From the NCBI RefSeq assembly GCF_005845365.1, contig NZ_CP040509.1, forward strand, positions 1,178,001-1,242,000: a stretch of DNA of 64,000 bases, given 5' to 3'. The stretch is from Rhodoluna limnophila (GTDB lineage: Bacteria; Actinomycetota; Actinomycetes; Actinomycetales; Microbacteriaceae). The notes under the pieces were generated by a model. It did not search any database. It was not told the DNA's origin and worked only from the letters and a program-made list of their open reading frames with translations. The position numbers and the translations under genes are program-made. Below, one piece after another: positions 1 to 64,000 of the stretch (its first letter is position 1; each line of letters starts with the position of its first letter).

Positions 1-3000
1 TCTGCTGCAGGTGGCAATTTATGTTGACGCCCTAGAGGCGCTTGGCCTGAAGGCCGAGGGTGGCCTACACGGATTGATTTTGGGCAGCCGCACCACCGAG
101 GTTTTTGAGGAGTCAGAAATTGTCCCGGCAATGCGGCGAGCTCGGGCTGTTCTCGAGGCCGCCTTTACCAAGGTTGCGGCTGGTCAGCTGACGGAATTTG
201 AACTTGAGAACCTCAGTCTGCACTGTGAGTCAGAGAGTACCTGCAAGATCTGCGAGTATCCGGGCCTATGTGCCCAAAACCGCAAAGACCTAGACCACTT
301 GGTTCAAGTTGCCGGAATCAACAAGAGCCAAATTGAAAAGCTGCGCACTGCTGGCATCAGCACAATGACGCAGCTGGCAGGTGCCACCGATGCCCAGCGC
401 CCAAGTGATTTTATTGGATTGACCTTTGACAAGCTTCGCCAGCAGGCCAACCTTCAGGTTGGCTACAACCAAACCGGTGAGCACCGACACATTGTGGTTG
501 AGGACCCTGAAATTGCCGTGTTGCCCCCTGCCTCGGCAAACGATATTTTCTTTGACATGGAGGGTTTTCCATACTTTGAAGAAAAGGGTGGGCTCGAGTA
601 TCTATTTGGTGCAGTCACCCGTGACAAAAAGTTTCACTCGTGGTTTGCCCATGATCGCAACCAAGAGGCAGTTGCTTTTGCGGGCTTTGTAAAGTTTGCC
701 TACGACCGCCTGCAAGCAGACCCAACCGCTCACATTTATCACTATGCCCCCTATGAGGTTTCTGCCCTTAACCGTTTGGCAACCCGGCACGGATTGATGG
801 AGGCCGAGGTTGATTGGCTAATTACCGAAGGCAAACTCATCGACCTTTATAAAGTGGTCAAGGGTTCAATCATGGTCAGCCAACCAAGCTACTCGATCAA
901 GAAACTTGAACCGCTTTACGGTTTTGGCCGCGACGGAGAGGTTGCCGATGCCGCCTCGAGCATCGAGGAATATGACAACTATCGACGCGCGATTGTTGAG
1001 GCCGCACCTGAGGCCGACCAGCTCCTGCAGAACATCGCAGACTACAACGAGGATGACTGCATCTCTACGCTGGAGCTATATGAGTGGCTGGCCGGAATGC
1101 CTGAAGCAGGTACTCGATACCAGCAGCACCGAATGGCCGTCGATAGAAAAAAATCTGAGCGCGCAGCTGAGGCCAACGCAGATGAAGGCTCTGTAAATAA
1201 AGCCGAGCTTGCGCTTCTTGAGTTGCAGCGCGCTACCAAGCACATGGCCGCGGCTCTCGAAACCTTCAACTACGGTGAGTCTGAAGAAGCCGATTATCGG
1301 GCAACGGTTTGGCAAGCGCTGGTTCACTCAGTGCTTTACTACAAGCGTGAAGAAGTGGTCTTTTGGAGAGAAAATCACCTGCGCCTAGAGGCTCCCTACG
1401 AGACGCTTGCTAAAGATCGCAAAGCGCTTGTGGTCTTGGGGTGCCAGCAATTTGAGACTGACGCCATCTTTGAAACCCGTGACCCACAGGCCACTATCAA
1501 GGTTGAGTACACCTATCAGCTCGAACCCGGTCAAGTAGTTCACCTAAAGCCCGGCGATAAAATCTTTGTTCGCTACGACTTTGGCTCAAACCAACAAGAG
1601 CGCGATTTCGGAACTTTGCTGGAGGTCGACGAGGACCGAATTAGATTTGCGCGGTCAGGCAAAGTTCAAAACATGAAGTTCGTACCAAATGCCATATGGG
1701 CCAATGACTTCATCGCGGCCGGTGTAAAAAATGACTCAGTTCGCGACCACGCTCTTGCCCTAGCAGCCGAGTGGATTTCGCCACTGAATGAGGCTCCACT
1801 CGGATTTGCCGCAATAGATTTGCTAATGCGCCGGCCACCGCAAACCACCGATGGCCGCGGAGTAGCGCCGGTTGTCAATGGCGATTACCTTCCGGCTGTA
1901 ATAGACACCGTCAGCCGCCTCAAGAAATCGGTGCTGGCAATTCAGGGACCTCCGGGCTCAGGCAAAACCTACTTGGGCTCACGCACAATTGCCCACCTAG
2001 TTGCCACCGGAAAACGCGTGGCAGTGGTGGCTAACTCTCACTCGGCTGTTGAGAACCTTTTGATGGGCTGCATCGATGCCGGTGTTCCGTCAGAGCAAAT
2101 TGCCAAGCCGGCAAAATCTGGCGACCGCACACCAAAGCCATGGTTCAAGCCAGCCAACGCCACTAAGAATGCCGAGTGGCGTGCCAAACAAACCAGCGGT
2201 TACGTGGTTGGCGGCACAGCCTGGACCTTTTCAAACCCGCAACTTTTGGCCTCGCGTTTTGACTACATCTTTATCGATGAGGCAGCCCAATTTGCAATGG
2301 TGGATGCAATTGCGGTGGCCCAGGGCTCTGACAACATGATTCTGTTGGGCGACCCTCGGCAACTGACCCAGGTGGTGCAGGCAATTCATCCGGGTGGAGT
2401 TGAAAACTCAGCCCTTGGGCACTACATGGGTGACCACGCAATTTTGCCTTCAGAGCAGGGCTATTTTGTCGAGGTCACTCGCCGCATGCATCCGGCCGTT
2501 AATCAGCCGGTTTCTTGGCTTTCGTATCAGGGTCGGCTGCACTCATTTGAGGCGGCGGCCAACCAACGGATTGATGGCCTTGAGCCAGGGCTAACCTTGC
2601 TGCCGGTTGAGCACATTGGCAACATCAGTCACTCGGCCGAGGAGGTTGCTGTGGTTTTGCAACAGTGCCAGCAGCTGCTTGAGCGGGTTGAACAGTCTGA
2701 GATTTTGGTGGTCGCTCCATACAACGCACAGGTTGATGCAATTAGGCACGCGCTAGATCAGGCTGGTCTAAATCAGGTTGAGGTCGGCACGGTTGATAAG
2801 TTTCAGGGGCGCGAGGCCATGGCTGTAATTGTCAGTTTGGCTGCATCGAGCGCCGAGGATGCCCCGCGCGGACTCGAGTTTTTGCTGGATCGAAACCGGT
2901 TGAACGTGGCACTTTCGCGCGCCAAAACCAACAGCTATCTGGTGTATTCGCCGGCGCTATTGCGCACCAAATTCAACAGCGTTGAAGACGTAAAGTGCGT

Positions 3001-3040
3001 TAGCCGCCTGGCCGGCTTGCTAGAGTTCGCTAACGCCTAG
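1..3040 (+). CDS. TM0106-type RecB-like nuclease fused to superfamily 1 helicase, 5' truncated by window edge
   Basis: The reading frame is open to the first base, so the start lies outside the window; numbering here is from the GTG at 11. Four cysteines (about C72, C78, C81, C87) resemble the Fe-S cluster of RecB/Cas4-type nucleases. An RNase H-like segment with DIFFDMEG follows at about 178-185. The C-terminal half is a UvrD/Dna2-like helicase: Walker A GPPGSGKT near 646, Walker B FIDEAA near 754, then VDKFQGRE and NVALSRAK motifs. Known TM0106-family proteins have this order; the DNA substrate is not established, and a role in DNA repair or processing is inference. The 3' end overlaps the convergent VIT1-like gene by 21 bp. 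Confidence 0.85.
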   Translation, partial: LLQVAIYVDALEALGLKAEGGLHGLILGSRTTEVFEESEIVPAMRRARAVLEAAFTKVAAGQLTEFELENLSLHCESESTCKICEYPGLCAQNRKDLDHLVQVAGINKSQIEKLRTAGISTMTQLAGATDAQRPSDFIGLTFDKLRQQANLQVGYNQTGEHRHIVVEDPEIAVLPPASANDIFFDMEGFPYFEEKGGLEYLFGAVTRDKKFHSWFAHDRNQEAVAFAGFVKFAYDRLQADPTAHIYHYAPYEVSALNRLATRHGLMEAEVDWLITEGKLIDLYKVVKGSIMVSQPSYSIKKLEPLYGFGRDGEVADAASSIEEYDNYRRAIVEAAPEADQLLQNIADYNEDDCISTLELYEWLAGMPEAGTRYQQHRMAVDRKKSERAAEANADEGSVNKAELALLELQRATKHMAAALETFNYGESEEADYRATVWQALVHSVLYYKREEVVFWRENHLRLEAPYETLAKDRKALVVLGCQQFETDAIFETRDPQATIKVEYTYQLEPGQVVHLKPGDKIFVRYDFGSNQQERDFGTLLEVDEDRIRFARSGKVQNMKFVPNAIWANDFIAAGVKNDSVRDHALALAAEWISPLNEAPLGFAAIDLLMRRPPQTTDGRGVAPVVNGDYLPAVIDTVSRLKKSVLAIQGPPGSGKTYLGSRTIAHLVATGKRVAVVANSHSAVENLLMGCIDAGVPSEQIAKPAKSGDRTPKPWFKPANATKNAEWRAKQTSGYVVGGTAWTFSNPQLLASRFDYIFIDEAAQFAMVDAIAVAQGSDNMILLGDPRQLTQVVQAIHPGGVENSALGHYMGDHAILPSEQGYFVEVTRRMHPAVNQPVSWLSYQGRLHSFEAAANQRIDGLEPGLTLLPVEHIGNISHSAEEVAVVLQQCQQLLERVEQSEILVVAPYNAQVDAIRHALDQAGLNQVEVGTVDKFQGREAMAVIVSLAASSAEDAPRGLEFLLDRNRLNVALSRAKTNSYLVYSPALLRTKFNSVEDVKCVSRLAGLLEFANA

Positions 3041-3760
3041 CAAGAGTCCAACTAGGTAGGTAGCGCCAACCGCAATGCCGCCAAACATCAGTTGGCGCAA
3101 TGCGCTGGTGATCCATGATTTACGGGTGAACTTTGCTGCGATACCACCGGCAATAAGTAGGCCAACAGCACCGATTGCTAGTCCGGCAATTAGTGAATCA
3201 AAGCCAAGAATGTAAGGAATCAGTGGCACAGCTGCACCGATACCGAACATGGCAAATGATGAGAATGCAGCCACCCACGGAGACGGGTTTGAGTGTGGGT
3301 CAATTCCAAGCTCTTGGGTGATGTGCACGCGAGCAGCAACATCAGCGTTTTCGTGAACCTCACGCGCTGCAACCGCTGCAGTGGCCTCGGTCATGCCCAT
3401 GTCACTAAAGTGGCGTGCCAGCTCGTGAACTTCGCCCTCGGGGTTCCGCTTATGCGCTTCAATCTCCACGGCAAGCTCTGAGTGGACCTGCTCATTTGAA
3501 GTCTTTACTGATGCATACTCGCCCAGCGCCATCGAGAACGCACCCGCCACCAAACCGGCAACACCGGTGACCACGATAATCGGTGCCGAGGCACCGGCAG
3601 CACCGATACCGGCAATCAATGCGATGTTTGAAACCAAACCGTCCATGGCGCCAAATACTGCAGCGCGCAGCCATCCGCCAGAGATGTCTGGGTGGCTGTG
3701 GTCATAGTCGTGCGGGTCGGTGGTCCGCACGTGATTAGCGCTGTAGCTCAGGTCGTTCAT
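3020..3760 (-). CDS. VIT1/CCC1-family (ferritin-like transporter) membrane protein
   Basis: A 246-residue membrane protein of the VIT1/CCC1 family, which moves Fe2+ or Mn2+ across membranes. The N-terminal segment reads GGWLRAAVFGAMDGLVSNIA, the family's hallmark first helix with the DG pair; a charged central stretch with ALGEYASVKTSNEQ follows, then about three more helices near the C-terminus. The frame is open a further 48 codons upstream but that part lies inside the MFS gene and is basic and unlike the family, so the ATG at 3760 is taken. A TAAGAT hexamer 7 nt before that ATG could be its own promoter; otherwise it is the last gene of the decarboxylase-MFS operon. Substrate is inferred from family only. 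Confidence 0.88.
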   Translation of the reverse strand: MNDLSYSANHVRTTDPHDYDHSHPDISGGWLRAAVFGAMDGLVSNIALIAGIGAAGASAPIIVVTGVAGLVAGAFSMALGEYASVKTSNEQVHSELAVEIEAHKRNPEGEVHELARHFSDMGMTEATAAVAAREVHENADVAARVHITQELGIDPHSNPSPWVAAFSSFAMFGIGAAVPLIPYILGFDSLIAGLAIGAVGLLIAGGIAAKFTRKSWITSALRQLMFGGIAVGATYLVGLLLGVSEL

Positions 3761-3770
3761 AACTAGAATC

Positions 3771-5048
3771 TTATTCTGAAGCAGGCGTAGCCTCGGTATT
3801 GGCCGCCTGAGCGCTGGACTTTTGGGCCGCCGCAACCGCCTTACGACCAGCTGGCAACAGCACCGCAGCGAGGGCAAAAACCACCATAGCCAGGCCCGAA
3901 ACAATCATCAGAGATTCAACCGGATACACATCGGCCAAAGGTCCAAGCACAGCCATTCCGATTGGCATGGCCACCGAAATCACAATGCCGACAAACCCAA
4001 AAACTCGCCCCTGGCGCTCAGGCTCTACGGTCTCTTGAAGCAAGGTCATAGCCGAGGTAAAGAAAGATGGCACAGCCAAGCCGATGATGAAGAACAAAAT
4101 GTAGAAGACAATCAGGTTGGTGGTGAACCCCATGGCCACCGATAGCAGACCAAAGAACACCGATGTACCGATAATCATGCCAATGCGATTGACTTTGTTG
4201 GCAAACACCGCAAGCAAGGCACCGCCCAAAGCCATTCCCACGCTGAAAGCGATCTCCCCGACAGTCAGCTTCCAGACTTCAGAGCCGAAATTGCGAACAA
4301 TAAACAGCGGTGAAAGATTCGACGGCGCCACGGTCAGCAAGAATACGACCGCAAAAACACCCATCACCCAGCGCACTAGATCGTGGGTAAAGATGTAATT
4401 CAGGCCATCTTTTAGGTCGGCAAAATACGAGGGTTTTTCATCGCTGGCAGCGCGCTCAAGAGTTGGCACCGAAATCGTAGCCAACAAGCCCACGCCAATA
4501 ATCGCAGTCACAACATCGATGAAGAAAATTGGCACGATTGACATTGTTGAGTAAACCGCGGCTGCAGCGACCGGAGCCAACAGACCCAAGGCCGACTGAA
4601 GACTGCTATTGATTCCGTTGATGCGCATCAATTTATCCGAAGGCACAATCTGCGGCAGCAGGGCCGAGACTGCCGGCATCTGAACACCGGCACCCACCGA
4701 CCTAACGGCCATCACTAAGTAAATCAGCCACAGGTCATCAATACCCGAGAGCATGAGCAAAGCCAGCCCAAGTGTTGAAAGCGCGATGGTCGAGTCAGAG
4801 ATCATGATCATCTTGCGGCGGTTTACTCGGTCGGCCCACACCCCAGCAAAGATTGACACAATGGCCTGCGGCAAGAACCCAAAAATAGCGGCAAGGGCCA
4901 AAACCAAACCAGATTTTGTGGTCAAGGTCAGGTGCCACATGATGGCGTACTGCACCAAGAAAGAACCAAACATCGATACCGTTTGGCCGGTCATAAAGAT
5001 GGCTACGCGCTTCTTCCAGCCCGGAAATTCTTCACTTGTAAATGTCAT
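3771..5048 (-). CDS. MFS transporter, DHA3/EntS-like exporter
   Basis: A 425-residue protein with about 12 hydrophobic segments and the MFS loop motif near FAGVWADRVNRRKMIMI (after helix 2). The N-terminal pattern (FMTGQTVSMFGSFLVQYAIMW) is that of the DHA3 drug/siderophore exporters. The C-terminus is a polar Ala/Thr/Glu tail. It starts 6 bp downstream of the decarboxylase stop, so the two are almost certainly cotranscribed; export of the decarboxylase product (a diamine) is a reasonable but unproven guess. Generic drug export is the alternative. Confidence 0.85.
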   Translation of the reverse strand: MTFTSEEFPGWKKRVAIFMTGQTVSMFGSFLVQYAIMWHLTLTTKSGLVLALAAIFGFLPQAIVSIFAGVWADRVNRRKMIMISDSTIALSTLGLALLMLSGIDDLWLIYLVMAVRSVGAGVQMPAVSALLPQIVPSDKLMRINGINSSLQSALGLLAPVAAAAVYSTMSIVPIFFIDVVTAIIGVGLLATISVPTLERAASDEKPSYFADLKDGLNYIFTHDLVRWVMGVFAVVFLLTVAPSNLSPLFIVRNFGSEVWKLTVGEIAFSVGMALGGALLAVFANKVNRIGMIIGTSVFFGLLSVAMGFTTNLIVFYILFFIIGLAVPSFFTSAMTLLQETVEPERQGRVFGFVGIVISVAMPIGMAVLGPLADVYPVESLMIVSGLAMVVFALAAVLLPAGRKAVAAAQKSSAQAANTEATPASE

Positions 5049-5054
5049 TGCGGC

Positions 5055-6509
5055 TTACTCTGGCAGAACTTTTAGGGTCTGTAGAGTCGGGTCAGCAACA
5101 AAAGCAATTCGCACACCCATGTCCCTTGCCTGAAACAAGGCGCCAAGTGCAGCCTCGGTGATGCGCTCACCCGGAGACAAGACCGGCACACCCGGTGGGT
5201 AAGGGCAAATCATCTCAGCCGAGACTCTACCCACAGCTTCCTTGGCATCAACCACTTCGTAGCTCGAGAAGAATGCTTCACGAGGGGTAACCACAACTTC
5301 TGGCTCAATAGAGAAAGCCGGCAGAATTTCGATTGGGCGCACCTCACCGCGGTGACGGTTAACCGATTCGATAATCCGCGTGACCAAGTCGTTGATGCGG
5401 TCTGGGGTGTCGGCAAACGTGATCATCGGAATGATGATGTCGCGGTTAGCCATTTCAACATCGATGTTTGCGGCCAGGAGGTCAGCCTCAACCTTAGTGC
5501 CGTCTGAACCACAGCCGGAAAGCATGATGACCAGCTTGAGTGGGTCGATGTATTCACCGTCAATTACGTCGATACCGGCTGCGGTTAGAGTGGCACGGCC
5601 GCGCTCGGTGGCCTCGATAACCGGACCAATCAACTCTTCGCCATGGCGCTCGAGCAAGGCTCGGGCAGCATCGATTGAGGCCAAGATGCGGCCAGACATC
5701 GATGTGGTTTGGGTTGAATCAAACATCTTGTTGAATCGAGCCAAGTCAACATACTCATCGCGAACCAGCACAAAAGACGCCTGCGAGTAAGACGGCAGAG
5801 TCTTGTGGGCTGAGGTCACCACGATGTCGGCGCCTTCGGCCAACGGGTGGTTTGGCAGCTCTGGGTGAAACCCGTAGTGGGCAGCCCATGCAGCGTCAAC
5901 CACAAGCGGAATGCCGTGCTCGTGACACACCTTTGACAGGCGTGGAATGTTTGACATGGTGCCCACGTATGAAGGCTCACCAATCAAAACGGCTTTGGCA
6001 TCAGGGTGCTTTGCCAGTGTCTCGGCCAAGCGGCTCGATGGCAAGTACTCAGGCAAGCCGGTGGCCGGGTTGATCTCTGGGCGAATCCAAACCGGAATCA
6101 CGCCAGCGTAAACCAAACCGACCAAGACGGACTTGTGCAGGGTGCGAGAAACAATGACTTTGTCGCCAGGGCTAGCCACGGCCATTACTGCGGCGTGGTT
6201 TGAGCCCGATGAGCCGTTAACGCCAAATCGGCAGAGAGAGGCACCCCAAAGCTCGGCAGCCATGGCCTCGGCCTTGAGAATCAGCGAGGGTGAAATGCGG
6301 TGCGGGTGATTGCCAGGTAGTACGGGAATGTCGCCATCGACGATCGCGCCGGTTAGATCGGTGCGGCCCTTGTGGCCAGGAATTTGGAACGGGGACCGGT
6401 CGGTCTCCATATCTCGAATCCAGGCATCTAGTAGGGGTGCGCTAGAGCGCAAACCCATTGGGTCTTTCGTATCGAGGAGTGTGGCTGCGCCAAACGCGTG
6501 CTGAGGCAA
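5055..6509 (-). CDS. Orn/Lys/Arg decarboxylase family PLP enzyme
   Basis: A fold-type I PLP decarboxylase related to lysine/arginine decarboxylases. FQIPGHKGRTD near residue 41 is the family signature, H125 (RTLHKS) would stack on PLP, D205 (VVDAAWAAHYGFH) would bind the ring nitrogen and K236 (SAHKTLPS) is the predicted Schiff-base lysine. At 484 residues it matches the short Gram-positive form lacking the N-terminal response-regulator-like domain. The start is TTG with GAAAGG 7 nt upstream; an ATG at 6458 is the alternative. Substrate (lysine, arginine or ornithine) cannot be told from sequence. First gene of the decarboxylase-MFS-VIT1 run. Confidence 0.88.
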   Translation of the reverse strand: MPQHAFGAATLLDTKDPMGLRSSAPLLDAWIRDMETDRSPFQIPGHKGRTDLTGAIVDGDIPVLPGNHPHRISPSLILKAEAMAAELWGASLCRFGVNGSSGSNHAAVMAVASPGDKVIVSRTLHKSVLVGLVYAGVIPVWIRPEINPATGLPEYLPSSRLAETLAKHPDAKAVLIGEPSYVGTMSNIPRLSKVCHEHGIPLVVDAAWAAHYGFHPELPNHPLAEGADIVVTSAHKTLPSYSQASFVLVRDEYVDLARFNKMFDSTQTTSMSGRILASIDAARALLERHGEELIGPVIEATERGRATLTAAGIDVIDGEYIDPLKLVIMLSGCGSDGTKVEADLLAANIDVEMANRDIIIPMITFADTPDRINDLVTRIIESVNRHRGEVRPIEILPAFSIEPEVVVTPREAFFSSYEVVDAKEAVGRVSAEMICPYPPGVPVLSPGERITEAALGALFQARDMGVRIAFVADPTLQTLKVLPE

Positions 6510-6613
6510 TATCCCGCCTTTCGGTAGTCGGCTAACAGCCTAATGAATGTGTGTGAATTTGGGTATATCTTTTGTTGAACACCGATGTCTGATTAGGCAC
6601 CGATTAGCAACGG

Positions 6614-6656
6614 CGATGAGAAAGGGACCAGGTCTTTCGACCTGATCCCCTCATCG
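6614..6656 (-). terminator. Hairpin downstream of rplA
   Basis: CGATGAG (6614-6620) pairs with CTCATCG (6650-6656), and inside it GGGaCCAGGTC faces GACCTGatCCC around a TTTC loop. It begins 28 bp after the rplA stop. There is no U-run on the minus strand, so it may be a processing or Rho-assisted end rather than a classical intrinsic terminator. Confidence 0.6.
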
Positions 6657-6683
6657 GAAGTACTTTTTGGTTAAACCTTTGGC

Positions 6684-7385
6684 TTAGAACTCAACCTTGG
6701 TCACGTTGGTGTCTAGCAAGATGCCAGGACCGAAAGTGGTTGAAACCGCAGCCTTGATTAGGTAGCGGCCCTTTGATGATGAAGGCTTCAAACGAAGAAC
6801 TTCGTCAAGTGCTGCTGCTAGGTTCTCGCCTAGCTGCTCCTTGGTGAAAGATGCCTTACCAATTACGAAGTGAAGGTTTGCCTGCTTGTCAACGCGGAAG
6901 TCGATACGACCACCCTTGATGTCCTTAACAGCCTTTGCAACGTCTGGGGTTACGGTACCGGTCTTAGGGTTTGGCATTAGGTTACGAGGACCAAGCACCT
7001 TACCTAGGCGACCAACCTTACCCATTAGTTCTGGGGTTGATACTGCAGAGTCGAAGTCGGTCCAGCCTGCGGCTACCTTCTCGATTAGCTCGTCGCCACC
7101 AACCTCGTCAGCGCCAGCTGCAACTGCAGCGTCAGCTGCGGCACCAGTTGCAAACACGATAACGCGGGCGGTCTTACCAGTTCCGTGTGGAAGTGAAACA
7201 GTTCCACGGATCATCTGGTCGGCCTTGCGAGGGTCAACGCCAAGCTTCAATGCAACCTCAACGGTTGAATCAAACTTCTTTGAGCCAGTCTCTTTGATAA
7301 GAGTTACTGCCTCGGCTGGGGTGTAAAACTTGCCCTCTTCGATAAGAGCTGCTGCGGCTACATAAGCCTTTGAGCGCTTTGCCAT
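6684..7385 (-). CDS. rplA: 50S ribosomal protein L1
   Basis: The 233-residue protein has the L1 sequence throughout: [19 protein letters not shown] at the N-terminus, [20 protein letters not shown] and [20 protein letters not shown] in the middle. L1 binds 23S rRNA at the E-site stalk and in many bacteria represses its own mRNA. It is last in the secE-nusG-rplK-rplA run, separated from rplK by a 110-bp leader that holds a palindrome. Length is normal for the family. Confidence 0.99.
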
Positions 7386-7423
7386 GCTGTTGTTCCTTTT
7401 CTTTGGTCACAGTTGTGGTCAAC

Positions 7424-7439
7424 GTATCGCGCGCGATAC
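7424..7439. promoter_or_regulatory. 16-bp perfect palindrome in the rplK-rplA leader
   Basis: GTATCGCGCGCGATAC is self-complementary and lies about 40 nt upstream of the rplA start. In RNA it would form a short GC hairpin in the rplA leader. L1 autoregulation through its mRNA is known in other bacteria; whether this is that site is inference. Confidence 0.4.
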
Positions 7440-7495
7440 TCCCACGACTTCTTGGTTTTGCTCTAATGAGCGGTGCCCGGATGGGCGGGTGTTAC

Positions 7496-7927
7496 TTAAG
7501 CTTCGGTGGTGATTCCCATTGAGCGGGCAGTACCAGCGATGATCTTTGCAGCTGCGTCAACATCGTTGGCGTTTAGGTCAGCCATCTTCTGCTCAGCAAT
7601 CTTGTAAAGAGCGTCCTTTGACAGGGTTGCAACCTTCACGGTGTGAGGAGTTGCTGAACCCTTTGCTACGCCAGCTGCCTTCTTGATTAGCTCAGCTGCT
7701 GGTGGGGTCTTTAGAACGAAGGTGAATGAACGGTCTTCGTAAACGGTAATTTCAACCGGGATTACGTTGCCCTTCTGGTCTGCAGTTGCGTTGTTGTACT
7801 GGGTGCAGAATTCCATGATGTTCACACCGTGCTGGCCAAGTGCTGGACCAATCGGAGGAGCTGGGTTAGCAGCGCCCGCGTTGATCTGAAGCTTGATCAT
7901 GCCGGTGATCTTTTTCTTCGGTGCCAT
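7496..7927 (-). CDS. rplK: 50S ribosomal protein L11
   Basis: A full-length 143-residue L11. The N-terminal domain carries [20 protein letters not shown], the thiostrepton-binding proline-rich segment, and the C-terminal domain carries the rRNA-binding GTARSMGI near the end. L11 forms the GTPase-associated centre of the 50S subunit with L10/L12. It follows nusG by 53 bp and precedes rplA by 110 bp, the universal order. Confidence 0.99.
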
Positions 7928-7980
7928 TTTGATTTTCCTTTTGTATTGGTTTGGAAACTGTTTAAAACTTTTGTGGGCGG

Positions 7981-8823
7981 TTAGGCCAGTGGGCCAACCT
8001 GCTCGAAGCCAAGCTCAACTGGGGTCTCACGCTCGAAGAGTGAAACTAGAACGGTTAGCTTGCCGCTTTCAGGCTTGATCTCTGAGATGGTTCCAGGTAG
8101 ACCTGCGAACGAGCCATCCTTGATCATGATGCTCTCGCCAACCTTGAAGTTGACGTTGATTGGAACAGCCTTTGCCTTGCCCTTGACTGCAACGCCACCC
8201 TTGGCAGCTGCCTTGGCTTCTGCTTCTTCAGGAAGAACGTAAAGGGTCTTCAACATGTTGAAGGCCTCATCTGGGCGAAGTGGGGTTGGGTTCTGTGAGT
8301 TGCCAACGAAGCCGGTAACAGCTGGAGTGTGGCGAACCAATGACCATGACTCTTCGTTCATTTCCATGCGGATAAGTACGTAGCCAGGGATGCGAACCTT
8401 GGTGACCAGCTTGCGCTGACCGTTCTTGATTTCGATCGAGTCTTCCATTGGAACTTCGATCTGGAAGATGTCGTCGCCGCCCTCAAGAGCAAGCTTGCGG
8501 TTCTCGATGTTCTGCTTAACGCGCTTTTCGTAACCTGCGTATGAGTGGATTACGTACCACTTGCCTGGCTGGCGGCGAAGCTCGGCACGGAACTCGGCGT
8601 AAGGGTCAACCGGTGAGCCTTCTTCTTCCATGTCTGAAATCTCAGCAGTCTCAGCCTGAACCTCGGCAATTGCCTCTTCGAGTTCTAGGTCTTGCTCTAG
8701 CTCTGCCGCAGCGTCTTGAGCCAAGTCGGCAAGGTCGGCATCTGCTTCAGCAATGATCTGCTCAGCAGCAACGTCCTGAACCTCGGCAATAGCCTCTAGT
8801 TCGGTGCGTTCTGAATCACTCAA
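7981..8823 (-). CDS. nusG: Transcription termination/antitermination factor NusG
   Basis: The NGN domain starts near residue 85 ([19 protein letters not shown]) and a KOW domain ends the protein ([20 protein letters not shown]). At 280 residues it is longer than the E. coli protein because of an acidic, alanine-rich N-terminal extension of about 80 residues, as is usual in actinobacteria; within it EAIAEVQ occurs twice. NusG binds RNA polymerase and couples transcription to Rho and the ribosome. It lies 20 bp after secE. Confidence 0.98.
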
Positions 8824-8843
8824 TGTGGTGTGTCCTTACTTAC

Positions 8844-9113
8844 TTAAGCGGTTGGGGTGAAGACGAAGACAACACCCTGGTAGAAAAGCCAGTCGAACAG
8901 CGAAATGATTGCCATTACGACGACTACGAAAGCCAATACAACTGCGGTGTAGTTGCGAAGTTCAGCAAAGGTTGGCTTGGTGACCTTGTTTAGCTCACCA
9001 ACGACCTGCTTGAAGAACAGAAGGGTGCGACCGAAGACGTTGCGCTTTGAGGCCTTATCAGCCTTCGCGCGCTCAACTAGGTCTTCTGAGACCTGTTCTA
9101 GCTCATCTGCCAT
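8844..9113 (-). CDS. secE: Preprotein translocase subunit SecE
   Basis: An 89-residue protein with one C-terminal transmembrane helix (YTAVVLAFVVVVMAIISLF) preceded by the conserved amphipathic segment VVGELNKVTKPTFAELRN. SecE clamps SecY in the translocon. The frame extends 25 codons upstream into the tRNA-Trp 3' region, but the ATG used here has AAGAAGGA about 7 nt before it and gives the expected acidic actinobacterial N-terminus. It is transcribed with the upstream tRNA-Trp and downstream nusG. Confidence 0.97.
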   Translation of the reverse strand: MADELEQVSEDLVERAKADKASKRNVFGRTLLFFKQVVGELNKVTKPTFAELRNYTAVVLAFVVVVMAIISLFDWLFYQGVVFVFTPTA

Positions 9114-9161
9114 GAGACATTCCTTCTTCTTGAAACCGAAGTTTCGATCAACTACTTCTAG

Positions 9162-9234
9162 CAGGGCGGACAGGACTCGAACCTGCAACCCTCGGTTTTG
9201 GAGACCGATGCTCTACCAATTGAGCCACCACCCT
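9162..9234 (-). tRNA. tRNA-Trp (anticodon CCA)
   Basis: On the minus strand the acceptor AGGGTGG pairs with CCGCCCT (one G-U), the anticodon stem TCGGT/ACCGA encloses loop CTCCAAA, and the T arm has GGTTCGAGTCC. Discriminator is G; CCA is not encoded. It lies 48 bp upstream of secE, the conserved actinobacterial position. Confidence 0.97.
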
Positions 9235-9401
9235 TTACGGGTTAGTTCTTGACTTCTAACCGAACTGTCAAAAAGCACACTTCTAGATTGGAATCTTAGA
9301 AATGATTAATTTGCCAGATTAGGCTTCAGAAGTTGTCAAACTACCTCTAAAGAGTTTAGACCTAGGCGCTACTTAATGCAAAGCCCGTTTTGCACCTTTA
9401 G

Positions 9402-9407
9402 TAGGCT
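9402..9407 (+). promoter_or_regulatory. -10 hexamer TAGGCT, leaderless start of the aminotransferase
   Basis: TAGGCT is followed by 7 nt and then GTG (9415). An actinobacterial TANNNT at this distance would put the transcript start on the start codon. It favours the GTG over the ATG 13 codons upstream. Confidence 0.55.
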
Positions 9408-9414
9408 TTACAGC

Positions 9415-10614
9415 GTGAATGACTTCCCAAGAATCTCAAAGCGCATCGGATCAATCGCTGAATCAGCGACTCTAAAAGTTGATGCAAAGGCCAAATCACT
9501 TCAGGCTGCCGGCCGCCCGGTAATCTCTTATGCTGCTGGTGAGCCAGACTTTGCCACCCCGGCGCACATCGTCGAGGCAGCTGCAATCGCGGTTCGTGAC
9601 CCAAAGAATCACCGATACACCCCGGCGATTGGTTTGCCAGACCTGCGCGAGGCTATTGCCCAAAAAACCCGCACCGATTCGGGCACCGAGATCTCAGCCG
9701 CTCAGGTGGTTGTGACCAACGGTGGCAAGCAGGCTGTGTACCAGGCATTCGCAACCCTGCTTGATCCGGGCGACGAAGTCTTGATGCCAACCCCGTTCTG
9801 GACAACCTACCCTGAGGCCATTCGTTTGGCCGGCGGTGTTCCGGTTGAGGTATTTGCCGGTGCCGACCAAAACTACAAGGTCACCGTTGATCAGCTTGAG
9901 GCTGCTCGCACCCCGCGTTCAAAGGTCCTACTATTTGTTTCTCCGTCAAACCCAACCGGCTCGGTTTACACCCGCGAAGAGACCGAGGCAATTGGCCGCT
10001 GGGCATTCGAAAACGGCATGTGGGTTATCACCGACGAGATCTACCAGAACCTGACCTATGACGGCCTGAAGGCAGTGTCAATCACCGAAGCAGTGCCTGA
10101 GTTGATTGACCGCACCATCCTGGTTAACGGCGTAGCAAAAACCTACGCAATGACCGGATGGCGTTTGGGCTGGATGGCCGGCCCGCTGGACGCAATGAAG
10201 GCCGCCGGAAACCTGCAGTCACACCTGTCTTCGAACGTCTCAAACATTTCGCAGAAGGCAGCACTGGCTGCACTGACCGGGCCTCAGGATGAGGTCTTGG
10301 CAATGCGCGACGCTTTTGACCGCCGCCGCAAGGTTGCTGTGGCTGAACTAAACAAGATTGATGGCTGGAACGCCCCGACCCCTCAGGGTGCTTTCTACGT
10401 TTACTCAGATGTGACCGGCTTGCTTGGTCGCGAATGGGGCGGCAAGCAGATCAACACCTCACTTGAGCTCTGCGACTACATCCTTGATGCAGCCGAAGTG
10501 GCACTGGTTCCGGGTGAGGCCTTTGGTCCATCTGGTTACGTGCGCCTGAGCTACGCGCTGGGTGATGCCCCGCTACTTGAGGGTATCCAGCGCCTACAGA
10601 AGCTGTTCAGCTAA
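9415..10614 (+). CDS. Aspartate/aromatic aminotransferase (class I PLP)
   Basis: A fold-type I aminotransferase of about 399 residues. The N-terminus ([22 protein letters not shown]) and AAGEPDF match AspC-like enzymes; NPTG, the PLP-binding lysine in [16 protein letters not shown] (K242) and RLSYAL with the carboxylate-binding arginine near the C-terminus are all present. It transfers amino groups between aspartate or similar donors and 2-oxoglutarate. An ATG 39 bp upstream is in frame; GTG is chosen because of the -10 placement. It is inserted, on the opposite strand, between the secE block and murB-hadBA. Confidence 0.9.
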
Positions 10615-10624
10615 GCCTTAAATT

Positions 10625-10656
10625 AAAAAAGCCCTCCGGTTTCGGAGGGCTTTTTT
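10625..10656. terminator. Bidirectional intrinsic terminator
   Basis: GCCCTCCG and CGGAGGGC form an 8-bp stem with a GTTT loop, flanked by A6 and T6, so it can stop both the aminotransferase and the convergent murB transcript. Confidence 0.92.
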
Positions 10657-10666
10657 ATTTGCCGAA

Positions 10667-11713
10667 TTAATCGAATAACCCGATCAAGTTTGGCTCAGGA
10701 ACCAGGTTGATGCCGTACTTATTCGAGACCTGAGTCTGCACAAACTGCGCCAACTGAATGATCTCTGCGGCTGTTGCTCCCCCAGTGTTCACAATTCCGA
10801 GAGTGTGCTTCGAAGAAATCGCTGCCTTAGAGCCGGCAATTCTGAAACCCTTGCCGATGCCCGCGTTCTCAATCAACCAAGCAGCCGAAAGCTTTACTGT
10901 CAGACCGTCATCGTCTTCATTTTCATAGCGCGGAGCCGATTCTGGCAGGGTGCGAGCAAAAGAATCGCTGACCATTGGGTTGGTAAAAAATGAGCCACAA
11001 CTGACTGAATCTGGGTCAGAATCACTGAGCACCATGCCCTTATTGGCTCGCAACTTGAGCACGCTGTTACGGACTTCCATTAGAGGAACCTGCTCACCCA
11101 TTTGAGCACCAAGATCGGCGGCAATCTGGGTTGAATAGAGCGGGCGGCTGAGCCCACCCAAATCTTGTAATTCAAACTCAACCCAGGTAATTACACCCGG
11201 GCGGCCACGCTTGATTGCGCTGTCACGGTAACCAAACTGAAGGTCTTTGGCCTCCAAAATTGCCAATTCGTGGGTTTCGTAATCCAAGAATTCAAGGCGC
11301 ACTAGGCAGTCGCTTAGCTCTTGACCATAGGCACCGATGTTCTGAACCGGAGCCGCGCCAACGGTCCCCGGAATACCACTCATCGCCTCAACGCCAGCCA
11401 GTCCCTGGGCAATAGTGTGAGCCACAAAGGCATCCCAGTTTTCACCGGCTTGAACCCGGATAACGACTCGGCCATCTTCGCGAGAGCGAACCGGCTCAAT
11501 ACCGAGATTGGCAACTTTGATAACCCGAAGCTCTGAGACGTCGTCGGCAACGACCATGTTTGAGCCGCCGCCAAGGATCAACCAGTCATCACCCGAACGC
11601 CAAACACCGAGGGTGTGCTCAATTAGGTCATCGCGGGTTTTTGCCTCGTAAATTTCAGCTGGAACCCCTCCGACTCGAATGGTGGTTAGCTCGCTAAGCG
11701 GCTGAGGTGCCAT
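10667..11713 (-). CDS. murB: UDP-N-acetylenolpyruvoylglucosamine reductase
   Basis: A 348-residue MurB, the flavoenzyme that reduces UDP-GlcNAc-enolpyruvate to UDP-MurNAc in the cytoplasm. The FAD-binding GGGSNMVVAD is near residue 48, GIPGTVGAAPVQNIGAYGQE follows, and SCGSFFTNP supplies the proton-donor serine. It overlaps the hydratase gene upstream by one base (TAATG), implying coupled translation. Extended form typical of actinobacteria. Confidence 0.96.
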   Translation of the reverse strand: MAPQPLSELTTIRVGGVPAEIYEAKTRDDLIEHTLGVWRSGDDWLILGGGSNMVVADDVSELRVIKVANLGIEPVRSREDGRVVIRVQAGENWDAFVAHTIAQGLAGVEAMSGIPGTVGAAPVQNIGAYGQELSDCLVRLEFLDYETHELAILEAKDLQFGYRDSAIKRGRPGVITWVEFELQDLGGLSRPLYSTQIAADLGAQMGEQVPLMEVRNSVLKLRANKGMVLSDSDPDSVSCGSFFTNPMVSDSFARTLPESAPRYENEDDDGLTVKLSAAWLIENAGIGKGFRIAGSKAAISSKHTLGIVNTGGATAAEIIQLAQFVQTQVSNKYGINLVPEPNLIGLFD

Positions 11714-12135
11714 TAAATGCGCACCTGTGCCTGTGCTTTACCCAAAACCGTGGTCTCGTTGAAAACCGCGGTTAGGTCGATGCGCACCAAACGATTCTCT
11801 TCATCGATGGCGCCAATCTTGCCGGTAACAACCAGCACAGCACCGTCAACCGGGTCAACTACAACCGGCTTGGTGAAGCGCACCTGGTAGTCGGCAATAC
11901 GGCCGGCATCGCCAACCCAATCAACCGCAACCTGAACGGCTGCACCCATGGTCAACATGCCGTGAGCCAGCACGCCAGGTAGGCCAACTGAAGCCGCAAC
12001 GTCATCGCGGTAATGAATTGAGTTGAAGTCACCTGAGGCACCGGCGTAGCGGACCAAAGAATCACGGGTGAGCAAAAATTCGGTGGTGCCAATAACCTGG
12101 CCAACCTCTAGCGAGGCAATGTTTATGTGAGTCAT
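11713..12135 (-). CDS. MaoC-family hydratase, HadB-like
   Basis: A 140-residue hot-dog fold protein with the hydratase-2 signature: DFNSIHYRDDVAASVGLPGVLAHGML contains the catalytic Asp and His in the usual spacing. In mycobacteria HadB pairs with HadA or HadC as the (3R)-hydroxyacyl-ACP dehydratase of FAS-II. Here it directly follows a HadA-like gene (stop and start abut) and precedes murB. There is no sign of mycolate synthesis in the window, so the acyl substrate is unknown; general fatty-acid hydratase activity is inferred. Confidence 0.88.
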   Translation of the reverse strand: MTHINIASLEVGQVIGTTEFLLTRDSLVRYAGASGDFNSIHYRDDVAASVGLPGVLAHGMLTMGAAVQVAVDWVGDAGRIADYQVRFTKPVVVDPVDGAVLVVTGKIGAIDEENRLVRIDLTAVFNETTVLGKAQAQVRI

Positions 12136-12579
12136 TTACTCGTCTCCTCTAACCACAAGGGTCGAGATTGCGGTGCAAACCAACTCTTTATCTACGTCAT
12201 AAATTTTGGTTTCAAAAGTCACCATTGAGTGCGCGCCGAGTGACTTTACGCTGGCTACCTCAAGCTGACTCACCAGCTCATCTCCGGCAACAATAGGCCG
12301 AGCGTGAATAAAGCGCTGGTCACCGTGAACCACACGACTGAAATCGATGTCAGCCTCAGGATCGGCAAGAACTGTTGCCAATGAGCGCTCTTGGATTACA
12401 ACCGCGAAGGTTGGCGGAGCAATCACGTCGTTGTATCCGGCAGCTTGCGCAGCAAATACATCGAGGTTCATTGGGTTAGTTGACTTGACCGCGTGGGCGA
12501 ATTCGCGGATTTTCTCGCGGCCAACCAAGTATGGATTGGTTGCCGGATACTTCTTGCCCTGCACATTTGGATTTACCAC
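12136..12579 (-). CDS. MaoC N-terminal-like dehydratase, HadA-like
   Basis: A 147-residue protein of the FAS1-like dehydratase (UPF0336/HadA) family: GKKYPATNPYLVGREKIREF at the N-terminus and GDQRFIHARPIVAGDELVSQ in the hot-dog domain. It lacks the D-x4-H catalytic pair that its partner supplies, as in the HadAB heterodimer. The GTG start has TACGCT 6 nt upstream, so it is probably leaderless and first in the hadA-hadB-murB operon. The rpmG gene usually found just upstream in mycobacteria is absent. Confidence 0.87.
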   Translation of the reverse strand: MVNPNVQGKKYPATNPYLVGREKIREFAHAVKSTNPMNLDVFAAQAAGYNDVIAPPTFAVVIQERSLATVLADPEADIDFSRVVHGDQRFIHARPIVAGDELVSQLEVASVKSLGAHSMVTFETKIYDVDKELVCTAISTLVVRGDE

Positions 12580-12585
12580 GGGTTA

Positions 12586-12591
12586 AGCGTA
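12586..12591 (-). promoter_or_regulatory. -10 hexamer TACGCT, leaderless start of the HadA-like gene
   Basis: TACGCT then TAACCC then GTG on the minus strand: a TANNNT box 6 nt from the start codon. Confidence 0.5.
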
Positions 12592-12638
12592 TCTAGCGTT
12601 TGCCAAATTTGCTGGCGGCCAGAAGCGAGGGAAGACAT

Positions 12639-12671
12639 AAAAAATCCTCCTGGGACTTTGAGTCTAGGAGG
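12639..12671 (-). terminator. Intrinsic terminator after tRNA-Met
   Basis: On the minus strand CCTCCT pairs with AGGAGG and, inside, AGACT with AGTCC (one wobble/mismatch), followed by TTTTTT. It ends the tRNA-Thr/tRNA-Met transcript before hadA. Confidence 0.88.
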
Positions 12672-12682
12672 TGTAAAACTTT

Positions 12683-12759
12683 TGGTAGCTAGGGCGGGAC
12701 TCGAACCCGCGACCCCACGATTATGAGTCGTGTGCTCTAACCACCTGAGCTACCCAGCC
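12683..12759 (-). tRNA. tRNA-Met (anticodon CAT)
   Basis: Acceptor GGCTGGG pairs with CCTAGCT (G-U pairs allowed), anticodon stem CACGA/TCGTG with loop CTCATAA, T arm GGTTCGAGTCC, discriminator A and an encoded CCA. Elongator type; tRNA-Ile2 with a modified C34 is the formal alternative, but the position next to tRNA-Thr supports Met. Confidence 0.93.
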
Positions 12760-12797
12760 GGGTATTACCTTGCGGTAACTGGTTATTTTTTGTTTCG

Positions 12798-12869
<72 letters not shown>

Positions 12870-12951
12870 GCTGCACCATAGGCTTGCGCCAGGCACCAGA
12901 AGACTTTAGCACTAAATCGCGCTTGGAGGCAAACCAAACTTAATGCATCAC

Positions 12952-12957
12952 TAAAGT
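12952..12957 (+). promoter_or_regulatory. -10 hexamer TAAAGT, leaderless start of the first GH13 gene
   Basis: TAAAGT, 7 nt (TATTTTC), ATG. No Shine-Dalgarno is present. Confidence 0.55.
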
Positions 12958-12964
12958 TATTTTC

Positions 12965-14665
12965 ATGACTAACGCGACCTTTCTAACCCAGAACAACGAG
13001 CAAGCCGAATGGTGGCGCTCAGCAGTGATTTACCAGATTTACCCACGCAGTTTTGCTGACGGAAACGGTGATGGCATTGGTGACCTTCCGGGCATCACCG
13101 AGAAGCTGGATTCACTGGCAACTTTGGGAATCGACGCAATCTGGTTTAGCCCGTTCTTCAAGAGCCCTCAAAAAGATGCCGGTTACGACATCAGTGACTA
13201 CCGCCAGATTGACCCAATCTTCGGCACCAACGAGGATTTTGACGTTCTGTTGGCCAAGGCAAAATCTCTTGGCATTCGCATCATCGTTGACATCGTGCCA
13301 AACCACACCAGTGATCAGCACGCATGGTTTCAGGCAGCACTAGCCGCCGCCCCGGGTTCAGTCGAGCGCGGTTACTACCACTTCAAAGACGGCAAGGGCG
13401 CTAACGGCGAACTGCCTCCAAACAACTGGCAGTCAATCTTCGGCGGACCAGCATGGTCTCGAATCACTGAGGCAGATGGTTCTCTGGGCCAGTGGTACCT
13501 TCACCTATTCGATTCATCACAGCCAGATTTGAACTGGGAGAACCCAGCGATTGCCGATGAGTTTGACGAGATTTTGCGCTTCTGGCTCAAGAAGGGCGTA
13601 GACGGTTTCCGCGTTGACGTTGCTCACGGCATGGTCAAGCGTGCCGGTTTGCCAGACGCAACCATCTATGACGAAAACCTTCGTGAGCGCTCAATTTCTA
13701 ACCTCACCATGGATGAAGCCGAGCTTGCTGTTCCGTATTGGGGCCAGCCGGGAGTTCACGATGCCATTCGTCGATTCCGTCGTGTAATCGATGAGTTTGA
13801 CGACCGCGCGATGTGCGCCGAAGCATCAATGAGCCCACTACCGCGACTGGCCATGTGGGTCCGACCAGATGAGTACCACCAGTCATTCAACTTTGACTAC
13901 ATGCACAGCGCATACGAGCCAGAAGCAATCAAGAAGATTGTCACCGACTCAATCGTTGAGTACGGCAAGGTAGGCGCGTCAAGCACCTGGGTGCTTTCAA
14001 ACCACGATGGCATCCGCCACGCAACCCGACTTGGTATTGCACCTGAAAACACCCCGCGCCCTGGTGACGGTATTCACCCAACTGACCCAATGCCAGATGA
14101 AGCCCTGGGTCTGCGTCGTGCACGTGCAGCAACCTCTTTCATGCTGGGTCTACCTGGTTCTTCATACCTTTACCAAGGAGAAGAACTTGGCCTGCCGGAA
14201 GCATGGCAACTAGAGGGTAAGTACCGCCAAGACCCTACCTATGCCCGCACCAACGGCGAGCGCATTGGCCGCGATGGCTGCCGCGTGCCGCTGCCTTGGG
14301 TTGCTGACGCCACCGCTTCAAACGGATTCAACACCACCGGAGAATCTTGGCTACCGCAGCCTGCAAACTACCGCGTGTTTGCTCGTAACCTGCAGGAGGG
14401 CGTAGCTGGATCAACGCTCGAACTTTACAAGCGCCTGCTAAAGGAACGCCGCCAGTTTGGTCTTGGCTCAGGCCAGTTCCGCTGGGCTGACGAGTATCAG
14501 GACAAAAATACCCTGGCCTACGTCAATAACGGAGTTTTGGTTGTGACCAACTTTGGCCCTGAGGCCGTTGTGGTTCCAGCCGGTGAAATTTTGGTTACCA
14601 CTCAGCACGACCTCAGCATCGAGGGTGAACTTGAGCACGACCAGACCGTTTGGATCAAGCTCTAA
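12965..14665 (+). CDS. GH13 alpha-glucosidase (oligo-1,6/alpha-1,4-glucosidase type)
   Basis: A 566-residue GH13 enzyme that should hydrolyse terminal alpha-glucosidic bonds of malto- or isomalto-oligosaccharides or sucrose-like sugars. WWRSAVIYQIYPRSFAD opens the barrel. Catalytic residues can be placed: nucleophile D218 (GFRVDV), acid/base E286 (MCAEAS), and stabiliser D348 (LSNHDG). No signal peptide, so it is cytoplasmic. It is followed after one base by a close paralogue. No sugar transporter or regulator sits beside it, so the import route is elsewhere. Confidence 0.92.
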   Translation: MTNATFLTQNNEQAEWWRSAVIYQIYPRSFADGNGDGIGDLPGITEKLDSLATLGIDAIWFSPFFKSPQKDAGYDISDYRQIDPIFGTNEDFDVLLAKAKSLGIRIIVDIVPNHTSDQHAWFQAALAAAPGSVERGYYHFKDGKGANGELPPNNWQSIFGGPAWSRITEADGSLGQWYLHLFDSSQPDLNWENPAIADEFDEILRFWLKKGVDGFRVDVAHGMVKRAGLPDATIYDENLRERSISNLTMDEAELAVPYWGQPGVHDAIRRFRRVIDEFDDRAMCAEASMSPLPRLAMWVRPDEYHQSFNFDYMHSAYEPEAIKKIVTDSIVEYGKVGASSTWVLSNHDGIRHATRLGIAPENTPRPGDGIHPTDPMPDEALGLRRARAATSFMLGLPGSSYLYQGEELGLPEAWQLEGKYRQDPTYARTNGERIGRDGCRVPLPWVADATASNGFNTTGESWLPQPANYRVFARNLQEGVAGSTLELYKRLLKERRQFGLGSGQFRWADEYQDKNTLAYVNNGVLVVTNFGPEAVVVPAGEILVTTQHDLSIEGELEHDQTVWIKL

Positions 14666-14666
14666 C

Positions 14667-16358
14667 ATGACACTGGACACAACCGTAGGAGCCCGCCACC
14701 TTGCACGTTATGGGCAGGAGTGGTGGCGCTCGGCAGTGATTTATCAGGTTTACCCACGCTCTTTTGCTGATGCAAATGGTGACGGCATGGGTGATTTGCC
14801 GGGCATTACCTCTCGATTGGGGTCTTTGGCGGCACTTGGCATTGATGCTGTTTGGTTGTCTCCGTTTATGCGCTCGCCGCAAAAAGATGCGGGCTATGAC
14901 GTAAGTGATTACTGCGATGTTGACCCGCTGTTCGGCACCCTGGCTGACTTTGATGACATGTTGACCCGGGCCCATGAGTTGGGTCTACGCGTTTTGGTTG
15001 ATCTAGTGCCCAATCACACCAGTGACCAGCACCGATGGTTCCAGGCCGCCTTGGCTAGCGAAGAAGGGTCTCCGGAGCGCGCCTTCTACCACTTCAAAGA
15101 TGGTCGTGGGGCTTCGGGAGACCTTCCGCCGAACAACTGGGTATCGATGTTCGGAGGCCCAGCTTGGACACGAACCACCAACCCGGACGGCACCCCAGGC
15201 CAGTGGTACTGCCACCTATTTGACTCATCGCAGCCAGACCTAAATTGGGAAAACCCAAAGGTAGAGGAAGCGTTCGAAGCAATTTTGCGCTTTTGGCTTG
15301 ACCGCGGCGTGGACGGATTTAGAGTCGACCAACCGCACGCTATGGGCAAAGCAGAAGGATTGCCAGACCACCCCGACGTGGAGCGAGCCGGTGCCGGATT
15401 TATCGAGGGCGAAGCATCTCCGCCGATGTGGTTTCAGGACTCGGTGCACCCAATCTTTAGAAAATGGCGCAAAATTCTTGACAGCTACCCTGGCGAGCGC
15501 GCCATGTGCGGCGAGGCATACGTGTTACCGCTTTCATTTATGGCGCTGTGGGTGCGCCCAGATGAATTCCACCAGACTTTCAACTTCAGGTTTCTGGACA
15601 GCGAGTGGAAGCCAGAGATTCTTTTCAACTCGATCAATGAGTCTTTTGAGGCCTTCGATGGCGTTGGCGCCCCGAGCACCTGGGTGCTGTCAAACCACGA
15701 CATCATTCGCCACGCAACCCGAATGGGTGGCGTCCAGGGCCGCCCAACCGCATCAGATGGCATCGGGCCAAACGATCCTCAGCCAGACCGCGAACTAGGC
15801 TTGCGCCGAGCCAGAGCCGCAACCCTGTTTGTACTTGGCCTACCTGGGTCGACCTACCTTTACCAAGGTGAAGAACTTGGGCTGCCGGAGCACACCACAC
15901 TGGCTGACGAGTTTAGACAAGACCCAACTTTCTACCGCACCTCGGGCAAGCGAGTTGGTCGTGATGGCTGCCGAGTGCCACTCCCATGGGAGTCAGGTTT
16001 GGGTGCGGCCAATGGCTTCAACCGCACTGGCCAGGCTTGGTTGCCTCAACCAGAAATTTACGCCGAGTACGCACGCGACCGTCAGGAGGGCGTGGCTGGT
16101 TCAACTCTCGAGCTCTACAAGCACGGGTTGGCTACGCGCCGCCGACTTGGGCTTGGTGAGGGATCCTTTGATTGGGCGCCCGAGTTTGTTAGCGAGAATT
16201 CCCTCGGCTACCGCAACGGTGACATCCTGGTGGTGCACAACTTTGGCCACGAACCAATTGCCTTGCCAGCCGGAGAGATTAGCGCGTCTAGCCTGCATGG
16301 CATGACAAGCGGCCACGACCTAGTTGCCGATCAAACCGTTTGGCTGCGGATTAGCTAG
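14667..16358 (+). CDS. GH13 alpha-glucosidase, tandem paralogue
   Basis: A 563-residue GH13 enzyme very like the preceding one over its whole length. The triad is intact: D221 (GFRVDQ), E283 (MCGEAY), D345 (LSNHDI). The ATG lies one base after the first gene's stop; a longer frame starting inside that gene is rejected because the paralogues align from here. The residues after the nucleophile (QPHAM against VAHGM) and after the acid (AYVLPL against ASMSPL) differ, which suggests different substrate preference. Its last four bases overlap the convergent MFS gene. Confidence 0.92.
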   Translation: MTLDTTVGARHLARYGQEWWRSAVIYQVYPRSFADANGDGMGDLPGITSRLGSLAALGIDAVWLSPFMRSPQKDAGYDVSDYCDVDPLFGTLADFDDMLTRAHELGLRVLVDLVPNHTSDQHRWFQAALASEEGSPERAFYHFKDGRGASGDLPPNNWVSMFGGPAWTRTTNPDGTPGQWYCHLFDSSQPDLNWENPKVEEAFEAILRFWLDRGVDGFRVDQPHAMGKAEGLPDHPDVERAGAGFIEGEASPPMWFQDSVHPIFRKWRKILDSYPGERAMCGEAYVLPLSFMALWVRPDEFHQTFNFRFLDSEWKPEILFNSINESFEAFDGVGAPSTWVLSNHDIIRHATRMGGVQGRPTASDGIGPNDPQPDRELGLRRARAATLFVLGLPGSTYLYQGEELGLPEHTTLADEFRQDPTFYRTSGKRVGRDGCRVPLPWESGLGAANGFNRTGQAWLPQPEIYAEYARDRQEGVAGSTLELYKHGLATRRRLGLGEGSFDWAPEFVSENSLGYRNGDILVVHNFGHEPIALPAGEISASSLHGMTSGHDLVADQTVWLRIS

Positions 16359-17602
16359 CCACCGAGTTTGGTTCTTGAAACCACTGCGGCGGCGACTAAT
16401 CCGAAGGCTGCCGAAATGAGCAGCGGGGTGGTGCCTAACCCATCTCCAAGGTTCCACGCCAAACCGGCCCAGATTCCGGCAACCAGCAACCCCAGGCCAC
16501 TCAGACCCTGAAGCCTAGATTGCACCAGAAGCTGCTGATTATCGCGGGCGATGCGAGACACCCAAGACTTGCCGACCACATCGTTGGCGGCAGCAAAGCC
16601 ACCGTAAACAATTACCAGCAGGGCTGAAAAGGTTTTGTCGCTGGTGAGCGCAAAGCCTCCGTACGCAATTGAGAAGCAAACCAGACCGAGGGCGTAAACG
16701 TGTTGTGGTTTCATGCGGTCTGCCAGTAACCCAAACGGAAAACTCATTGAGGCATAGGCAATGTTGAACAGCAGGTAAAGGCCCACGACCTCGGTGACTT
16801 CAAAACCCTCTTGGCTCAGGTGAAGCAAAATCAGGGCATCCGGAAAGTTAGCCAGTGAAAAGATTGCCAGCATCCAAATCAAGAGTTTTAGTTTGGGCGC
16901 GAGTGTCCCTTGAGCACCGGTGGAGGATTTCGAGGCAGCCGCGGGCGCAGCAATTTTGCGAGGCTTGCGCGGCCTGGGTTGGCGGCGGTTTTCAAAATCG
17001 TTGTCTTTGATGAAAAAGACAGCAGCGGTTGACAGCACAGCCGGAATAACCGCTATCCACAGAACACTTCTAAGGTCCCCATCAAACAGAGATAGCAACG
17101 CGAGGGCCAGGGCTGGGCCGATTACGGCACCTAAAGTGTCACTGGTCCGGTGAAAGCCAATCACTTTGCCGCGGTCCCGCGAATCAACTCCTTGCACCAG
17201 AATTGCATCTCGGGCAGCAGACCGCAGACCCTTGCCAAGGCGGTCAACCACACGACCAATCATGACCACGGGCCAAGCGCCAGCCAAGGCAATGATGAAC
17301 TTTCCGAGCGCTGCGCCGCCATAACCAACCGCCACCATTACTTTGCGGGGCACCCAGCGGTTTATCCATGCCGAGGCCAGTTTGGTAAGTGACATAGCGC
17401 CCTCGGCAGCACCCTCAATGGCCCCGACAATTGCAGCCGGTGCACCAAGCACCGAGTTCAAAAATATCGGCATCAAGGGGTAAAGCATTTCGCTGGCAGC
17501 ATCTTGCAGCAGAGACACCCACGAGATGGCAAACAGGTTGCGACTTAGCCAAGCCGGGCGGCGTGAGCCAGTCCGCGCTGCCTCACTCCCCCGCTTGGCC
17601 AT
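16355..17602 (-). CDS. MFS transporter
   Basis: A 415-residue protein with about 12 hydrophobic helices. The N-terminus SRNLFAISWVSLLQDAASEM and GRVVDRLGKGLRSAARDA (after helix 3-4) define a bacterial MFS subfamily often annotated only as 'MFS transporter'. A basic Pro/Arg-rich cytoplasmic loop is in the middle (ENRRQPRPRKPRKIAA). It begins 10 bp after the MMPL stop, so both are probably one transcript. Substrate unknown. Confidence 0.82.
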   Translation of the reverse strand: MAKRGSEAARTGSRRPAWLSRNLFAISWVSLLQDAASEMLYPLMPIFLNSVLGAPAAIVGAIEGAAEGAMSLTKLASAWINRWVPRKVMVAVGYGGAALGKFIIALAGAWPVVMIGRVVDRLGKGLRSAARDAILVQGVDSRDRGKVIGFHRTSDTLGAVIGPALALALLSLFDGDLRSVLWIAVIPAVLSTAAVFFIKDNDFENRRQPRPRKPRKIAAPAAASKSSTGAQGTLAPKLKLLIWMLAIFSLANFPDALILLHLSQEGFEVTEVVGLYLLFNIAYASMSFPFGLLADRMKPQHVYALGLVCFSIAYGGFALTSDKTFSALLVIVYGGFAAANDVVGKSWVSRIARDNQQLLVQSRLQGLSGLGLLVAGIWAGLAWNLGDGLGTTPLLISAAFGLVAAAVVSRTKLGG

Positions 17603-17612
17603 TTATCGACCG

Positions 17613-19703
17613 CTAGTCTTGGTACTTCTTTGATGGCCAGAAGAAAGTCTTCTTGGTCATAAAAGCCAGCGCCGGCACAATTACGGTACGTACCAACAAG
17701 GTGTCCAAAAGCACACCGATGCAAACAATCACACCGATTTGAGCCAGCGCCACGAGTGGCAACACACCGAGTACGGCAAATACCGCTGCGAGCAAGATAC
17801 CCGCGCTGGTGATTACCCCACCGGTTGAGCTCAGCGCCTTGATCATGCCCTGCTTGGTTCCCAAGAGTTCGGCTTCTTCTTTTGCGCGAGTTACCAAGAA
17901 GATGTTGTAGTCAACACCGAGGGCGACCAAGAACAAAAAGCTGTATAGGAATACGCTTAGGTCAAGAGCCGGGAATCCGAATACATTTACGAACAAGAAC
18001 CAGCCGGCGCCCATCGATGCAAAGAAAGATGCAACGACTGTAACCAACAGCAGAACAGGTGCCACGATGGCCCGGAGCAAAAGAACTAGCACCAAGAAGA
18101 CCAGCAGCAAGATCAGCGGAATCACAATTAGCTGGTCGTGAGCGTAAGCCTCTTTGACCTCAAGGGCTTGCGCATCTTGGCCACCCACGGCGGCGTCGGC
18201 ACCATCAACGTTGCCCACAACTTCGCGAAGAGCAATGATTGAAGCATTTGCCTCTTCAGATTGTGCTGCTCCGTCGAGAATTACGTCAATGCGCGCAATT
18301 GAGTCGTTTGACGCCGTGACTTCTGCCGAAGCAACGCCATCAACGGTCAGTGCCGCTGCAACAACATTGTCGGCTTTGTCGAGATTACTGACCACGATGG
18401 TTGGCGAGGTTGAACCTGCCGGGAACGCCTCGGCCAAAACCTCAGAACCCACCACAGCTTCAGGGGTCTTCAAGAAGCGGTCTGAGCTAGAAAGACCAAC
18501 CTGAATTCCGCCAGCGCCGGCGGCAAGTGCTCCAAGAATCAAAACACCGATTACAGAAACTGCCACCGGCTTCTTGCTAACACCGCGACCCAACTTGGCC
18601 CACAGACCTGAGTCACTCTTGTTGACGCCACCGAACTTTGGAACGAATGGCCAAAACAAACCGCGCCCAAAGACAACCAGTGCCGCTGGCAAGACAGCCA
18701 AAGCAGAAATCATGGCAATGACAACACCGGTGGCACAGACAATTCCGAGTGCGCGGTTACCGGCTAGGTCGGCAAAGCTGAGGGTAAGGAGTGCGAGGGT
18801 TACTGTTCCACCCGATGCAATGATCGCTGGGCCAGCGCCGCGCAGGGCCTTGGCCATGGCCTCGTGACGGTCTTCGATGCCGAGCAGTTCTTCTCTATAG
18901 CGAGCAATCAGTAGCAGCGCGTAGTTTGTACCCGCACCAAAAACCAGAACAGAAAGAATGCCGGTTACCGATGCATCAGGGGTAATGCCAAACAGGTTGG
19001 CAACCTGACGAGCCAACTGGCCCGCCATTCCATCAGCGGTGCCCACTACCAAAAGCGGAATCAACCAAAGCACTGGGCTGCGGTAGGTGATGAGCAGCAA
19101 GACGGCCACGACCACAACGGTTGATAGCAATAGCGTAAAGTCAGCGCCGGCAAATACTCCGGCGATGTCCGCCTGGAAACCCTCAGGCCCAGTTACATAA
19201 ACATCGATTCCCGCCGGAGCACCGTCATCGGCAATCTCACGTAGTTCAGCAACTCGGTCGGTGATGACCTCAGTCTCGTCTGACTTTTCGAGCGGAACCG
19301 TGACAACAGCAACTTTGCCATCATCGGAAATCTGAGCCGGTGGCACAAATGCCGAACCGTTCAGCTCAGCGTTGGTGAACTCCAAAAACTTTTCGTTCAC
19401 ACCACCGGTCGGCATCCCCGCCATCGGGTCAAAAGTGCCTTGCAACCAGGTAATGGCTTCTTCTGAAAACTCTGAATCAGAGGCATAGACAATTACGGCA
19501 GCGGTTGAATCTGAACCAGGCAGTTCAGCCAGCTTTTCATCAACAATTACAGATTCTGCAGTTGCCGGCAAACCAACACCCGGGTTGGTTTCAGTGGAAG
19601 CAGCTTTGAGCGGACCAAAGGCTAGGCCAGCAAAAATAAGACCAAGCAGCAGGGTTACCCAAGCTGTTTTTCGGCCGGTGATGAAACTGATTAAACCGTT
19701 CAT
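17613..19703 (-). CDS. MMPL/RND-family transporter
   Basis: A 696-residue RND-type protein with two repeats, each a large extracytoplasmic loop plus about five or six helices. First repeat has the helix pair VTGILSVLVFGAGTNYALLL, second LDLSVFLYSFLFLVALGVDY, with the membrane Asp/Tyr motif typical of MmpL and YdfJ proteins. Such proteins export lipids, drugs or siderophores using proton motive force. The start has AAGGGG about 8 nt upstream. Cotranscription with the MFS gene is likely; cargo unknown. Confidence 0.88.
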   Translation of the reverse strand: MNGLISFITGRKTAWVTLLLGLIFAGLAFGPLKAASTETNPGVGLPATAESVIVDEKLAELPGSDSTAAVIVYASDSEFSEEAITWLQGTFDPMAGMPTGGVNEKFLEFTNAELNGSAFVPPAQISDDGKVAVVTVPLEKSDETEVITDRVAELREIADDGAPAGIDVYVTGPEGFQADIAGVFAGADFTLLLSTVVVVAVLLLITYRSPVLWLIPLLVVGTADGMAGQLARQVANLFGITPDASVTGILSVLVFGAGTNYALLLIARYREELLGIEDRHEAMAKALRGAGPAIIASGGTVTLALLTLSFADLAGNRALGIVCATGVVIAMISALAVLPAALVVFGRGLFWPFVPKFGGVNKSDSGLWAKLGRGVSKKPVAVSVIGVLILGALAAGAGGIQVGLSSSDRFLKTPEAVVGSEVLAEAFPAGSTSPTIVVSNLDKADNVVAAALTVDGVASAEVTASNDSIARIDVILDGAAQSEEANASIIALREVVGNVDGADAAVGGQDAQALEVKEAYAHDQLIVIPLILLLVFLVLVLLLRAIVAPVLLLVTVVASFFASMGAGWFLFVNVFGFPALDLSVFLYSFLFLVALGVDYNIFLVTRAKEEAELLGTKQGMIKALSSTGGVITSAGILLAAVFAVLGVLPLVALAQIGVIVCIGVLLDTLLVRTVIVPALAFMTKKTFFWPSKKYQD

Positions 19704-19754
19704 TGTTGGTTCCCCTTCAAGTTATTTAGTTCTGGCTGGCGCCGATTTATAGAT

Positions 19755-20180
19755 TTATTCGGCTAATCCAAGCTGTTCTGCGAGCTCAAGAATTCGATCA
19801 ATGATGTCGTCACGAATAAGCCGTGCACGCTCATCTCCCTTGATTCCCTGTTCTGCAGGCTCAACAATTGGCCAAACCTCAACATTCCCCTTCATCGTTG
19901 GGGTAGGTGCAACCTTGGCCTCGGTTCCCAGAACAATAACTCGGTCAACCGACTCAAATAGGTGAGGGTCAATAGTTTTTGGGTGCTCGTCTGCGGTAGA
20001 AATGCCGATCTCTGAGAGCATGGCAACGGCATCAGCAGCCAACTGCTCACCAGGTGCGGTGCCGGCAGAATAAACGTCAACATCATCACCACCGATGTGC
20101 CGCATTAGGGCTGCTGCGGTTTGAGACTTGCCTGCATTGTGTACGCAAACAAACATTACTGATGGTTTCAAATTTGACAC
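19755..20180 (-). CDS. Arsenate-mycothiol transferase-like LMW phosphatase (ArsC1 type)
   Basis: A 141-residue low-molecular-weight phosphatase fold protein. The P-loop is C12-VHNAG-K18-S, with lysine where classic LMW phosphatases have arginine; that variant is known from Corynebacterium mycothiol-dependent ArsC proteins, which link arsenate to mycothiol. IDPHLFESVDRVIVLG is likewise ArsC1-like. The GTG start gives MSNLKPSVMFVCVHNAG, colinear with the next gene upstream (MSDKKASVLFVCVHNAG); the ATG five codons earlier is less likely. An intrinsic terminator separates the two arsC genes. Confidence 0.85.
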   Translation of the reverse strand: MSNLKPSVMFVCVHNAGKSQTAAALMRHIGGDDVDVYSAGTAPGEQLAADAVAMLSEIGISTADEHPKTIDPHLFESVDRVIVLGTEAKVAPTPTMKGNVEVWPIVEPAEQGIKGDERARLIRDDIIDRILELAEQLGLAE

Positions 20181-20245
20181 TTTGTCTCTTCTCATCGGGC
20201 AGAACTTCCGGCCACGTTTTCAGACTAGTCCTTGGCTCTAAAACT

Positions 20246-20270
20246 GAAAAACCCACCATCGCTGGTGGGC
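20246..20270 (-). terminator. Intrinsic terminator between the two arsC genes
   Basis: CCCACCA and TGGTGGG form a 7-bp stem with a 4-nt loop followed on the minus strand by TTTTT. It ends the upstream arsC transcript before the ArsC1-type gene. Confidence 0.87.
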
Positions 20271-20291
20271 TCTTCAAAACTACTTAGCTGA

Positions 20292-20702
20292 CTAAAACTT
20301 CTGGTCGATCTCTGCAATTAGCTCTTCGATGTGCGCACGGATCTTGTCGCGAATCGGGCGAACCGCCTCAACTCCCTGACCCGCTGGGTCATCTAGCACC
20401 CAGTCAAGGTAGGTCTTCCCTGGGAAGAACGGGCAGGTGTCTCCACAGCCCATGGTGATTACGTAGTCCGATGCCTTGACGGCTTCGTCGCTCAAGACCT
20501 TTGGGGTGTTGGCGCTGATGTCAATGCCCTCTTCAAGCATCGCTGCAACAGCTGATGGGTTTACCTCGTTCTTTGGCGCAGTACCTGCAGAACGAACCTC
20601 GACTCGGTCACCGGCAAGTGCCTGTAGGTAACCTGCGGCCATCTGTGAACGACCTGCGTTGTGAACGCATACAAACAAGACGGATGCTTTTTTATCTGAC
20701 AA
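20292..20702 (-). CDS. arsC: Arsenate reductase, LMW phosphatase/thioredoxin type
   Basis: A 136-residue ArsC with canonical P-loop C12-VHNAG-R18-S and the GCGDTCPFFPGKTYLDW segment, whose second cysteine is expected to take part in the disulfide cascade that reduces arsenate to arsenite. The TTG start has AAAAGAG upstream and a colinear N-terminus with its neighbour. No ArsR, ArsB or Acr3 gene lies nearby, unlike most ars operons, so efflux must be encoded elsewhere or by an unrelated pump. Confidence 0.88.
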   Translation of the reverse strand: MSDKKASVLFVCVHNAGRSQMAAGYLQALAGDRVEVRSAGTAPKNEVNPSAVAAMLEEGIDISANTPKVLSDEAVKASDYVITMGCGDTCPFFPGKTYLDWVLDDPAGQGVEAVRPIRDKIRAHIEELIAEIDQKF

Positions 20703-20790
20703 CTCGAACTCTTTTCTCTTTATCGCAGTTCAAGTTTTGCACCTTTAGGTCTGCGACAAGTCAATGTTTGCCAGTTGTTCACCCGGCGAT

Positions 20791-21192
20791 TTAGTGGGTC
20801 GGAATCCGGTCGCGATCGTTGGTGACAGACGTGTGCCCATGGGGAACTGGTCGACCAAACTCATCAAGCCCAACAAAAACAATGTGATCCACCGTAAGAA
20901 TGTTTTTCTGAGTGATCATGTTGCGAACCTCGGCCCGCATGGTTATTGAAGTGTTGCCAAATTTGTTGGCTACCAGACCCATTTCGATTAGGTCACCCTC
21001 GATGGCCGAGGCAACAAAATTGATCTCAGAGATGATTTTGGTAACTACTCTGCGATTACCAAGTTGCAAGATTGCGTAAATCGTGGCCTCTTCATCAATC
21101 CACTTCAGCAAACTACCGCCAAATAGGGTGCCGTTTGCATTTAGGTCTTCGGGCCTAACCCATTTGCGGGTGGTGAATTCAATCTGTGACAT
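20791..21192 (-). CDS. Acyl-CoA thioesterase, YciA/hot-dog family
   Basis: A 133-residue hot-dog protein. VRPEDLNANGTLFGGSLLKWIDEEA holds the Asn/Asp and Gly-Gly motifs of YciA-type acyl-CoA hydrolases, followed by INFVASAIEGDLIEMG. It would release free acids from short to medium acyl-CoA in the cytoplasm. It stands alone; the substrate range is not readable. Confidence 0.87.
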   Translation of the reverse strand: MSQIEFTTRKWVRPEDLNANGTLFGGSLLKWIDEEATIYAILQLGNRRVVTKIISEINFVASAIEGDLIEMGLVANKFGNTSITMRAEVRNMITQKNILTVDHIVFVGLDEFGRPVPHGHTSVTNDRDRIPTH

Positions 21193-21243
21193 CTGCGCCG
21201 CTCTCTAGTCATCGTTGACTAGGTGTTTGTCTTAACAAACATT

Positions 21244-22860
21244 TCACCACAGATTCAAAACGAGCGCCACCGCCGCAGTCAAAACAATCACGATTGTCAG
21301 CCTTGTGCTGCTTGCCGAAACCGATTTAACTTTTTGCTCAAGTACAGGATTCCTGGTCACCAGATCACCGTTTTCAACGCGTGAAATCAGTGCGTCGAGG
21401 CGCTGTGGCAGGCTGGCTAGGGTGGTTAGCGTTGATAGCAGCTGGCGGCCGGCGGCCCCAAACGTGCGACTGGCGCCACCGTTGAGCAAAGTTCTAGCGA
21501 ACGGGTCAACGGCATCCCACATGTTGAAGTCGCGGTTGAGAGCACTTGTGACGCCAGAAATCAAAGATATGCTGCGGAAAAGCAATAAAAAGTTCTCGGG
21601 CATTTGAAACGGCAATGTGCGCAGAATCTCATTGAACTTGATTGCAAAATCTCTAAGCTCACGAGGGTCGGTCTTGGTGAGGTCAGCAACTCCAAGCCCG
21701 GCGAATCGGTCGAACAGGGCTGATACAGCGCGCTCAAGTTGAACAGTGTCGGCGGTTGGCAGCAACACTCCAAGGCGCTGAATGGCCATGACGTAGCCTC
21801 GGGCATCTCTGGCAACTAGCGCAAACAGGAGCGTTTGAAGGTCCTGCTTGAGAACCTCGCTGACTTCACCCATCATTCCAAAATCGATGAAGGTTAGCGT
21901 GAAGGGAACCGATGAGCCGGACCCCTGGGGAGTCACGAAGATGTTCCCCGGGTGTGGGTCGGCATGAAAAAAGCCGGTAACGAACATCTGCTGAAACGTA
22001 ACTCTCGCTAGTTCAGCAGCAACCTTATTTGAGTCAATCCCGGCGGATTCAAGGGCACTAACGTCAGAAATCTTAATTGCCGCGACATTACTCAGGGTCA
22101 GAACTTTTCGCGCCGATCGCTCCCAAATCACGGTCGGCGTTGCTACCCAAGGGTCACCGGAAAAGTCAGCCGCAAAGCGCTCAAGGTGCTGCGCTTCAAC
22201 TCGATAGTCGATCTCTTGCAGGCAGGTGAAGGCAAACTCTTCAACCAGGGCTGGGGCATCGGCACGCCGATTAACCAACCGAATTCGAGATAACCACGAG
22301 CCAACTTTTCTGATGGCTTTGAGGTCCACAGCGACAACATCATCGATACCCGGTCGCAGCACCTTAACGATGACTTCGGCGAAACCAAGATCTCCGGCCA
22401 GACCTGCTGAGAGCCTGGCACGATATGCCTGACCGAGTGAGGCTGCAGCGATAGGTTCATTCGCAAATTCTTCGAACGCCACAGTTAGCGGCAGGCCAAG
22501 TTGCTCCTCAATCTGCGCGACCACCGACTCAAAAGGTTCGGGGGCAACTTCATCTTGCAAACCCTCAAGCTCGCGAGTGATTTCTACCGGTAAAACATCG
22601 ATGCGCGCGGAAAGAAACTGGCCTGCCTTGATAACAAGGCCACCGAGGTCGGCAGCCAAAACCCTAAATTTGCGGGCCAGCTTCTGCAGCCTTCGAGTGC
22701 GGCTCTTAGCAACCCGCTTCTTGAGGCCAAATTTTGGCAGGACTAACTCAAACCACCAAGTTTGCGCGAGCGCAATGGCTGCGAACGTGAGAATTCTTCG
22801 GTAACGCCGTTTTAGAGAGTGTGAAGTCTGGGCGGTTACCAAAGCGGAATCAGAGGGCAT
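21244..22860 (-). CDS. UbiB/ABC1-family atypical kinase (AarF-like)
   Basis: A 538-residue ABC1 atypical kinase-like protein. The KxGQ motif (IKAGQFLSAR) is near residue 77, HADPHPGNIFV carries the catalytic Asp/Asn, and IDFGMMGEV is the metal-binding DFG equivalent. The C-terminus has a hydrophobic membrane anchor. UbiB in ubiquinone-making bacteria supports quinone biosynthesis by ATPase-driven handling of lipid precursors; this organism makes menaquinone, so the role here is open. It starts 5 bp after the winged-helix-like gene, with which it is cotranscribed. Confidence 0.88.
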   Translation of the reverse strand: MPSDSALVTAQTSHSLKRRYRRILTFAAIALAQTWWFELVLPKFGLKKRVAKSRTRRLQKLARKFRVLAADLGGLVIKAGQFLSARIDVLPVEITRELEGLQDEVAPEPFESVVAQIEEQLGLPLTVAFEEFANEPIAAASLGQAYRARLSAGLAGDLGFAEVIVKVLRPGIDDVVAVDLKAIRKVGSWLSRIRLVNRRADAPALVEEFAFTCLQEIDYRVEAQHLERFAADFSGDPWVATPTVIWERSARKVLTLSNVAAIKISDVSALESAGIDSNKVAAELARVTFQQMFVTGFFHADPHPGNIFVTPQGSGSSVPFTLTFIDFGMMGEVSEVLKQDLQTLLFALVARDARGYVMAIQRLGVLLPTADTVQLERAVSALFDRFAGLGVADLTKTDPRELRDFAIKFNEILRTLPFQMPENFLLLFRSISLISGVTSALNRDFNMWDAVDPFARTLLNGGASRTFGAAGRQLLSTLTTLASLPQRLDALISRVENGDLVTRNPVLEQKVKSVSASSTRLTIVIVLTAAVALVLNLW

Positions 22861-22865
22861 CTTTT

Positions 22866-23432
22866 TTAGTCTTCAGCCAAAATCTTGTAGAGCTTTCGGG
22901 TTACCTCATCGATCAGCTGAGTTGCCCGCAGCTTTTGATCGCGGTCACCACTTTGAGTGATTCCCGAAACCGCGTTAGCTAACTTGGCCGAAGCTGCGAG
23001 GACGTTGCTGCTGCAGTCCGAAGCGCCTTTGCGATTTTGGTCGGCAACGGCATCTTCACCTTCGGAAGAATCAGCTGACTCTTCGAGAGTAGCTAGACGA
23101 TCAGAGCCAGCTTCGGTGAGCCTGTAAATCTTGCGATCCTCAACTAGTTGCGACTCAACCAAAGAACTCTCAATTAGTGAGTCGAGCTCCAAAGAAACTG
23201 CGCCGTCTGAAGGCTTCAAAGCCATGCCACTGGCTACACCGATTGCTCGCACAATCTGGGCTAAGTTTTTGTCACCTGAGGCAAGGGCCGCAAGGATGGA
23301 GTTTTGCAGGGCCTCAGGGGCAACTTTGACGACTGTGTCTTTTGCGCCAAATCCGGTGCTGTTGTTCGAAATTAACTGCTTGACCGAATCAAAAATGTCG
23401 CGAAGTTCAGAGGGTAGCTGAGGGTTTTGCAC
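22866..23432 (-). CDS. Winged-helix-like protein of unknown function, partner of UbiB-like gene
   Basis: A 188-residue soluble protein I do not recognise with certainty. Residues about 40-110 have a PadR-like winged-helix pattern: LQNSILAALASGDKNLAQIVRAIG, then DSLIESSLVESQLVEDRKIYRLTEAG. The rest is an acidic, Ser-rich linker and a C-terminal helix (RATQLIDEVTRKLYKILAED) that could dimerise. The start is GTG with AGGCGG just upstream. Its fixed position 5 bp before the UbiB-like kinase suggests regulation of, or interaction with, that protein. Confidence 0.7.
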   Translation of the reverse strand: MQNPQLPSELRDIFDSVKQLISNNSTGFGAKDTVVKVAPEALQNSILAALASGDKNLAQIVRAIGVASGMALKPSDGAVSLELDSLIESSLVESQLVEDRKIYRLTEAGSDRLATLEESADSSEGEDAVADQNRKGASDCSSNVLAASAKLANAVSGITQSGDRDQKLRATQLIDEVTRKLYKILAED

Positions 23433-23513
23433 TTTTCCGCCTATCCATCAAAAGCACGCAAATTCTTGCGCACTATCCTCAAGCAAAAGGCAGCGACAAT
23501 TCATCCCAGTAAT

Positions 23514-23783
23514 TTACTGGAAGAGTGCAAGTAACTCGGCAACGTTGGCCTTCTCATTGAGTGGGTGCCGCATAGGAATCTGGCCATTCACCAGGTAGGT
23601 GTTATTTCTACCCACCTTTTCCTTAACAACGTAGCCAGCAGCCACCAAGTCGTTCAAAATTCCAGCGGTGGCTCTCGAGGTTATACCAACCTTGGCAGCG
23701 ATTTGATCAATGGTTAGGTCCGGTGTTTGCACAAGCGCCACGAGAACGTGCCCATGGTGGGTGAGAAAGGTCCAATTAGCCAT
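23514..23783 (-). CDS. Small winged-helix transcriptional regulator
   Basis: An 89-residue MarR-like winged helix: WTFLTHHGHVLVALVQTPDL then TIDQIAAKVGITSRATAGILNDLVAAGYV (recognition helix and wing) and a short C-terminal tail. It has no ligand domain, so it probably acts as a dimeric DNA binder or protein partner. It lies 11 bp downstream of terC on the same strand, so it is probably in that operon. Confidence 0.85.
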   Translation of the reverse strand: MANWTFLTHHGHVLVALVQTPDLTIDQIAAKVGITSRATAGILNDLVAAGYVVKEKVGRNNTYLVNGQIPMRHPLNEKANVAELLALFQ

Positions 23784-23794
23784 AGTTCTATTGT

Positions 23795-24733
23795 CTATCG
23801 AGATTCCTTCTCAACTTCAATTTGCTTTGAACGGGTTGCCCGGAAACTTGCCGCAATTGCAATGAACAAGATAAGAACTATTACGCCCAGCGAAATCGGT
23901 GTTGGAATCTTTACGAAGTCATGTAGAGCCATTTTGATACCCACCCAAATGAGCACAAACGCCAAGCCGACTTTGAGGTAAATGAACCTGTGCATGGAGT
24001 CTGCCAGCAGAAAGTACATGGCTCGGAGCCCAAGAATCGCGAACGCATTTGCCGTGAACACTAGGAACGGTTCGGAAGTAACAGCAAAAATTGCCGGAAT
24101 TGAGTCGACGGCAAAGACTATGTCGGTGAACTCGACCAGGACCAAGACCATAAGTAGCGGGGTGGCTACGAGTTTCCCATTGACTCGGATGGCCAACTTT
24201 TGACCGTGGTATTCGGTGGTCGAAGGCACAACCCTTGAGAACCAAAGGTAAAAGGCGGACTTAGAAGGATCTTCATGTTCTCCGCGTTTTCTGAGCATCT
24301 GGATTCCGGTGAACACCAAGAAGGCAGCAAACAGATAAAGCACCCAAGCAAAACTCTCGAGTATCGCGGCACCGGCTGCAATAAACAGCCCGCGGAAGAC
24401 AAGTGCACCAAGGACTCCGAGAAATAGAACGCGGTGCTGGTATTTTTTTGGGATCGCAAAGCTGGCGAAAATAATTGCCCAGATAAATACGTTGTCGACG
24501 GCCAGCGACTTTTCAATCAGAAGTCCCGCAAAGTATTGCTGGCCATACTCGGCCCCGAAGCCAACCCAGATTGCCACACCAAAAAGCACTCCGATAATGA
24601 CCCAGAACAGCGACCAGAGACCTGCCTCTTTTACTTTTATTTCATGAGCGTGGCGGTGTGCGAATAGGTCTACCAACAGCATGGCAATGATAAGCCCAAC
24701 AACCGAAAGCCACATCCATAGTTCGACGTTCAT
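23795..24733 (-). CDS. TerC/Alx-family membrane protein
   Basis: A 312-residue integral membrane protein with about nine helices. Family motifs are clear: LLVDLFAHRHAHEIKVKEA near the N-terminus, SLAVDNVFIWAIIF and VEFTDIVFAVDSIPAIFAVT with the conserved acidic residues. TerC/Alx proteins are linked to tellurite resistance and Mn2+ export. AAGGA lies about 10 nt before the ATG. The 89-bp upstream gap is AT-rich and too short for a typical yybP-ykoY manganese riboswitch; I see no such fold. Confidence 0.93.
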   Translation of the reverse strand: MNVELWMWLSVVGLIIAMLLVDLFAHRHAHEIKVKEAGLWSLFWVIIGVLFGVAIWVGFGAEYGQQYFAGLLIEKSLAVDNVFIWAIIFASFAIPKKYQHRVLFLGVLGALVFRGLFIAAGAAILESFAWVLYLFAAFLVFTGIQMLRKRGEHEDPSKSAFYLWFSRVVPSTTEYHGQKLAIRVNGKLVATPLLMVLVLVEFTDIVFAVDSIPAIFAVTSEPFLVFTANAFAILGLRAMYFLLADSMHRFIYLKVGLAFVLIWVGIKMALHDFVKIPTPISLGVIVLILFIAIAASFRATRSKQIEVEKESR

Positions 24734-24822
24734 GGCCGCCCCGTCCTTAAGTTGAAAAGTAATTACTGAATAGTTTTTCTTGTATTGTATTTCTTGTCAA
24801 ATTTTCTCAAGGAAAGAAATGC

Positions 24823-25791
24823 ATGCCGCAAACGCTCGAACTTGCCCTAGCCAACCTATCCTCCCCGCCTGTTCTGGCCTTTGTGCTTGGGCTTTTGGTA
24901 GTTGTAATGCGCAGCCAACTTTCGATTCCAAAGCAAATTTTTGACTTTATTTCCATTTATCTATTGCTTGCTATTGGCCTCAAAGGAGGGGTGGCGCTTC
25001 GGACAGCTCCACTCAACGAGATCGTTTTACCCCTGCTCCTGTCGATTTCGCTCGGCATCGCACTCCCACTATTGGCATTCGTGGTTCTGCGGCGGATAAC
25101 CCGCCTAAGCCGGATGAACCGGGGCGCCTTGGCAGCACACTACGGATCAACCTCCCTGGTAACTTTTACGGCCGGCTTGGTTTTTATCGAACAAGCCGGA
25201 TTAACCTTCGAGGGGTTCTTGCCGTCTTTGCTTGCGGTCATGGAGGTACCGGGGTTGGCTGTTGGAATTCTCCTTGCTAAACAAGGGAGTGAATCACACT
25301 CGCTGAAACCCATGATGCGCGAAGTGTTCACCGGTAAGTCAATCGTGCTGTTGGTTGGCGGAATTGCTCTGGGCGCTATCACCGGTGCGACTGGATTCGA
25401 AAAGGTTGAGCCGTTTTTCGGCAGCCTGTTTTCTGGAATGCTGACAATCTTTTTACTACAGCTCGGAATTCAAGCAGGCCAAAGCATCCGGAAGGCAAAA
25501 TCAATGGACATCGGGTTGGTTGCGTTTGCCGTGATGTTTCCGTTTATAGCCGGATCAATCGGTGTCTTTACTGCCCAGGCAATCGGTATGAGTCAGGGTG
25601 GATCGATTGCCTTTGGCCTGCTTTGCGGCAGCGCCTCCTACATAGCCGCTCCAGCGGCAGTGAAGTTATCACTGCCCGAAGCAAACCAGGGCTTATTCAC
25701 AACCGCAGCTCTCGGGGTCACTTTTCCCGTGAACCTGATTCTGGGCATCCCTTGGCTGGCCTGGTTTTCCCAGCAAAACCTCTGGATCTAG
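24823..25791 (+). CDS. Sodium-dependent bicarbonate transport family permease (SbtA-like)
   Basis: A 322-residue membrane protein with about ten helices in two inverted halves. [18 protein letters not shown] and [22 protein letters not shown] are the SbtA hallmarks. In cyanobacteria SbtA imports HCO3- with Na+; many heterotrophs carry it too, perhaps for anaplerotic carboxylation. It lacks a neighbouring PII-like SbtB regulator. AAGGAAAG precedes the ATG. Divergent from terC; its 3' end overlaps convergent isocitrate dehydrogenase by 4 bp. Confidence 0.88.
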
Positions 25792-28004
25792 AGAGCTGCT
25801 AGCGCTTCGTTAAGTGTGACTGAAGGACGCATGGCTTGGTCAACCTTTGCCGCATCTGGACGGTAATAGCCACCGATGTCAACTGGCTTGCCCTGGACTG
25901 CAATTAGCTCGTCAACGATCTTGCCTTCGGCGTCAGTCAGGTCTTTTGCCAAGGCAGTGAATTTACCGGCAAGTTCTGCATCAGCAGTTTGCTTGGCCAA
26001 CTCTTGCGCCCAGTAAAGACCGATGTAGAAGTGGCTTCCGCGGTTGTCGATGGTGCCAATCTTGCGACCTGGCGAGCGGTCTTCCTCGAGGAAGTTTCCG
26101 GTTGCGCGGTCAAGCGTGTCGGCCAGAACCTGCGCCTTGGCGTTACCTGTGGTCACGGCAAGGTGCTCAAGTGATGCAGCGAGCGCAAAGAACTCACCTA
26201 GTGAGTCCCAACGCAGATAGTTCTCTTCGACGAATTGCTGAACGTGCTTAGGGGCAGAACCTCCAGCACCGGTCTCGAACAAGCCGCCACCATTGAGCAG
26301 TGGAACAATCGAGAGCATCTTGGCACTGGTGCCAACCTCAAGGATTGGGAACAAGTCGGTTAGATAATCGCGCAGAACGTTTCCGGTAACCGAGATTGTG
26401 TCTAGGCCTTCGCGGATGCGGCCTAGCGAGTACTTGGTAGCCGCTGCCGGCTCCATGATCTCGATAGTCAAACCGTTAGTGTCGTGGTCGGCAAGGTACT
26501 TTCTTACTTTGGCGATCAAGTTTGCATCGTGAGCACGAGCCTCATCTAGCCAGAAAATAGCCGGAACGTTAGTGGCTCGGGCACGTGTGACGGCAAGCTT
26601 CACCCAGTCACGAACTGGCTCGTCTTTGGTCTGGGTTGCACGCCAGATGTCACCCTGGCCGACTTCGTGTGAAATCAGAACTTCGCCGGCAGCGTTGATT
26701 ACATCCACGCGACCAGCGGTCTTAATCTCAAAAGTCTTGTCATGGCTGCCATACTCTTCAGCCGCCTGAGCCATAAGGCCGACGTTTGGCACTGAGCCGA
26801 TAGTTGCTGGGTTGAGTGGGCCGTTCTCAATCACGTCTTCGATGGTGGCCTGGTATACGCCTGCGTAAGAAGAGTCTGGAATTACTGCAAGGGTGTCATC
26901 TTCTGAACCGTCGATACCCCAGAGCTTGCCACCGTTGCGAATCAGTGCCGGCATTGAGGCATCCACGATGACGTCAGATGGAACGTGCAGGTTAGTGATG
27001 CCCTTATCGCTGTTCACGTAACTAACGCGCGGACCCTGAGCAAGCGCTGAATCAAAATCGGCAGCGATCTCGTCGCCACCAGCAACGCTCGCCAAGCCAG
27101 CCAAGATTGTGCCTAGGCCATCGTTTGCGCTTAGGCCGGCAGCCGCAAGAGCTGCACCGTGCTTCTCAAATACCCCGGCAAAGAAAGTCTTCACTGCGTG
27201 ACCAAACAGGATTGGGTCACTCACCTTCATCATGGTTGCCTTCAGGTGCAGTGAGTAAAGCACGTTGTCGCGCTTTGCCTGCTCGAGTGTCTCAGCCAAG
27301 AATTCGTCAAGCGCCGCAGAGTTCATAAAAGTTGCGTCGATGATCTCGCCTTCAAGAACCTTTAGGCCCTTCTTTAGGTCGGTTACTGTGCCATCGAGCG
27401 CAGTGTGGCGAATTTCTAGAACATCAGCCTGTGCCAAAACAACCGACTTCTCGTTTGAGAAAAAGTCGTCCTGACCCATGGTCGCCACGCGAGTCTTTGA
27501 ACCTGCAGCAAATGCTTTGTTTACGTGAGGGTGCTTGCGAGCATAGGCCTTGACCGAGAGCGGTGCTCGGCGGTCACTGTTGCCTTCACGAAGAACTGGG
27601 TTTACTGCGCTGCCCTTGACTTTGTCATAGCGGCTGCGAGCATCGCGCTCGGCATCGGTAGTTGGCTCATCGACATAATCAGGAACGTTGTAGCCCAGTG
27701 CCTGAAGTTCAGAGATAGCGGCTTTTAGCTGCGGGATAGAAGCCGAGACGTTTGGAAGCTTGATGATGTTTGCCTCTGGTGTCTTGGCAAGTGCGCCTAG
27801 CTCACCTAGGGCGTCGCCAACTTGCTGACTCTCGGTGAGCTGGTCTGCAAAGACAGCCAGGATGCGACCGGCAAGTGAGATGTCGCGAGTCTCAATGTTG
27901 ACGTTTGCTGCAGCGGCATAGGCCTGCACGATTGGCAAGAGAGAAGCAGTAGCGAGCGCTGGTGCTTCGTCGGTGATGGTGTAATAAATGACTGATTCGT
28001 TCAC
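25788..28004 (-). CDS. icd: NADP-dependent isocitrate dehydrogenase, monomeric type
   Basis: A 738-residue monomeric IDH, the right length for this class (homodimeric IDH is about 415). [56 protein letters not shown] and [17 protein letters not shown] are class signatures. It oxidises isocitrate to 2-oxoglutarate and makes NADPH in the TCA cycle. The frame runs 43 codons further upstream, but the GTG used here has GGAG 10 nt before it and gives the family N-terminus. Confidence 0.97.
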
Positions 28005-28139
28005 GACGCTGTGTCTCCGGTTCTGAATATTTGCAGCTAACCGTTTAAGACTACCCTTTGCTGGATATTCGACTAATTTCCTGGCCACGATTTGAAACTG
28101 CCTGCCGCTCACGTGGACAGCGCTTTGAGCCACGAACGC

Positions 28140-28167
28140 AAAAACCCGCCCTGTTGGGCGGGTTTTT
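28140..28167 (-). terminator. Intrinsic terminator after tRNA-Tyr
   Basis: AAAAACCCGCCC and GGGCGGGTTTTT form a perfect 12-bp stem with a TGTT loop, directly 3' of tRNA-Tyr on the minus strand; it works in either direction. Confidence 0.95.
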
Positions 28168-28171
28168 AGTG

Positions 28172-28253
28172 TGGCTAGTGAGGGATTCGAACCCCCGAAG
28201 GCTGAGCCGGCTGATTTACAGTCAGATCCCTTTGGCCGCTTGGGTAACTAGCC
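28172..28253 (-). tRNA. tRNA-Tyr (anticodon GTA)
   Basis: An 82-nt class II tRNA: acceptor GGCTAGT/ACTAGCC, anticodon stem CTGA/TCAG with loop CTGTAAA, a long variable arm, T arm GGTTCGAATCC, discriminator A, no encoded CCA. Confidence 0.96.
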
Positions 28254-28418
28254 AGATGCACCCTCGGCTGCCTGTAATCAGCCAGACGAACGTGCCTGCT
28301 TAGTTTAGCCCAATTCTTGGCACGTGGGAAATCGATGCGTCAGTTTGCAAGAGACTCCTGCTTCTGACAATCTTTACCTACCGATTTACATTTTTTCCAA
28401 TTTTTACAGAGGGTAGAC

Positions 28419-29450
28419 ATGGCAGGCATCGAAGACGTTGCAAAACTTGCAGGAGTTTCAACCGCTACCGTTTCGCGCGCCCTAACCGGCAAGGCGCATG
28501 TCTCTGAAAAGACTCGTCAAAAGGTAGAGGCAGCCGCGGCAGAACTTGGCTACGTAGCCTCGCACTCGGCCTACACGCTCGCAACTGGGCGCAACCGCAA
28601 CATCGGTGTAATCATGCCTTACGTTGACCGCTGGTTCTTCTCGACCATGCTCGAGTCGATGGAATCAACTTTGATTGAGCACGGCTACGACCTGACCCTT
28701 TACAACTTGAGCGGCGGAAAAATTCAGCGCGAGAAGATCTTCAAGGACTTCTTGGGCCGCAAGCGCGTGGATGCCCTGATTCTGCTAGCGGTGAACCTGA
28801 GCGCCGAGGAACTTGAAATCGTGAACCGGCAGAAGCGCCCGGTGCTGGGCATCGGTGGGCACATTGCAGGCGCTCGAAGCCTGGCCATGGATGACTTCAA
28901 CGCGGGCAAGCTGGCCACCGAACATCTGATTTCTTTGGGCCACCGCAAAATTGCCAACCTTGGTGGCTACAGCGGCTCTGACCTCGAGTTCAACCAAGCA
29001 AACCAGCGTACCCTCGGACACTTGGATGCGCTGAAGGATGCCGGAATCAGTCACGTGCCTGCATGGCGAATGGAATGCGACTACACGATTCCGGGCGCAT
29101 TCTTTAGAACCAAGCAGCTTTTGGGTGACCCTCGAAATGCCCCGACAGCAATCTTCTGTAACTCTGATGAGATGGCGATCGGTGCCATTATGGCCGTCAA
29201 AGATTTGGGCCTACAGGTTCCTCAAGATATTTCGATCATCGGAATCGACAACCACGACCTATCGGAGTTCTTTGGACTGAGCACCGTGAACCAGCGTGTT
29301 CGCGAACAGGCCAAAGAGGCCACGGTTTGGCTACTTGAACTGCTGAACCAAGCCGATGATGATGCCCGCGAGAACCGCTCTGAGGCAGTCGAGTGGCCGG
29401 TTTCACTAATGGTTAGGTCAAGCACGGCCCGCCCGGCGGTAGAGGCCTAA
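28419..29450 (+). CDS. LacI-family transcriptional regulator
   Basis: A 343-residue repressor. The HTH (IEDVAKLAGVSTATVSRALTG) and hinge (VEAAAAELGYVASHSA) are followed by a periplasmic-binding-protein-like effector domain (NIGVIMPYVDRWFFSTMLES; FNAGKLATEHLISLGHRKIA; IIGIDNHDLSEFFGLSTV). AGAGGG sits 5-6 nt before the ATG. LacI proteins usually control sugar genes; none adjoins it, so the target could be the GH13 pair 12 kb away or distant genes. That link is a guess. Confidence 0.94.
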   Translation: MAGIEDVAKLAGVSTATVSRALTGKAHVSEKTRQKVEAAAAELGYVASHSAYTLATGRNRNIGVIMPYVDRWFFSTMLESMESTLIEHGYDLTLYNLSGGKIQREKIFKDFLGRKRVDALILLAVNLSAEELEIVNRQKRPVLGIGGHIAGARSLAMDDFNAGKLATEHLISLGHRKIANLGGYSGSDLEFNQANQRTLGHLDALKDAGISHVPAWRMECDYTIPGAFFRTKQLLGDPRNAPTAIFCNSDEMAIGAIMAVKDLGLQVPQDISIIGIDNHDLSEFFGLSTVNQRVREQAKEATVWLLELLNQADDDARENRSEAVEWPVSLMVRSSTARPAVEA

Positions 29451-29473
29451 GCGCAGGATGTGCCGACCCTCGG

Positions 29474-29479
29474 TAAACT
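29474..29479 (+). promoter_or_regulatory. -10 hexamer TAAACT, leaderless start of yajQ
   Basis: TAAACT, 6 nt (GAGGTT), ATG. GAGG could look like a Shine-Dalgarno but is only 2 nt from the ATG, too close to act as one. Confidence 0.55.
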
Positions 29480-29485
29480 GAGGTT

Positions 29486-29974
29486 ATGGCTGACTCAACA
29501 TTCGACATCGTAAGCAAAGTAGACAAGCAAGAAGCAAACAACGCTCTCATGCAAGCGCAGAAAGAGATTGAATCGCGCTACGACTTTAAAGGCGTAGGTG
29601 CAGAAATCGACTGGAGCGGCGAGAAGATTCTGATGAAGGCTTCTAGCGAGGAGCGCGTCAAGGCTGTTCTTGACGTTTTTCAGTCAAAGCTAGTCAAGCG
29701 CGGAATCTCACTAAAGAGCTTTGTTGACGGCAAGCCGTACCCATCTGGCAAGGAATACCGCATCGAGGGCGAGCTGAAGAACGGCATCGACCAAGAGCAG
29801 GCCAAGAAGATCTCGAAGATCATTCGCGAAGAAGGCCCTAAGAGCGTTAAGTCACAGATTCAGGGCGATGAACTTCGCGTTCAGTCAAAGAGCCGCGATG
29901 ACCTTCAGGCAACAATGGCGCTGCTGAAGGGCAAAGACCTTGACATCGACGTACAGTTCACTAACTTCCGCTAG
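29486..29974 (+). CDS. yajQ: YajQ-family nucleotide-binding protein
   Basis: A 162-residue YajQ/DUF520 protein with two ferredoxin-like domains: [26 protein letters not shown] and the C-terminal [12 protein letters not shown] are diagnostic. Homologues bind c-di-GMP or nucleic acid; the role in actinobacteria is not known. Monocistronic, with its own leaderless promoter. Confidence 0.95.
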
Positions 29975-30009
29975 GAGTTTGTGAACTGTCGGCACTACAC
30001 AAATTTTGG

Positions 30010-31266
30010 TCAGTCTTCAGCTATTGCCATGGCGCCGGTAGCCGGATAAGCCGAAGCTAGTTCATCTCCAACTTTGGCTCGCTTGGCAACTACGCCAGCG
30101 ATAATTCCGGCTAGCAAGCTAGTGACAATTGGGAAGACAAACGCCAACGTCAAACCAACGTTGAGGGCCAGTGCCCCCATCAAATACTTGGCACCCATCA
30201 CGGCAATTGAGTTCATGAAACTCATGCGCGCAAGAACTTGTGCGGTATTCAAACCCTTCACGTATCCGGCGGCACTAAAGAACGAAGGAACCATTGGTGC
30301 ACTGCCGAGGCCCGCAATAAAGAAGAAGATTGTCGCTAGAACCAGTGCCAAGTCTTGATTAGTGTTTGCCAAGGTTGAACTCAAGAAAATTCCAGCCGCA
30401 AAGGATGAACCCGCCATCAAAGCGCCAACTCGAGCAACAGAACTGATGTGCCACTTATTGCCGAGTTTGTTTATTGAAAGCCTGCCGATAATCATGGCCG
30501 CTGAAAACGCAGCGTAAGGAATTGCGCCGCGACCGGCATCTAGCAACAAGACATTCTTTGAATACACGGCCGACCAGTCCATCATGGCCAACTCCCCAAA
30601 CACTCCAGCAAACAAACCTGCAGAAAGTAACCACACTTGTCCTGGCATCTTGAAGAACGATGACTTCTTTGCTACCACTTGACCTGTGCCATGGCCATCT
30701 TCTTTTGCTACCAGCAAACCTCGGCCAAAGATGATGAGCGAAATTGCACCAAGCCCTGGAACCAACAACAGGTGGATCCAAAGCGGCATGAAGGTTGCCA
30801 ATATTCCACTCAGCACCGCAGAGATGGTGGCGCCAATGCTCCACGCTGCGTGAAAGCGACCGATGATTACGCGGTTCATTGCTTTTTGAAGAGCAACCGA
30901 TTGAGAGTTAATTCCAATGTTCAATGCGCTACCACTGAGCGCACCGAGGGCGCTGAAAATCAAAAATGCAATTGGATCATGAGCAAAAATAAGCGCGGCC
31001 ACCATGAGCGCCTGACCAAAACCACCAACGATAGTTACATCGCGGGTTCCGAACCTTGCAATTAGAGGGGTGGCGAAAAGCAAACCAAGCATGCCACCAA
31101 GCCCAGATAGACCTGTGATTAGCCCCCAAACGCCAAAGTTTGCGCCAACTTGCTCAATCAACTCGGGAATTCTAGGGATCTGAGTTACTCCAACAATTCC
31201 CTGAATAAAGAAAATTGCAGTGATTGCGTTGCGTGCCTCGTTTGCGCGCGCTTTAGTTATTGCCAT
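30010..31266 (-). CDS. MFS transporter, YbjJ/fucose-permease-like
   Basis: A 418-residue MFS protein with about 12 helices. ARNAITAIFFIQGIVGVTQIPRIP and GLLFATPLIARFGTRDVTIVGG resemble YbjJ-like permeases; the second half has MMDWSAVYSKNVLLL. AAAGG lies about 8 nt before the ATG. The gene begins 10 bp after the polyprenyl synthase stop and may read through from it. Substrate unknown. Confidence 0.82.
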   Translation of the reverse strand: MAITKARANEARNAITAIFFIQGIVGVTQIPRIPELIEQVGANFGVWGLITGLSGLGGMLGLLFATPLIARFGTRDVTIVGGFGQALMVAALIFAHDPIAFLIFSALGALSGSALNIGINSQSVALQKAMNRVIIGRFHAAWSIGATISAVLSGILATFMPLWIHLLLVPGLGAISLIIFGRGLLVAKEDGHGTGQVVAKKSSFFKMPGQVWLLSAGLFAGVFGELAMMDWSAVYSKNVLLLDAGRGAIPYAAFSAAMIIGRLSINKLGNKWHISSVARVGALMAGSSFAAGIFLSSTLANTNQDLALVLATIFFFIAGLGSAPMVPSFFSAAGYVKGLNTAQVLARMSFMNSIAVMGAKYLMGALALNVGLTLAFVFPIVTSLLAGIIAGVVAKRAKVGDELASAYPATGAMAIAED

Positions 31267-31276
31267 TCAATTGCCT

Positions 31277-32287
31277 TTAGTTGGTGCGTTCTACTACAGC
31301 CTGAGCAAATTGCTCGAGCGCTGACTTCACCGAACCGTTCGGCAGCGGTGCCAAAGCATCGATGGCTTCATCAGCCCAACGCTTTGCCTCGAGATAAGAA
31401 AGTTCGGCCACCTCATGGCCGCGCAAGCGCACCAGAGCCTCGGCCAACTTTGCATCATCTTCGAGACCTGAGTCTATAAAATCAATCAGGTCAGACGCCA
31501 CAACGTCTCCGGCAGCAGCAGCCTTGCGCAGCAAAAGCACCGGCAAGGTCGGCACGCCGGCACGAAGATCGGTGCCCGGAGTTTTGCCAGATGGGCCAGC
31601 CTCTGAGATGTCAATTACGTCGTCAATCAGCTGAAATGCCACACCGATTTTCTCGCCGAAAACACGCATCGGCTCTTCATATTCCGCTGGCGCACCAGAG
31701 AGCATGATGCCCAAACGTGCAGAAGCAGAAATCAAAGATCCGGTCTTATCGGCCATCACCTGGATGTAGTGCGCGGTGGCATCTTCAGATTCACTTGGAC
31801 CGATGGTCTCGTGCAGTTGACCGAGACACAGGCGCTCAAAAGTATCGGCCTGCAGAGTCAAAGATGCCTGACCGAGGTGAGAACCAACCTGCGATGCCCG
31901 AGCAAACAGTAGGTCTCCGGTCAAAATGGCAACCGAATTGCCCCACACCATTTGCGCGGTTGGAACACCGCGACGAGTCGGGGCATCGTCCATTACGTCA
32001 TCGTGGTACAAAGTTGCCAGGTGCGTAAGCTCAACCACAACGGCAGCATCAAGTACATCCTGTTTAGTGGCATCACCAAGTTGAGCCGCAAGCAAAACCA
32101 AGGTTGGGCGCACGCGTTTGCCGCCGGCCTCAACCAGGTGTCGTGCCGAAGCGCCAGCAATTTTGTCGGCGTGAGCAGTTGCTGCCAACAGACCATCTTC
32201 GACCAGCTCGAGGCCAGACTCAAGAGACTTCAGTAGCGCGCGGTCGGCTACTTTGCGAAGTTGCTTGGGTAGAGAAATACGGCTCAC
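31277..32287 (-). CDS. Polyprenyl diphosphate synthase, menaquinone side chain
   Basis: A 336-residue trans-isoprenyl synthase. The first Asp-rich motif is HDDVMDDAPTRR and the second QLIDDVIDISE; GGKRVRPTLVLL binds the allylic substrate. It makes the long isoprenoid tail that MenA attaches to the naphthoquinone ring. The GTG start overlaps the menG stop by 4 bp, tying it to the menaquinone pathway. Chain length (C40-C45 likely) cannot be read with confidence. Confidence 0.92.
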   Translation of the reverse strand: MSRISLPKQLRKVADRALLKSLESGLELVEDGLLAATAHADKIAGASARHLVEAGGKRVRPTLVLLAAQLGDATKQDVLDAAVVVELTHLATLYHDDVMDDAPTRRGVPTAQMVWGNSVAILTGDLLFARASQVGSHLGQASLTLQADTFERLCLGQLHETIGPSESEDATAHYIQVMADKTGSLISASARLGIMLSGAPAEYEEPMRVFGEKIGVAFQLIDDVIDISEAGPSGKTPGTDLRAGVPTLPVLLLRKAAAAGDVVASDLIDFIDSGLEDDAKLAEALVRLRGHEVAELSYLEAKRWADEAIDALAPLPNGSVKSALEQFAQAVVERTN

Positions 32288-33012
32288 TTTTTAGCTTTCT
32301 TCGGTGCAGTCTTTTTTGCGACTGGCTTGAAGCCGCGGTGAACCGCAACAATGCCAAAGGTTAGGTTGCGGTAGGCCACGTTTTCATAGCCAGCCGCAGA
32401 AACCATCAGACCTAAATCGCGCTGGTTTGGCCAGGCCAAGATTGACTCTGATAGGTACCCGTAGGCCTCGGGCGCCTTGGTCGAGATAGCTGAGAACGCA
32501 GGCAAAACCCGCTTGAGGTAAAACTCGTAGAGAGGGCGCAGGATTGGATTTGGCACGGTTGAGAATTCGCAAATCACAATGCGGCCACCCGGCTTGGTTA
32601 CCCGGTACATCTCAGAAAGCGCCTGCTTCACGTCAACTACGTTGCGCAAGCCAAAAGAAATAGTAACCGCGTCAAACTCGGCATCTTTGAAAGGCAGCTT
32701 TGTTGCATCAGCAAATACAAATTCAATTTCTGGGTGACGCTTGCGACCAACGGCCAACATGCCCTCTGAAAAATCGCCAGCAACTACCTTTACGCCTTCA
32801 TCCAAAAAGGCCACTGATGATGCACCGGTACCTGCTGCAAGATCTAGGATTTTCTGGCCACTCTGCGGAAAAACTGATTCGCGAACCACTGATCGCCAAC
32901 GACGGTCTTGACCAAAAGACAAGAGTGCATTGGTTAGGTCATAGGTTGGGGCCACAACGTCAAACATTGCGGCTACTTCGGCAGGCTTTTTGGCCAAATC
33001 TGCTTTGCTCAC
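32284..33012 (-). CDS. menG: Demethylmenaquinone methyltransferase
   Basis: A 242-residue UbiE/MenG methyltransferase that performs the last C-methylation of menaquinone with SAM. AEVAAMFDVVAPTYDLTNALLSFG is the UbiE N-terminal signature, LDLAAGTGASSVAF the SAM site and ISFGLRNVVDVKQAL motif II. A Lys/Pro-rich tail ends the protein. The GTG start is 6 nt from TAGGAT, so it is probably leaderless and first in the menG-polyprenyl synthase operon. Confidence 0.96.
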   Translation of the reverse strand: MSKADLAKKPAEVAAMFDVVAPTYDLTNALLSFGQDRRWRSVVRESVFPQSGQKILDLAAGTGASSVAFLDEGVKVVAGDFSEGMLAVGRKRHPEIEFVFADATKLPFKDAEFDAVTISFGLRNVVDVKQALSEMYRVTKPGGRIVICEFSTVPNPILRPLYEFYLKRVLPAFSAISTKAPEAYGYLSESILAWPNQRDLGLMVSAAGYENVAYRNLTFGIVAVHRGFKPVAKKTAPKKAKK

Positions 33013-33018
33013 AGGTCA

Positions 33019-33024
33019 ATCCTA
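33019..33024 (-). promoter_or_regulatory. -10 hexamer TAGGAT, leaderless start of menG
   Basis: TAGGAT, TGACCT, GTG on the minus strand. Confidence 0.5.
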
Positions 33025-33075
33025 CCCACGCTAATTGGCGCTAAATTATGCCGGAATGCCGGCAATACCTAAGGG

Positions 33076-33726
33076 CTAATCAGATTCGCCGTAGAAATAG
33101 TCCTCAGACTTATTCTTTCGGGCACGCACTGCTCGAGTGGTTGCCACAGCACCGAGTGCAATCGCTCCGGCACCCATTGCCACAAGACCAACTTGCGCCT
33201 TTTCAATAAACTCGGCGGCCGGCGACTCATGTCGGCGCGAAATATTTTCGAGGTTGATGTTTTGCCCCAATTCGGGCTCTTCCGTCAGGTTGGCTGTCTC
33301 AGACTGCACCTGAAACCCACCGCCAACTTTGGGCTTAACCAGTAGCGGCGGCAATTCCATGGCGTCCGCACTGCCGAACCTGGTTCGAAGTTCGTTCAAT
33401 TCAGATGTGGTGAACGCCAAGCTCTCGTCGATTACGGTGTCCGGGTCATCGACCACCTTTGGGCGCTTTGGTTTTACTGGCCGAACGCCATAGCCCTTTT
33501 CGGATTCCTGCTCGTCCTCGTCGACTTCGTCCTCAGATTCATCATCTTCATCCTCAGCCTCGTCTTCGTTCTCTTCTTCGTCTTCGCTAGCAGTACTGAA
33601 GATGCTGGAGTTTGGGTTATCGACAGCCGGTACAGCCGGATCAGCAAATGCCGCCTGAGGTGCGACGATGCCGGCCATGACTAGAAACCCAGAGAGCATG
33701 ATGGCAAGCAACTTAGGCTTACGCAT
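33076..33726 (-). CDS. Secreted, membrane-anchored acidic protein of unknown function
   Basis: A 216-residue protein I do not recognise. A signal peptide (RKPKLLAIMLSGFLVMAGIV, cleavage likely after AAFA) leads into a stretch of about 35 residues that is almost all Glu/Asp/Ser (residues 48-82), then a basic Pro/Lys patch, a folded-looking segment, and one C-terminal helix (VGLVAMGAGAIALGAVATT) with Arg/Lys after it. Predicted topology: outside the cell, anchored at the C-terminus. The frame runs upstream, but a strong AAGGAGGG 5 nt before this ATG fixes the start. The acidic stretch could bind cations; that is a guess. Confidence 0.8.
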   Translation of the reverse strand: MRKPKLLAIMLSGFLVMAGIVAPQAAFADPAVPAVDNPNSSIFSTASEDEEENEDEAEDEDDESEDEVDEDEQESEKGYGVRPVKPKRPKVVDDPDTVIDESLAFTTSELNELRTRFGSADAMELPPLLVKPKVGGGFQVQSETANLTEEPELGQNINLENISRRHESPAAEFIEKAQVGLVAMGAGAIALGAVATTRAVRARKNKSEDYFYGESD

Positions 33727-33849
33727 TCTTACCCTCCTTAACGGGCTTAGGATTTTTGAGACGGTGTATTCCAAAGATACCCAGCGCCATCGTGGCATTC
33801 CAGCCCATTCAGCAGGTTCACAGATAACGCTCAGCATAGAAAGGTCGGC

Positions 33850-35103
33850 ATGAAACTTATAGTTTCGACCGTCGAGCTTGCCAATGCCCCGCAGAATCTT
33901 TTGGCCCAACTTCCCGAAAATCCACTCACTTTTATTCGTGAAAATGGCGGCATTATCGGTTTCGGTCAGAGCACCCGATTGGTTGCTGCGGCCGGAAAAA
34001 ACAGATTTGAAGATTTGTCTCAGCAATGGAAGACCCTCGTCGCCGAGGCAACCATCACCGACCCGATGCAAATTCCTGGAACCGGTCTGGTGGCCTTTGG
34101 GTCATTTGCTTTCTCTGACAACAGTGAGACCCCGAGCGTTCTGATTGTTCCGCGCATGGTTTTGGGGCTTCGAGATGGCCGCGGCTGGCTGACCAGCATC
34201 GCAGTTGCAGGCGAGGCCGACGGCAACTCAAGTACCGCAGATGGCGATGACGAACTTACTTGGCCAACACCAACCAGCTACTTACCAAACGAGCCGATTG
34301 CCTTTGTGTCTGGCGCGGTTTCGGCCGAAAAATTCAAGAGTTCGGTGGCTCAAGCGGTTGAAAGTATTACTGCTCACAAACTCGAAAAAGTAGTTTTGGC
34401 CCGCGACTTGGTTGCCAAACTTCCTTCGGCTTTTGACATTCGTCCGGCACTGGTTCGGTTGGCCGAAAGCTACCCAACCTGCTGGGTGTATTCGGTAGAC
34501 GGCACCTTTGGGGCCTCGCCAGAACTATTGGTAAGGGTTTCTCACGGACAAGTTTCTGCTCGAGTGCTTGCCGGAACCGCGGGCCGCGGAACGGATCCGG
34601 GCGTTGACCAGGCAATTGCGGCAGCCTTGGCCAGCTCGGAGAAAAACAAAAACGAGCATGCCTTCGCAGTGAACTCACTCGTGGCATCGCTCTCGCCTTT
34701 TTGTGAGCGGGTCGATGCCGATGCAAAGCCGTTCAGCCTGGCTCTGCCAAACCTTTGGCACCTAGCCAGCGATGTTCACGGAGTTTTGCACGAAGAGGCA
34801 TCGGTGTTGGACTTGGCAGCAGCACTGCACCCAACAGCCGCAGTAGCCGGAACTCCCACCGAAACTGCGCGCGAATTGATTGATGAACTAGAGGGCACCG
34901 ATCGAGGCCGTTATGCCGGACCAGTTGGTTGGATTGGTGCGGATGGCGACGGCGAGTGGGCAATTGCACTTCGTGGGGCACAGATTTCAGGGCGCCAGAT
35001 TCGCGCATTTGCCGGCTGCGGAATTGTGGCGGCATCAGACCCGGCAGCTGAGTTGGCGGAGACTGAACTCAAGTTCCGCCCAATTCGCGAGGCGCTCGCC
35101 TAG
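33850..35103 (+). CDS. menF: Isochorismate synthase
   Basis: A 417-residue chorismate-binding enzyme of the MenF/EntC type. The C-terminal catalytic half shows KLEKVVLARDLVAKL, GTFGASPELLVRVSHGQVSA, AGTAGRG and, near the end, the GRYAGPVGWIGADGDGEWAI segment with the Mg-binding and active-site residues. It converts chorismate to isochorismate, the first committed menaquinone step. AAAGG lies 5 nt before the ATG. Convergent with menD five bases downstream. Confidence 0.94.
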   Translation: MKLIVSTVELANAPQNLLAQLPENPLTFIRENGGIIGFGQSTRLVAAAGKNRFEDLSQQWKTLVAEATITDPMQIPGTGLVAFGSFAFSDNSETPSVLIVPRMVLGLRDGRGWLTSIAVAGEADGNSSTADGDDELTWPTPTSYLPNEPIAFVSGAVSAEKFKSSVAQAVESITAHKLEKVVLARDLVAKLPSAFDIRPALVRLAESYPTCWVYSVDGTFGASPELLVRVSHGQVSARVLAGTAGRGTDPGVDQAIAAALASSEKNKNEHAFAVNSLVASLSPFCERVDADAKPFSLALPNLWHLASDVHGVLHEEASVLDLAAALHPTAAVAGTPTETARELIDELEGTDRGRYAGPVGWIGADGDGEWAIALRGAQISGRQIRAFAGCGIVAASDPAAELAETELKFRPIREALA

Positions 35104-35108
35104 GCAAT

Positions 35109-36695
35109 CTATGCCAGGCGGACGTCTACCAGTACGCGGCCAGTTATAGCCAGGGCTGCATCGAGTTGCCCAAGATTTTCAACCCGCTCGTAGGCCCAAC
35201 CATAGGCCTGAGCCAAGTGCCACAAGTCAACTTCTTGAGGCGTTGTAAAGAGTCGATCAAAAGTTTCGGTATCGAGAGTTTTTGCCATTTCCAAGCCACC
35301 GAAAATGCTGCCGCCGTGGTCATTGCCGACAATCACTTGAATGTTGAGGTCACCATCGCGAGGATCGATGTTTAGCGATCCCGCATCGTGCAAGAGCGTA
35401 AGGTCGCCTAGCAGCACTCGGGTTGTGCCCTCACGCTCAACCAAAGCAATACCCACACCGGTTGCCACCGTGCCATCGATTCCGGCAAGACCGCGGTTTG
35501 AAAACACCCGGATGGCCTTAGCGGGAGCATGCGTATCTGCCTCACGAATCAACCTTGAGGCTCCAAGCAATAGTTGGTCAGCACCCTCGGTTACTCGCCA
35601 AACGGCCTGAATTAGCGCTCGGCGATCCAGAGCATCGGTGTTGGCTTCAACGACTGCGATGTGCTCGTGGTCGGCCCGGCGCCATGCTTCAAGCCATTCA
35701 AAATCCACTTCATCGTCAACGGTGATTTCATCGACGGTGTGCGCTGCCCTCCGACTGACATCAAAGTGACCCATCGTCTTGCTGCGAACAACAACAACCT
35801 CGATGTCCTGGTTATATAGCAGGCGAATCGCAGCACGGCCGAGGGTTGGCTTGCCGAAAACAATTACGCGGCCAATCTGGCTGGCAAGGTCGGCGTTTTG
35901 CTCAAGCAAATTGCGGTATCCCAAGATGGCATTCGCGCCCATTCGTGCACCAGAAGATGGCTCGGCAAACAACGGCCAGCCAAATGCTTCGGCAAGTTCC
36001 ACTGCGTCTGAACTGGCTCCGGCTCCGGCCATAACCACAGTTGGGCGCTCGGCAGAAAGCATGGCAAACTCCGGGTGCGGTTCAAAAATGTTTGGAAGTT
36101 CGATCCTCGGATTCAACTCTGCAGCATTTGGCTCGACGGCCGAAAGCGGTTCGCGGAACGCCAGGTTCAACTGCACCGGACCGGGCTGGTCACCGTCGTA
36201 GCCCATAGCTACAGCGATGGCGTTGGTTGCCAGGGTGGCAGCCTCGCGAATTTCACCGTCGTTGCCATTTGGTGCGGGTACGTCAACGCATTCACGAACG
36301 GCATCGCCAAATATTCCGATTTGATTGGTGGTCTGATTTGCACCAACACCGCGTAGCTCGTGCGGGCGGTCTGCTGCCAACAGAATCAGTGGCACGCCCG
36401 AGTGGCTTGCTTCAAGCACGGCCGGGTGCAGGTTGGCAACTGCTGTTCCAGAAGTTGTAATTAGCACCGATGGCTCGCCACTGATTAGCGCCGAACCAAG
36501 TGCAGTGAAGCCCATTGATCGCTCATCAAGGCGAACGTGAAGTTTGATTTTGCCAGCTGCGGCAAGTTGACCAGCAGCTATTGCCAATGCCTGCGAACGA
36601 GCCCCGGGGGCCAAAAAGAAATTTTGAACGCCAGCCTTGGCCAGCGCAGCAAGAAGATGCGCGGCAAAAACCTGCGCTGGTGAACTACTGGTCAC
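35109..36695 (-). CDS. menD: 2-succinyl-5-enolpyruvyl-6-hydroxy-3-cyclohexene-1-carboxylate synthase
   Basis: A 528-residue ThDP-dependent MenD: FAAHLLAALAKAGVQNFFLAP at the N-terminus, RLDERSMGFTALG, then the ThDP-Mg site VIVGNDHGGSIFG. It condenses isochorismate with 2-oxoglutarate. The frame extends 34 codons upstream, but that part is basic, unlike MenD and overlaps the small membrane-protein gene; the GTG used leaves an 11-bp overlap, consistent with translational coupling. Family members are usually about 550 residues. Confidence 0.92.
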   Translation of the reverse strand: MTSSSPAQVFAAHLLAALAKAGVQNFFLAPGARSQALAIAAGQLAAAGKIKLHVRLDERSMGFTALGSALISGEPSVLITTSGTAVANLHPAVLEASHSGVPLILLAADRPHELRGVGANQTTNQIGIFGDAVRECVDVPAPNGNDGEIREAATLATNAIAVAMGYDGDQPGPVQLNLAFREPLSAVEPNAAELNPRIELPNIFEPHPEFAMLSAERPTVVMAGAGASSDAVELAEAFGWPLFAEPSSGARMGANAILGYRNLLEQNADLASQIGRVIVFGKPTLGRAAIRLLYNQDIEVVVVRSKTMGHFDVSRRAAHTVDEITVDDEVDFEWLEAWRRADHEHIAVVEANTDALDRRALIQAVWRVTEGADQLLLGASRLIREADTHAPAKAIRVFSNRGLAGIDGTVATGVGIALVEREGTTRVLLGDLTLLHDAGSLNIDPRDGDLNIQVIVGNDHGGSIFGGLEMAKTLDTETFDRLFTTPQEVDLWHLAQAYGWAYERVENLGQLDAALAITGRVLVDVRLA

Positions 36696-36969
36696 GCTTG
36701 TCGCTCGGGTCAGAGTCTTTGCCGTCTTGCGGGTCGGATGAGGCTTCTGGTTCAGCCGAGCTGACATCCTGATCGGGCTTAGCCGCCGCAGGGGCATCCT
36801 GGTCTTTCAGCTTCTTGGCGAGGTCGCGCAAAAACTGTGGGTCGTCATCTGGGGCGGTGGTTTTATACTTTGGGGCACGCTTCTTTTCGAGCACGCGACT
36901 AATTGCGTAGGTGGCACCGAAAATAATCAAGATGCCCGCAGCTACTGCGACAAAAACCAACCACTTCAT
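36685..36969 (-). CDS. Small single-pass membrane protein with acidic tail
   Basis: A 94-residue protein: one N-terminal helix (WLVFVAVAAGILIIFGATYA), a basic patch (EKKRAPKYK), a short DDDPQFLRDLAKKLKDQ helix and a disordered Asp/Ser-rich tail. Similar small proteins sit beside men genes in related actinobacteria, but I cannot assign a function. It is transcribed leaderlessly and its end overlaps menD by 11 bp, so it is the first gene of the menD unit. Confidence 0.8.
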   Translation of the reverse strand: MKWLVFVAVAAGILIIFGATYAISRVLEKKRAPKYKTTAPDDDPQFLRDLAKKLKDQDAPAAAKPDQDVSSAEPEASSDPQDGKDSDPSDKRDQ

Positions 36970-36975
36970 GATTTA

Positions 36976-36981
36976 ACTCTA
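36976..36981 (-). promoter_or_regulatory. -10 hexamer TAGAGT, leaderless start of the small membrane protein
   Basis: TAGAGT, TAAATC, ATG on the minus strand. With the plus-strand box at 36996-37001 it makes a divergent promoter pair inside a 38-bp gap. Confidence 0.55.
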
Positions 36982-36995
36982 ACCACCTTGAAACT

Positions 36996-37001
36996 TAGAC
37001 T
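36996..37001 (+). promoter_or_regulatory. -10 hexamer TAGACT, leaderless start of DUF4229 gene
   Basis: TAGACT, TATTCC, ATG. The two starts here are 38 bp apart, so each -35 region must overlap the other gene's 5' end. Confidence 0.55.
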
Positions 37002-37007
37002 TATTCC

Positions 37008-37259
37008 ATGAAGAACCCATGGATCCTTTACATCACCATTCGCGTCGGCCTATTTGCCGTAATACTTGCCATCATGCTGATGGTTGGTTTTGACCCATTC
37101 TTCTCAGCTCTGATTGCAGCCGTTGTCTCACTGGCCATCTCATTGATTTTCTTCAACAAGCAGCGCAATGCGGTTTCTGAGGCCATCTACAAGTCAATCG
37201 ATAACCGCCGCAAGAATGTCGGCGATAAAGATGCAGATTCTGAGGATTCAGCCTCCTAA
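37008..37259 (+). CDS. DUF4229 membrane protein
   Basis: An 83-residue protein with two helices (ITIRVGLFAVILAIMLMV; FFSALIAAVVSLAISLIFF) and a charged cytoplasmic tail (NRRKNVGDKDADSED), as in the actinobacterial DUF4229 family, which typically lies among menaquinone genes. Function unknown. Confidence 0.88.
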   Translation: MKNPWILYITIRVGLFAVILAIMLMVGFDPFFSALIAAVVSLAISLIFFNKQRNAVSEAIYKSIDNRRKNVGDKDADSEDSAS

Positions 37260-37278
37260 TTAGCTCCCTTAATTAGCT

Positions 37279-37313
37279 AATGGGGTCTTCGTCTCAACAT
37301 CGAAGACCCCATT
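37279..37313. terminator. Hairpin between DUF4229 gene and mtlD
   Basis: AATGGGGTCTTCG and CGAAGACCCCATT form a perfect 13-bp stem with a 9-nt loop, lying between convergent genes. U-runs on either side are weak, but position and symmetry support a shared terminator. It also marks the left edge of the mannitol locus. Confidence 0.8.
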
Positions 37314-37345
37314 GCTTTCACAAGTCATAAGGAAGCACTAGAGAA

Positions 37346-38488
37346 CTAATAGGAGTAATTCTGTTGTTTCACTTTTTCAACGAGACTTGTGAGTTCTGCT
37401 GCCAGAGGGTGCGATGGGTCGATCCCCATTACCTCCCTGACAAAAACTTCTGGCTGCTCTGAAGCTAGTTTTGAGTGCAAGATGGCAACGCCGGGGTCTG
37501 AGGCATCCTCAAAGAACAAGGCCGATTCAATGGCCTCAAGCAAAGCGACAGGCGTTTGCCCGTATTCCGCAAGGTAGGCGGCCGGACCAACCAATCGATC
37601 GTGGCGAGCTAGTTTTCTAGCAGGTTCTCGACCGACTCTAATCACCGGGTCGTCTAATTCAGGATTCGTGAAGCGCTGCACGGTTTTTTCAACGTACTTT
37701 TTGTGGTCCTCTGCCGTGAACCCATGACGTTTCATGAGTACCTGACTTGTTTCACCGAGTGCACGCCACATGACGTCGCAAACTTTAGTGTCCGAAGCGG
37801 CCTGCACAATGGTTTCTAACCCGTGCCGTTGACCAACATAAGCAAGTGTCGCGTGACCGGTATTTACTGTAAAAAGTTTGCGTTCAATGTACGGCGCTAG
37901 GTCTGAAACAAACAAAGCCCCCGGAATGTTTGGAGCACTATCGGCCAACGATGAAGAATCAATAACCCATTCGCTGAACGATTCCACCAGCACATTTAGA
38001 CCTAGCCCCGGCTTTTGCGGCGGCACAATTCTGTCTACGGCGGTGTTTGCAAAGAGCGCCTTTGAGATCACTGCAGGATCGAGCTGCCCCAATTCTTGCT
38101 TCAGGTTGTCGGTAGCCCGAATGGCGTTTTCGCAAGCCATCACCACCAATGGTTCGCTGGCGTCGCGAAGGTTTAGACCGGCAACGATGAGTGGAGCCAG
38201 GAACTTGAGAACATTTGGCCCAACAGAAGTCGTAAGAATATCTGCGCCGGCGATTGCCTTGGCCGCCTCATCAAATTCGGTACTCGAATTTAGCGCAGTG
38301 AAATTTGCAATCGTATGTGTCTTTGCGCCAACGCCAGTTTCAATAACCTGATAGGACTCTTGGTTCTTGAGCTCCTGGACAACGTCAGCGTTGACATCAA
38401 GGAAGCAGATTTCAAAACCCGCCTCGTGTAGCAGTTGTCCGATGAATCCTCGACCGATGTTTCCGGCGCCAAAGTGAACTGCAATCAT
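37346..38488 (-). CDS. mtlD: Mannitol-1-phosphate 5-dehydrogenase
   Basis: A 380-residue polyol dehydrogenase. HFGAGNIGRGFIGQLLHEAG is the N-terminal NAD-binding site and VDRIVPPQ and YIERKLFTVNTGHATLAYVG are MtlD motifs with the catalytic lysine region. It oxidises mannitol-1-phosphate to fructose-6-phosphate, feeding glycolysis. Its start overlaps the IIA stop by 4 bp, so it is the last gene of the mannitol PTS operon. Confidence 0.97.
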   Translation of the reverse strand: MIAVHFGAGNIGRGFIGQLLHEAGFEICFLDVNADVVQELKNQESYQVIETGVGAKTHTIANFTALNSSTEFDEAAKAIAGADILTTSVGPNVLKFLAPLIVAGLNLRDASEPLVVMACENAIRATDNLKQELGQLDPAVISKALFANTAVDRIVPPQKPGLGLNVLVESFSEWVIDSSSLADSAPNIPGALFVSDLAPYIERKLFTVNTGHATLAYVGQRHGLETIVQAASDTKVCDVMWRALGETSQVLMKRHGFTAEDHKKYVEKTVQRFTNPELDDPVIRVGREPARKLARHDRLVGPAAYLAEYGQTPVALLEAIESALFFEDASDPGVAILHSKLASEQPEVFVREVMGIDPSHPLAAELTSLVEKVKQQNYSY

Positions 38489-38919
38489 GCAGCGGCCTGC
38501 TCGGCAAAGATTTCTCGAACCTGCTCTTCGGTCGATACCTTGAGCAATTTCTCAACGGTCTCAAGCTCACTGAAGACCTGGGCAATCTGCGCCAAGGAAT
38601 CCATGTGGGTGCCGTCTTTTCCGGCGATGCCGATCACAAATCGGACTTCGTTGCCATCCCAGTCGATTGGCTCCTCGTATCGGACAATCGCAAGCGCCGA
38701 GTGAAGAACCTCGGCCGCACCTTCGAGTGTGCCGTGCGGAATGGCTAGGTAATGCCCCATGTAGGTAGAAACCGAGGATTCTCGGTCAAACATCGCATCG
38801 CGGTAGCTAGGTGTGACGGCTTTTGCGTTGATCAGCATTTCTGCGACTTCGCTGATGGCCTCGTCACGCGACTTGGCCACGCCCACCAAACGAATCAATT
38901 CGATTGCTTTATTTGACAC
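38485..38919 (-). CDS. mtlF: PTS mannitol-specific IIA component
   Basis: A 144-residue fructose/mannitol-family EIIA. MGHYLAIPHGT contains the phosphorylated histidine (H62) and the supporting H56. It takes phosphate from HPr and passes it to the IIB. It is a stand-alone protein here, not fused as in E. coli MtlA. Confidence 0.93.
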   Translation of the reverse strand: MSNKAIELIRLVGVAKSRDEAISEVAEMLINAKAVTPSYRDAMFDRESSVSTYMGHYLAIPHGTLEGAAEVLHSALAIVRYEEPIDWDGNEVRFVIGIAGKDGTHMDSLAQIAQVFSELETVEKLLKVSTEEQVREIFAEQAAA

Positions 38920-38946
38920 TTAGAATCCTCGGTTCCTTGAACTTAC

Positions 38947-39246
38947 TTAACTGCGCTGAGACTGTAGCAGAGCAACCACTTCGTCATACTTTGGCGACCC
39001 CATGAAGTTGTCGACAGCGTAGTGAAGGGCATTCGGTGCCATGTGCTTCGCTCGATCGCTCAGACGCGATTGAGTGATGATCAACTCTTCGCCTCCGGTC
39101 AAGTTTGCGATAGCCGCATTGGAGACTTTGACATCTGATAACCCGGCTGCTTTTAGCTTGCTTCGAAGCATGGAAGCACCCATGGCGCTTGAACCCATGC
39201 CTGCGTCACAGGCGAATACAACGTGAGTAGTAAGTTCTGATGACAT
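38947..39246 (-). CDS. PTS mannitol-specific IIB component
   Basis: A 99-residue EIIB of the mannitol type: VVFACDAGMGSSAMGASML carries the phosphorylated Cys13. It phosphorylates mannitol bound to the IIC. It starts 2 bp after the IIC stop. One of two IIB proteins in this operon; this one matches the mannitol IIB best. Confidence 0.93.
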   Translation of the reverse strand: MSSELTTHVVFACDAGMGSSAMGASMLRSKLKAAGLSDVKVSNAAIANLTGGEELIITQSRLSDRAKHMAPNALHYAVDNFMGSPKYDEVVALLQSQRS

Positions 39247-39248
39247 TG

Positions 39249-40388
39249 TTACTTACCTGCTGCCTTGTTAGCTGCGCTCTGAGCAATTGCGTCGCCTAGG
39301 GCGCCGTTCTCGTCAGTTGCAAGGTCACGTGAGCGAGTAGCACGGATGATAACGCCAGCGACTAAGAATGAAACGGCTGCTGAAAGCACTACAGACAGGA
39401 TTACACCTAGGTATGAATCGTTGGCGGTCTGAAGTAGAACGGCAAAGATTGAACCTGGTGAAGCTGGTGCACGAAGACCTGAGTCAAAGATGACGTTGGT
39501 TAGAACACCGGTTGCTCCACCTGCGATGGCAGCAACGATAAGAGCTGGCTTCATCAAGATGTATGGGAAGTAAACCTCGTGGATACCACCCAAGAAGTGG
39601 ATGATGATTGCACCAGGAGCAGATGCCTTAGAAAGGCCAACACCGAATAGCGCGAAGGCCGCAAGGATACCTAGACCAGGACCTGGGTTAGCCTCTAGCA
39701 AGAACAGGATTGACTTGCCAGTTTCTGCAGAAGCAGTGGTACCTAGTGGAGTCAATACACCGTGGTTGATTGCGTTGTTTAGGAACAAGACCTTTGCAGG
39801 CTCAATCAGAATGCTGGTAGCAGGTAGCAAGCCGGTGCTTACTAGCCACTCAACACCCTTACCGAGAGCATCGCTGATTGCGGTAACGATTGGAGACATT
39901 CCAAGGAACGCTGCAATTGCTAGAGCGGCACCGACGATACCTGCTGAGAAGTTGTCGACCAACATCTCGAAGCCAGGACGAATCTTGCCTTCCCAGATCT
40001 TGTCAATCTTCTTCATTACCCAGGCTGCTAGAGGACCAACAATCATGGCACCCATGAACATCGGGATAGTGGTACCCACGATTACACCCATGGTTGCAAT
40101 GGTTGCCACAACTCCACCACGTGCACCGTAGACCAAACGGCCACCTGTGTTAGCGATAAGTAGTGGAAGAAGGTTCACAATCATCGGACCGACTAGGGCC
40201 AGGAAGTTTAGACCGCCCTCTTCTACCGGTGCACCCAGTGACGGGATCCAGCCGGTTGGAATGAATAGCGCGGTGATCAAACCCCACGCAATAAATGCTG
40301 CAATGTTTGGCATGACCATACCCGATAGGAATGTACCGAACTTCTGTACTCCTACACGGAAGCCGCCGTTTGACTTTGATTCAGTCAC
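39249..40388 (-). CDS. mtlA: PTS mannitol-specific IIC permease
   Basis: A 379-residue membrane protein with about eight to ten helices. VQKFGTFLSGMVMPNIAAFIAWG, NLLPLLIANTGGRLVYGARG, NNAINHGVLTPLG and IIHFLGGIHEVYFPYILMKP are MtlA IIC signatures. It carries no fused B or A domain, so the system is split into IIC, IIB and IIA polypeptides. Codon use is more uniform than in neighbours, consistent with high expression. Confidence 0.95.
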   Translation of the reverse strand: MTESKSNGGFRVGVQKFGTFLSGMVMPNIAAFIAWGLITALFIPTGWIPSLGAPVEEGGLNFLALVGPMIVNLLPLLIANTGGRLVYGARGGVVATIATMGVIVGTTIPMFMGAMIVGPLAAWVMKKIDKIWEGKIRPGFEMLVDNFSAGIVGAALAIAAFLGMSPIVTAISDALGKGVEWLVSTGLLPATSILIEPAKVLFLNNAINHGVLTPLGTTASAETGKSILFLLEANPGPGLGILAAFALFGVGLSKASAPGAIIIHFLGGIHEVYFPYILMKPALIVAAIAGGATGVLTNVIFDSGLRAPASPGSIFAVLLQTANDSYLGVILSVVLSAAVSFLVAGVIIRATRSRDLATDENGALGDAIAQSAANKAAGK

Positions 40389-40447
40389 GAAATGCTCCTT
40401 TGCTTGATGTTTATTTCGATGCGCAGTTTTTCCGCGCTAATTTTTAG

Positions 40448-40741
40448 CTACTGCAGGTGTTGCGTGATCAGCTCGATTGCGTCTTCGGCATTGAATCCAC
40501 CATTAACTTTCTCGGGCAAACTGACGACAGTAATACCTGCTTCGTGCAGAGCCCCCAGTGAGGGTGCTCCTACGATGTGCGAGGCCACCAAAACAATGTC
40601 TCCTGCTTTTGCCTGCAAACCCTCTAGGGAAGTCGGGAAAAACTGGATGCCTAAATCTTGATTTTGAGAAATTGCCCGAAGCTTCACAGCTAGGAAAGTG
40701 CTGGAAGCACCAGCCCCGCAAACTATGTGAACTTTGGTCAT
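40448..40741 (-). CDS. Second PTS IIB-like protein, lactose/cellobiose type
   Basis: A 97-residue protein with a PTS IIB P-loop, VHIVCGAGASSTFLAV (Cys8), closer to the lactose/cellobiose IIB family than to mannitol IIB. It is the first gene of the operon, 59 bp upstream of the IIC. It may phosphorylate a second substrate, or pass phosphate to MtlR as a sensor; both are inference. It has an AGGAGG 5 nt upstream. Confidence 0.83.
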   Translation of the reverse strand: MTKVHIVCGAGASSTFLAVKLRAISQNQDLGIQFFPTSLEGLQAKAGDIVLVASHIVGAPSLGALHEAGITVVSLPEKVNGGFNAEDAIELITQHLQ

Positions 40742-40796
40742 TTCTACCTCCTCGGATGAAACTATGGCACGCAGATTGCCGGCAAAACGGGTTGAG

Positions 40797-40870
40797 TTCG
40801 ATAAACCTCTTTCCTCAGGTTAGGAAAACAGGCGGAAAAGGCGGAAAATTTGGCAACGATTCGATAAAGT
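40797..40870. promoter_or_regulatory. mtlR/PTS divergent control region with repeats
   Basis: The 138-bp gap between the PTS operon and mtlR holds: TTCGATAAA twice (40797-40805 and 40860-40868); an inverted repeat TTTCCT-N6-AGGAAA (40810-40827); and a tandem GGCGGAAAA GGCGGAAAA (40831-40848). The second TTCGATAAA overlaps a TAAAGT -10 for mtlR. These are good candidate sites for MtlR or a catabolite regulator; binding is inferred from position only. Confidence 0.55.
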
Positions 40871-40879
40871 TCGAGAACT

Positions 40880-42793
40880 ATGAGCAATAAGACTGCGCAA
40901 CTAATCGAAATCCTCCGTGAGTCAAATGACTGGATTTCAGCTCAGTCGCTGGCCGAGCGCCTACACGTTACCAGTCGGAGCGTGCGCAATTACATCGCAG
41001 CTGCAAAGGCCTCTGCCGAGCCTTTCGAGATAATTTCGGCCTCGGCTCGTGGGTACAAGTTGAACACTGAGGCATTCGCGACTTTTCGCGAGGCCCAAGC
41101 CACTAACCCAACAGCCTCCCCGACGACTCCGCGGGAGCGTGCTCACCACATCATCCGCCTGATCATCGATGCCAAAAATGGGATCACCCTCGAAGAAATC
41201 GCCAAGTTGATGCATGTGTCCTTGGCAACCGCAGAACTTGACCTAAAACGGGCCAGAGATGTCGTTGAACCCTGTGAGGTTCTAATCTCTCGGTCAGAGG
41301 GCTACCTTTACCTCGAAGGTACTGAAACCGCTATCCGCCGCGTGATCTCACTGCTGGTTTATTCATCACTCGACACAGATTTTGTGAACCTCTACTCGGT
41401 GGCCACCAGATTTGAAATACCAAAATTGGTGGAATTCAAAACCGACCTAATTGAGCGGCTAGATTTTCACGGTTTCATCATCAATGAATACGGAATTGAT
41501 TCAGTGCTTCTGCACGTTGCTATCACCGTTGACCGGGTCAGAAATGGCCGCACTTTGCCTGACGAACCGCAAGATCTAGGTGACGAGGCCTCATTAATTG
41601 CTAGCGTCATTCAAGCACTTGTGGCAAGGCACTTTGATGTTTCACTCGGCCAGGTTGAAGAAGCCTACCTGGCTAGACAGGTTGCCACCCGCGTAATAAG
41701 TGCAGCTAAAAAGAGTGTTTCGGCAGCCGCCCAGGCTGCACCCGAAGACCGCGAGACCCTGCTGAGGGTTTTGGATAAGGTTTACGAAGAATATTTGGTA
41801 GATCTTCGGAATGAGGAGCTAGTTGAAAGGTTGGCTCTACACCTGGGCCACCTCTTTTATCGGGCAAAGTTCAACGTTTTTAGCCGTAACCCGATCGCAA
41901 AATCAATCAAGACTTCGTACCCGCTTATTTTTGACCTTGCCGTGTACATGTGCTCATTGATTCAAAAAGAGCGCGGCATCACTATCGATGAAGATGAGAT
42001 TTCGTATGTTGCTCTGCACATCGGAAGCTTCTTGGAGCGCCAAGCGCAGGAAGAAAACCGAGTAACTGCGACCATCATCTGCCCGTCCTACTACGACCTT
42101 CACATTGTCATGCGCGAGAGCATTGAGAAGGACTTGGGAGAAGAGATTTCAATCGAGTCTGTGGTTAACCGCACCGATGTCGATGTTCGCGGAATCACAT
42201 CAGACATCATCATCTCGACGATTCCAATGGGTTTGCCATTGCACAATGCTCTAGAGGTAAAGCCATTTTTGACCCAGCAAAACATGACGGACTTGAGAAA
42301 TCTTGTCGCCGGCGTTCGAGCTTCTAGACGTCGTTCGAAGATCCGTGAACGCTTGATTGCCTGTTTCAGAGAGGATCTTTTCTTCAGGAACATTTCATTC
42401 GATGATCCTGAACACATGATTCGAATTCTCGGCAAAGGACTGACCGACCTAGAGATCGTCGAACAGGACTACGTCGAAGGCGCGATTGAACGCGAGAGAA
42501 TGTCATCGACTGTTTTTGTTGATGGGCTTGCGGTTCCACACGATATGACCATGAGTGCCAAGGTGCCGACCATCGCAATCGCGGTGAATGAAGAACCAGG
42601 AGCCTGGGGCGAACAGACTGTAAACGTGGTTGCATTTATTGCCTTTGCCGCCAGCGGGCGTGAGGAGTTTCAGCCGGTTTTGGAACAGTTCGTGGACGTT
42701 TTCAGCGATAGATCCAGAATGCAGGAAATCATTCGTGGCTCGAGGGACTTTGATGGATTCATCGCTTCGCTTACCAAAGCGATGGCTCGTTAA
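40880..42793 (+). CDS. mtlR: PRD-containing transcriptional activator of the mannitol operon (MtlR type)
   Basis: A 637-residue multi-domain regulator. N-terminal HTH (LAERLHVTSRSVRNYIAAAK), a second HTH (LEEIAKLMHVSLATAELDLK near 110), two PRD domains up to about residue 390 (ISYVALHIGSFLERQ holds a PRD2 histidine), an EIIB-like domain (TIICPSYYDLHIVMRES) and an EIIA-like domain (VDGLAVPHDMTMS near 553). In Bacillus MtlR, phosphorylation of these domains by HPr and EII proteins sets activity. Divergent from the PTS operon it should control. Confidence 0.93.
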   Translation: MSNKTAQLIEILRESNDWISAQSLAERLHVTSRSVRNYIAAAKASAEPFEIISASARGYKLNTEAFATFREAQATNPTASPTTPRERAHHIIRLIIDAKNGITLEEIAKLMHVSLATAELDLKRARDVVEPCEVLISRSEGYLYLEGTETAIRRVISLLVYSSLDTDFVNLYSVATRFEIPKLVEFKTDLIERLDFHGFIINEYGIDSVLLHVAITVDRVRNGRTLPDEPQDLGDEASLIASVIQALVARHFDVSLGQVEEAYLARQVATRVISAAKKSVSAAAQAAPEDRETLLRVLDKVYEEYLVDLRNEELVERLALHLGHLFYRAKFNVFSRNPIAKSIKTSYPLIFDLAVYMCSLIQKERGITIDEDEISYVALHIGSFLERQAQEENRVTATIICPSYYDLHIVMRESIEKDLGEEISIESVVNRTDVDVRGITSDIIISTIPMGLPLHNALEVKPFLTQQNMTDLRNLVAGVRASRRRSKIRERLIACFREDLFFRNISFDDPEHMIRILGKGLTDLEIVEQDYVEGAIERERMSSTVFVDGLAVPHDMTMSAKVPTIAIAVNEEPGAWGEQTVNVVAFIAFAASGREEFQPVLEQFVDVFSDRSRMQEIIRGSRDFDGFIASLTKAMAR

Positions 42794-43424
42794 TTAGGTC
42801 GCTAAGTTCTTGCATCTCTTGAATTACAACAAGATTCGGATGCTGAATCTCATGGTGCTTCAAGAACCCGCCTGCATAGGCGATAACTCTCATACCAGCA
42901 GCTAGGCCGGCTTCTACGCCAGCCTGACTGTCTTCAACCACCACACACTGCGATGGCTGCCAGCCCATGTTTTCAGCTGCGAATAGAAAGAGGTCTGGGT
43001 GGGGCTTACCCCGAGAAACCTGTGTGGCACTGAATAAAACATTTTCGAAGCGCGGAAGAAGACCGGTCTTACCCAAGGTGAACCGCATTTTTTCATGAGT
43101 GCCGCTTGAGGCTACACAGTGCGGCACGTCAATTGCGTCTAGGGCCAATTCGATTCCAGGAACAGAGGTCAGGTCCTGCTCGAACGCAAGCCGGTATCGG
43201 TGATTTATTTCATCAAGCCAGCCATCTGGTGCTTTACGCCCAATGAGTTCCTCGACAGTGTCGATAAAGAACTTGTCTGATTTACCCATGAAGGTGCGCA
43301 CAACTTCGTCAACAGTGTAGTGAAGCCCAACTTCACTCAGAGCCTGTCGATCAATCTGGACGCCGAGGCGCTCACTGTCAACCAGCACTCCATCGCAGTC
43401 AAAAATCACTCCGGCTAGGACCAT
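42771..43424 (-). CDS. HAD-superfamily phosphatase, beta-phosphoglucomutase-like
   Basis: A 217-residue HAD-IA protein: D9 and D11 in VIFDCDGVLVDSE, motif II SSGTHEKM, Lys in GKPHPDLFLFAAENM and motif IV VVEDSQAGVEAG. It probably dephosphorylates a sugar or polyol phosphate; mannitol-1-phosphate is plausible from the setting. Its 3' end overlaps mtlR by 23 bp convergently. It has a leaderless promoter. Confidence 0.88.
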   Translation of the reverse strand: MVLAGVIFDCDGVLVDSERLGVQIDRQALSEVGLHYTVDEVVRTFMGKSDKFFIDTVEELIGRKAPDGWLDEINHRYRLAFEQDLTSVPGIELALDAIDVPHCVASSGTHEKMRFTLGKTGLLPRFENVLFSATQVSRGKPHPDLFLFAAENMGWQPSQCVVVEDSQAGVEAGLAAGMRVIAYAGGFLKHHEIQHPNLVVIQEMQELSDLINEPSLW

Positions 43425-43430
43425 GAAGCA

Positions 43431-43436
43431 ACCCTA
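43431..43436 (-). promoter_or_regulatory. -10 hexamer TAGGGT, leaderless start of the HAD phosphatase
   Basis: TAGGGT, TGCTTC, ATG on the minus strand. Confidence 0.5.
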
Positions 43437-43475
43437 ATGCGTGATGGCTACTTTGAACACTTGGTACATCAACAA

Positions 43476-44402
43476 CTAGCCGTTAATAGCCGCCAGGCCC
43501 TGAGCAAAAAGCGCAGCATAGGCAAGTGCCGCAAAACTGGTCAGTTTTAGGACCAGGATTTGCTCACGCGGTGTCTTAGCCGCGAGTGCAATAACGGTTG
43601 CCGGAACCACCAAAAATAGCGTTGCCCAGGCAAAGAACGTTGCCGGGTAAATAAATGGAAACGGCGCCAAAATAACCATTGGCAGCCAGAGCATCACAAC
43701 AAAAAGCGCCTTTGCCCACTTGGCTCCGACCTTGACCGCAAGCGTTCTTTTGCCAACTTCGGCATCAGTGTTAATGTCACGGATGTTGTTGATCATGAGA
43801 ACTGCCGATGCAAAGAAACCAAGGGCAATACCGCCGAATAGCGAGTTGATGTCGAAGCTGCCGATTTGAATGTAGGCGGTGCCGTAGGTTGCCACTAGGC
43901 CAAAAAAGACAAAGACGGCAAGCTCGCCGAGCCCGGCGTAACCGTATGGACTCTTGCCACCGGTGTAAAACCAAGCAGCCAAAATTGAGACAGCGCCCAC
44001 AGGCAAGAACCACCAGTGCTGGGTTAGCACAACGATAGTTAGGCCGGCGATCCCAGCGATTCCGAAGAACGCAAAAGCTGCGTTTTTAACCGCTGCTGGG
44101 CGCACCGAATTTGATCCGGTTAGCCTCAGTGGGCCAACGCGTTTGGCATCGGTGCCGCGAATTCCATCTGAGTAGTCGTTGGCGTAGTTGACGCCAATTT
44201 GTAGGCTCAGTGAAACAGTCAGGGCAAGCAGTGAGAGCGCAAGGCTGAACTTGCCAGCAGCATCTGCGGCACCCATACCAATCAGAACCGGAGCCACTGC
44301 CAGCGGCAGCGTTCTAAGGCGCGCGCCAGCAAGCCAAAGTTTTAGTGAGTCAGAGCGCTTTGATTTTGCTGCTGATTTGCCAGTTTTCTTTTGCTGGGCC
44401 AT
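43476..44402 (-). CDS. menA: 1,4-dihydroxy-2-naphthoate polyprenyltransferase
   Basis: A 308-residue UbiA-family membrane enzyme with about eight helices. The Asp-rich sites are NDYSDGIRGTD and DINTDAEVGKRT. It joins the polyprenyl tail to 1,4-dihydroxy-2-naphthoate in the membrane. The start overlaps the menE stop by one base (TAATG). A Lys/Ser-rich N-terminus precedes the first helix. Confidence 0.96.
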   Translation of the reverse strand: MAQQKKTGKSAAKSKRSDSLKLWLAGARLRTLPLAVAPVLIGMGAADAAGKFSLALSLLALTVSLSLQIGVNYANDYSDGIRGTDAKRVGPLRLTGSNSVRPAAVKNAAFAFFGIAGIAGLTIVVLTQHWWFLPVGAVSILAAWFYTGGKSPYGYAGLGELAVFVFFGLVATYGTAYIQIGSFDINSLFGGIALGFFASAVLMINNIRDINTDAEVGKRTLAVKVGAKWAKALFVVMLWLPMVILAPFPFIYPATFFAWATLFLVVPATVIALAAKTPREQILVLKLTSFAALAYAALFAQGLAAING

Positions 44403-45520
44403 TAGTTCTCCTCAAAGAGCTGCTTGATTGCTAGAAGGTCATTTTTGCCGTTGGGCAAGAGCGGAAGTTTGTCTACCCGAAGTATTCGAATTGGTCTGCC
44501 CGCCGGACCAAGATCATCTGCCAAGGCCGTGGCCACCTCATCAGCAACCTCGGGGCTGCCAGTAAACGCAATGCCAACCCGCTGCCCCCATTCGACATCA
44601 TCAATCGCTGTTGCCGCCAGACCGGTTACGCCAACTACCTGTTGGGCCAGTTGCTCGACTCGATCCAACGAGATTTTGATGCCACCCGAATTTATAACCC
44701 GGTCCATCCTTCCGATTATTTCTAATCGGCCGTCGGAATAAACCACGCCCTCATCGTTGGTCCAATAAAAACCGTTTTCGTCAGTTGGCACCTCTGCCAA
44801 CATGGGCCCCTTAACCCCGATGCGCCCAGCGTTGGTTGCGACCTCTACCCCGGCTAACGGTTGCCCGTTGTAGACGCAGCCACCACAGGTTTCGGTCATG
44901 CCATAGGTGATCACCAGGTTCACACCCAAGTGGGTCAGCTTGTCGACAACCTCATCTTGGGGAGCTTGACCACCGACCAAAATAGCGTCAAATTTTCTAA
45001 GCTGCGAAAGCAGGTACGGATCTTGGTCAACGGCTTTGGCCAAGCGCGCCAATTGAGTTGGCACCAGTGACGTGTATCGGCGATCACCGGTCATAAAACT
45101 GGCTGAGCGGCTGAACGCCTCTGGGGTGAATGGAACCGAGGTGTTCATCAAGACCGGTTGGGTCCCGGCCAACACTGAGCGGGTCAGCACATTCAAGCCA
45201 GCGATGTAGTTGATCGGAAGCGCAAGCAACCATTGAGCCGTACCCTCGAACGAGCCCAGCGCCAGGGCCGAGGAATTGGCGCTAGCGATCAGGGCTTCGC
45301 GAGAAATCTGAATTCGCTTTGGGCGCCCGGTTGAGCCTGAACTTTCAACAATGAGGGCAATTCGGTCGCCTACCTGTTCCGGCAGCCCGTGGGTTTCCGG
45401 CATTTTTCCGTTTACCTCAGGGGCGGTGACAAAGAGCGCCTGCTTGCCATCCAAAACATCAGTCAGCGCAACGAGCGCACCAAATGCGTCGTTTGCTGCA
45501 ATCAGTTTTAGGTCGTGCAT
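44402..45520 (-). CDS. menE: o-succinylbenzoate-CoA ligase
   Basis: A 372-residue acyl-adenylating enzyme. SSGSTGRPKRIQIS is the AMP/phosphate loop, ITYGMTETCGGCVYNG motif A5, YSDGRLEIIGRMDRVINSGG A7-A8, and NGKNDLLAIKQLF holds the A10 lysine. It is the short MenE form of actinobacteria. It activates o-succinylbenzoate for MenB and is translationally coupled to menA. Confidence 0.94.
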   Translation of the reverse strand: MHDLKLIAANDAFGALVALTDVLDGKQALFVTAPEVNGKMPETHGLPEQVGDRIALIVESSGSTGRPKRIQISREALIASANSSALALGSFEGTAQWLLALPINYIAGLNVLTRSVLAGTQPVLMNTSVPFTPEAFSRSASFMTGDRRYTSLVPTQLARLAKAVDQDPYLLSQLRKFDAILVGGQAPQDEVVDKLTHLGVNLVITYGMTETCGGCVYNGQPLAGVEVATNAGRIGVKGPMLAEVPTDENGFYWTNDEGVVYSDGRLEIIGRMDRVINSGGIKISLDRVEQLAQQVVGVTGLAATAIDDVEWGQRVGIAFTGSPEVADEVATALADDLGPAGRPIRILRVDKLPLLPNGKNDLLAIKQLFEEN

Positions 45521-45556
45521 TTAAGTTCGCGTCTCGGCCCTATTTATAAATCGCGC

Positions 45557-46468
45557 TTAGAAGTGCCACGGATACGGAGACCAGTCTGGCTCTCGTTTTT
45601 GCAAGAATGAGTCGCGACCCTCAACCGCCTCGTCGGTGCCATAGGCCAAGCGCGTGGCCTCACCGGCAAAGAGTTGCTGACCTGCAATGCCATCATCAAC
45701 TGCGTTGAATGCAAACTTGAGCATTCGAATTGACTGCGGTGATTTTCTAAGAATTTCTGTCGCCCACTCGACACCGACCTTTTCAAGATCGACGTGTGGC
45801 ACAACGGCATTGACCACACCCATTTCATAAGCTCGCTGCGCGTTGTATTCGGCGCCTAAGAAAAAGATTTCACGGGCAAATTTTTGGCCAGTTTGGCGAG
45901 CAAGGTATGCGCTGCCATAACCTGCGTCAAAAGATCCGACATCAGCGTCGGTCTGCTTGAAGCGGGCGTGCTCGGCGCTGGCCAAAGATAGATCGGCAAC
46001 TACGTTTAGCGAATGACCACCACCAGCTGCCCAACCTGGAACAAGAGCGATAACAACCTTTGGCATAAACCGGATTAGGCGCTGAACCTCAAGGATGTGA
46101 AGTCGACCGTTTCGGCCGGCATCGATGGTTTCGGCAGTTTCACCATCGGCATACTTATAGCCATCGCGGCCGCGGACGCGCTGGTCTCCGCCTGAGCTGA
46201 AGGCCCAGCCGCCGTCTTTGGCAGACGGCCCGTTGCCGGTCAGTAGGACGACGCCAACTCGCGAATCCATCCGAGCGTGGTCGAGGGTGCGGTGCAGCTC
46301 ATCTACGGTTTTTGGTCGGAAAGCGTTGCGAACCTCTGGGCGGTTGAATGCAACGCGAACAATGCCGAGGCTGTTGTGCTTGTGATACGTCACGTCTTCG
46401 AGTTCTTCGAAGCCAGGCACCTCGTGCCAAATAGTTGGGTCGAAGATTTCTGAAACCTTTGAGTTCAT
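45557..46468 (-). CDS. menB: 1,4-dihydroxy-2-naphthoyl-CoA synthase
   Basis: A 303-residue crotonase-fold MenB: NRPEVRNAFRPKTVDELHRT, the oxyanion-hole stretch GWAAGGGHSLNVVADLSLAS, and TDADVGSFDAGYGSAYLAR with the catalytic Asp/Ser region; the C-terminal RDSFLQKREPDWSPYPWHF is typical. It cyclises o-succinylbenzoyl-CoA. Leaderless promoter; divergent from the XRE gene across 105 bp. Confidence 0.97.
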   Translation of the reverse strand: MNSKVSEIFDPTIWHEVPGFEELEDVTYHKHNSLGIVRVAFNRPEVRNAFRPKTVDELHRTLDHARMDSRVGVVLLTGNGPSAKDGGWAFSSGGDQRVRGRDGYKYADGETAETIDAGRNGRLHILEVQRLIRFMPKVVIALVPGWAAGGGHSLNVVADLSLASAEHARFKQTDADVGSFDAGYGSAYLARQTGQKFAREIFFLGAEYNAQRAYEMGVVNAVVPHVDLEKVGVEWATEILRKSPQSIRMLKFAFNAVDDGIAGQQLFAGEATRLAYGTDEAVEGRDSFLQKREPDWSPYPWHF

Positions 46469-46474
46469 GCTTCA

Positions 46475-46480
46475 AGCCTA
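46475..46480 (-). promoter_or_regulatory. -10 hexamer TAGGCT, leaderless start of menB
   Basis: TAGGCT, TGAAGC, ATG on the minus strand. Confidence 0.5.
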
Positions 46481-46548
46481 ACTTGAGGTGCTGCGCGGTA
46501 GCATCCATCCCAATTTGTCCACAAAAACTGGAGACCCATTCTGCGAAG

Positions 46549-46564
46549 TTACCCAATTCGGTAA
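46549..46564. promoter_or_regulatory. Operator-like dyad TTACC-N6-GGTAA on the XRE promoter
   Basis: TTACC (46549-46553), spacer CAATTC, GGTAA (46560-46564). Its last three bases are the first three of the XRE gene's TAATTT -10. The same half-sites and spacing recur as a perfect palindrome at the gene's stop codon. A repressor bound here would block that promoter; autoregulation is inferred. Confidence 0.6.
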
Positions 46565-46567
46565 TTT
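46562..46567 (+). promoter_or_regulatory. -10 hexamer TAATTT, leaderless start of XRE gene
   Basis: TAATTT, TTGGGA, ATG (46574), overlapping the dyad by three bases. Confidence 0.5.
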
Positions 46568-46573
46568 TTGGGA

Positions 46574-46939
46574 ATGCAAGAATGGTTTCTCGATGCAGAC
46601 GAACGACACCGGGGTCGTGGCAATGGCCGCAGCAGTGGCCGGGATAAGCCCTTTGGAATGCCTGCACATCAGATGCAGTTTTACCCGCCTGAATGGACTG
46701 TGCGTGGCCTGCCAGGCCATTACTACCGCACTTTCTCAGCAGCCTTGATCTTTGATGCACGCATGCAATTGGGGCTCAATCAAAAACAATTTGCTGAGCT
46801 TGTTGGAGTGCCACCGTCAGTGATAAATCGACTTGAAAATGGGCGCCGAGACCCGAATTCGGGCACGCTACTTTCAATTCTTTATCGCGCAGGTTTTTTC
46901 GTTGAGGCAAAAGTGATTAGAAATTACCTAATTAGGTAA
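46574..46939 (+). CDS. XRE-family HTH regulator in the men cluster
   Basis: A 121-residue protein. The C-terminal half is a Cro/CI-type HTH: ARMQLGLNQKQFAELVGVPPSVINRLENG, followed by RDPNSGTLLSILYRAGFF. The N-terminal 60 residues are unfamiliar, beginning with a basic, Arg/Gly-rich stretch (DERHRGRGNGRSSGRDK). Start is the ATG 6 nt from TAATTT; a TTG two codons earlier and an ATG at 46658 are alternatives. It resembles the antitoxin-type HTH of some toxin-antitoxin pairs, but no toxin lies beside it. It ends in a palindrome shared with menC. Local regulation is likely. Confidence 0.75.
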   Translation: MQEWFLDADERHRGRGNGRSSGRDKPFGMPAHQMQFYPPEWTVRGLPGHYYRTFSAALIFDARMQLGLNQKQFAELVGVPPSVINRLENGRRDPNSGTLLSILYRAGFFVEAKVIRNYLIR

Positions 46940-46940
46940 T
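46923..46940. promoter_or_regulatory. 18-bp perfect palindrome over both convergent stop codons
   Basis: ATTACCTAATTAGGTAAT contains TTACC-N6-GGTAA, matching the dyad on the XRE promoter. Read on either strand it encodes TAC CTA ATT AGG TAA, so XRE and menC both end in Tyr-Leu-Ile-Arg-stop. It may be a second operator; it is too AU-rich for a good terminator. Confidence 0.6.
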
Positions 46941-47943
46941 CGGCGTCTTGCAGCAACTTGAAGCAGCGGTCTAGCCGATCGATCCACCAGTCGATGCGGT
47001 GGTCCTCGGCCTCAAAAATATCCAGCTTTGACTCGTCAACCTCAACTCGGCGGACATCGATAAAACCATCCACCGGCAGCAACGGCTCGCGCGTGATGTC
47101 TCCGGCCAAAAGTGCTGCCGTACCTAAACCACAATCAAAGTCGAGGTTTTGCAATGCGGCAGCCAGGTACGCCCCCATTGAGAGACCAACGGAGGTGTCC
47201 AGCGCACTGGAAACCACTACCGGCAAGCCAGCCTCGCCTGCGATGTTGAGGGCCCGACCAACCCCGCCCAGAGGCGCCGCCTTCAAAACCAATAGATCAG
47301 CAGCACCCGCAGCCACAACCGCCATTGGATCGGTGACCTTTCGAACCGACTCATCGGCAGCAATCAAAACACCGAGTGAGCTAAGTTTTTGATGGAGTTC
47401 AGCCAATTCAGAAATTGAGGCAACCGGCTGCTCCAGGTAATCCAGCGGGACTCCGTTTTCAACCATGGCACCAGCCAGAGCAACTGCCTCGGCTACCGAG
47501 TATCCCCCGTTGGCATCCAGGCGAATTCGGGCATCCGGGTAATTTTGCCTTACGGCCCAAATGCGCTGAAGGTCTTGGTTGAGGTCTTGACCACTCTGAG
47601 CCACTTTGATTTTTACGGTTCGAAAAGCACCAAATTTAGAGAGCACGGACACAACTTGGTCAGGCGCAACGGCCGGAAGCGTGGCGTTGACCGGAATTCG
47701 ATCGCGAAGCAACGGCGGCAACTGGCCATAGGCAAATTCAATCGCCGCGGCCAACCAAACAGCCGCCTCAGCGTCGTCGTACTCAACAAAAGGAGACCAC
47801 TCAGCCCAACCGTTTGGCCCCTCAAACAGCAACGCCTCGCGCTCGGCTAGACCACGAAAGGAGGTTCGCAGCGGCAAAGCCACCACGCGCGCCGAAGAAA
47901 GCAGCCCGATAAGCGGCGGCAAATCAGTCGCGGAGTAGGTCAT
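46924..47943 (-). CDS. menC: o-succinylbenzoate synthase
   Basis: A 339-residue enolase-superfamily MenC. The catalytic Lys is in VKIKVAQSG, metal ligands in RLDANGGYS, LEQPVAS and AADESVRKV, and the second Lys in LVLKAAPLGG. It dehydrates SHCHC to o-succinylbenzoate. The 3' end overlaps the convergent XRE gene by 16 bp. It starts 6 bp after ccsB ends, so it may be cotranscribed from the cytochrome genes. Confidence 0.95.
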   Translation of the reverse strand: MTYSATDLPPLIGLLSSARVVALPLRTSFRGLAEREALLFEGPNGWAEWSPFVEYDDAEAAVWLAAAIEFAYGQLPPLLRDRIPVNATLPAVAPDQVVSVLSKFGAFRTVKIKVAQSGQDLNQDLQRIWAVRQNYPDARIRLDANGGYSVAEAVALAGAMVENGVPLDYLEQPVASISELAELHQKLSSLGVLIAADESVRKVTDPMAVVAAGAADLLVLKAAPLGGVGRALNIAGEAGLPVVVSSALDTSVGLSMGAYLAAALQNLDFDCGLGTAALLAGDITREPLLPVDGFIDVRRVEVDESKLDIFEAEDHRIDWWIDRLDRCFKLLQDADYLIR

Positions 47944-47949
47944 CGGTGT

Positions 47950-48897
47950 TTATAGACCGCTGTAAACGTGCAAGCCCTTGAAGTACAGGTTCACGATTGT
48001 GAAGTTGAAGAGAATGGCAAGGAAGCCGACGATCGACAACCAAGCTGAACGCTTGCCGGTCCAACCGCGAGTAGCGTTAGCGTGCAGGTAGCCGGCATAG
48101 ATGGTCCAGATAATGAAGGTCCACACCTCTTTGGTGTCCCAACCCCAATAGCGGTGCCAGGCGCGTTCGGCCCAAATTGCTCCGGCAATCAAAGTGAAGC
48201 TCCAAAGAATGAAACCGATGATGTTGAATCGGTAGGCCAAACGCTCCATCTTCTCGATGTCCGGAAACAGATCCAAAACTCGTTTGAAGGTAGCCACGAC
48301 TTTGGCCTTAGAAGCCTGCACCCACTTGGCGGTCTTGAACACATAGGCGATAGAGAGTGCCGCTGCGATGTTGAAGAATGCGGTGGCCAAAACTGCTACC
48401 AAAACGTGAATTACCAACCAGTAGCTCTGAAGCGCAGGCATAAGCGACTGCACCTTCACCCAGAAGACGGTATCGGCTGTTCCGAGAATCAAGAGGTTGA
48501 AACCAGCCACGAAAGTTGCGATTAGTCGGATGTCCTTGATCTTGAGAGCTAACAAGAAAATAGCCACGACTACAAACGAACCCGTGATTGAGAACTCGTA
48601 CATGTTTGCCCAAGGCACACGAGAAGCTGAAATACCGCGCAGAACCACACCGACTCCGTGAATAACCGCGGCGATTCCGAGCAGAATAATTCCGGCTCGT
48701 TCAAGCTTTGACGCTGTCTGGCGAGCAGCCTTATCAAGGCTGGCTAGGCGCGATAGGTGGAATGCGAAACTCAGAAAGGCGGCCGTATAGAACAACATGG
48801 CGCCCTGGATGAACAGGCGTGAAATGCCAGCGAGCTCTGGGTTGAGTGCAATGCCAACCTCGGTCAAGAAGCCGTTACCCAATTCCATCAAAGTCAT
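47950..48897 (-). CDS. ccsB: Cytochrome c biogenesis protein CcsB/ResC
   Basis: A 315-residue membrane protein with about eight helices. The tryptophan-rich haem-handling motif appears as WAERAWHRYWGWDTKEVWTF, the CcsA/CcsB hallmark, with conserved histidines nearby (VIHGVG; LVIHVLVAVLA). With ResB it carries haem across the membrane and joins it to apocytochrome c. It follows resB by 2 bp. Confidence 0.96.
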   Translation of the reverse strand: MTLMELGNGFLTEVGIALNPELAGISRLFIQGAMLFYTAAFLSFAFHLSRLASLDKAARQTASKLERAGIILLGIAAVIHGVGVVLRGISASRVPWANMYEFSITGSFVVVAIFLLALKIKDIRLIATFVAGFNLLILGTADTVFWVKVQSLMPALQSYWLVIHVLVAVLATAFFNIAAALSIAYVFKTAKWVQASKAKVVATFKRVLDLFPDIEKMERLAYRFNIIGFILWSFTLIAGAIWAERAWHRYWGWDTKEVWTFIIWTIYAGYLHANATRGWTGKRSAWLSIVGFLAILFNFTIVNLYFKGLHVYSGL

Positions 48898-48899
48898 AC

Positions 48900-50567
48900 T
48901 TACTTACCTTCTGTTTGGTCTAATTCTGAGTTTGGACGTGAATCTGAGTTTGAACCTGAACCTGTTTCTGGAGCCAAAACCAAAGCCACCTCAGAAACAA
49001 CTTTTTCAAGTGAAGGGTCATCGCCGCGGGCGAGAGCAGCGACTTCAAATCCGGTAGAAGTTTGTCTGACCCAAACGCGACGGCGAGGAACCAAAAGTGA
49101 AAGCGTCACACCCGCTAGAGAAAGCAACGCAAAAAAGAGCACCCAAATTCCGCCGGGGTTGTAGCTAACGTCCAGCGATGCAAACCGTCGAATGCCGTCA
49201 AAAGTAACCGTGCCTAGGTCGCCGGGGAGATCAACGGTCTCGCCAACGGTGAGGCGCAACCCGGCCACTCCACTCTTGCCACCGGCAACCTGAGTCATGT
49301 TTGAGGTGTCAAGTGCATAGACGTTCTTAGGGGCCCCTGTTTCGAGACCAAGGTCACCCTCGTAAACATTCATCGTCAACAACGGGTCAATCGGTGCTGG
49401 GTACAGCGAGGTCAGCGCACCGGTCTCAAGTTCATCAACCGTCGGGTAGAAGAAAGAAATAATGCCGAACTGCTTCGGCGCATCAGGCACCTTGATTACA
49501 CCAAGTGATGTGTAGGTGGTTGACTGTGGCAAGAACGCGGTGGTTCCCGAATAGGTGATGTTTCCATCCAGGTCTCGGATGGTTATCTCAGGTGCATAGC
49601 CATTACCGGTCAGGTAAACGTGTGCCCCTGGCAGTTCAAGCGGTTCATTAACCCGAATGACGCCAGATTTCTCTTGGGCAGCAACGCCTTCAGAGGCAGG
49701 CACCTTGGCAGCAACATAGGCTCTAAAGTCCAATGGGGTGCCAACGTTGGTCACGTTAGCAAAGTCAAAATCAACCTCAAACTTGTCTAGCTTGACCGCA
49801 AATGGAACGAGGTTTTCTTCGGTGAAGAACGTGCCCGGCGCAAACGAGTCATACGAAGCCAGATTGTTCACAAAGGTCTCGCCCTCAACCAAAACTCGCT
49901 GCCCGCTGTAGCTCAGGCCACCACCCCAACCAACTGCAATCAAAACACCGATGAGTGAGATGTGAAAAACCAAGTTTCCGGTCTCGCGAAGGTAGCCGCG
50001 CTCAGCCGACACTGAGTTTCCATCACGAACCACTCGGTAACCCTGCTTCTTTAGCAGGTCAAAAGCCGCCTGAGGAATTTGATCAGCTTTGGAAGCCGCA
50101 AGCTTTACTTTTTGGCTAGCCGGCATCCGTGAAAAAAGCTTTGGAGCAGCCGGTGGTGCCGAACGCAACGCCTTGGCGTGCACTGCGGTGCGAGGCAAAA
50201 CGCAACCGATTAGCGAGATAAACAGCAGGATGTAAATTGCCGAGAACCATGCCGAGGTATAGACATCAAAAAGTTGAATGGCATCGAGAATCGGGGCTGC
50301 AACCGGGTTGTTGTCGAAGTACTGAATTACACCATTTGGGTCAGCAGAACGCTGGGGAAAAATTGACCCCGGAACCGCAGCAGCAGCCAACAACAACAAC
50401 AAAAACAGGGCGGTGCGCATTGAGGTCAGCTGACGCCAAGTCCATCGCGCCCATCCGGCCAAACTCAAAGTCGGGGCGTTGATAACCTGCTCTTCAAAAT
50501 CGTTGACCGCATTGGTCAGATTTGCCGAAGCCTCGCTGCCTTTAGATTGCAACTTGGAAATAGCCAA
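48900..50567 (-). CDS. resB: Cytochrome c biogenesis protein ResB
   Basis: A 555-residue ResB/Ccs1: three N-terminal helices (MRTALFLLLLLAAAAVPGSI; FSAIYILLFISLIGCVLPRT; LVFHISLIGVLIAVGWGG), a large extracytoplasmic domain and a final helix (IWVLFFALLSLAGVTLSLL). It partners CcsB in System II. Its start lies 26 bp inside ccdA, giving a translational overlap. The last 40 residues are an acidic, Ser/Asn-rich tail. Confidence 0.95.
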   Translation of the reverse strand: MAISKLQSKGSEASANLTNAVNDFEEQVINAPTLSLAGWARWTWRQLTSMRTALFLLLLLAAAAVPGSIFPQRSADPNGVIQYFDNNPVAAPILDAIQLFDVYTSAWFSAIYILLFISLIGCVLPRTAVHAKALRSAPPAAPKLFSRMPASQKVKLAASKADQIPQAAFDLLKKQGYRVVRDGNSVSAERGYLRETGNLVFHISLIGVLIAVGWGGGLSYSGQRVLVEGETFVNNLASYDSFAPGTFFTEENLVPFAVKLDKFEVDFDFANVTNVGTPLDFRAYVAAKVPASEGVAAQEKSGVIRVNEPLELPGAHVYLTGNGYAPEITIRDLDGNITYSGTTAFLPQSTTYTSLGVIKVPDAPKQFGIISFFYPTVDELETGALTSLYPAPIDPLLTMNVYEGDLGLETGAPKNVYALDTSNMTQVAGGKSGVAGLRLTVGETVDLPGDLGTVTFDGIRRFASLDVSYNPGGIWVLFFALLSLAGVTLSLLVPRRRVWVRQTSTGFEVAALARGDDPSLEKVVSEVALVLAPETGSGSNSDSRPNSELDQTEGK

Positions 50568-51270
50568 ACACCTCCAGCTGTAGCCATGATGACAGTACGC
50601 TCCAGATTCCGGTGACCATCAAAACACCAAGGATGACCAGCAGTGCGCCGCCACCAATATTGAACGCACGAATGTGCTTCTTGACAAACCCGACCGACTT
50701 CGTGGCCCAGCCAAAACCGGCTGCTATGGCCACAAACGGAAGTCCGATGCCGAGTGCGTAAACAAATGCGAGAAGTGCACCCTTGGCTGGCGACCCCGAA
50801 TCAGATGCAAGGGTCAAAACCGCAGCCAGGGTTGGGCCGATGCACGGGGTCCATCCGAGCCCAAAGGCAACGCCCAAAAGTGGTGCACCAAACAGACCCA
50901 ACTTCGGCGAAACCTGCATTTTCATGGTGCGCTGCATGAACTTGAACTGCCCCATTAGAACAAAGCCCAAAAAGATGACGAAGACGCCAAGAACCCGCTG
51001 AACCCAGATGATGCCACTGGCATAAACCGCGGCCCCGATGCCACCAAACAGGGCACCGAACGAGACAAAGACAATCGAGAACCCGAGAACGAACAGCAGG
51101 GAACCGAGGACCACGCGACTCTTAGTCGCCGACATTCCAGACACAAAACCGAGGTATCCGGGTACTAGTGGCAAAACGCACGGGCTGATAAATGAGACGA
51201 TTCCGGCCAAAAGCGCCATCGGAATGGCCGCAAGCAGCGAGCCATTCAAAATGATGTCGTTTGGATTCAA
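50542..51270 (-). CDS. ccdA: Thiol-disulfide transporter CcdA
   Basis: A 242-residue protein with six helices and the two family cysteines: FISPCVLPLVPGYLGFVSG in helix 1 and GWTPCIGPTLAAVLTLAS in helix 4. It moves reducing equivalents from cytoplasmic thioredoxin to ResA outside. It starts 3 bp after resA. Confidence 0.96.
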   Translation of the reverse strand: MNPNDIILNGSLLAAIPMALLAGIVSFISPCVLPLVPGYLGFVSGMSATKSRVVLGSLLFVLGFSIVFVSFGALFGGIGAAVYASGIIWVQRVLGVFVIFLGFVLMGQFKFMQRTMKMQVSPKLGLFGAPLLGVAFGLGWTPCIGPTLAAVLTLASDSGSPAKGALLAFVYALGIGLPFVAIAAGFGWATKSVGFVKKHIRAFNIGGGALLVILGVLMVTGIWSVLSSWLQLEVFGYFQVAI

Positions 51271-51273
51271 GAC

Positions 51274-51876
51274 TTACTCCTCGAGTGCTGTCTTGATTAG
51301 GGTGCCAAGAATTGAGCGGTCAATCTGGCCGTAAACTCGCGAGGTAACTTTGCCATCTTTACCAACCACGAGCGTCGTCGGCACAGCATTCGGTGTAACG
51401 ATGCCGGTAAAGGCCAACATCACGGCACCATCGTTTTTATCGATGATCGAAGGCCAGGTCAGTTGCTTGCTCTTTGAGAATGCCGCTGAGGTCTCAGCCG
51501 AATCACGAACGTTGACACCGATGAACTGTGCCTCTGGGTACTCCGCTGCGAGGGCCACTAAATCGGGTGCCTCAAGACGGCAAGGCAAGCAGGCGGCGTA
51601 CCAAAAATTGACCACGGTAACTACGCCTTCAAGCTGTGAGCTGCTGATGACTTCACCGCTTTCGGTGGTCCCGGTCCACTCAACGGCTGCCTTACGGTTT
51701 TCAGCTGAAAACTCGGTCACCGTGCCATCGCCAGCGATATAGTTTTTGTTGTCCCCGGCTTTGAATTGGTTAGCCAAAGGATCGTTGGCGGCACAGCCTG
51801 ACAGGCTGGCAATAATGACTGCCGCAACCATGATGGCAAAGGCAATGTTCAGAAAGAGTCGCTGATTTTTTCTCAT
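51274..51876 (-). CDS. resA: ResA/TlpA-like thiol-disulfide oxidoreductase, lipoprotein
   Basis: A 200-residue thioredoxin-fold protein with a lipoprotein signal (FAIMVAAVIIASLSGC) and active site CLPC in WYAACLPCRLEAPDLVALA. It keeps the CXXCH cysteines of apocytochrome c reduced. Overlaps the phosphatase stop by 4 bp (ATGA), first in the cytochrome c maturation set. Confidence 0.94.
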   Translation of the reverse strand: MRKNQRLFLNIAFAIMVAAVIIASLSGCAANDPLANQFKAGDNKNYIAGDGTVTEFSAENRKAAVEWTGTTESGEVISSSQLEGVVTVVNFWYAACLPCRLEAPDLVALAAEYPEAQFIGVNVRDSAETSAAFSKSKQLTWPSIIDKNDGAVMLAFTGIVTPNAVPTTLVVGKDGKVTSRVYGQIDRSILGTLIKTALEE

Positions 51877-52508
51877 ACGGCACCCAAATCAATCGCACCG
51901 GCACCAGCAGCTGGGTCTCGGTAATCAACTTCAACAAAACGGTTTCCCTGGCGTTCCAGGGTGGTGATGCTCGAAAGAGCGCAACGGCGCTTCTTTGGAT
52001 TATGAGCCAGAGATTCTCCGGCGAGCGCACGCTGAACCATCACTATTGGTAACTGGTGTGAGACCAGAACTACATCCCCATCCGGCGTTTTTTCCCACGC
52101 GTCGGTTATCGCTGCCATCATGCGGCCAGCAATTTGCACGTAAGGCTCACCCCAGCTCGGCTGCATTGGGTTGCGTAGGTGAAAGTAAAGGTGTGGCCTA
52201 ACCAGGATGTGACCACCGCTAAGTCGACGACCTTCAAAAACATTGTGCGGTTCAATCAGGCGCTCATCGGTAACTACATCAAGGCCGAATGCCTCTTGGA
52301 CGTGTTCTGCTGATTCGCGGGTTCGCAACAACGGGCTGGCGTAAAGAGCAGAAATCGGGCGGCGGTCAGCCTTTAGTGTGGCTGCAGCAGTGGCAGCCAT
52401 TTCGTGACCTTTTGCGCTCAATGAATAGTGCGGCAGCCGACCATACAAAACGCCGTCTGGATTGTGCACTTCACCGTGACGGATTAGGTGGATACGTTCG
52501 GCGGGCAT
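51873..52508 (-). CDS. Histidine phosphatase (phosphoglycerate mutase-like)
   Basis: A 211-residue branch-1 histidine phosphatase. IHLIRHGEVHN has the phosphorylated His; YASPLLRTRESAE and VLVSHQLPI complete the active site. A gene like this leads the resA-ccdA-resB-ccsB operon in many actinobacteria; its substrate there is not known. Leaderless start. Confidence 0.9.
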   Translation of the reverse strand: MPAERIHLIRHGEVHNPDGVLYGRLPHYSLSAKGHEMAATAAATLKADRRPISALYASPLLRTRESAEHVQEAFGLDVVTDERLIEPHNVFEGRRLSGGHILVRPHLYFHLRNPMQPSWGEPYVQIAGRMMAAITDAWEKTPDGDVVLVSHQLPIVMVQRALAGESLAHNPKKRRCALSSITTLERQGNRFVEVDYRDPAAGAGAIDLGAV

Positions 52509-52515
52509 AGCTATA

Positions 52516-52521
52516 AGTCTA
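52516..52521 (-). promoter_or_regulatory. -10 hexamer TAGACT, leaderless start of the phosphatase-cytochrome c operon
   Basis: TAGACT, TATAGCT (7 nt), ATG on the minus strand. The facing aspS -10 is only 8 bp away. Confidence 0.55.
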
Positions 52522-52529
52522 CCCTCGGC

Positions 52530-52535
52530 TAAACT
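52530..52535 (+). promoter_or_regulatory. -10 hexamer TAAACT, short-leader or leaderless start of aspS
   Basis: TAAACT, 8 nt, ATG (52544). An in-frame TTG at 52535 lies within the -10 itself and is rejected as start. Confidence 0.55.
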
Positions 52536-52543
52536 TGACCCAT

Positions 52544-53869
52544 ATGAGAGCCCGTGCCCTAGTTAAAGACCTTGCCGCCCTGCCAGATGGCCCAGTAACC
52601 ATTGGTGGATGGGTAGAAAAGCTTCGTGATCAAAAGCGCATCCAGTTCATCATTGTTCGTGATGAGTCCGGCGATGTTCAGGTCACTTACCCTCGCCCAG
52701 TGGTGAACGAGGTCCCTGACGAGAACGACGCTCTGGCTGCGAAGGTTTCGACCCTGACCAACGGTTCATTCGTCTGGATTACCGGTCGTTTGGTGCACGA
52801 TGAGCGCGTGAAGCTCGGTGGTCTTGAGATTCAGCTTGATGATGTCGAGATCGTCACTATGGCTGACCCTGAAACTCCGATTGCTGACGACACCTCAATC
52901 GACAAGCGCATGGACTGGAGATTCCTTGACCTGCGCCGCCCTGAGATGAACCTGGTCTTCCGTATCCAGACCACTATTGAGAACGCTTGGCGCCAGTACT
53001 GGGCCGAGAACGACTTTGTTGAAATTCACTCGCCTAAGTTGATGGCTTCGGCATCAGAGTCAAACGCCGAACTATTCAAGCTTGAGTACTTTGACACCCA
53101 CGCCTACCTTGCCCAGTCACCTCAGTTCTACAAGCAGATGGCCATGATGTCTGGCCTTGGCAAGATTTTCGAGATTGGCCCTGTGTTCCGTGCCGACCCT
53201 TCTTTCACCTCTCGTCACGCCACTGAGTTTGTATCGGTCGACATCGAGGTCTCTTGGATTGACTCACACGAAGACGTCATGCAGATTCAAGAGCAACTGC
53301 TTCACCGCGCAATTAGTGCGGTAAAAGAAAAGCACGGCGATGAAATTCTGAAGCACTTCGGTATTGAGGTGCAGGTTCCATCTATCCCGTTCCCTCGTGT
53401 CCCGCTGCTTGAGGCAGTCGAGATCATCAAGGAACGCGGCCACGTTGTTGAACGCGGCGGAGACCTTGACCCTGAGGGCGAGCGCCAGATTGCTGCCTGG
53501 GCCCAGGAGACCCACGGACACGAGTTTGTGTTTGTGACTGACTACCCGGCTACTGTGCGCCCGTTCTATCACATGCGTCATGCCGACAACCCAGCACTTA
53601 CCAACAGCTATGACCTAATCTGGCGTGGAACCGAGATCACCACTGGTGCTCAGCGTGAACACCGCCTTGATGTATTGATTGAGCAGGTAAAGGCCAAGGG
53701 TCTAGAGCCAGAGGGTCTGCAGACCTACCTTGACTTCTTCAAGTACGGTGCGCCGTCCCACGGTGGTTTTGGAATGGGTCTGCTGCGCGTTTTGATGCTG
53801 CTGTTGCACCAGCCAAACATCCGCGAAGTTGGCTTCTTGTTCCGCGGACCAAACCGCTTGGAGCCATAA
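52544..53869 (+). CDS. aspS: Aspartate-tRNA ligase, archaeal/non-discriminating type
   Basis: A 441-residue class II synthetase: N-terminal OB fold (VTIGGWVEKLRDQKRIQFII), motif 2 FRADPSFTSRHATEF, and motif 3 GGFGMGLLRVLML. It lacks the roughly 100-residue GAD insertion of bacterial AspRS, so it is of the archaeal/eukaryotic class, often annotated AspRS(Asn). Such enzymes may also charge tRNA-Asn for GatCAB amidation; discrimination cannot be decided from the motifs I can see. Confidence 0.95.
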   Translation: MRARALVKDLAALPDGPVTIGGWVEKLRDQKRIQFIIVRDESGDVQVTYPRPVVNEVPDENDALAAKVSTLTNGSFVWITGRLVHDERVKLGGLEIQLDDVEIVTMADPETPIADDTSIDKRMDWRFLDLRRPEMNLVFRIQTTIENAWRQYWAENDFVEIHSPKLMASASESNAELFKLEYFDTHAYLAQSPQFYKQMAMMSGLGKIFEIGPVFRADPSFTSRHATEFVSVDIEVSWIDSHEDVMQIQEQLLHRAISAVKEKHGDEILKHFGIEVQVPSIPFPRVPLLEAVEIIKERGHVVERGGDLDPEGERQIAAWAQETHGHEFVFVTDYPATVRPFYHMRHADNPALTNSYDLIWRGTEITTGAQREHRLDVLIEQVKAKGLEPEGLQTYLDFFKYGAPSHGGFGMGLLRVLMLLLHQPNIREVGFLFRGPNRLEP

Positions 53870-53886
53870 GCTTCCGCACCTTAGAG

Positions 53887-53916
53887 AAAATCCCCGGCTA
53901 TTGGTCGGGGATTTTT
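53887..53916. terminator. Intrinsic terminator after aspS
   Basis: AAAATCCCCG and CGGGGATTTT pair over 10 bp with a 9-nt loop and end in TTTTT. It also faces the convergent 54-residue gene. Confidence 0.93.
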
Positions 53917-53923
53917 CATTGGG

Positions 53924-54088
53924 CTATTTTTTGGCAGCGCCTTTAGTGGCCGACCGAACCTTTTGGATGGGGTCGGAAAACTTCATGATGGTGTTCTTGA
54001 CCTTGAGAGCCCAAGGGTATTTTCGGCCCAGCAGTGACAAAACCACTAGCAAGATCGGAAACCAGAATCGCTTCAAGATCCATCGCAT
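53924..54088 (-). CDS. Small 54-residue basic membrane protein, hypothetical
   Basis: An ORF of 54 codons: MRWILKRFWFPILLVVLSLL at the N-terminus is one helix with a basic flank, followed by a basic C-terminal part (KNTIMKFSDPIQKV; final TKGAAKK). It starts 8 bp after the glutaredoxin-like stop on the same strand, with AAGGGG about 11 nt upstream of the ATG, and stops just before the aspS terminator. Strand, spacing and hydrophobicity support a real gene; function unknown. Confidence 0.6.
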   Translation of the reverse strand: MRWILKRFWFPILLVVLSLLGRKYPWALKVKNTIMKFSDPIQKVRSATKGAAKK

Positions 54089-54096
54089 CAGAACCA

Positions 54097-54363
54097 CTAC
54101 CCCTTAGCTAAGTTGTTCAACGCAGCCGTAAATCGCACTTCGTCGATACGCCAATAGTTATGCACTTGCCCGTTAATTAGCAAGACCGGGATTTCCTCTG
54201 AGTATCGGGTGGCAAGCTCTGCGTCATCCAGAATGTTCAACTCGGTGAGGCTGACTGACGCAGTAGCGTGGCGCTGCTCAAAATCAGCAACCACACGATT
54301 CACCGCATCGCGGGCATCATCACACAGATGACAGCCAGGTTTGCCGATCAAGGTTAATTCCAC
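54097..54363 (-). CDS. Glutaredoxin-like (DUF836) protein
   Basis: An 88-residue thioredoxin-fold protein: VELTLIGKPGCHLCDDARDAV has the CxxC site, and EIPVLLINGQVHNYWRIDE the cis-Pro region. Probably a cytoplasmic dithiol redox protein, perhaps mycothiol-linked. GTG at 54363 is chosen because GGGG is 9 nt upstream; GTG at 54369 is the alternative. Confidence 0.85.
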   Translation of the reverse strand: MELTLIGKPGCHLCDDARDAVNRVVADFEQRHATASVSLTELNILDDAELATRYSEEIPVLLINGQVHNYWRIDEVRFTAALNNLAKG

Positions 54364-54408
54364 GTTCACAAACCCCAGCCTATGACAGGCCAACGCGGTG
54401 CCGGCAAC

Positions 54409-54414
54409 TAAACT
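54409..54414 (+). promoter_or_regulatory. -10 hexamer TAAACT, leaderless start of HAD-IB gene
   Basis: TAAACT, GAACAG, GTG (54421). Confidence 0.55.
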
Positions 54415-54420
54415 GAACAG

Positions 54421-55134
54421 GTGCCCAATACCCCCAAGGAATCAACCAAAATCGAAGCCGCGTTCTTCGACGTTGACAACACCATCATCCGGGGTTCCAG
54501 CAGCTTTCTTTTCGGCAAGGCAGCGTTCAAGCGAGGCTTTTTTAGCCGCCGTGACTTTTGGAGATTTGCCTGGCAGCAGGCGCGCTTTATTGCTCGTGGC
54601 GAGACTCTGACCACCGTTGATGAGATTCGTGATCGCGCGCTTGGGCTCATCGAAGGTCATAAAGCTGACGACCTAGCGGCACTCACCGATGAGGTTTACG
54701 ACAAGTACATTTGCCCAAAGCTTTGGCCTGAAACAGTGCGCCTTGCCAAAGAGCACATTGCCGCCGGCCGCGAGGTTTGGTTGGTTACTGCCACACCAAA
54801 ACAAATTGCCGACGTTATTGCACACCGCCTAGGTTTGACCGGCGGCCTGGGTACCGTAGTCGAGGTCAAAGATGGCATTCTGACCGGCAAATTGGTCGGC
54901 GAGACCCTGCACGGCAAACACAAGCGCAAGGCCGTAAAGGCACTAGCCAAAGAGCGCAACATCAGCCTCAAAAACTCTTACGCCTACAGCGACAGCGTGA
55001 ATGACCTTCCGATGATGACCGTAGTTGGTCACGCTGTTGCAGTTAACCCAGATGCTGCGCTCAAGCGCTACGCAGTGGCGGCCGAGTGGCCAATTCTCGA
55101 TTTCAAAAAGCGCGAACTACGCGCCAATAAGTAG
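54421..55134 (+). CDS. HAD-IB family hydrolase (SerB/PSP-like)
   Basis: A 237-residue HAD subclass IB protein. AAFFDVDNTIIRGSSSFLFG holds the nucleophile Asp, VWLVTATPKQIADVIA motif II, and AYSDSVNDLPMM motif IV; the cap is helical. Related actinobacterial proteins act on phosphoserine or lysophospholipid phosphates; the substrate here is not determined. GTG start, leaderless. Confidence 0.88.
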   Translation: MPNTPKESTKIEAAFFDVDNTIIRGSSSFLFGKAAFKRGFFSRRDFWRFAWQQARFIARGETLTTVDEIRDRALGLIEGHKADDLAALTDEVYDKYICPKLWPETVRLAKEHIAAGREVWLVTATPKQIADVIAHRLGLTGGLGTVVEVKDGILTGKLVGETLHGKHKRKAVKALAKERNISLKNSYAYSDSVNDLPMMTVVGHAVAVNPDAALKRYAVAAEWPILDFKKRELRANK

Positions 55135-55161
55135 CATCTAAAACTCCACTTAAACAAGAAA

Positions 55162-55188
55162 CCCGTCAAGAATTCTTGACGGGATTTT
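55162..55188. terminator. Terminator with 22-bp perfect palindrome
   Basis: CCCGTCAAG and CTTGACGGG flank AATT; the whole 55162-55183 is self-complementary, followed by ATTTTT. It sits between convergent HAD-IB and the small ribosomal gene. Confidence 0.9.
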
Positions 55189-55212
55189 TGTTGAGTAAGC
55201 CGAGTGAACGAC

Positions 55213-55311
55213 TTACTTCTTGTTGCGACGCTGGTGACGAGTCTTGCGAAGCAACTTGCGGTGCTTCTTCTTAGACATACGCTTGCGGCGCTTCTTAATT
55301 ACTGAACCCAT
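55213..55311 (-). CDS. AURKAIP1/COX24-type 32-residue ribosome-associated protein (bS22-like)
   Basis: A 32-residue, extremely basic protein starting [20 protein letters not shown]. It matches the actinobacterial AURKAIP1/COX24 domain peptide known as an extra small ribosomal protein in mycobacteria. GAGG lies 5 nt before the ATG. Too short for most ORF callers. Position beside a HAD-IB gene is conserved in actinobacteria. Confidence 0.93.
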
Positions 55312-55476
55312 AGGGACCTCACAGATTTTGGATGCTCATCTACCGGATCGGCAACGAGCAAAACGATTTCTCTATTCTAGCCGAGTTAAGTGGCCCACGG
55401 TGAACCAGTTGGAAACCTTGAGTTCAGGTTGCTGCGGTAATCTACAGGCTGAACCTAGGCAGAGAGACTCAAACGC

Positions 55477-56190
55477 ATGACCAAGAAACTTGTCGCTGAA
55501 TTTTTAGGAACCCTCCTTCTGGTAGCCGTAGTTGTTGGCTCGGGCATCATGGGGCAAAACCTTTCCACCGATTTTGGGCAAGCCCTGATAATCAACACCA
55601 TCTCAACGGTTGCAGCTCTGGCTCTGCTGATCACCCTGTTTGGGCCAATCAGTGGCGCTCACTTTAACCCGGTGGTCTCTTTGATTATGTTGGCGCTCAA
55701 AAAGCTGGATGCAACCACGTTTTTGGCATATGCCGCAGTGCAAACAGCGGGTGCCTCGGCTGGAGCCGTTTTAGCTAACGCCATGTTTGACCTAGCACCC
55801 CTGCAGGTTTCTGAGAATGTGCGAGCGGGGTTTGGAACCTGGGTCTCTGAGATCGTTGCAACGGCCGGCCTGCTCTTGGTGATTCTGGTTTTCAGCGCGC
55901 GCAATTTCAGCACTACCCAAGTTGGCGTTGCGGTTGCGGCCTGGATTGGCTCCGCCTACCTATTTACCGCGTCAACCTCATTTGCCAACCCGGCAGTTAC
56001 CGTTGGCCGAATCTTCTCAGACACCTTCGCGGGCATCGCACCTGAATCGGTGTTGAATTTTGTACTCTGCCAGTTTGCCGGTGCACTATTGGCACTCGTA
56101 ATTTTCAAAACTCTATTCAGCACCGATGCCGCTGCCGACGCAAAAGCATCGAACAAGGGCAATAAATTACGCGCTAAAAAATCAAAATAA
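55477..56190 (+). CDS. MIP-family channel (aquaporin/glycerol facilitator-like)
   Basis: A 237-residue protein with six helices and two half-helix motifs. The first is HFNPVVSLIM (NPV instead of the usual NPA), the second FANPAVTVGR (canonical). AEFLGTLLLVAVVVGSGIMG opens helix 1. The C-terminus is Lys-rich. It should pass water, glycerol or other small neutral solutes; the altered first NPA could change selectivity. Upstream leader has GAGAG about 10 nt from ATG. Confidence 0.9.
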   Translation: MTKKLVAEFLGTLLLVAVVVGSGIMGQNLSTDFGQALIINTISTVAALALLITLFGPISGAHFNPVVSLIMLALKKLDATTFLAYAAVQTAGASAGAVLANAMFDLAPLQVSENVRAGFGTWVSEIVATAGLLLVILVFSARNFSTTQVGVAVAAWIGSAYLFTASTSFANPAVTVGRIFSDTFAGIAPESVLNFVLCQFAGALLALVIFKTLFSTDAAADAKASNKGNKLRAKKSK

Positions 56191-56205
56191 TTCTTTGCGT
56201 CGCGG

Positions 56206-56265
56206 GAACTAATCTGACAACCAAGCGGTTAGTTCTAGAAAGTAATCACTAACTTTTCTAGAAAA
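56206..56265. promoter_or_regulatory. Repeat-rich operator region upstream of TetR gene
   Basis: GAACTAA (56206-56212) inverts to TTAGTTC (56229-56235); GTTAGT (56228-56233) inverts to ACTAAC (56248-56253); TTCTAGAA (56233-56240) and TTTTCTAGAAAA (56254-56265) are palindromes 23 bp apart, centre to centre. Likely autoregulatory sites of the TetR protein just downstream. Confidence 0.55.
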
Positions 56266-56280
56266 TCAGCCGAAGGACCA

Positions 56281-56973
56281 ATGATGAGCCCCAATAGCAA
56301 GTCAGCGCCAGCACCATCACCAAAGCAGGCGCGTGCCGTAGACACCATTGCGCTGGTCCTCGAGGTAACCAATAAATATTTGCTTAGTGGCGGCGAGGCT
56401 GCCGTCCGTGTGCAAGAGATTTCAAAAACGGCCAACGTTTCGATTGGCTCGATCTACCACCACTTCGGCGATAGAGACGGCCTGATTAGGGCTGCGTATG
56501 TTGAGCGTTTTCGCAACGCGATTCAAGATGACATCGAGCGTGTCAAGAGATTCATGGCCCGCATGCACAGTGCCAAAGAGATGGCCGAGCACTACGACGA
56601 AATGTTGGCCTTTCTTAACCACCACTTTGAGCAGTTTCCGGCTCGCGATCAGGCCACCACAATTGGCAGCACCACGGGTCGCCCACCACTTCGTGAGGCA
56701 ATCATCGAAGTTCAGAGTGAGCTAACCTCGAGCCTGGCCGAGGTAATGCAATTGCTGAAGGATCGTGGCATTTTGAAACCGCACCTCGATGCACGTGCCG
56801 CGGCGGTTCTTACCCTTGGAATGCTGCACGGGCGTGTGATTTCAGAACTTGACCGAAACCCAGTTAATGACGAATGTTGGAACACTGCATTTTTGAGCGC
56901 ATTTAGCGGGCTGTTTGTGGGCAGCGATAACCTTCCGATTTGGGGTCGACTGGCTAATGGTGCAGAGGCTTAG
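56281..56973 (+). CDS. TetR/AcrR-family transcriptional regulator
   Basis: A 230-residue regulator with an N-terminal TetR HTH: VQEISKTANVSIGSIYHHFGDRDGLIRAAY. The remaining helical ligand domain is not assignable. GAAGGA is 4 nt before the ATG (another ATG follows at once). It lies 90 bp downstream of the MIP channel gene on the same strand and may control it. The 3' end is 7 bp from convergent proC. Confidence 0.9.
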   Translation: MMSPNSKSAPAPSPKQARAVDTIALVLEVTNKYLLSGGEAAVRVQEISKTANVSIGSIYHHFGDRDGLIRAAYVERFRNAIQDDIERVKRFMARMHSAKEMAEHYDEMLAFLNHHFEQFPARDQATTIGSTTGRPPLREAIIEVQSELTSSLAEVMQLLKDRGILKPHLDARAAAVLTLGMLHGRVISELDRNPVNDECWNTAFLSAFSGLFVGSDNLPIWGRLANGAEA

Positions 56974-56980
56974 TAGCCGT

Positions 56981-57811
56981 TTACTTTCCGGCGGCAATAT
57001 CACGAGCACGTGCCAAGGCCGCGTCGGTGGCTTCGGCAAACATTCCGGCTAGGTCAGTCTGTTCCATCCGTGCAATTGCTCGTTCGGTAGTGCCGTTTGG
57101 GCTAGTCACTTGCTTGCGCAGAGCATCTGGAGCCTTTCCCGAATCAACCAAAAGTTCGGCCGCACCCAAGAAGGTCTCGTTAACCAAAAGCGCTGCATCT
57201 TCATCACTAAAACCCTGATGCTTAGCAGCCTTGGTCATCTGTTCAATTAGGTAGAACACGTAGGCCGGACCCGAGCCAGAGATTGTGCTCAGCGCATCAA
57301 TCTTGCTCTCGTCGAGCACTAGAACTTTACCCACGGTTTCAAACAGTTCGCGGGTGACATCAACCGCCCAGTCGGTGGCACGCTCACCAGCTGCAACACC
57401 GGTGACCGCGCGGCCAACAATCGCAGGCGTGTTTGGCATAGCCCTGACTACACCAACGTCCTCAGGCAGAACTGCTTCCATTGAAGCTGTGGTGGTTCCA
57501 GCAGCAACACTGATCACCAGTGCGTTGTCATTTAGTGAATCAGCCACGTCAGCCAAAACCTCAAGCACATAAGCCGGCTTAACTCCGATGAGCACCACAT
57601 CAGCCCCAGCGACGGCCATTTGATTGGCGTCATCGCCGTTCTCAAGGGCAAAACTAAGCACACCCAGCTCTTCGGCAAGGCGCTCGGCACTATCGGTGCT
57701 CTTGGTGCTCACCGAAATTTGATTTGGATCAAAGCCTGACTTCAATAGCCCTGACAAGATTGCGCCGCCCATTGAGCCGGTGCCGAGAATTGCGATTCTT
57801 TTGATGTCCAC
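56981..57811 (-). CDS. proC: Pyrroline-5-carboxylate reductase
   Basis: A 276-residue ProC that makes proline from P5C with NADPH. Rossmann site IAILGTGSMGGAILSGLLKS and the C-terminal signature KIDALSTISGSGPAYVFYLI are clear. Start: GTG at 57811 (DIKRIAILG) is preferred to a GTG two codons earlier because TAAACT lies exactly 6 nt upstream; the earlier GTG would abut the -10. Confidence 0.95.
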   Translation of the reverse strand: MDIKRIAILGTGSMGGAILSGLLKSGFDPNQISVSTKSTDSAERLAEELGVLSFALENGDDANQMAVAGADVVLIGVKPAYVLEVLADVADSLNDNALVISVAAGTTTASMEAVLPEDVGVVRAMPNTPAIVGRAVTGVAAGERATDWAVDVTRELFETVGKVLVLDESKIDALSTISGSGPAYVFYLIEQMTKAAKHQGFSDEDAALLVNETFLGAAELLVDSGKAPDALRKQVTSPNGTTERAIARMEQTDLAGMFAEATDAALARARDIAAGK

Positions 57812-57817
57812 AGACAC

Positions 57818-57823
57818 AGTTTA
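57818..57823 (-). promoter_or_regulatory. -10 hexamer TAAACT, leaderless start of proC
   Basis: TAAACT, GTGTCT, GTG on the minus strand; sets the proC start at 57811. Confidence 0.55.
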
Positions 57824-57851
57824 GGCGAGCCCGATTGTCGGAATGGCTTGA

Positions 57852-57857
57852 TAGTTT
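57852..57857 (+). promoter_or_regulatory. -10 hexamer TAGTTT, leaderless start of radA
   Basis: TAGTTT, TGAGGT, ATG; divergent from the proC box 28 bp away. Confidence 0.5.
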
Positions 57858-57863
57858 TGAGGT

Positions 57864-59198
57864 ATGTCTGCCGCCAAAGCCACCTTTACCTGCACCGAGT
57901 GTGGCTGGAGCACCCCCAAGTGGGTTGGTCGCTGTGGCGAGTGTCAAGCGTGGGACACAATGCAAGAGGGCAAGCCCGGCGGTGGCCGCGGTTTGGGCAC
58001 GGTGCGTAACGTTCGCGCGGTAGCCATAGTTGGCTCTTCGGCTGCAAAACCCATCACCGATGTCAGCACTGAGCGCGTTACCGCTTGGTCTACTCAGGTT
58101 GGTGAATTCGACCGCGTCCTCGGCGGCGGCTTGGTTCCAGGAGCGGTTGTTTTACTTTCCGGTGAACCTGGCGTTGGCAAGAGCACACTGTTGCTTGAAG
58201 TTGCGGCAAACACCGCCAAGTCTGGCAAGCGCGTGCTCTACGTCAGCGGTGAAGAATCGGTGGGCCAAATTCGTTTGCGCGCCGAACGCACCGGTGCCAT
58301 GAGTGACAACCTTTTCATCGCGAGCGAGACCGACCTATCTACCGTCCTCGGGCAAATTGACGCCATTGCGCCGGAGCTTCTGGTCGTTGACTCGGTTCAG
58401 ACCATTGCGGCGGCCGAGATCGACGGGGCCGCCGGAATGCCTTCTCAGATTCGCGAGGTTGCGGCAAACCTGATCCGTGTTGCCAAAGAGCGGGCGCTGC
58501 CGGTTATTTTGGTTGGCCATGTGACCAAAGACGGCAACATCGCCGGCCCACGTGCCCTGGAACACCTGGTTGACGTAGTTTGCCACTTTGAGGGTGACCG
58601 CCAAACATCGCTGCGATTTGTGCGCAGTATGAAAAACCGCTTCGGGCCAACCGATGAGGTTGGCTGTTTTGAGATGACCGGCGAGGGCATCGCAGAGGTT
58701 GCCGACCCGAGCGGACTGTTCCTATCTCGCGGTGACGCCCCAGTTTCGGGCACCTGCGTCACAGTTACCGTTGAGGGCAAGCGGCCACTAATTGCCGAGG
58801 TCCAAGCCTTGGTGGTCAAATCATCTACACCACAGCCTCGCAGAGTAACCAACGGTGTTGACTCTGCTCGAGTGGCCATGCTGCTTGCCGTGCTTGAGCG
58901 CCGCGCTGGCCTACGAGTCGGCGACATGGATGTCTACGTGTCAACAGTGGGCGGCGTGCGCCTGACCGAGCCTGCATCAGATTTGGCAATTGCTCTGGCA
59001 ATCGCGTCTGCCGTGCAAGATAAACCAATTGCCCACAACCTGGTTGCCTTTGGCGAGATCTCGCTGGCCGGCGAGATTCGTAAAGTCTCAAACGCCAAAG
59101 TTCGGGCCAACGAGGCCACCCGACTCGGATTCATTCGGTCGGTTGACTCTGGGGTCGGCGACCTACGTGCTGCGCTCAGCCTTGGCTTGAACTGGTAG
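57864..59198 (+). CDS. radA: DNA repair protein RadA
   Basis: A 444-residue RadA. An N-terminal C4 zinc finger uses C10, C13, C24 and C27; Walker A is SGEPGVGKSTLLLE; the RadA-specific KNRFG motif is in MKNRFGPTDEVGCF; the C-terminal Lon-protease-like domain ends the protein. It drives branch migration in recombinational repair. In many actinobacteria disA follows; here a hypothetical gene on the other strand does. Confidence 0.97.
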   Translation: MSAAKATFTCTECGWSTPKWVGRCGECQAWDTMQEGKPGGGRGLGTVRNVRAVAIVGSSAAKPITDVSTERVTAWSTQVGEFDRVLGGGLVPGAVVLLSGEPGVGKSTLLLEVAANTAKSGKRVLYVSGEESVGQIRLRAERTGAMSDNLFIASETDLSTVLGQIDAIAPELLVVDSVQTIAAAEIDGAAGMPSQIREVAANLIRVAKERALPVILVGHVTKDGNIAGPRALEHLVDVVCHFEGDRQTSLRFVRSMKNRFGPTDEVGCFEMTGEGIAEVADPSGLFLSRGDAPVSGTCVTVTVEGKRPLIAEVQALVVKSSTPQPRRVTNGVDSARVAMLLAVLERRAGLRVGDMDVYVSTVGGVRLTEPASDLAIALAIASAVQDKPIAHNLVAFGEISLAGEIRKVSNAKVRANEATRLGFIRSVDSGVGDLRAALSLGLNW

Positions 59199-59208
59199 TT
59201 CTAAACCG

Positions 59209-59805
59209 CTAGTTCAAAATGAATTGAACGTTGTCTGACTTAACACCGTTTACTGTAGCCACCAAGTGGTACGAGGCTCCGCCAGCTATTACCGGCTGCT
59301 GATCTGCACCGCAGCCCTTGGCGCTTGAGAAGACGCGGTACCAGTCAGCATTCTCGGTACTGCTAGAAACTGACTCCCCCGCCTTGATGAGCACTGGGTA
59401 GCCGACCAACTTGGTTCGGTCACAATCGGCTGACTCCCAGATAACCTGCTCGCCACTGGTCACTGAGTAGTAGACCACGGCTGGGCCAACATCAAAGACG
59501 CAATCAATCTCAGACTGATTGGTGGCTTTGAAAGAGAAAAACGGATTGATGCCAGAGTCAAATGTGCTCTGTGGGCTTCCGGCCGAGTTGGTAACCCTAG
59601 CCTCGATGAGGATTTTTGCTGGGTCACAATCTGAGCCAGGGGTAGCCGATGCGCTTGCCACTGGGGTGGCAGAAGGAGCCGGAGCAAGGATGCTCGTTAC
59701 CCAGTTGACCGCGGCTGAAACACCGGCAATTACCAGTGAGACAAGTAGCACAACCACTGCCAACGCAATGATTCTGCGGATTAGGAAGTTTGGTTTTCTG
59801 CTCAT
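59209..59805 (-). CDS. Membrane-anchored extracytoplasmic protein, hypothetical
   Basis: A 198-residue protein with an N-terminal signal anchor (IIALAVVVLLVSLVIAGVSA), an Ala/Pro/Ser linker and an immunoglobulin-like beta-rich exodomain. Four cysteines (SDCDP, IDCVF, ADCDR, KGCGA) could form two disulfides. Similar proteins occur beside radA in related actinobacteria; function unknown. Leaderless start. Confidence 0.82.
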   Translation of the reverse strand: MSRKPNFLIRRIIALAVVVLLVSLVIAGVSAAVNWVTSILAPAPSATPVASASATPGSDCDPAKILIEARVTNSAGSPQSTFDSGINPFFSFKATNQSEIDCVFDVGPAVVYYSVTSGEQVIWESADCDRTKLVGYPVLIKAGESVSSSTENADWYRVFSSAKGCGADQQPVIAGGASYHLVATVNGVKSDNVQFILN

Positions 59806-59811
59806 GCCTTA

Positions 59812-59817
59812 AGGCTA
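59812..59817 (-). promoter_or_regulatory. -10 hexamer TAGCCT, leaderless start of the anchored exoprotein
   Basis: TAGCCT, TAAGGC, ATG on the minus strand. Confidence 0.5.
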
Positions 59818-59830
59818 ACCAAGGGTTTGG

Positions 59831-60340
59831 CTAGAGAGTCTTAAGCATTCGGGTGTTGCCAAGAGTGTTTTGTTTGACCCGGGCCAGATCAAGAAACTCG
59901 GCCACACCATCGTCGTGCGAGCGCACCATCTCAGCATAGGTTTGTGAGTCAACCGGCACATCTGAGATTTCAACAAAGCCACTCTTTGCAAAAAAGTCGA
60001 CCTCGAAGGTCAGGCAAAATACTCGTTTGATTCCGAGGTGGCTGGCACGATCCAACAGTGCATCCAGAATGGCTTTACCAACACCGTGACCACGCATGTG
60101 CTCTGCAACGACAACTGAGCGCACCTCAGCGAGGTCCTCCCACATCACATGCAGGGCGCCTGCGCCAACCACAAAATCATTTTCGTCAACGGCAACCATA
60201 AACTCGGGAACAGCCTCATAGAGACCCACTAACTCGTGGCCCAACAGCACTCTAGAACCCTCTAATGGCTGTCGCATCGCCTGGATGTTGCGAACATCGC
60301 TAGTCAGTGCTGGGCGAACGGTGATGGCGTTGTGGGTCAT
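59831..60340 (-). CDS. GNAT acetyltransferase, N-acetylglutamate synthase-like
   Basis: A 169-residue GNAT protein like the short mycobacterial ArgA: ITVRPALTSDVRNIQAMRQP, LAEVRSVVVAEHMRGHGVGK (acetyl-CoA site) and VFCLTFEVDFFAKSGFVEI. It would acetylate glutamate for arginine synthesis. No arg gene adjoins, so another amino-acid substrate remains possible. Leaderless start. Confidence 0.88.
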   Translation of the reverse strand: MTHNAITVRPALTSDVRNIQAMRQPLEGSRVLLGHELVGLYEAVPEFMVAVDENDFVVGAGALHVMWEDLAEVRSVVVAEHMRGHGVGKAILDALLDRASHLGIKRVFCLTFEVDFFAKSGFVEISDVPVDSQTYAEMVRSHDDGVAEFLDLARVKQNTLGNTRMLKTL

Positions 60341-60346
60341 GAATTA

Positions 60347-60352
60347 ACGCTA
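60347..60352 (-). promoter_or_regulatory. -10 hexamer TAGCGT, leaderless start of the GNAT gene
   Basis: TAGCGT, TAATTC, ATG on the minus strand. Confidence 0.5.
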
Positions 60353-60408
60353 ACCGAATTTTCGGCAACCCAACGACTTAGATTCAAAACCACAACCCAA
60401 AATCGCAG

Positions 60409-61617
60409 CTAGATCAGCGACTTAATCTTGTTGGGCCGCACCACTACAAACATGACCGCAATGGAAATAACCATGAAGATCAACCATGTTGTGCCAACGC
60501 CGACGGCCGAGAATTTATCCAGCGTTGTGTAATAAGGGCCGGCCATGGCAGTACCCAAAAAGCCAACGGCGCCGATGAGCGATGCCGCGGTGCCTGCCTC
60601 TGAACCGTGTGGAGAAAGCGCGAGGGCGTTTACCGGTGTGTTGGTTGCCCCAAACAAGAAAAGCCAGCCAAAAATTAGGCCCTCGATGGTCCAAAAACTA
60701 GCCTGTGCATTTGAGGCAACTATTAGCAACAGGCCGGCAATCGCAGCCAAAACAAGCGAACCGGTGAGCAGCCATTGTGCCGGAATGTACTGAGCCAGCT
60801 TTGACGATGCCTGAATACCTAGGTAGGCGCCGAAAGAATTGAGGCCTAGGTAGAGCCCAACCTCGGTAGCCGGAACATCGAAGGTATTAGCGAAAACAAA
60901 TGGTGTGACCGAAAGGTAGGCGAACACCGATGCCGAAATCAGCATCTGGATAATCAGCAAACCGGTGTAGCTGCGGTCACGCAAAACATTGCGGAAACGC
61001 TTGCCCATGCCCTTGAATATCTCATCTCGCCGAGACTCAGTCTTAAGGGTTTCAGGCAAAATTAGGAATGCGATGACACCCAACAGGCCGGCGAAAATTG
61101 CAATGAAGAAGCTGATGCCGCGCCAGTCGGTGAATTGTAAGAATCCAGAACCGATCAATGGTCCAAGGAACCAGGATGCTGCGTTGATAAGCATCACGCG
61201 ACTCATCATTTTTAGTAGCGGCATGCCGGCGTAAAGGTCTCTAAGCATTGCGTTACCGATCACCGTGAGAGCCGCACCGCTTAGACCCTGAAGGATTCTG
61301 GCTGCAAAAAACACTTCGAGCCCTGGCGCCAGAGCGCATAGCAGTGAAGACGCGATGTAAATTGCCAGTGCAATCAACATTGGGCGCTTACGACCTATTG
61401 CGTCACTGACTGGGCCAGCGAGCAGCATGCCAAAAGCAAAGCCGAGGCTGACGGCACTTAGCGTCAGCTGAATAAGACCCGGGTCTACTGCCAAGTCATC
61501 AGATACCGCTGGCAAAGAGGGGATGTAGGGGTCGACCGTGAACGGCTGAAGCATGCCCAAAGCACCAATCAGCAAGATCATTTTGATGCGACCCGTGCCG
61601 CCGATGGTTTTAGACAT
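60409..61617 (-). CDS. Bcr/CflA-type multidrug MFS exporter
   Basis: A 402-residue DHA1-family transporter with about 12 helices. LGMLQPFTVDPYIPSLPAVSDDL and GMLLAGPVSDAIGRKRPMLIAL are Bcr/CflA signatures. The frame begins 10 codons earlier, but this ATG gives the family-like N-terminus and has GGAAGAG upstream. It is divergent from a TetR gene 158 bp away, the common arrangement for a repressor and its efflux pump. Confidence 0.88.
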   Translation of the reverse strand: MSKTIGGTGRIKMILLIGALGMLQPFTVDPYIPSLPAVSDDLAVDPGLIQLTLSAVSLGFAFGMLLAGPVSDAIGRKRPMLIALAIYIASSLLCALAPGLEVFFAARILQGLSGAALTVIGNAMLRDLYAGMPLLKMMSRVMLINAASWFLGPLIGSGFLQFTDWRGISFFIAIFAGLLGVIAFLILPETLKTESRRDEIFKGMGKRFRNVLRDRSYTGLLIIQMLISASVFAYLSVTPFVFANTFDVPATEVGLYLGLNSFGAYLGIQASSKLAQYIPAQWLLTGSLVLAAIAGLLLIVASNAQASFWTIEGLIFGWLFLFGATNTPVNALALSPHGSEAGTAASLIGAVGFLGTAMAGPYYTTLDKFSAVGVGTTWLIFMVISIAVMFVVVRPNKIKSLI

Positions 61618-61775
61618 ACTTCTATTCTCTTCCGCCTGGGCAAACATATTTGTCAGACCAGGCCCTTGCCTTTACCCTTAGTTGAGTTGTCCAGCACCTA
61701 TCCCCCCCTATTTCTTGGGGTCGACCGACGTTTGGACCCAAAGTTTTACAACCAACTGGCCCCAGGAGAGTGAAG

Positions 61776-62378
61776 ATGTCGGCAAAGCAACCTAGAGGCC
61801 CCTACTCAAAGGGGAACGCCAAGCGCGAAGAGATTTTGACCAAGGCAGTTGAAGCGTTCGGTAAAACCGGATATCACGCCACTTCGATGCGCGAAATCGC
61901 CGCGGCCTGCGATTTGAGCCAGGCCGGTTTGCTCCACCACTTCCCGAATAAAGAGGCAATTTTGCTGGCCTTGGTAGATCGCCGCGAACAAGACCAAGAC
62001 GAAGTGACCCAGGAACGCCGCAAGGTTTCAGGCTCAACCTGGCAAGAGGCGTCACTCCAGGCGCAAAAGCGCAACGAAGAAGAATCAGCCTTGACTCGAC
62101 TTTGGGCCAACCTTGTTGGCGAGGCCACCGACCCTAATTTTCCGGCTCACGAGTATTTCTTGGAGCGCTACCGCAAGTCACGCACCAGCTTTGCTCTAGA
62201 TATTGCCAACGATCACGGCCGGACCACGCCGAACCAAGAAGACCAGATGCAGGCAGCTATCATCATTGCCATCTGGGACGGCCTTCAGACCCAGTGGTTG
62301 CTGGACCCTAAGTTTGAGATGCGCCCGGCATTTGAATACGCTATCTCGATGATTAGCCGTTACTCGCAATACAAGTAA
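61776..62378 (+). CDS. TetR-family regulator, likely repressor of the divergent exporter
   Basis: A 200-residue TetR protein: HTH in SMREIAAACDLSQAGLLHHFPNKEAILLAL and a helical C-terminal domain. The ATG is preferred to a GTG 6 bp upstream because AGGAG is 8 nt before it. Divergent from the Bcr/CflA gene, which suggests that it controls that gene. Confidence 0.9.
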   Translation: MSAKQPRGPYSKGNAKREEILTKAVEAFGKTGYHATSMREIAAACDLSQAGLLHHFPNKEAILLALVDRREQDQDEVTQERRKVSGSTWQEASLQAQKRNEEESALTRLWANLVGEATDPNFPAHEYFLERYRKSRTSFALDIANDHGRTTPNQEDQMQAAIIIAIWDGLQTQWLLDPKFEMRPAFEYAISMISRYSQYK

Positions 62379-62421
62379 GTACGGTTGAGCCCAAGACCCT
62401 GCGGCCTTGAAGAACTCATAG

Positions 62422-62455
62422 AAAAACCCCGCCGATAAAAATCGACGGGGTTTTT
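62422..62455. terminator. Bidirectional intrinsic terminator
   Basis: AAAAACCCCG pairs with CGGGGTTTTT, extended by CGAT/ATCG after one mismatch, loop AAAA. It serves convergent tetR and clpC. Confidence 0.93.
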
Positions 62456-62466
62456 GCTGTCTGCAA

Positions 62467-64000
62467 TTACATTGCCGATAGTGCTTCACGAACCTTGTTG
62501 GTGAATACAAATTCGCCATCGGCAAAATCAACCTCAAGGTCAGAGGCGTTCTTTACCTCACCGTGCATGATCTTCTCGCTTAGTCGGTCCTCGATTTCTC
62601 GCTGAACTGCACGGCGGAGTGGTCGGGCACCTAGCGCTGGGTCAAAGCCGATCTCAATCAGGCGGTCTTTAGCTGCCTGGGTTACTGAGATGGTCATGTC
62701 GCGGTCTTCTAGGCGAACACCAAGACGCTTGATGAATAGATCAACAATCTGAACTAGTTCAGGCTTGGTTAGCTGAGGGAACACGATGGTCTCATCAACA
62801 CGGTTAAGGAATTCAGGCTTGAAGTTCTTCTTGAGCTCCTCATTGACCTTGCCCTTCATGATCTCGTAGTCATTTGCAGCGCTGCCCTCTAGCGAGAAGC
62901 CCATGGTTCCGCGAGAAATGTCGCGGGTTCCGAGGTTGGTGGTCATGATGATGATGGTGTTCTTGAAGTCAACAACGCGACCCTGGCCATCAGTCAAACG
63001 ACCCTCTTCAAGAATCTGCAGCAACGAGTTGAAGATGTCTGGGTGAGCCTTTTCGATTTCGTCGAATAGCACCACACTGAATGGCTTGCGGCGAACCTTC
63101 TCGGTAAGCTGGCCACCCTCTTCGAAGCCGACAAAGCCCGGAGGGGCACCGAATAGGCGGCTGACGGTGTGCTTCTCGCCGTACTCAGACATGTCGAGTG
63201 AGATTAGCGCACCCTCGTCGTCGAACAAGAACTCAGCCAAAGCCTTGGCTAGCTCGGTCTTACCAACACCGGTCGGGCCAGCAAAAATGAACGAACCAGA
63301 TGGGCGGTTAGGGTCCTTGAGGCCAGCACGCTGACGACGAATTGACTTAGAAATCGCAGCAATGGCATCTTCTTGGCCGATAACGCGCTTGTGCAGCTCG
63401 TCTTCCATAAAGATGAGCTTGGCACTCTCTTCTTCGGTCAACTTGAACACTGGAATACCGGTGGCCTGAGCCAAAACCTCAGCGATTAGGCCTTCGTCCA
63501 CGATGCCCTGCGCCGCAACGTTGCCCTGGCGGTACTCGCGCTCCATCCGGGCACGCTCGGCATTCAGCTTCTTTTCTTCGTCGCGCTTGGCGGCAGCCAA
63601 CTCAAATTCTTGAGCCTCAATTGCCTTTTCTTTTTCAACCTTGAGGGCCACGATCTTTTCTTCGATCTCGCGGAGCTCTGGCGGTGAAGACAAGATTGAG
63701 AGGCGCAAACGAGCACCGGCTTCATCAATTAGGTCGATGGCCTTGTCTGGCAGGAAGCGGTCGGTGATGTAGCGGTCAGATAGCTGAGCCGCAGCGACCA
63801 ACGCGCCATCGGTGATTGAAACCTTGTGGTGCACCTCATAGCGGTCACGAACACCCTTAAGAATGTTGATGGCCTGAGGCAACGATGGCTCGTTGACGGT
63901 TACCTGCTGGAATCGGCGGGTAAGCGCAGCGTCTTTTTCAAAGTGCTTACGGTACTCGTCAAGGGTTGTGGCACCGATGGTCTGCAGCTCACCGCGTGCT
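62467..64000 (-). CDS. clpC: ATP-dependent Clp protease ATP-binding subunit ClpC, 5' part beyond window
   Basis: The frame continues to the window's right edge, so the N-terminal domain and most of AAA-1 are missing; about 511 C-terminal residues are seen. The visible part has the end of AAA-1 ([20 protein letters not shown]), the UVR-containing middle segment, Walker [15 protein letters not shown], the ClpP-contacting region and the VGFEEGGQL pore loop of AAA-2. It unfolds substrates for ClpP. Confidence 0.97.

Follow-up and report, generated by a model that had tools for sequence, protein, structure and literature searches.

A putative HipB-like XRE autorepressor bracketed by two candidate operators between menC and menB of Rhodoluna limnophila

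Two copies of the dyad TTACC-N6-GGTAA, one on the promoter and one at the 3′ end of a small XRE-family gene of Rhodoluna limnophila, are probably the cognate operators of the protein that this gene encodes, which, judging from the sequence, would be a self-repressing orphan HipB-like regulator. This kind of regulator is ordinary; its position is unusual. The gene lies antisense between the co-directional menC and menB (vitamin K2/menaquinone genes), convergent with menC, which it overlaps by 16 nt, and divergent from menB. The features are listed below in coordinates of the window, i.e. the whole 64-kb stretch of DNA that was analyzed.

45557..46468, minus strand: menB, 1,4-dihydroxy-2-naphthoyl-CoA synthase (NF006186, E 1.5e-166)
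46475..46480, minus strand: -10-like element TAGGCT, 6 nt before the menB ATG, of a putative menB promoter separate from that of the XRE gene
46539-46544, plus strand: weak -35 (TTCTGC) of the XRE gene, 17 bp from its -10
46549..46564, no strand assigned: dyad 1, TTACCCAATTCGGTAA, proposed operator O1 on the XRE promoter
46562-46567, plus strand: -10-like element TAATTT of the XRE gene, overlapping dyad 1, at the same distance from the ATG in the two related carriers (G025 and G059, see below)
46574..46939, plus strand: gene for an XRE-family HTH protein of 121 aa (HTH_3, E 5.4e-12)
46923..46940, no strand assigned: dyad 2, perfect palindrome ATTACCTAATTAGGTAAT, proposed operator O2, holding both stop codons
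46924..47943, minus strand: menC, o-succinylbenzoate synthase (NF002782, E 1.9e-125)

The first-pass annotation had reported both dyads, and the sequence bears out their positions: exact copies of TTACC-N6-GGTAA lie at 46549-46564 and 46924-46939 and nowhere else in the 64-kb window. It was also right that dyad 1 overlaps the -10-like TAATTT, that the perfect palindrome spans the XRE stop codon (TAA, 46937-46939) and that menC stops within it too (complement of 46924-46926). Since both genes read this palindrome in the same phase, the XRE protein and MenC both end in YLIR, as had been claimed and as the translations confirm. The two dyads form a 21-nt repeat of 86% identity whose start-to-start spacing, initially given as 376 bp, was measured at 375 bp. 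By itself, a palindrome of 18 bp is no rarity, five perfect palindromes of at least 16 bp being present in the window; a longer one (CCCGTCAAGAATTCTTGACGGG, 22 bp) is found at 55162-55183. With 17 of 22 positions matched, the dyad pair is the best same-arm 5-bp pair within 500 bp in the whole window, and the best pair from 40 simulated 64-kb windows reached only 16 of 22. The 18-mer was also found in one 208-kb viral contig, which is taken as chance.

Only 6 nt separate the -10-like TAATTT from the ATG at 46574, and the XRE mRNA is therefore probably leaderless; this ATG is the most likely start, the TTG at 46568 being also in frame. As a strict sigma-70 scan found no promoter, the promoter calls rely on the comparison between genomes. 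The HTH is located towards the C-terminus, at about residues 48-105, residues 1-45 being predicted as disordered in the AlphaFold model. With 46 bits against a gathering score of 23 for Pfam HTH_3, the protein belongs to the XRE/HTH_3 family. Its closest NCBIfam model is couple_hipB, at 36.2 bits, i.e. under the cut-off of 71.65, and the best Foldseek matches of its structural model, which is confident only from residue ~48, are HipB of Legionella and Shewanella (E about 1e-3). A toxin-antitoxin pair was ruled out as the XRE gene has no HipA partner: HipA_C was not found in R. limnophila (G000) nor in G059 and G055, and the only one found in G025 is far from the XRE locus. Searches of phage and plasmid records revealed no relatives of the protein; a horizontal or phage source was also rejected, the viral and genome-contig matches reflecting general HTH similarity. 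Most of the family-wide profile matches are HTH-nucleotidyltransferase proteins, which belong to another family.

Among the 67 genomes of the genus that were compared, i.e. R. limnophila and 66 others searched for the XRE gene, only two of the latter, G025 and G059, have kept it. G048 was discarded as a fourth carrier, its weak match being a different HTH protein encoded in another place. G025 has one and the same perfect 18-bp palindrome at both dyads, 286 bp apart: the site aligned to dyad 1 is TTACCTAATTAGGTAA and dyad 2 is identical to that of R. limnophila. The -10 is also TAATTT, at the same distance from the ATG. Over 77 codons of the HTH, the two genomes differ by 10 synonymous changes and by no amino-acid change, and the domain is under strong purifying selection between them. 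The G025 gene (L019:1464-1740) carries an 89-nt deletion in the part encoding the N-terminus, which shifts the frame with respect to the leaderless ATG; an HTH protein of 83 residues could still be made by starting at L019:1489. Since this would need internal initiation, the G025 copy may be newly broken.

The carrier G059 has its gene in the same men locus, with an HTH only 41% identical to that of R. limnophila. Here the TTACC-N6-GGTAA dyad is gone and a different, weakly symmetric 21-bp site, CAATTGAGTTATTTAGTAATT, overlaps the homologous -10 (TAATTC, at the same distance from the ATG). This site recurs exactly, in inverted orientation, 179 bp downstream inside the XRE gene. The conservation of the dyads, which the first-pass annotation had made a test of its proposal, is thus seen in G025 for both copies and breaks down in G059, where another duplicated site stands instead. 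None of the genus genomes devoid of the XRE gene has an intact dyad pair.

Overall, a repeated dyad with one copy on the promoter of the regulator itself, kept in a relative that also has the protein, is the arrangement of a paired-operator autorepressor. An XRE dimer bound to O1 would block RNA polymerase and so repress its own gene, as the first-pass annotation had supposed. This step is supported by the location of O1 on the -10, by the retention in G025 of both dyads together with an unchanged HTH, and by the duplication of the site in G059. The strongest argument for cognate operators is that what persists is the duplication of the site of the local protein and not the letters of the dyad, although the conservation of O2 could partly reflect coding on both strands. 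Other points that weigh against this reading are the small number of carriers, three genomes in all, the possible recent breakage of the G025 copy and, for the G059 site, its weak symmetry and its further inverted pairs at two places away from promoters.

The role of O2 is much less certain than the O1 step. O2 would help either through binding cooperativity or by forming a roadblock for transcription between menC and menB, a proposal that we make with considerable doubt. Protein bound at O2, at the menC stop codon, could block read-through. The looping and the effect on the men genes that had been suggested together with self-repression find less in their favor: the spacings between sites of 375 bp (R. 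limnophila), 286 bp (G025) and 179 bp (G059) show no common helical phase, so that looping between O1 and O2 is possible but unsupported, and the geometry makes an influence on menC or menB no more than possible. The boldest form of the proposal, in which the candidate operator bracket would gate both the XRE promoter and menC-to-menB read-through, with protein and operator pair changing together between species, is a long shot.

The position of the gene also suggests another explanation, which we consider unlikely: a noncontiguous operon, in which the XRE mRNA and a menC-menB transcript would interfere by polymerase collision or through RNase III, the operators only setting the level of XRE. 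Its architecture, a reverse gene between two co-directional ones, is the one observed here, no terminator-like site was found between the genes, and such a case was demonstrated by Saenz-Lahoya et al. for menE-menC-MW1733-ytkD of Staphylococcus aureus, as reviewed in PMC7154746. The gap between menC and menB, mostly 16-27 nt in co-directional relatives lacking the XRE gene, moreover suggests an ancestral operon. The exception is G055, whose gap of 140 nt encodes a decayed remnant that matches the C-terminus of the G059 protein at 22 of 30 residues. However, in each of the eight genomes read at this place, whether they carry the XRE gene or not, menB has the -10-like element TAGGCT at a similar distance upstream of its ATG, and menB may therefore not need read-through; in R. 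limnophila this element lies ~70 bp from O1. A noncontiguous operon also leaves the duplication of the dyad unexplained. As regards the cluster itself, most genomes of the genus (menC loci L043-L072) have menC pointing against menB and ccsA, while it is co-directional in G000, G025, G055, G058, G008, G020, G022, G018 and G059: an inversion of the single gene menC happened in the men cluster. In the menB tree, the carriers and most co-directional genomes fall in one poorly resolved part.

Turning back to the preferred reading of cognate operators, no convincing third TTACC-N6-GGTAA-like site was found in R. limnophila or G025, nor any further copy of the palindrome in G025 with up to two mismatches, and a wider regulon is therefore unlikely. 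The closest dyad-like sites of R. limnophila are located at 138894, 1126322, 1126601, 139382 and 22058; when read, they all fall within genes (stretches coding for ITSSG-type repeats in an MFS transporter and in a repeat protein, the region of 22058 reading as a protein kinase gene), and they were rejected as members of such a regulon. Two more inverted pairs of the XRE site were observed in G059 (L088:1645-1729 and L089:1497-1722). Both are in convergent intergenic regions, crgA/rhomboid and glyoxalase/purM, that are ~300-380 nt larger than in G055, G008 and G058 and rich in tandem repeats. These pairs are either additional targets of the XRE protein or a sign that the site comes from a small repeat family.

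This raises the question of whether the repeats that flank the XRE gene could delimit a small mobile element or act as recombination sites. The occurrence of the G059 21-bp site in three inverted pairs, two of them in enlarged, repeat-rich intergenic regions, speaks for such an origin. However, the interiors of the three pairs (43 to 184 nt) are visibly unrelated, no clear target duplication is seen at them, a third copy is absent from R. limnophila and G025, the empty men loci do not retain the single dyad that excision would leave, and no recombinase was found at the locus. A mobile element is therefore improbable. Least credible is the idea that palindrome 2 terminates transcription in both directions and resembles the promoter dyad by chance: its position exactly on the stop codons of two convergent genes fits, and it could form a 7-8 bp hairpin, but neither strand has a T-run following the stem, no terminator-like site was found, the folding z-scores are only 0.2 and -1.4, the same sequence stands at both places in G025, and the second G059 copy is mid-gene.

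If binding is confirmed, this locus would show, in compact natural form, a repressor HTH and a duplicated operator diverging together, and a regulator that has settled inside the respiratory quinone operon of a streamlined 1.4-Mb genome. An operator from which two convergent genes also take their stop codons is neat, though a curiosity of minor weight. In the lac system, the main operator O1 is at the promoter and an auxiliary one, O2, lies inside lacZ a few hundred bp downstream. The candidate sites described here similarly combine a promoter operator with an auxiliary one downstream in coding DNA; unlike in lac, the gene of the regulator itself lies between them, and a tetramer or a loop has no support from sequence. 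The XRE protein resembles HipB in its probable HTH fold, for which HipB heads the structure matches, in a palindromic site of similar size, the HipB operators being TATCC-N8-GGATA (PMC3920265), and in a repeated site, HipB having several cooperative ones at its promoter. The XRE protein differs in that its second candidate site stands at the 3′ end of its gene; its motif is TTACC-N6-GGTAA, it scores under the couple_hipB cut-off, and R. limnophila and G059 lack HipA. Lastly, the noncontiguous operon of S. aureus resembles this locus by a reverse gene in a menaquinone cluster that overlaps the 3′ side of menC; the difference is in the inserted gene, here an unrelated HTH regulator that has putative operators of its own.
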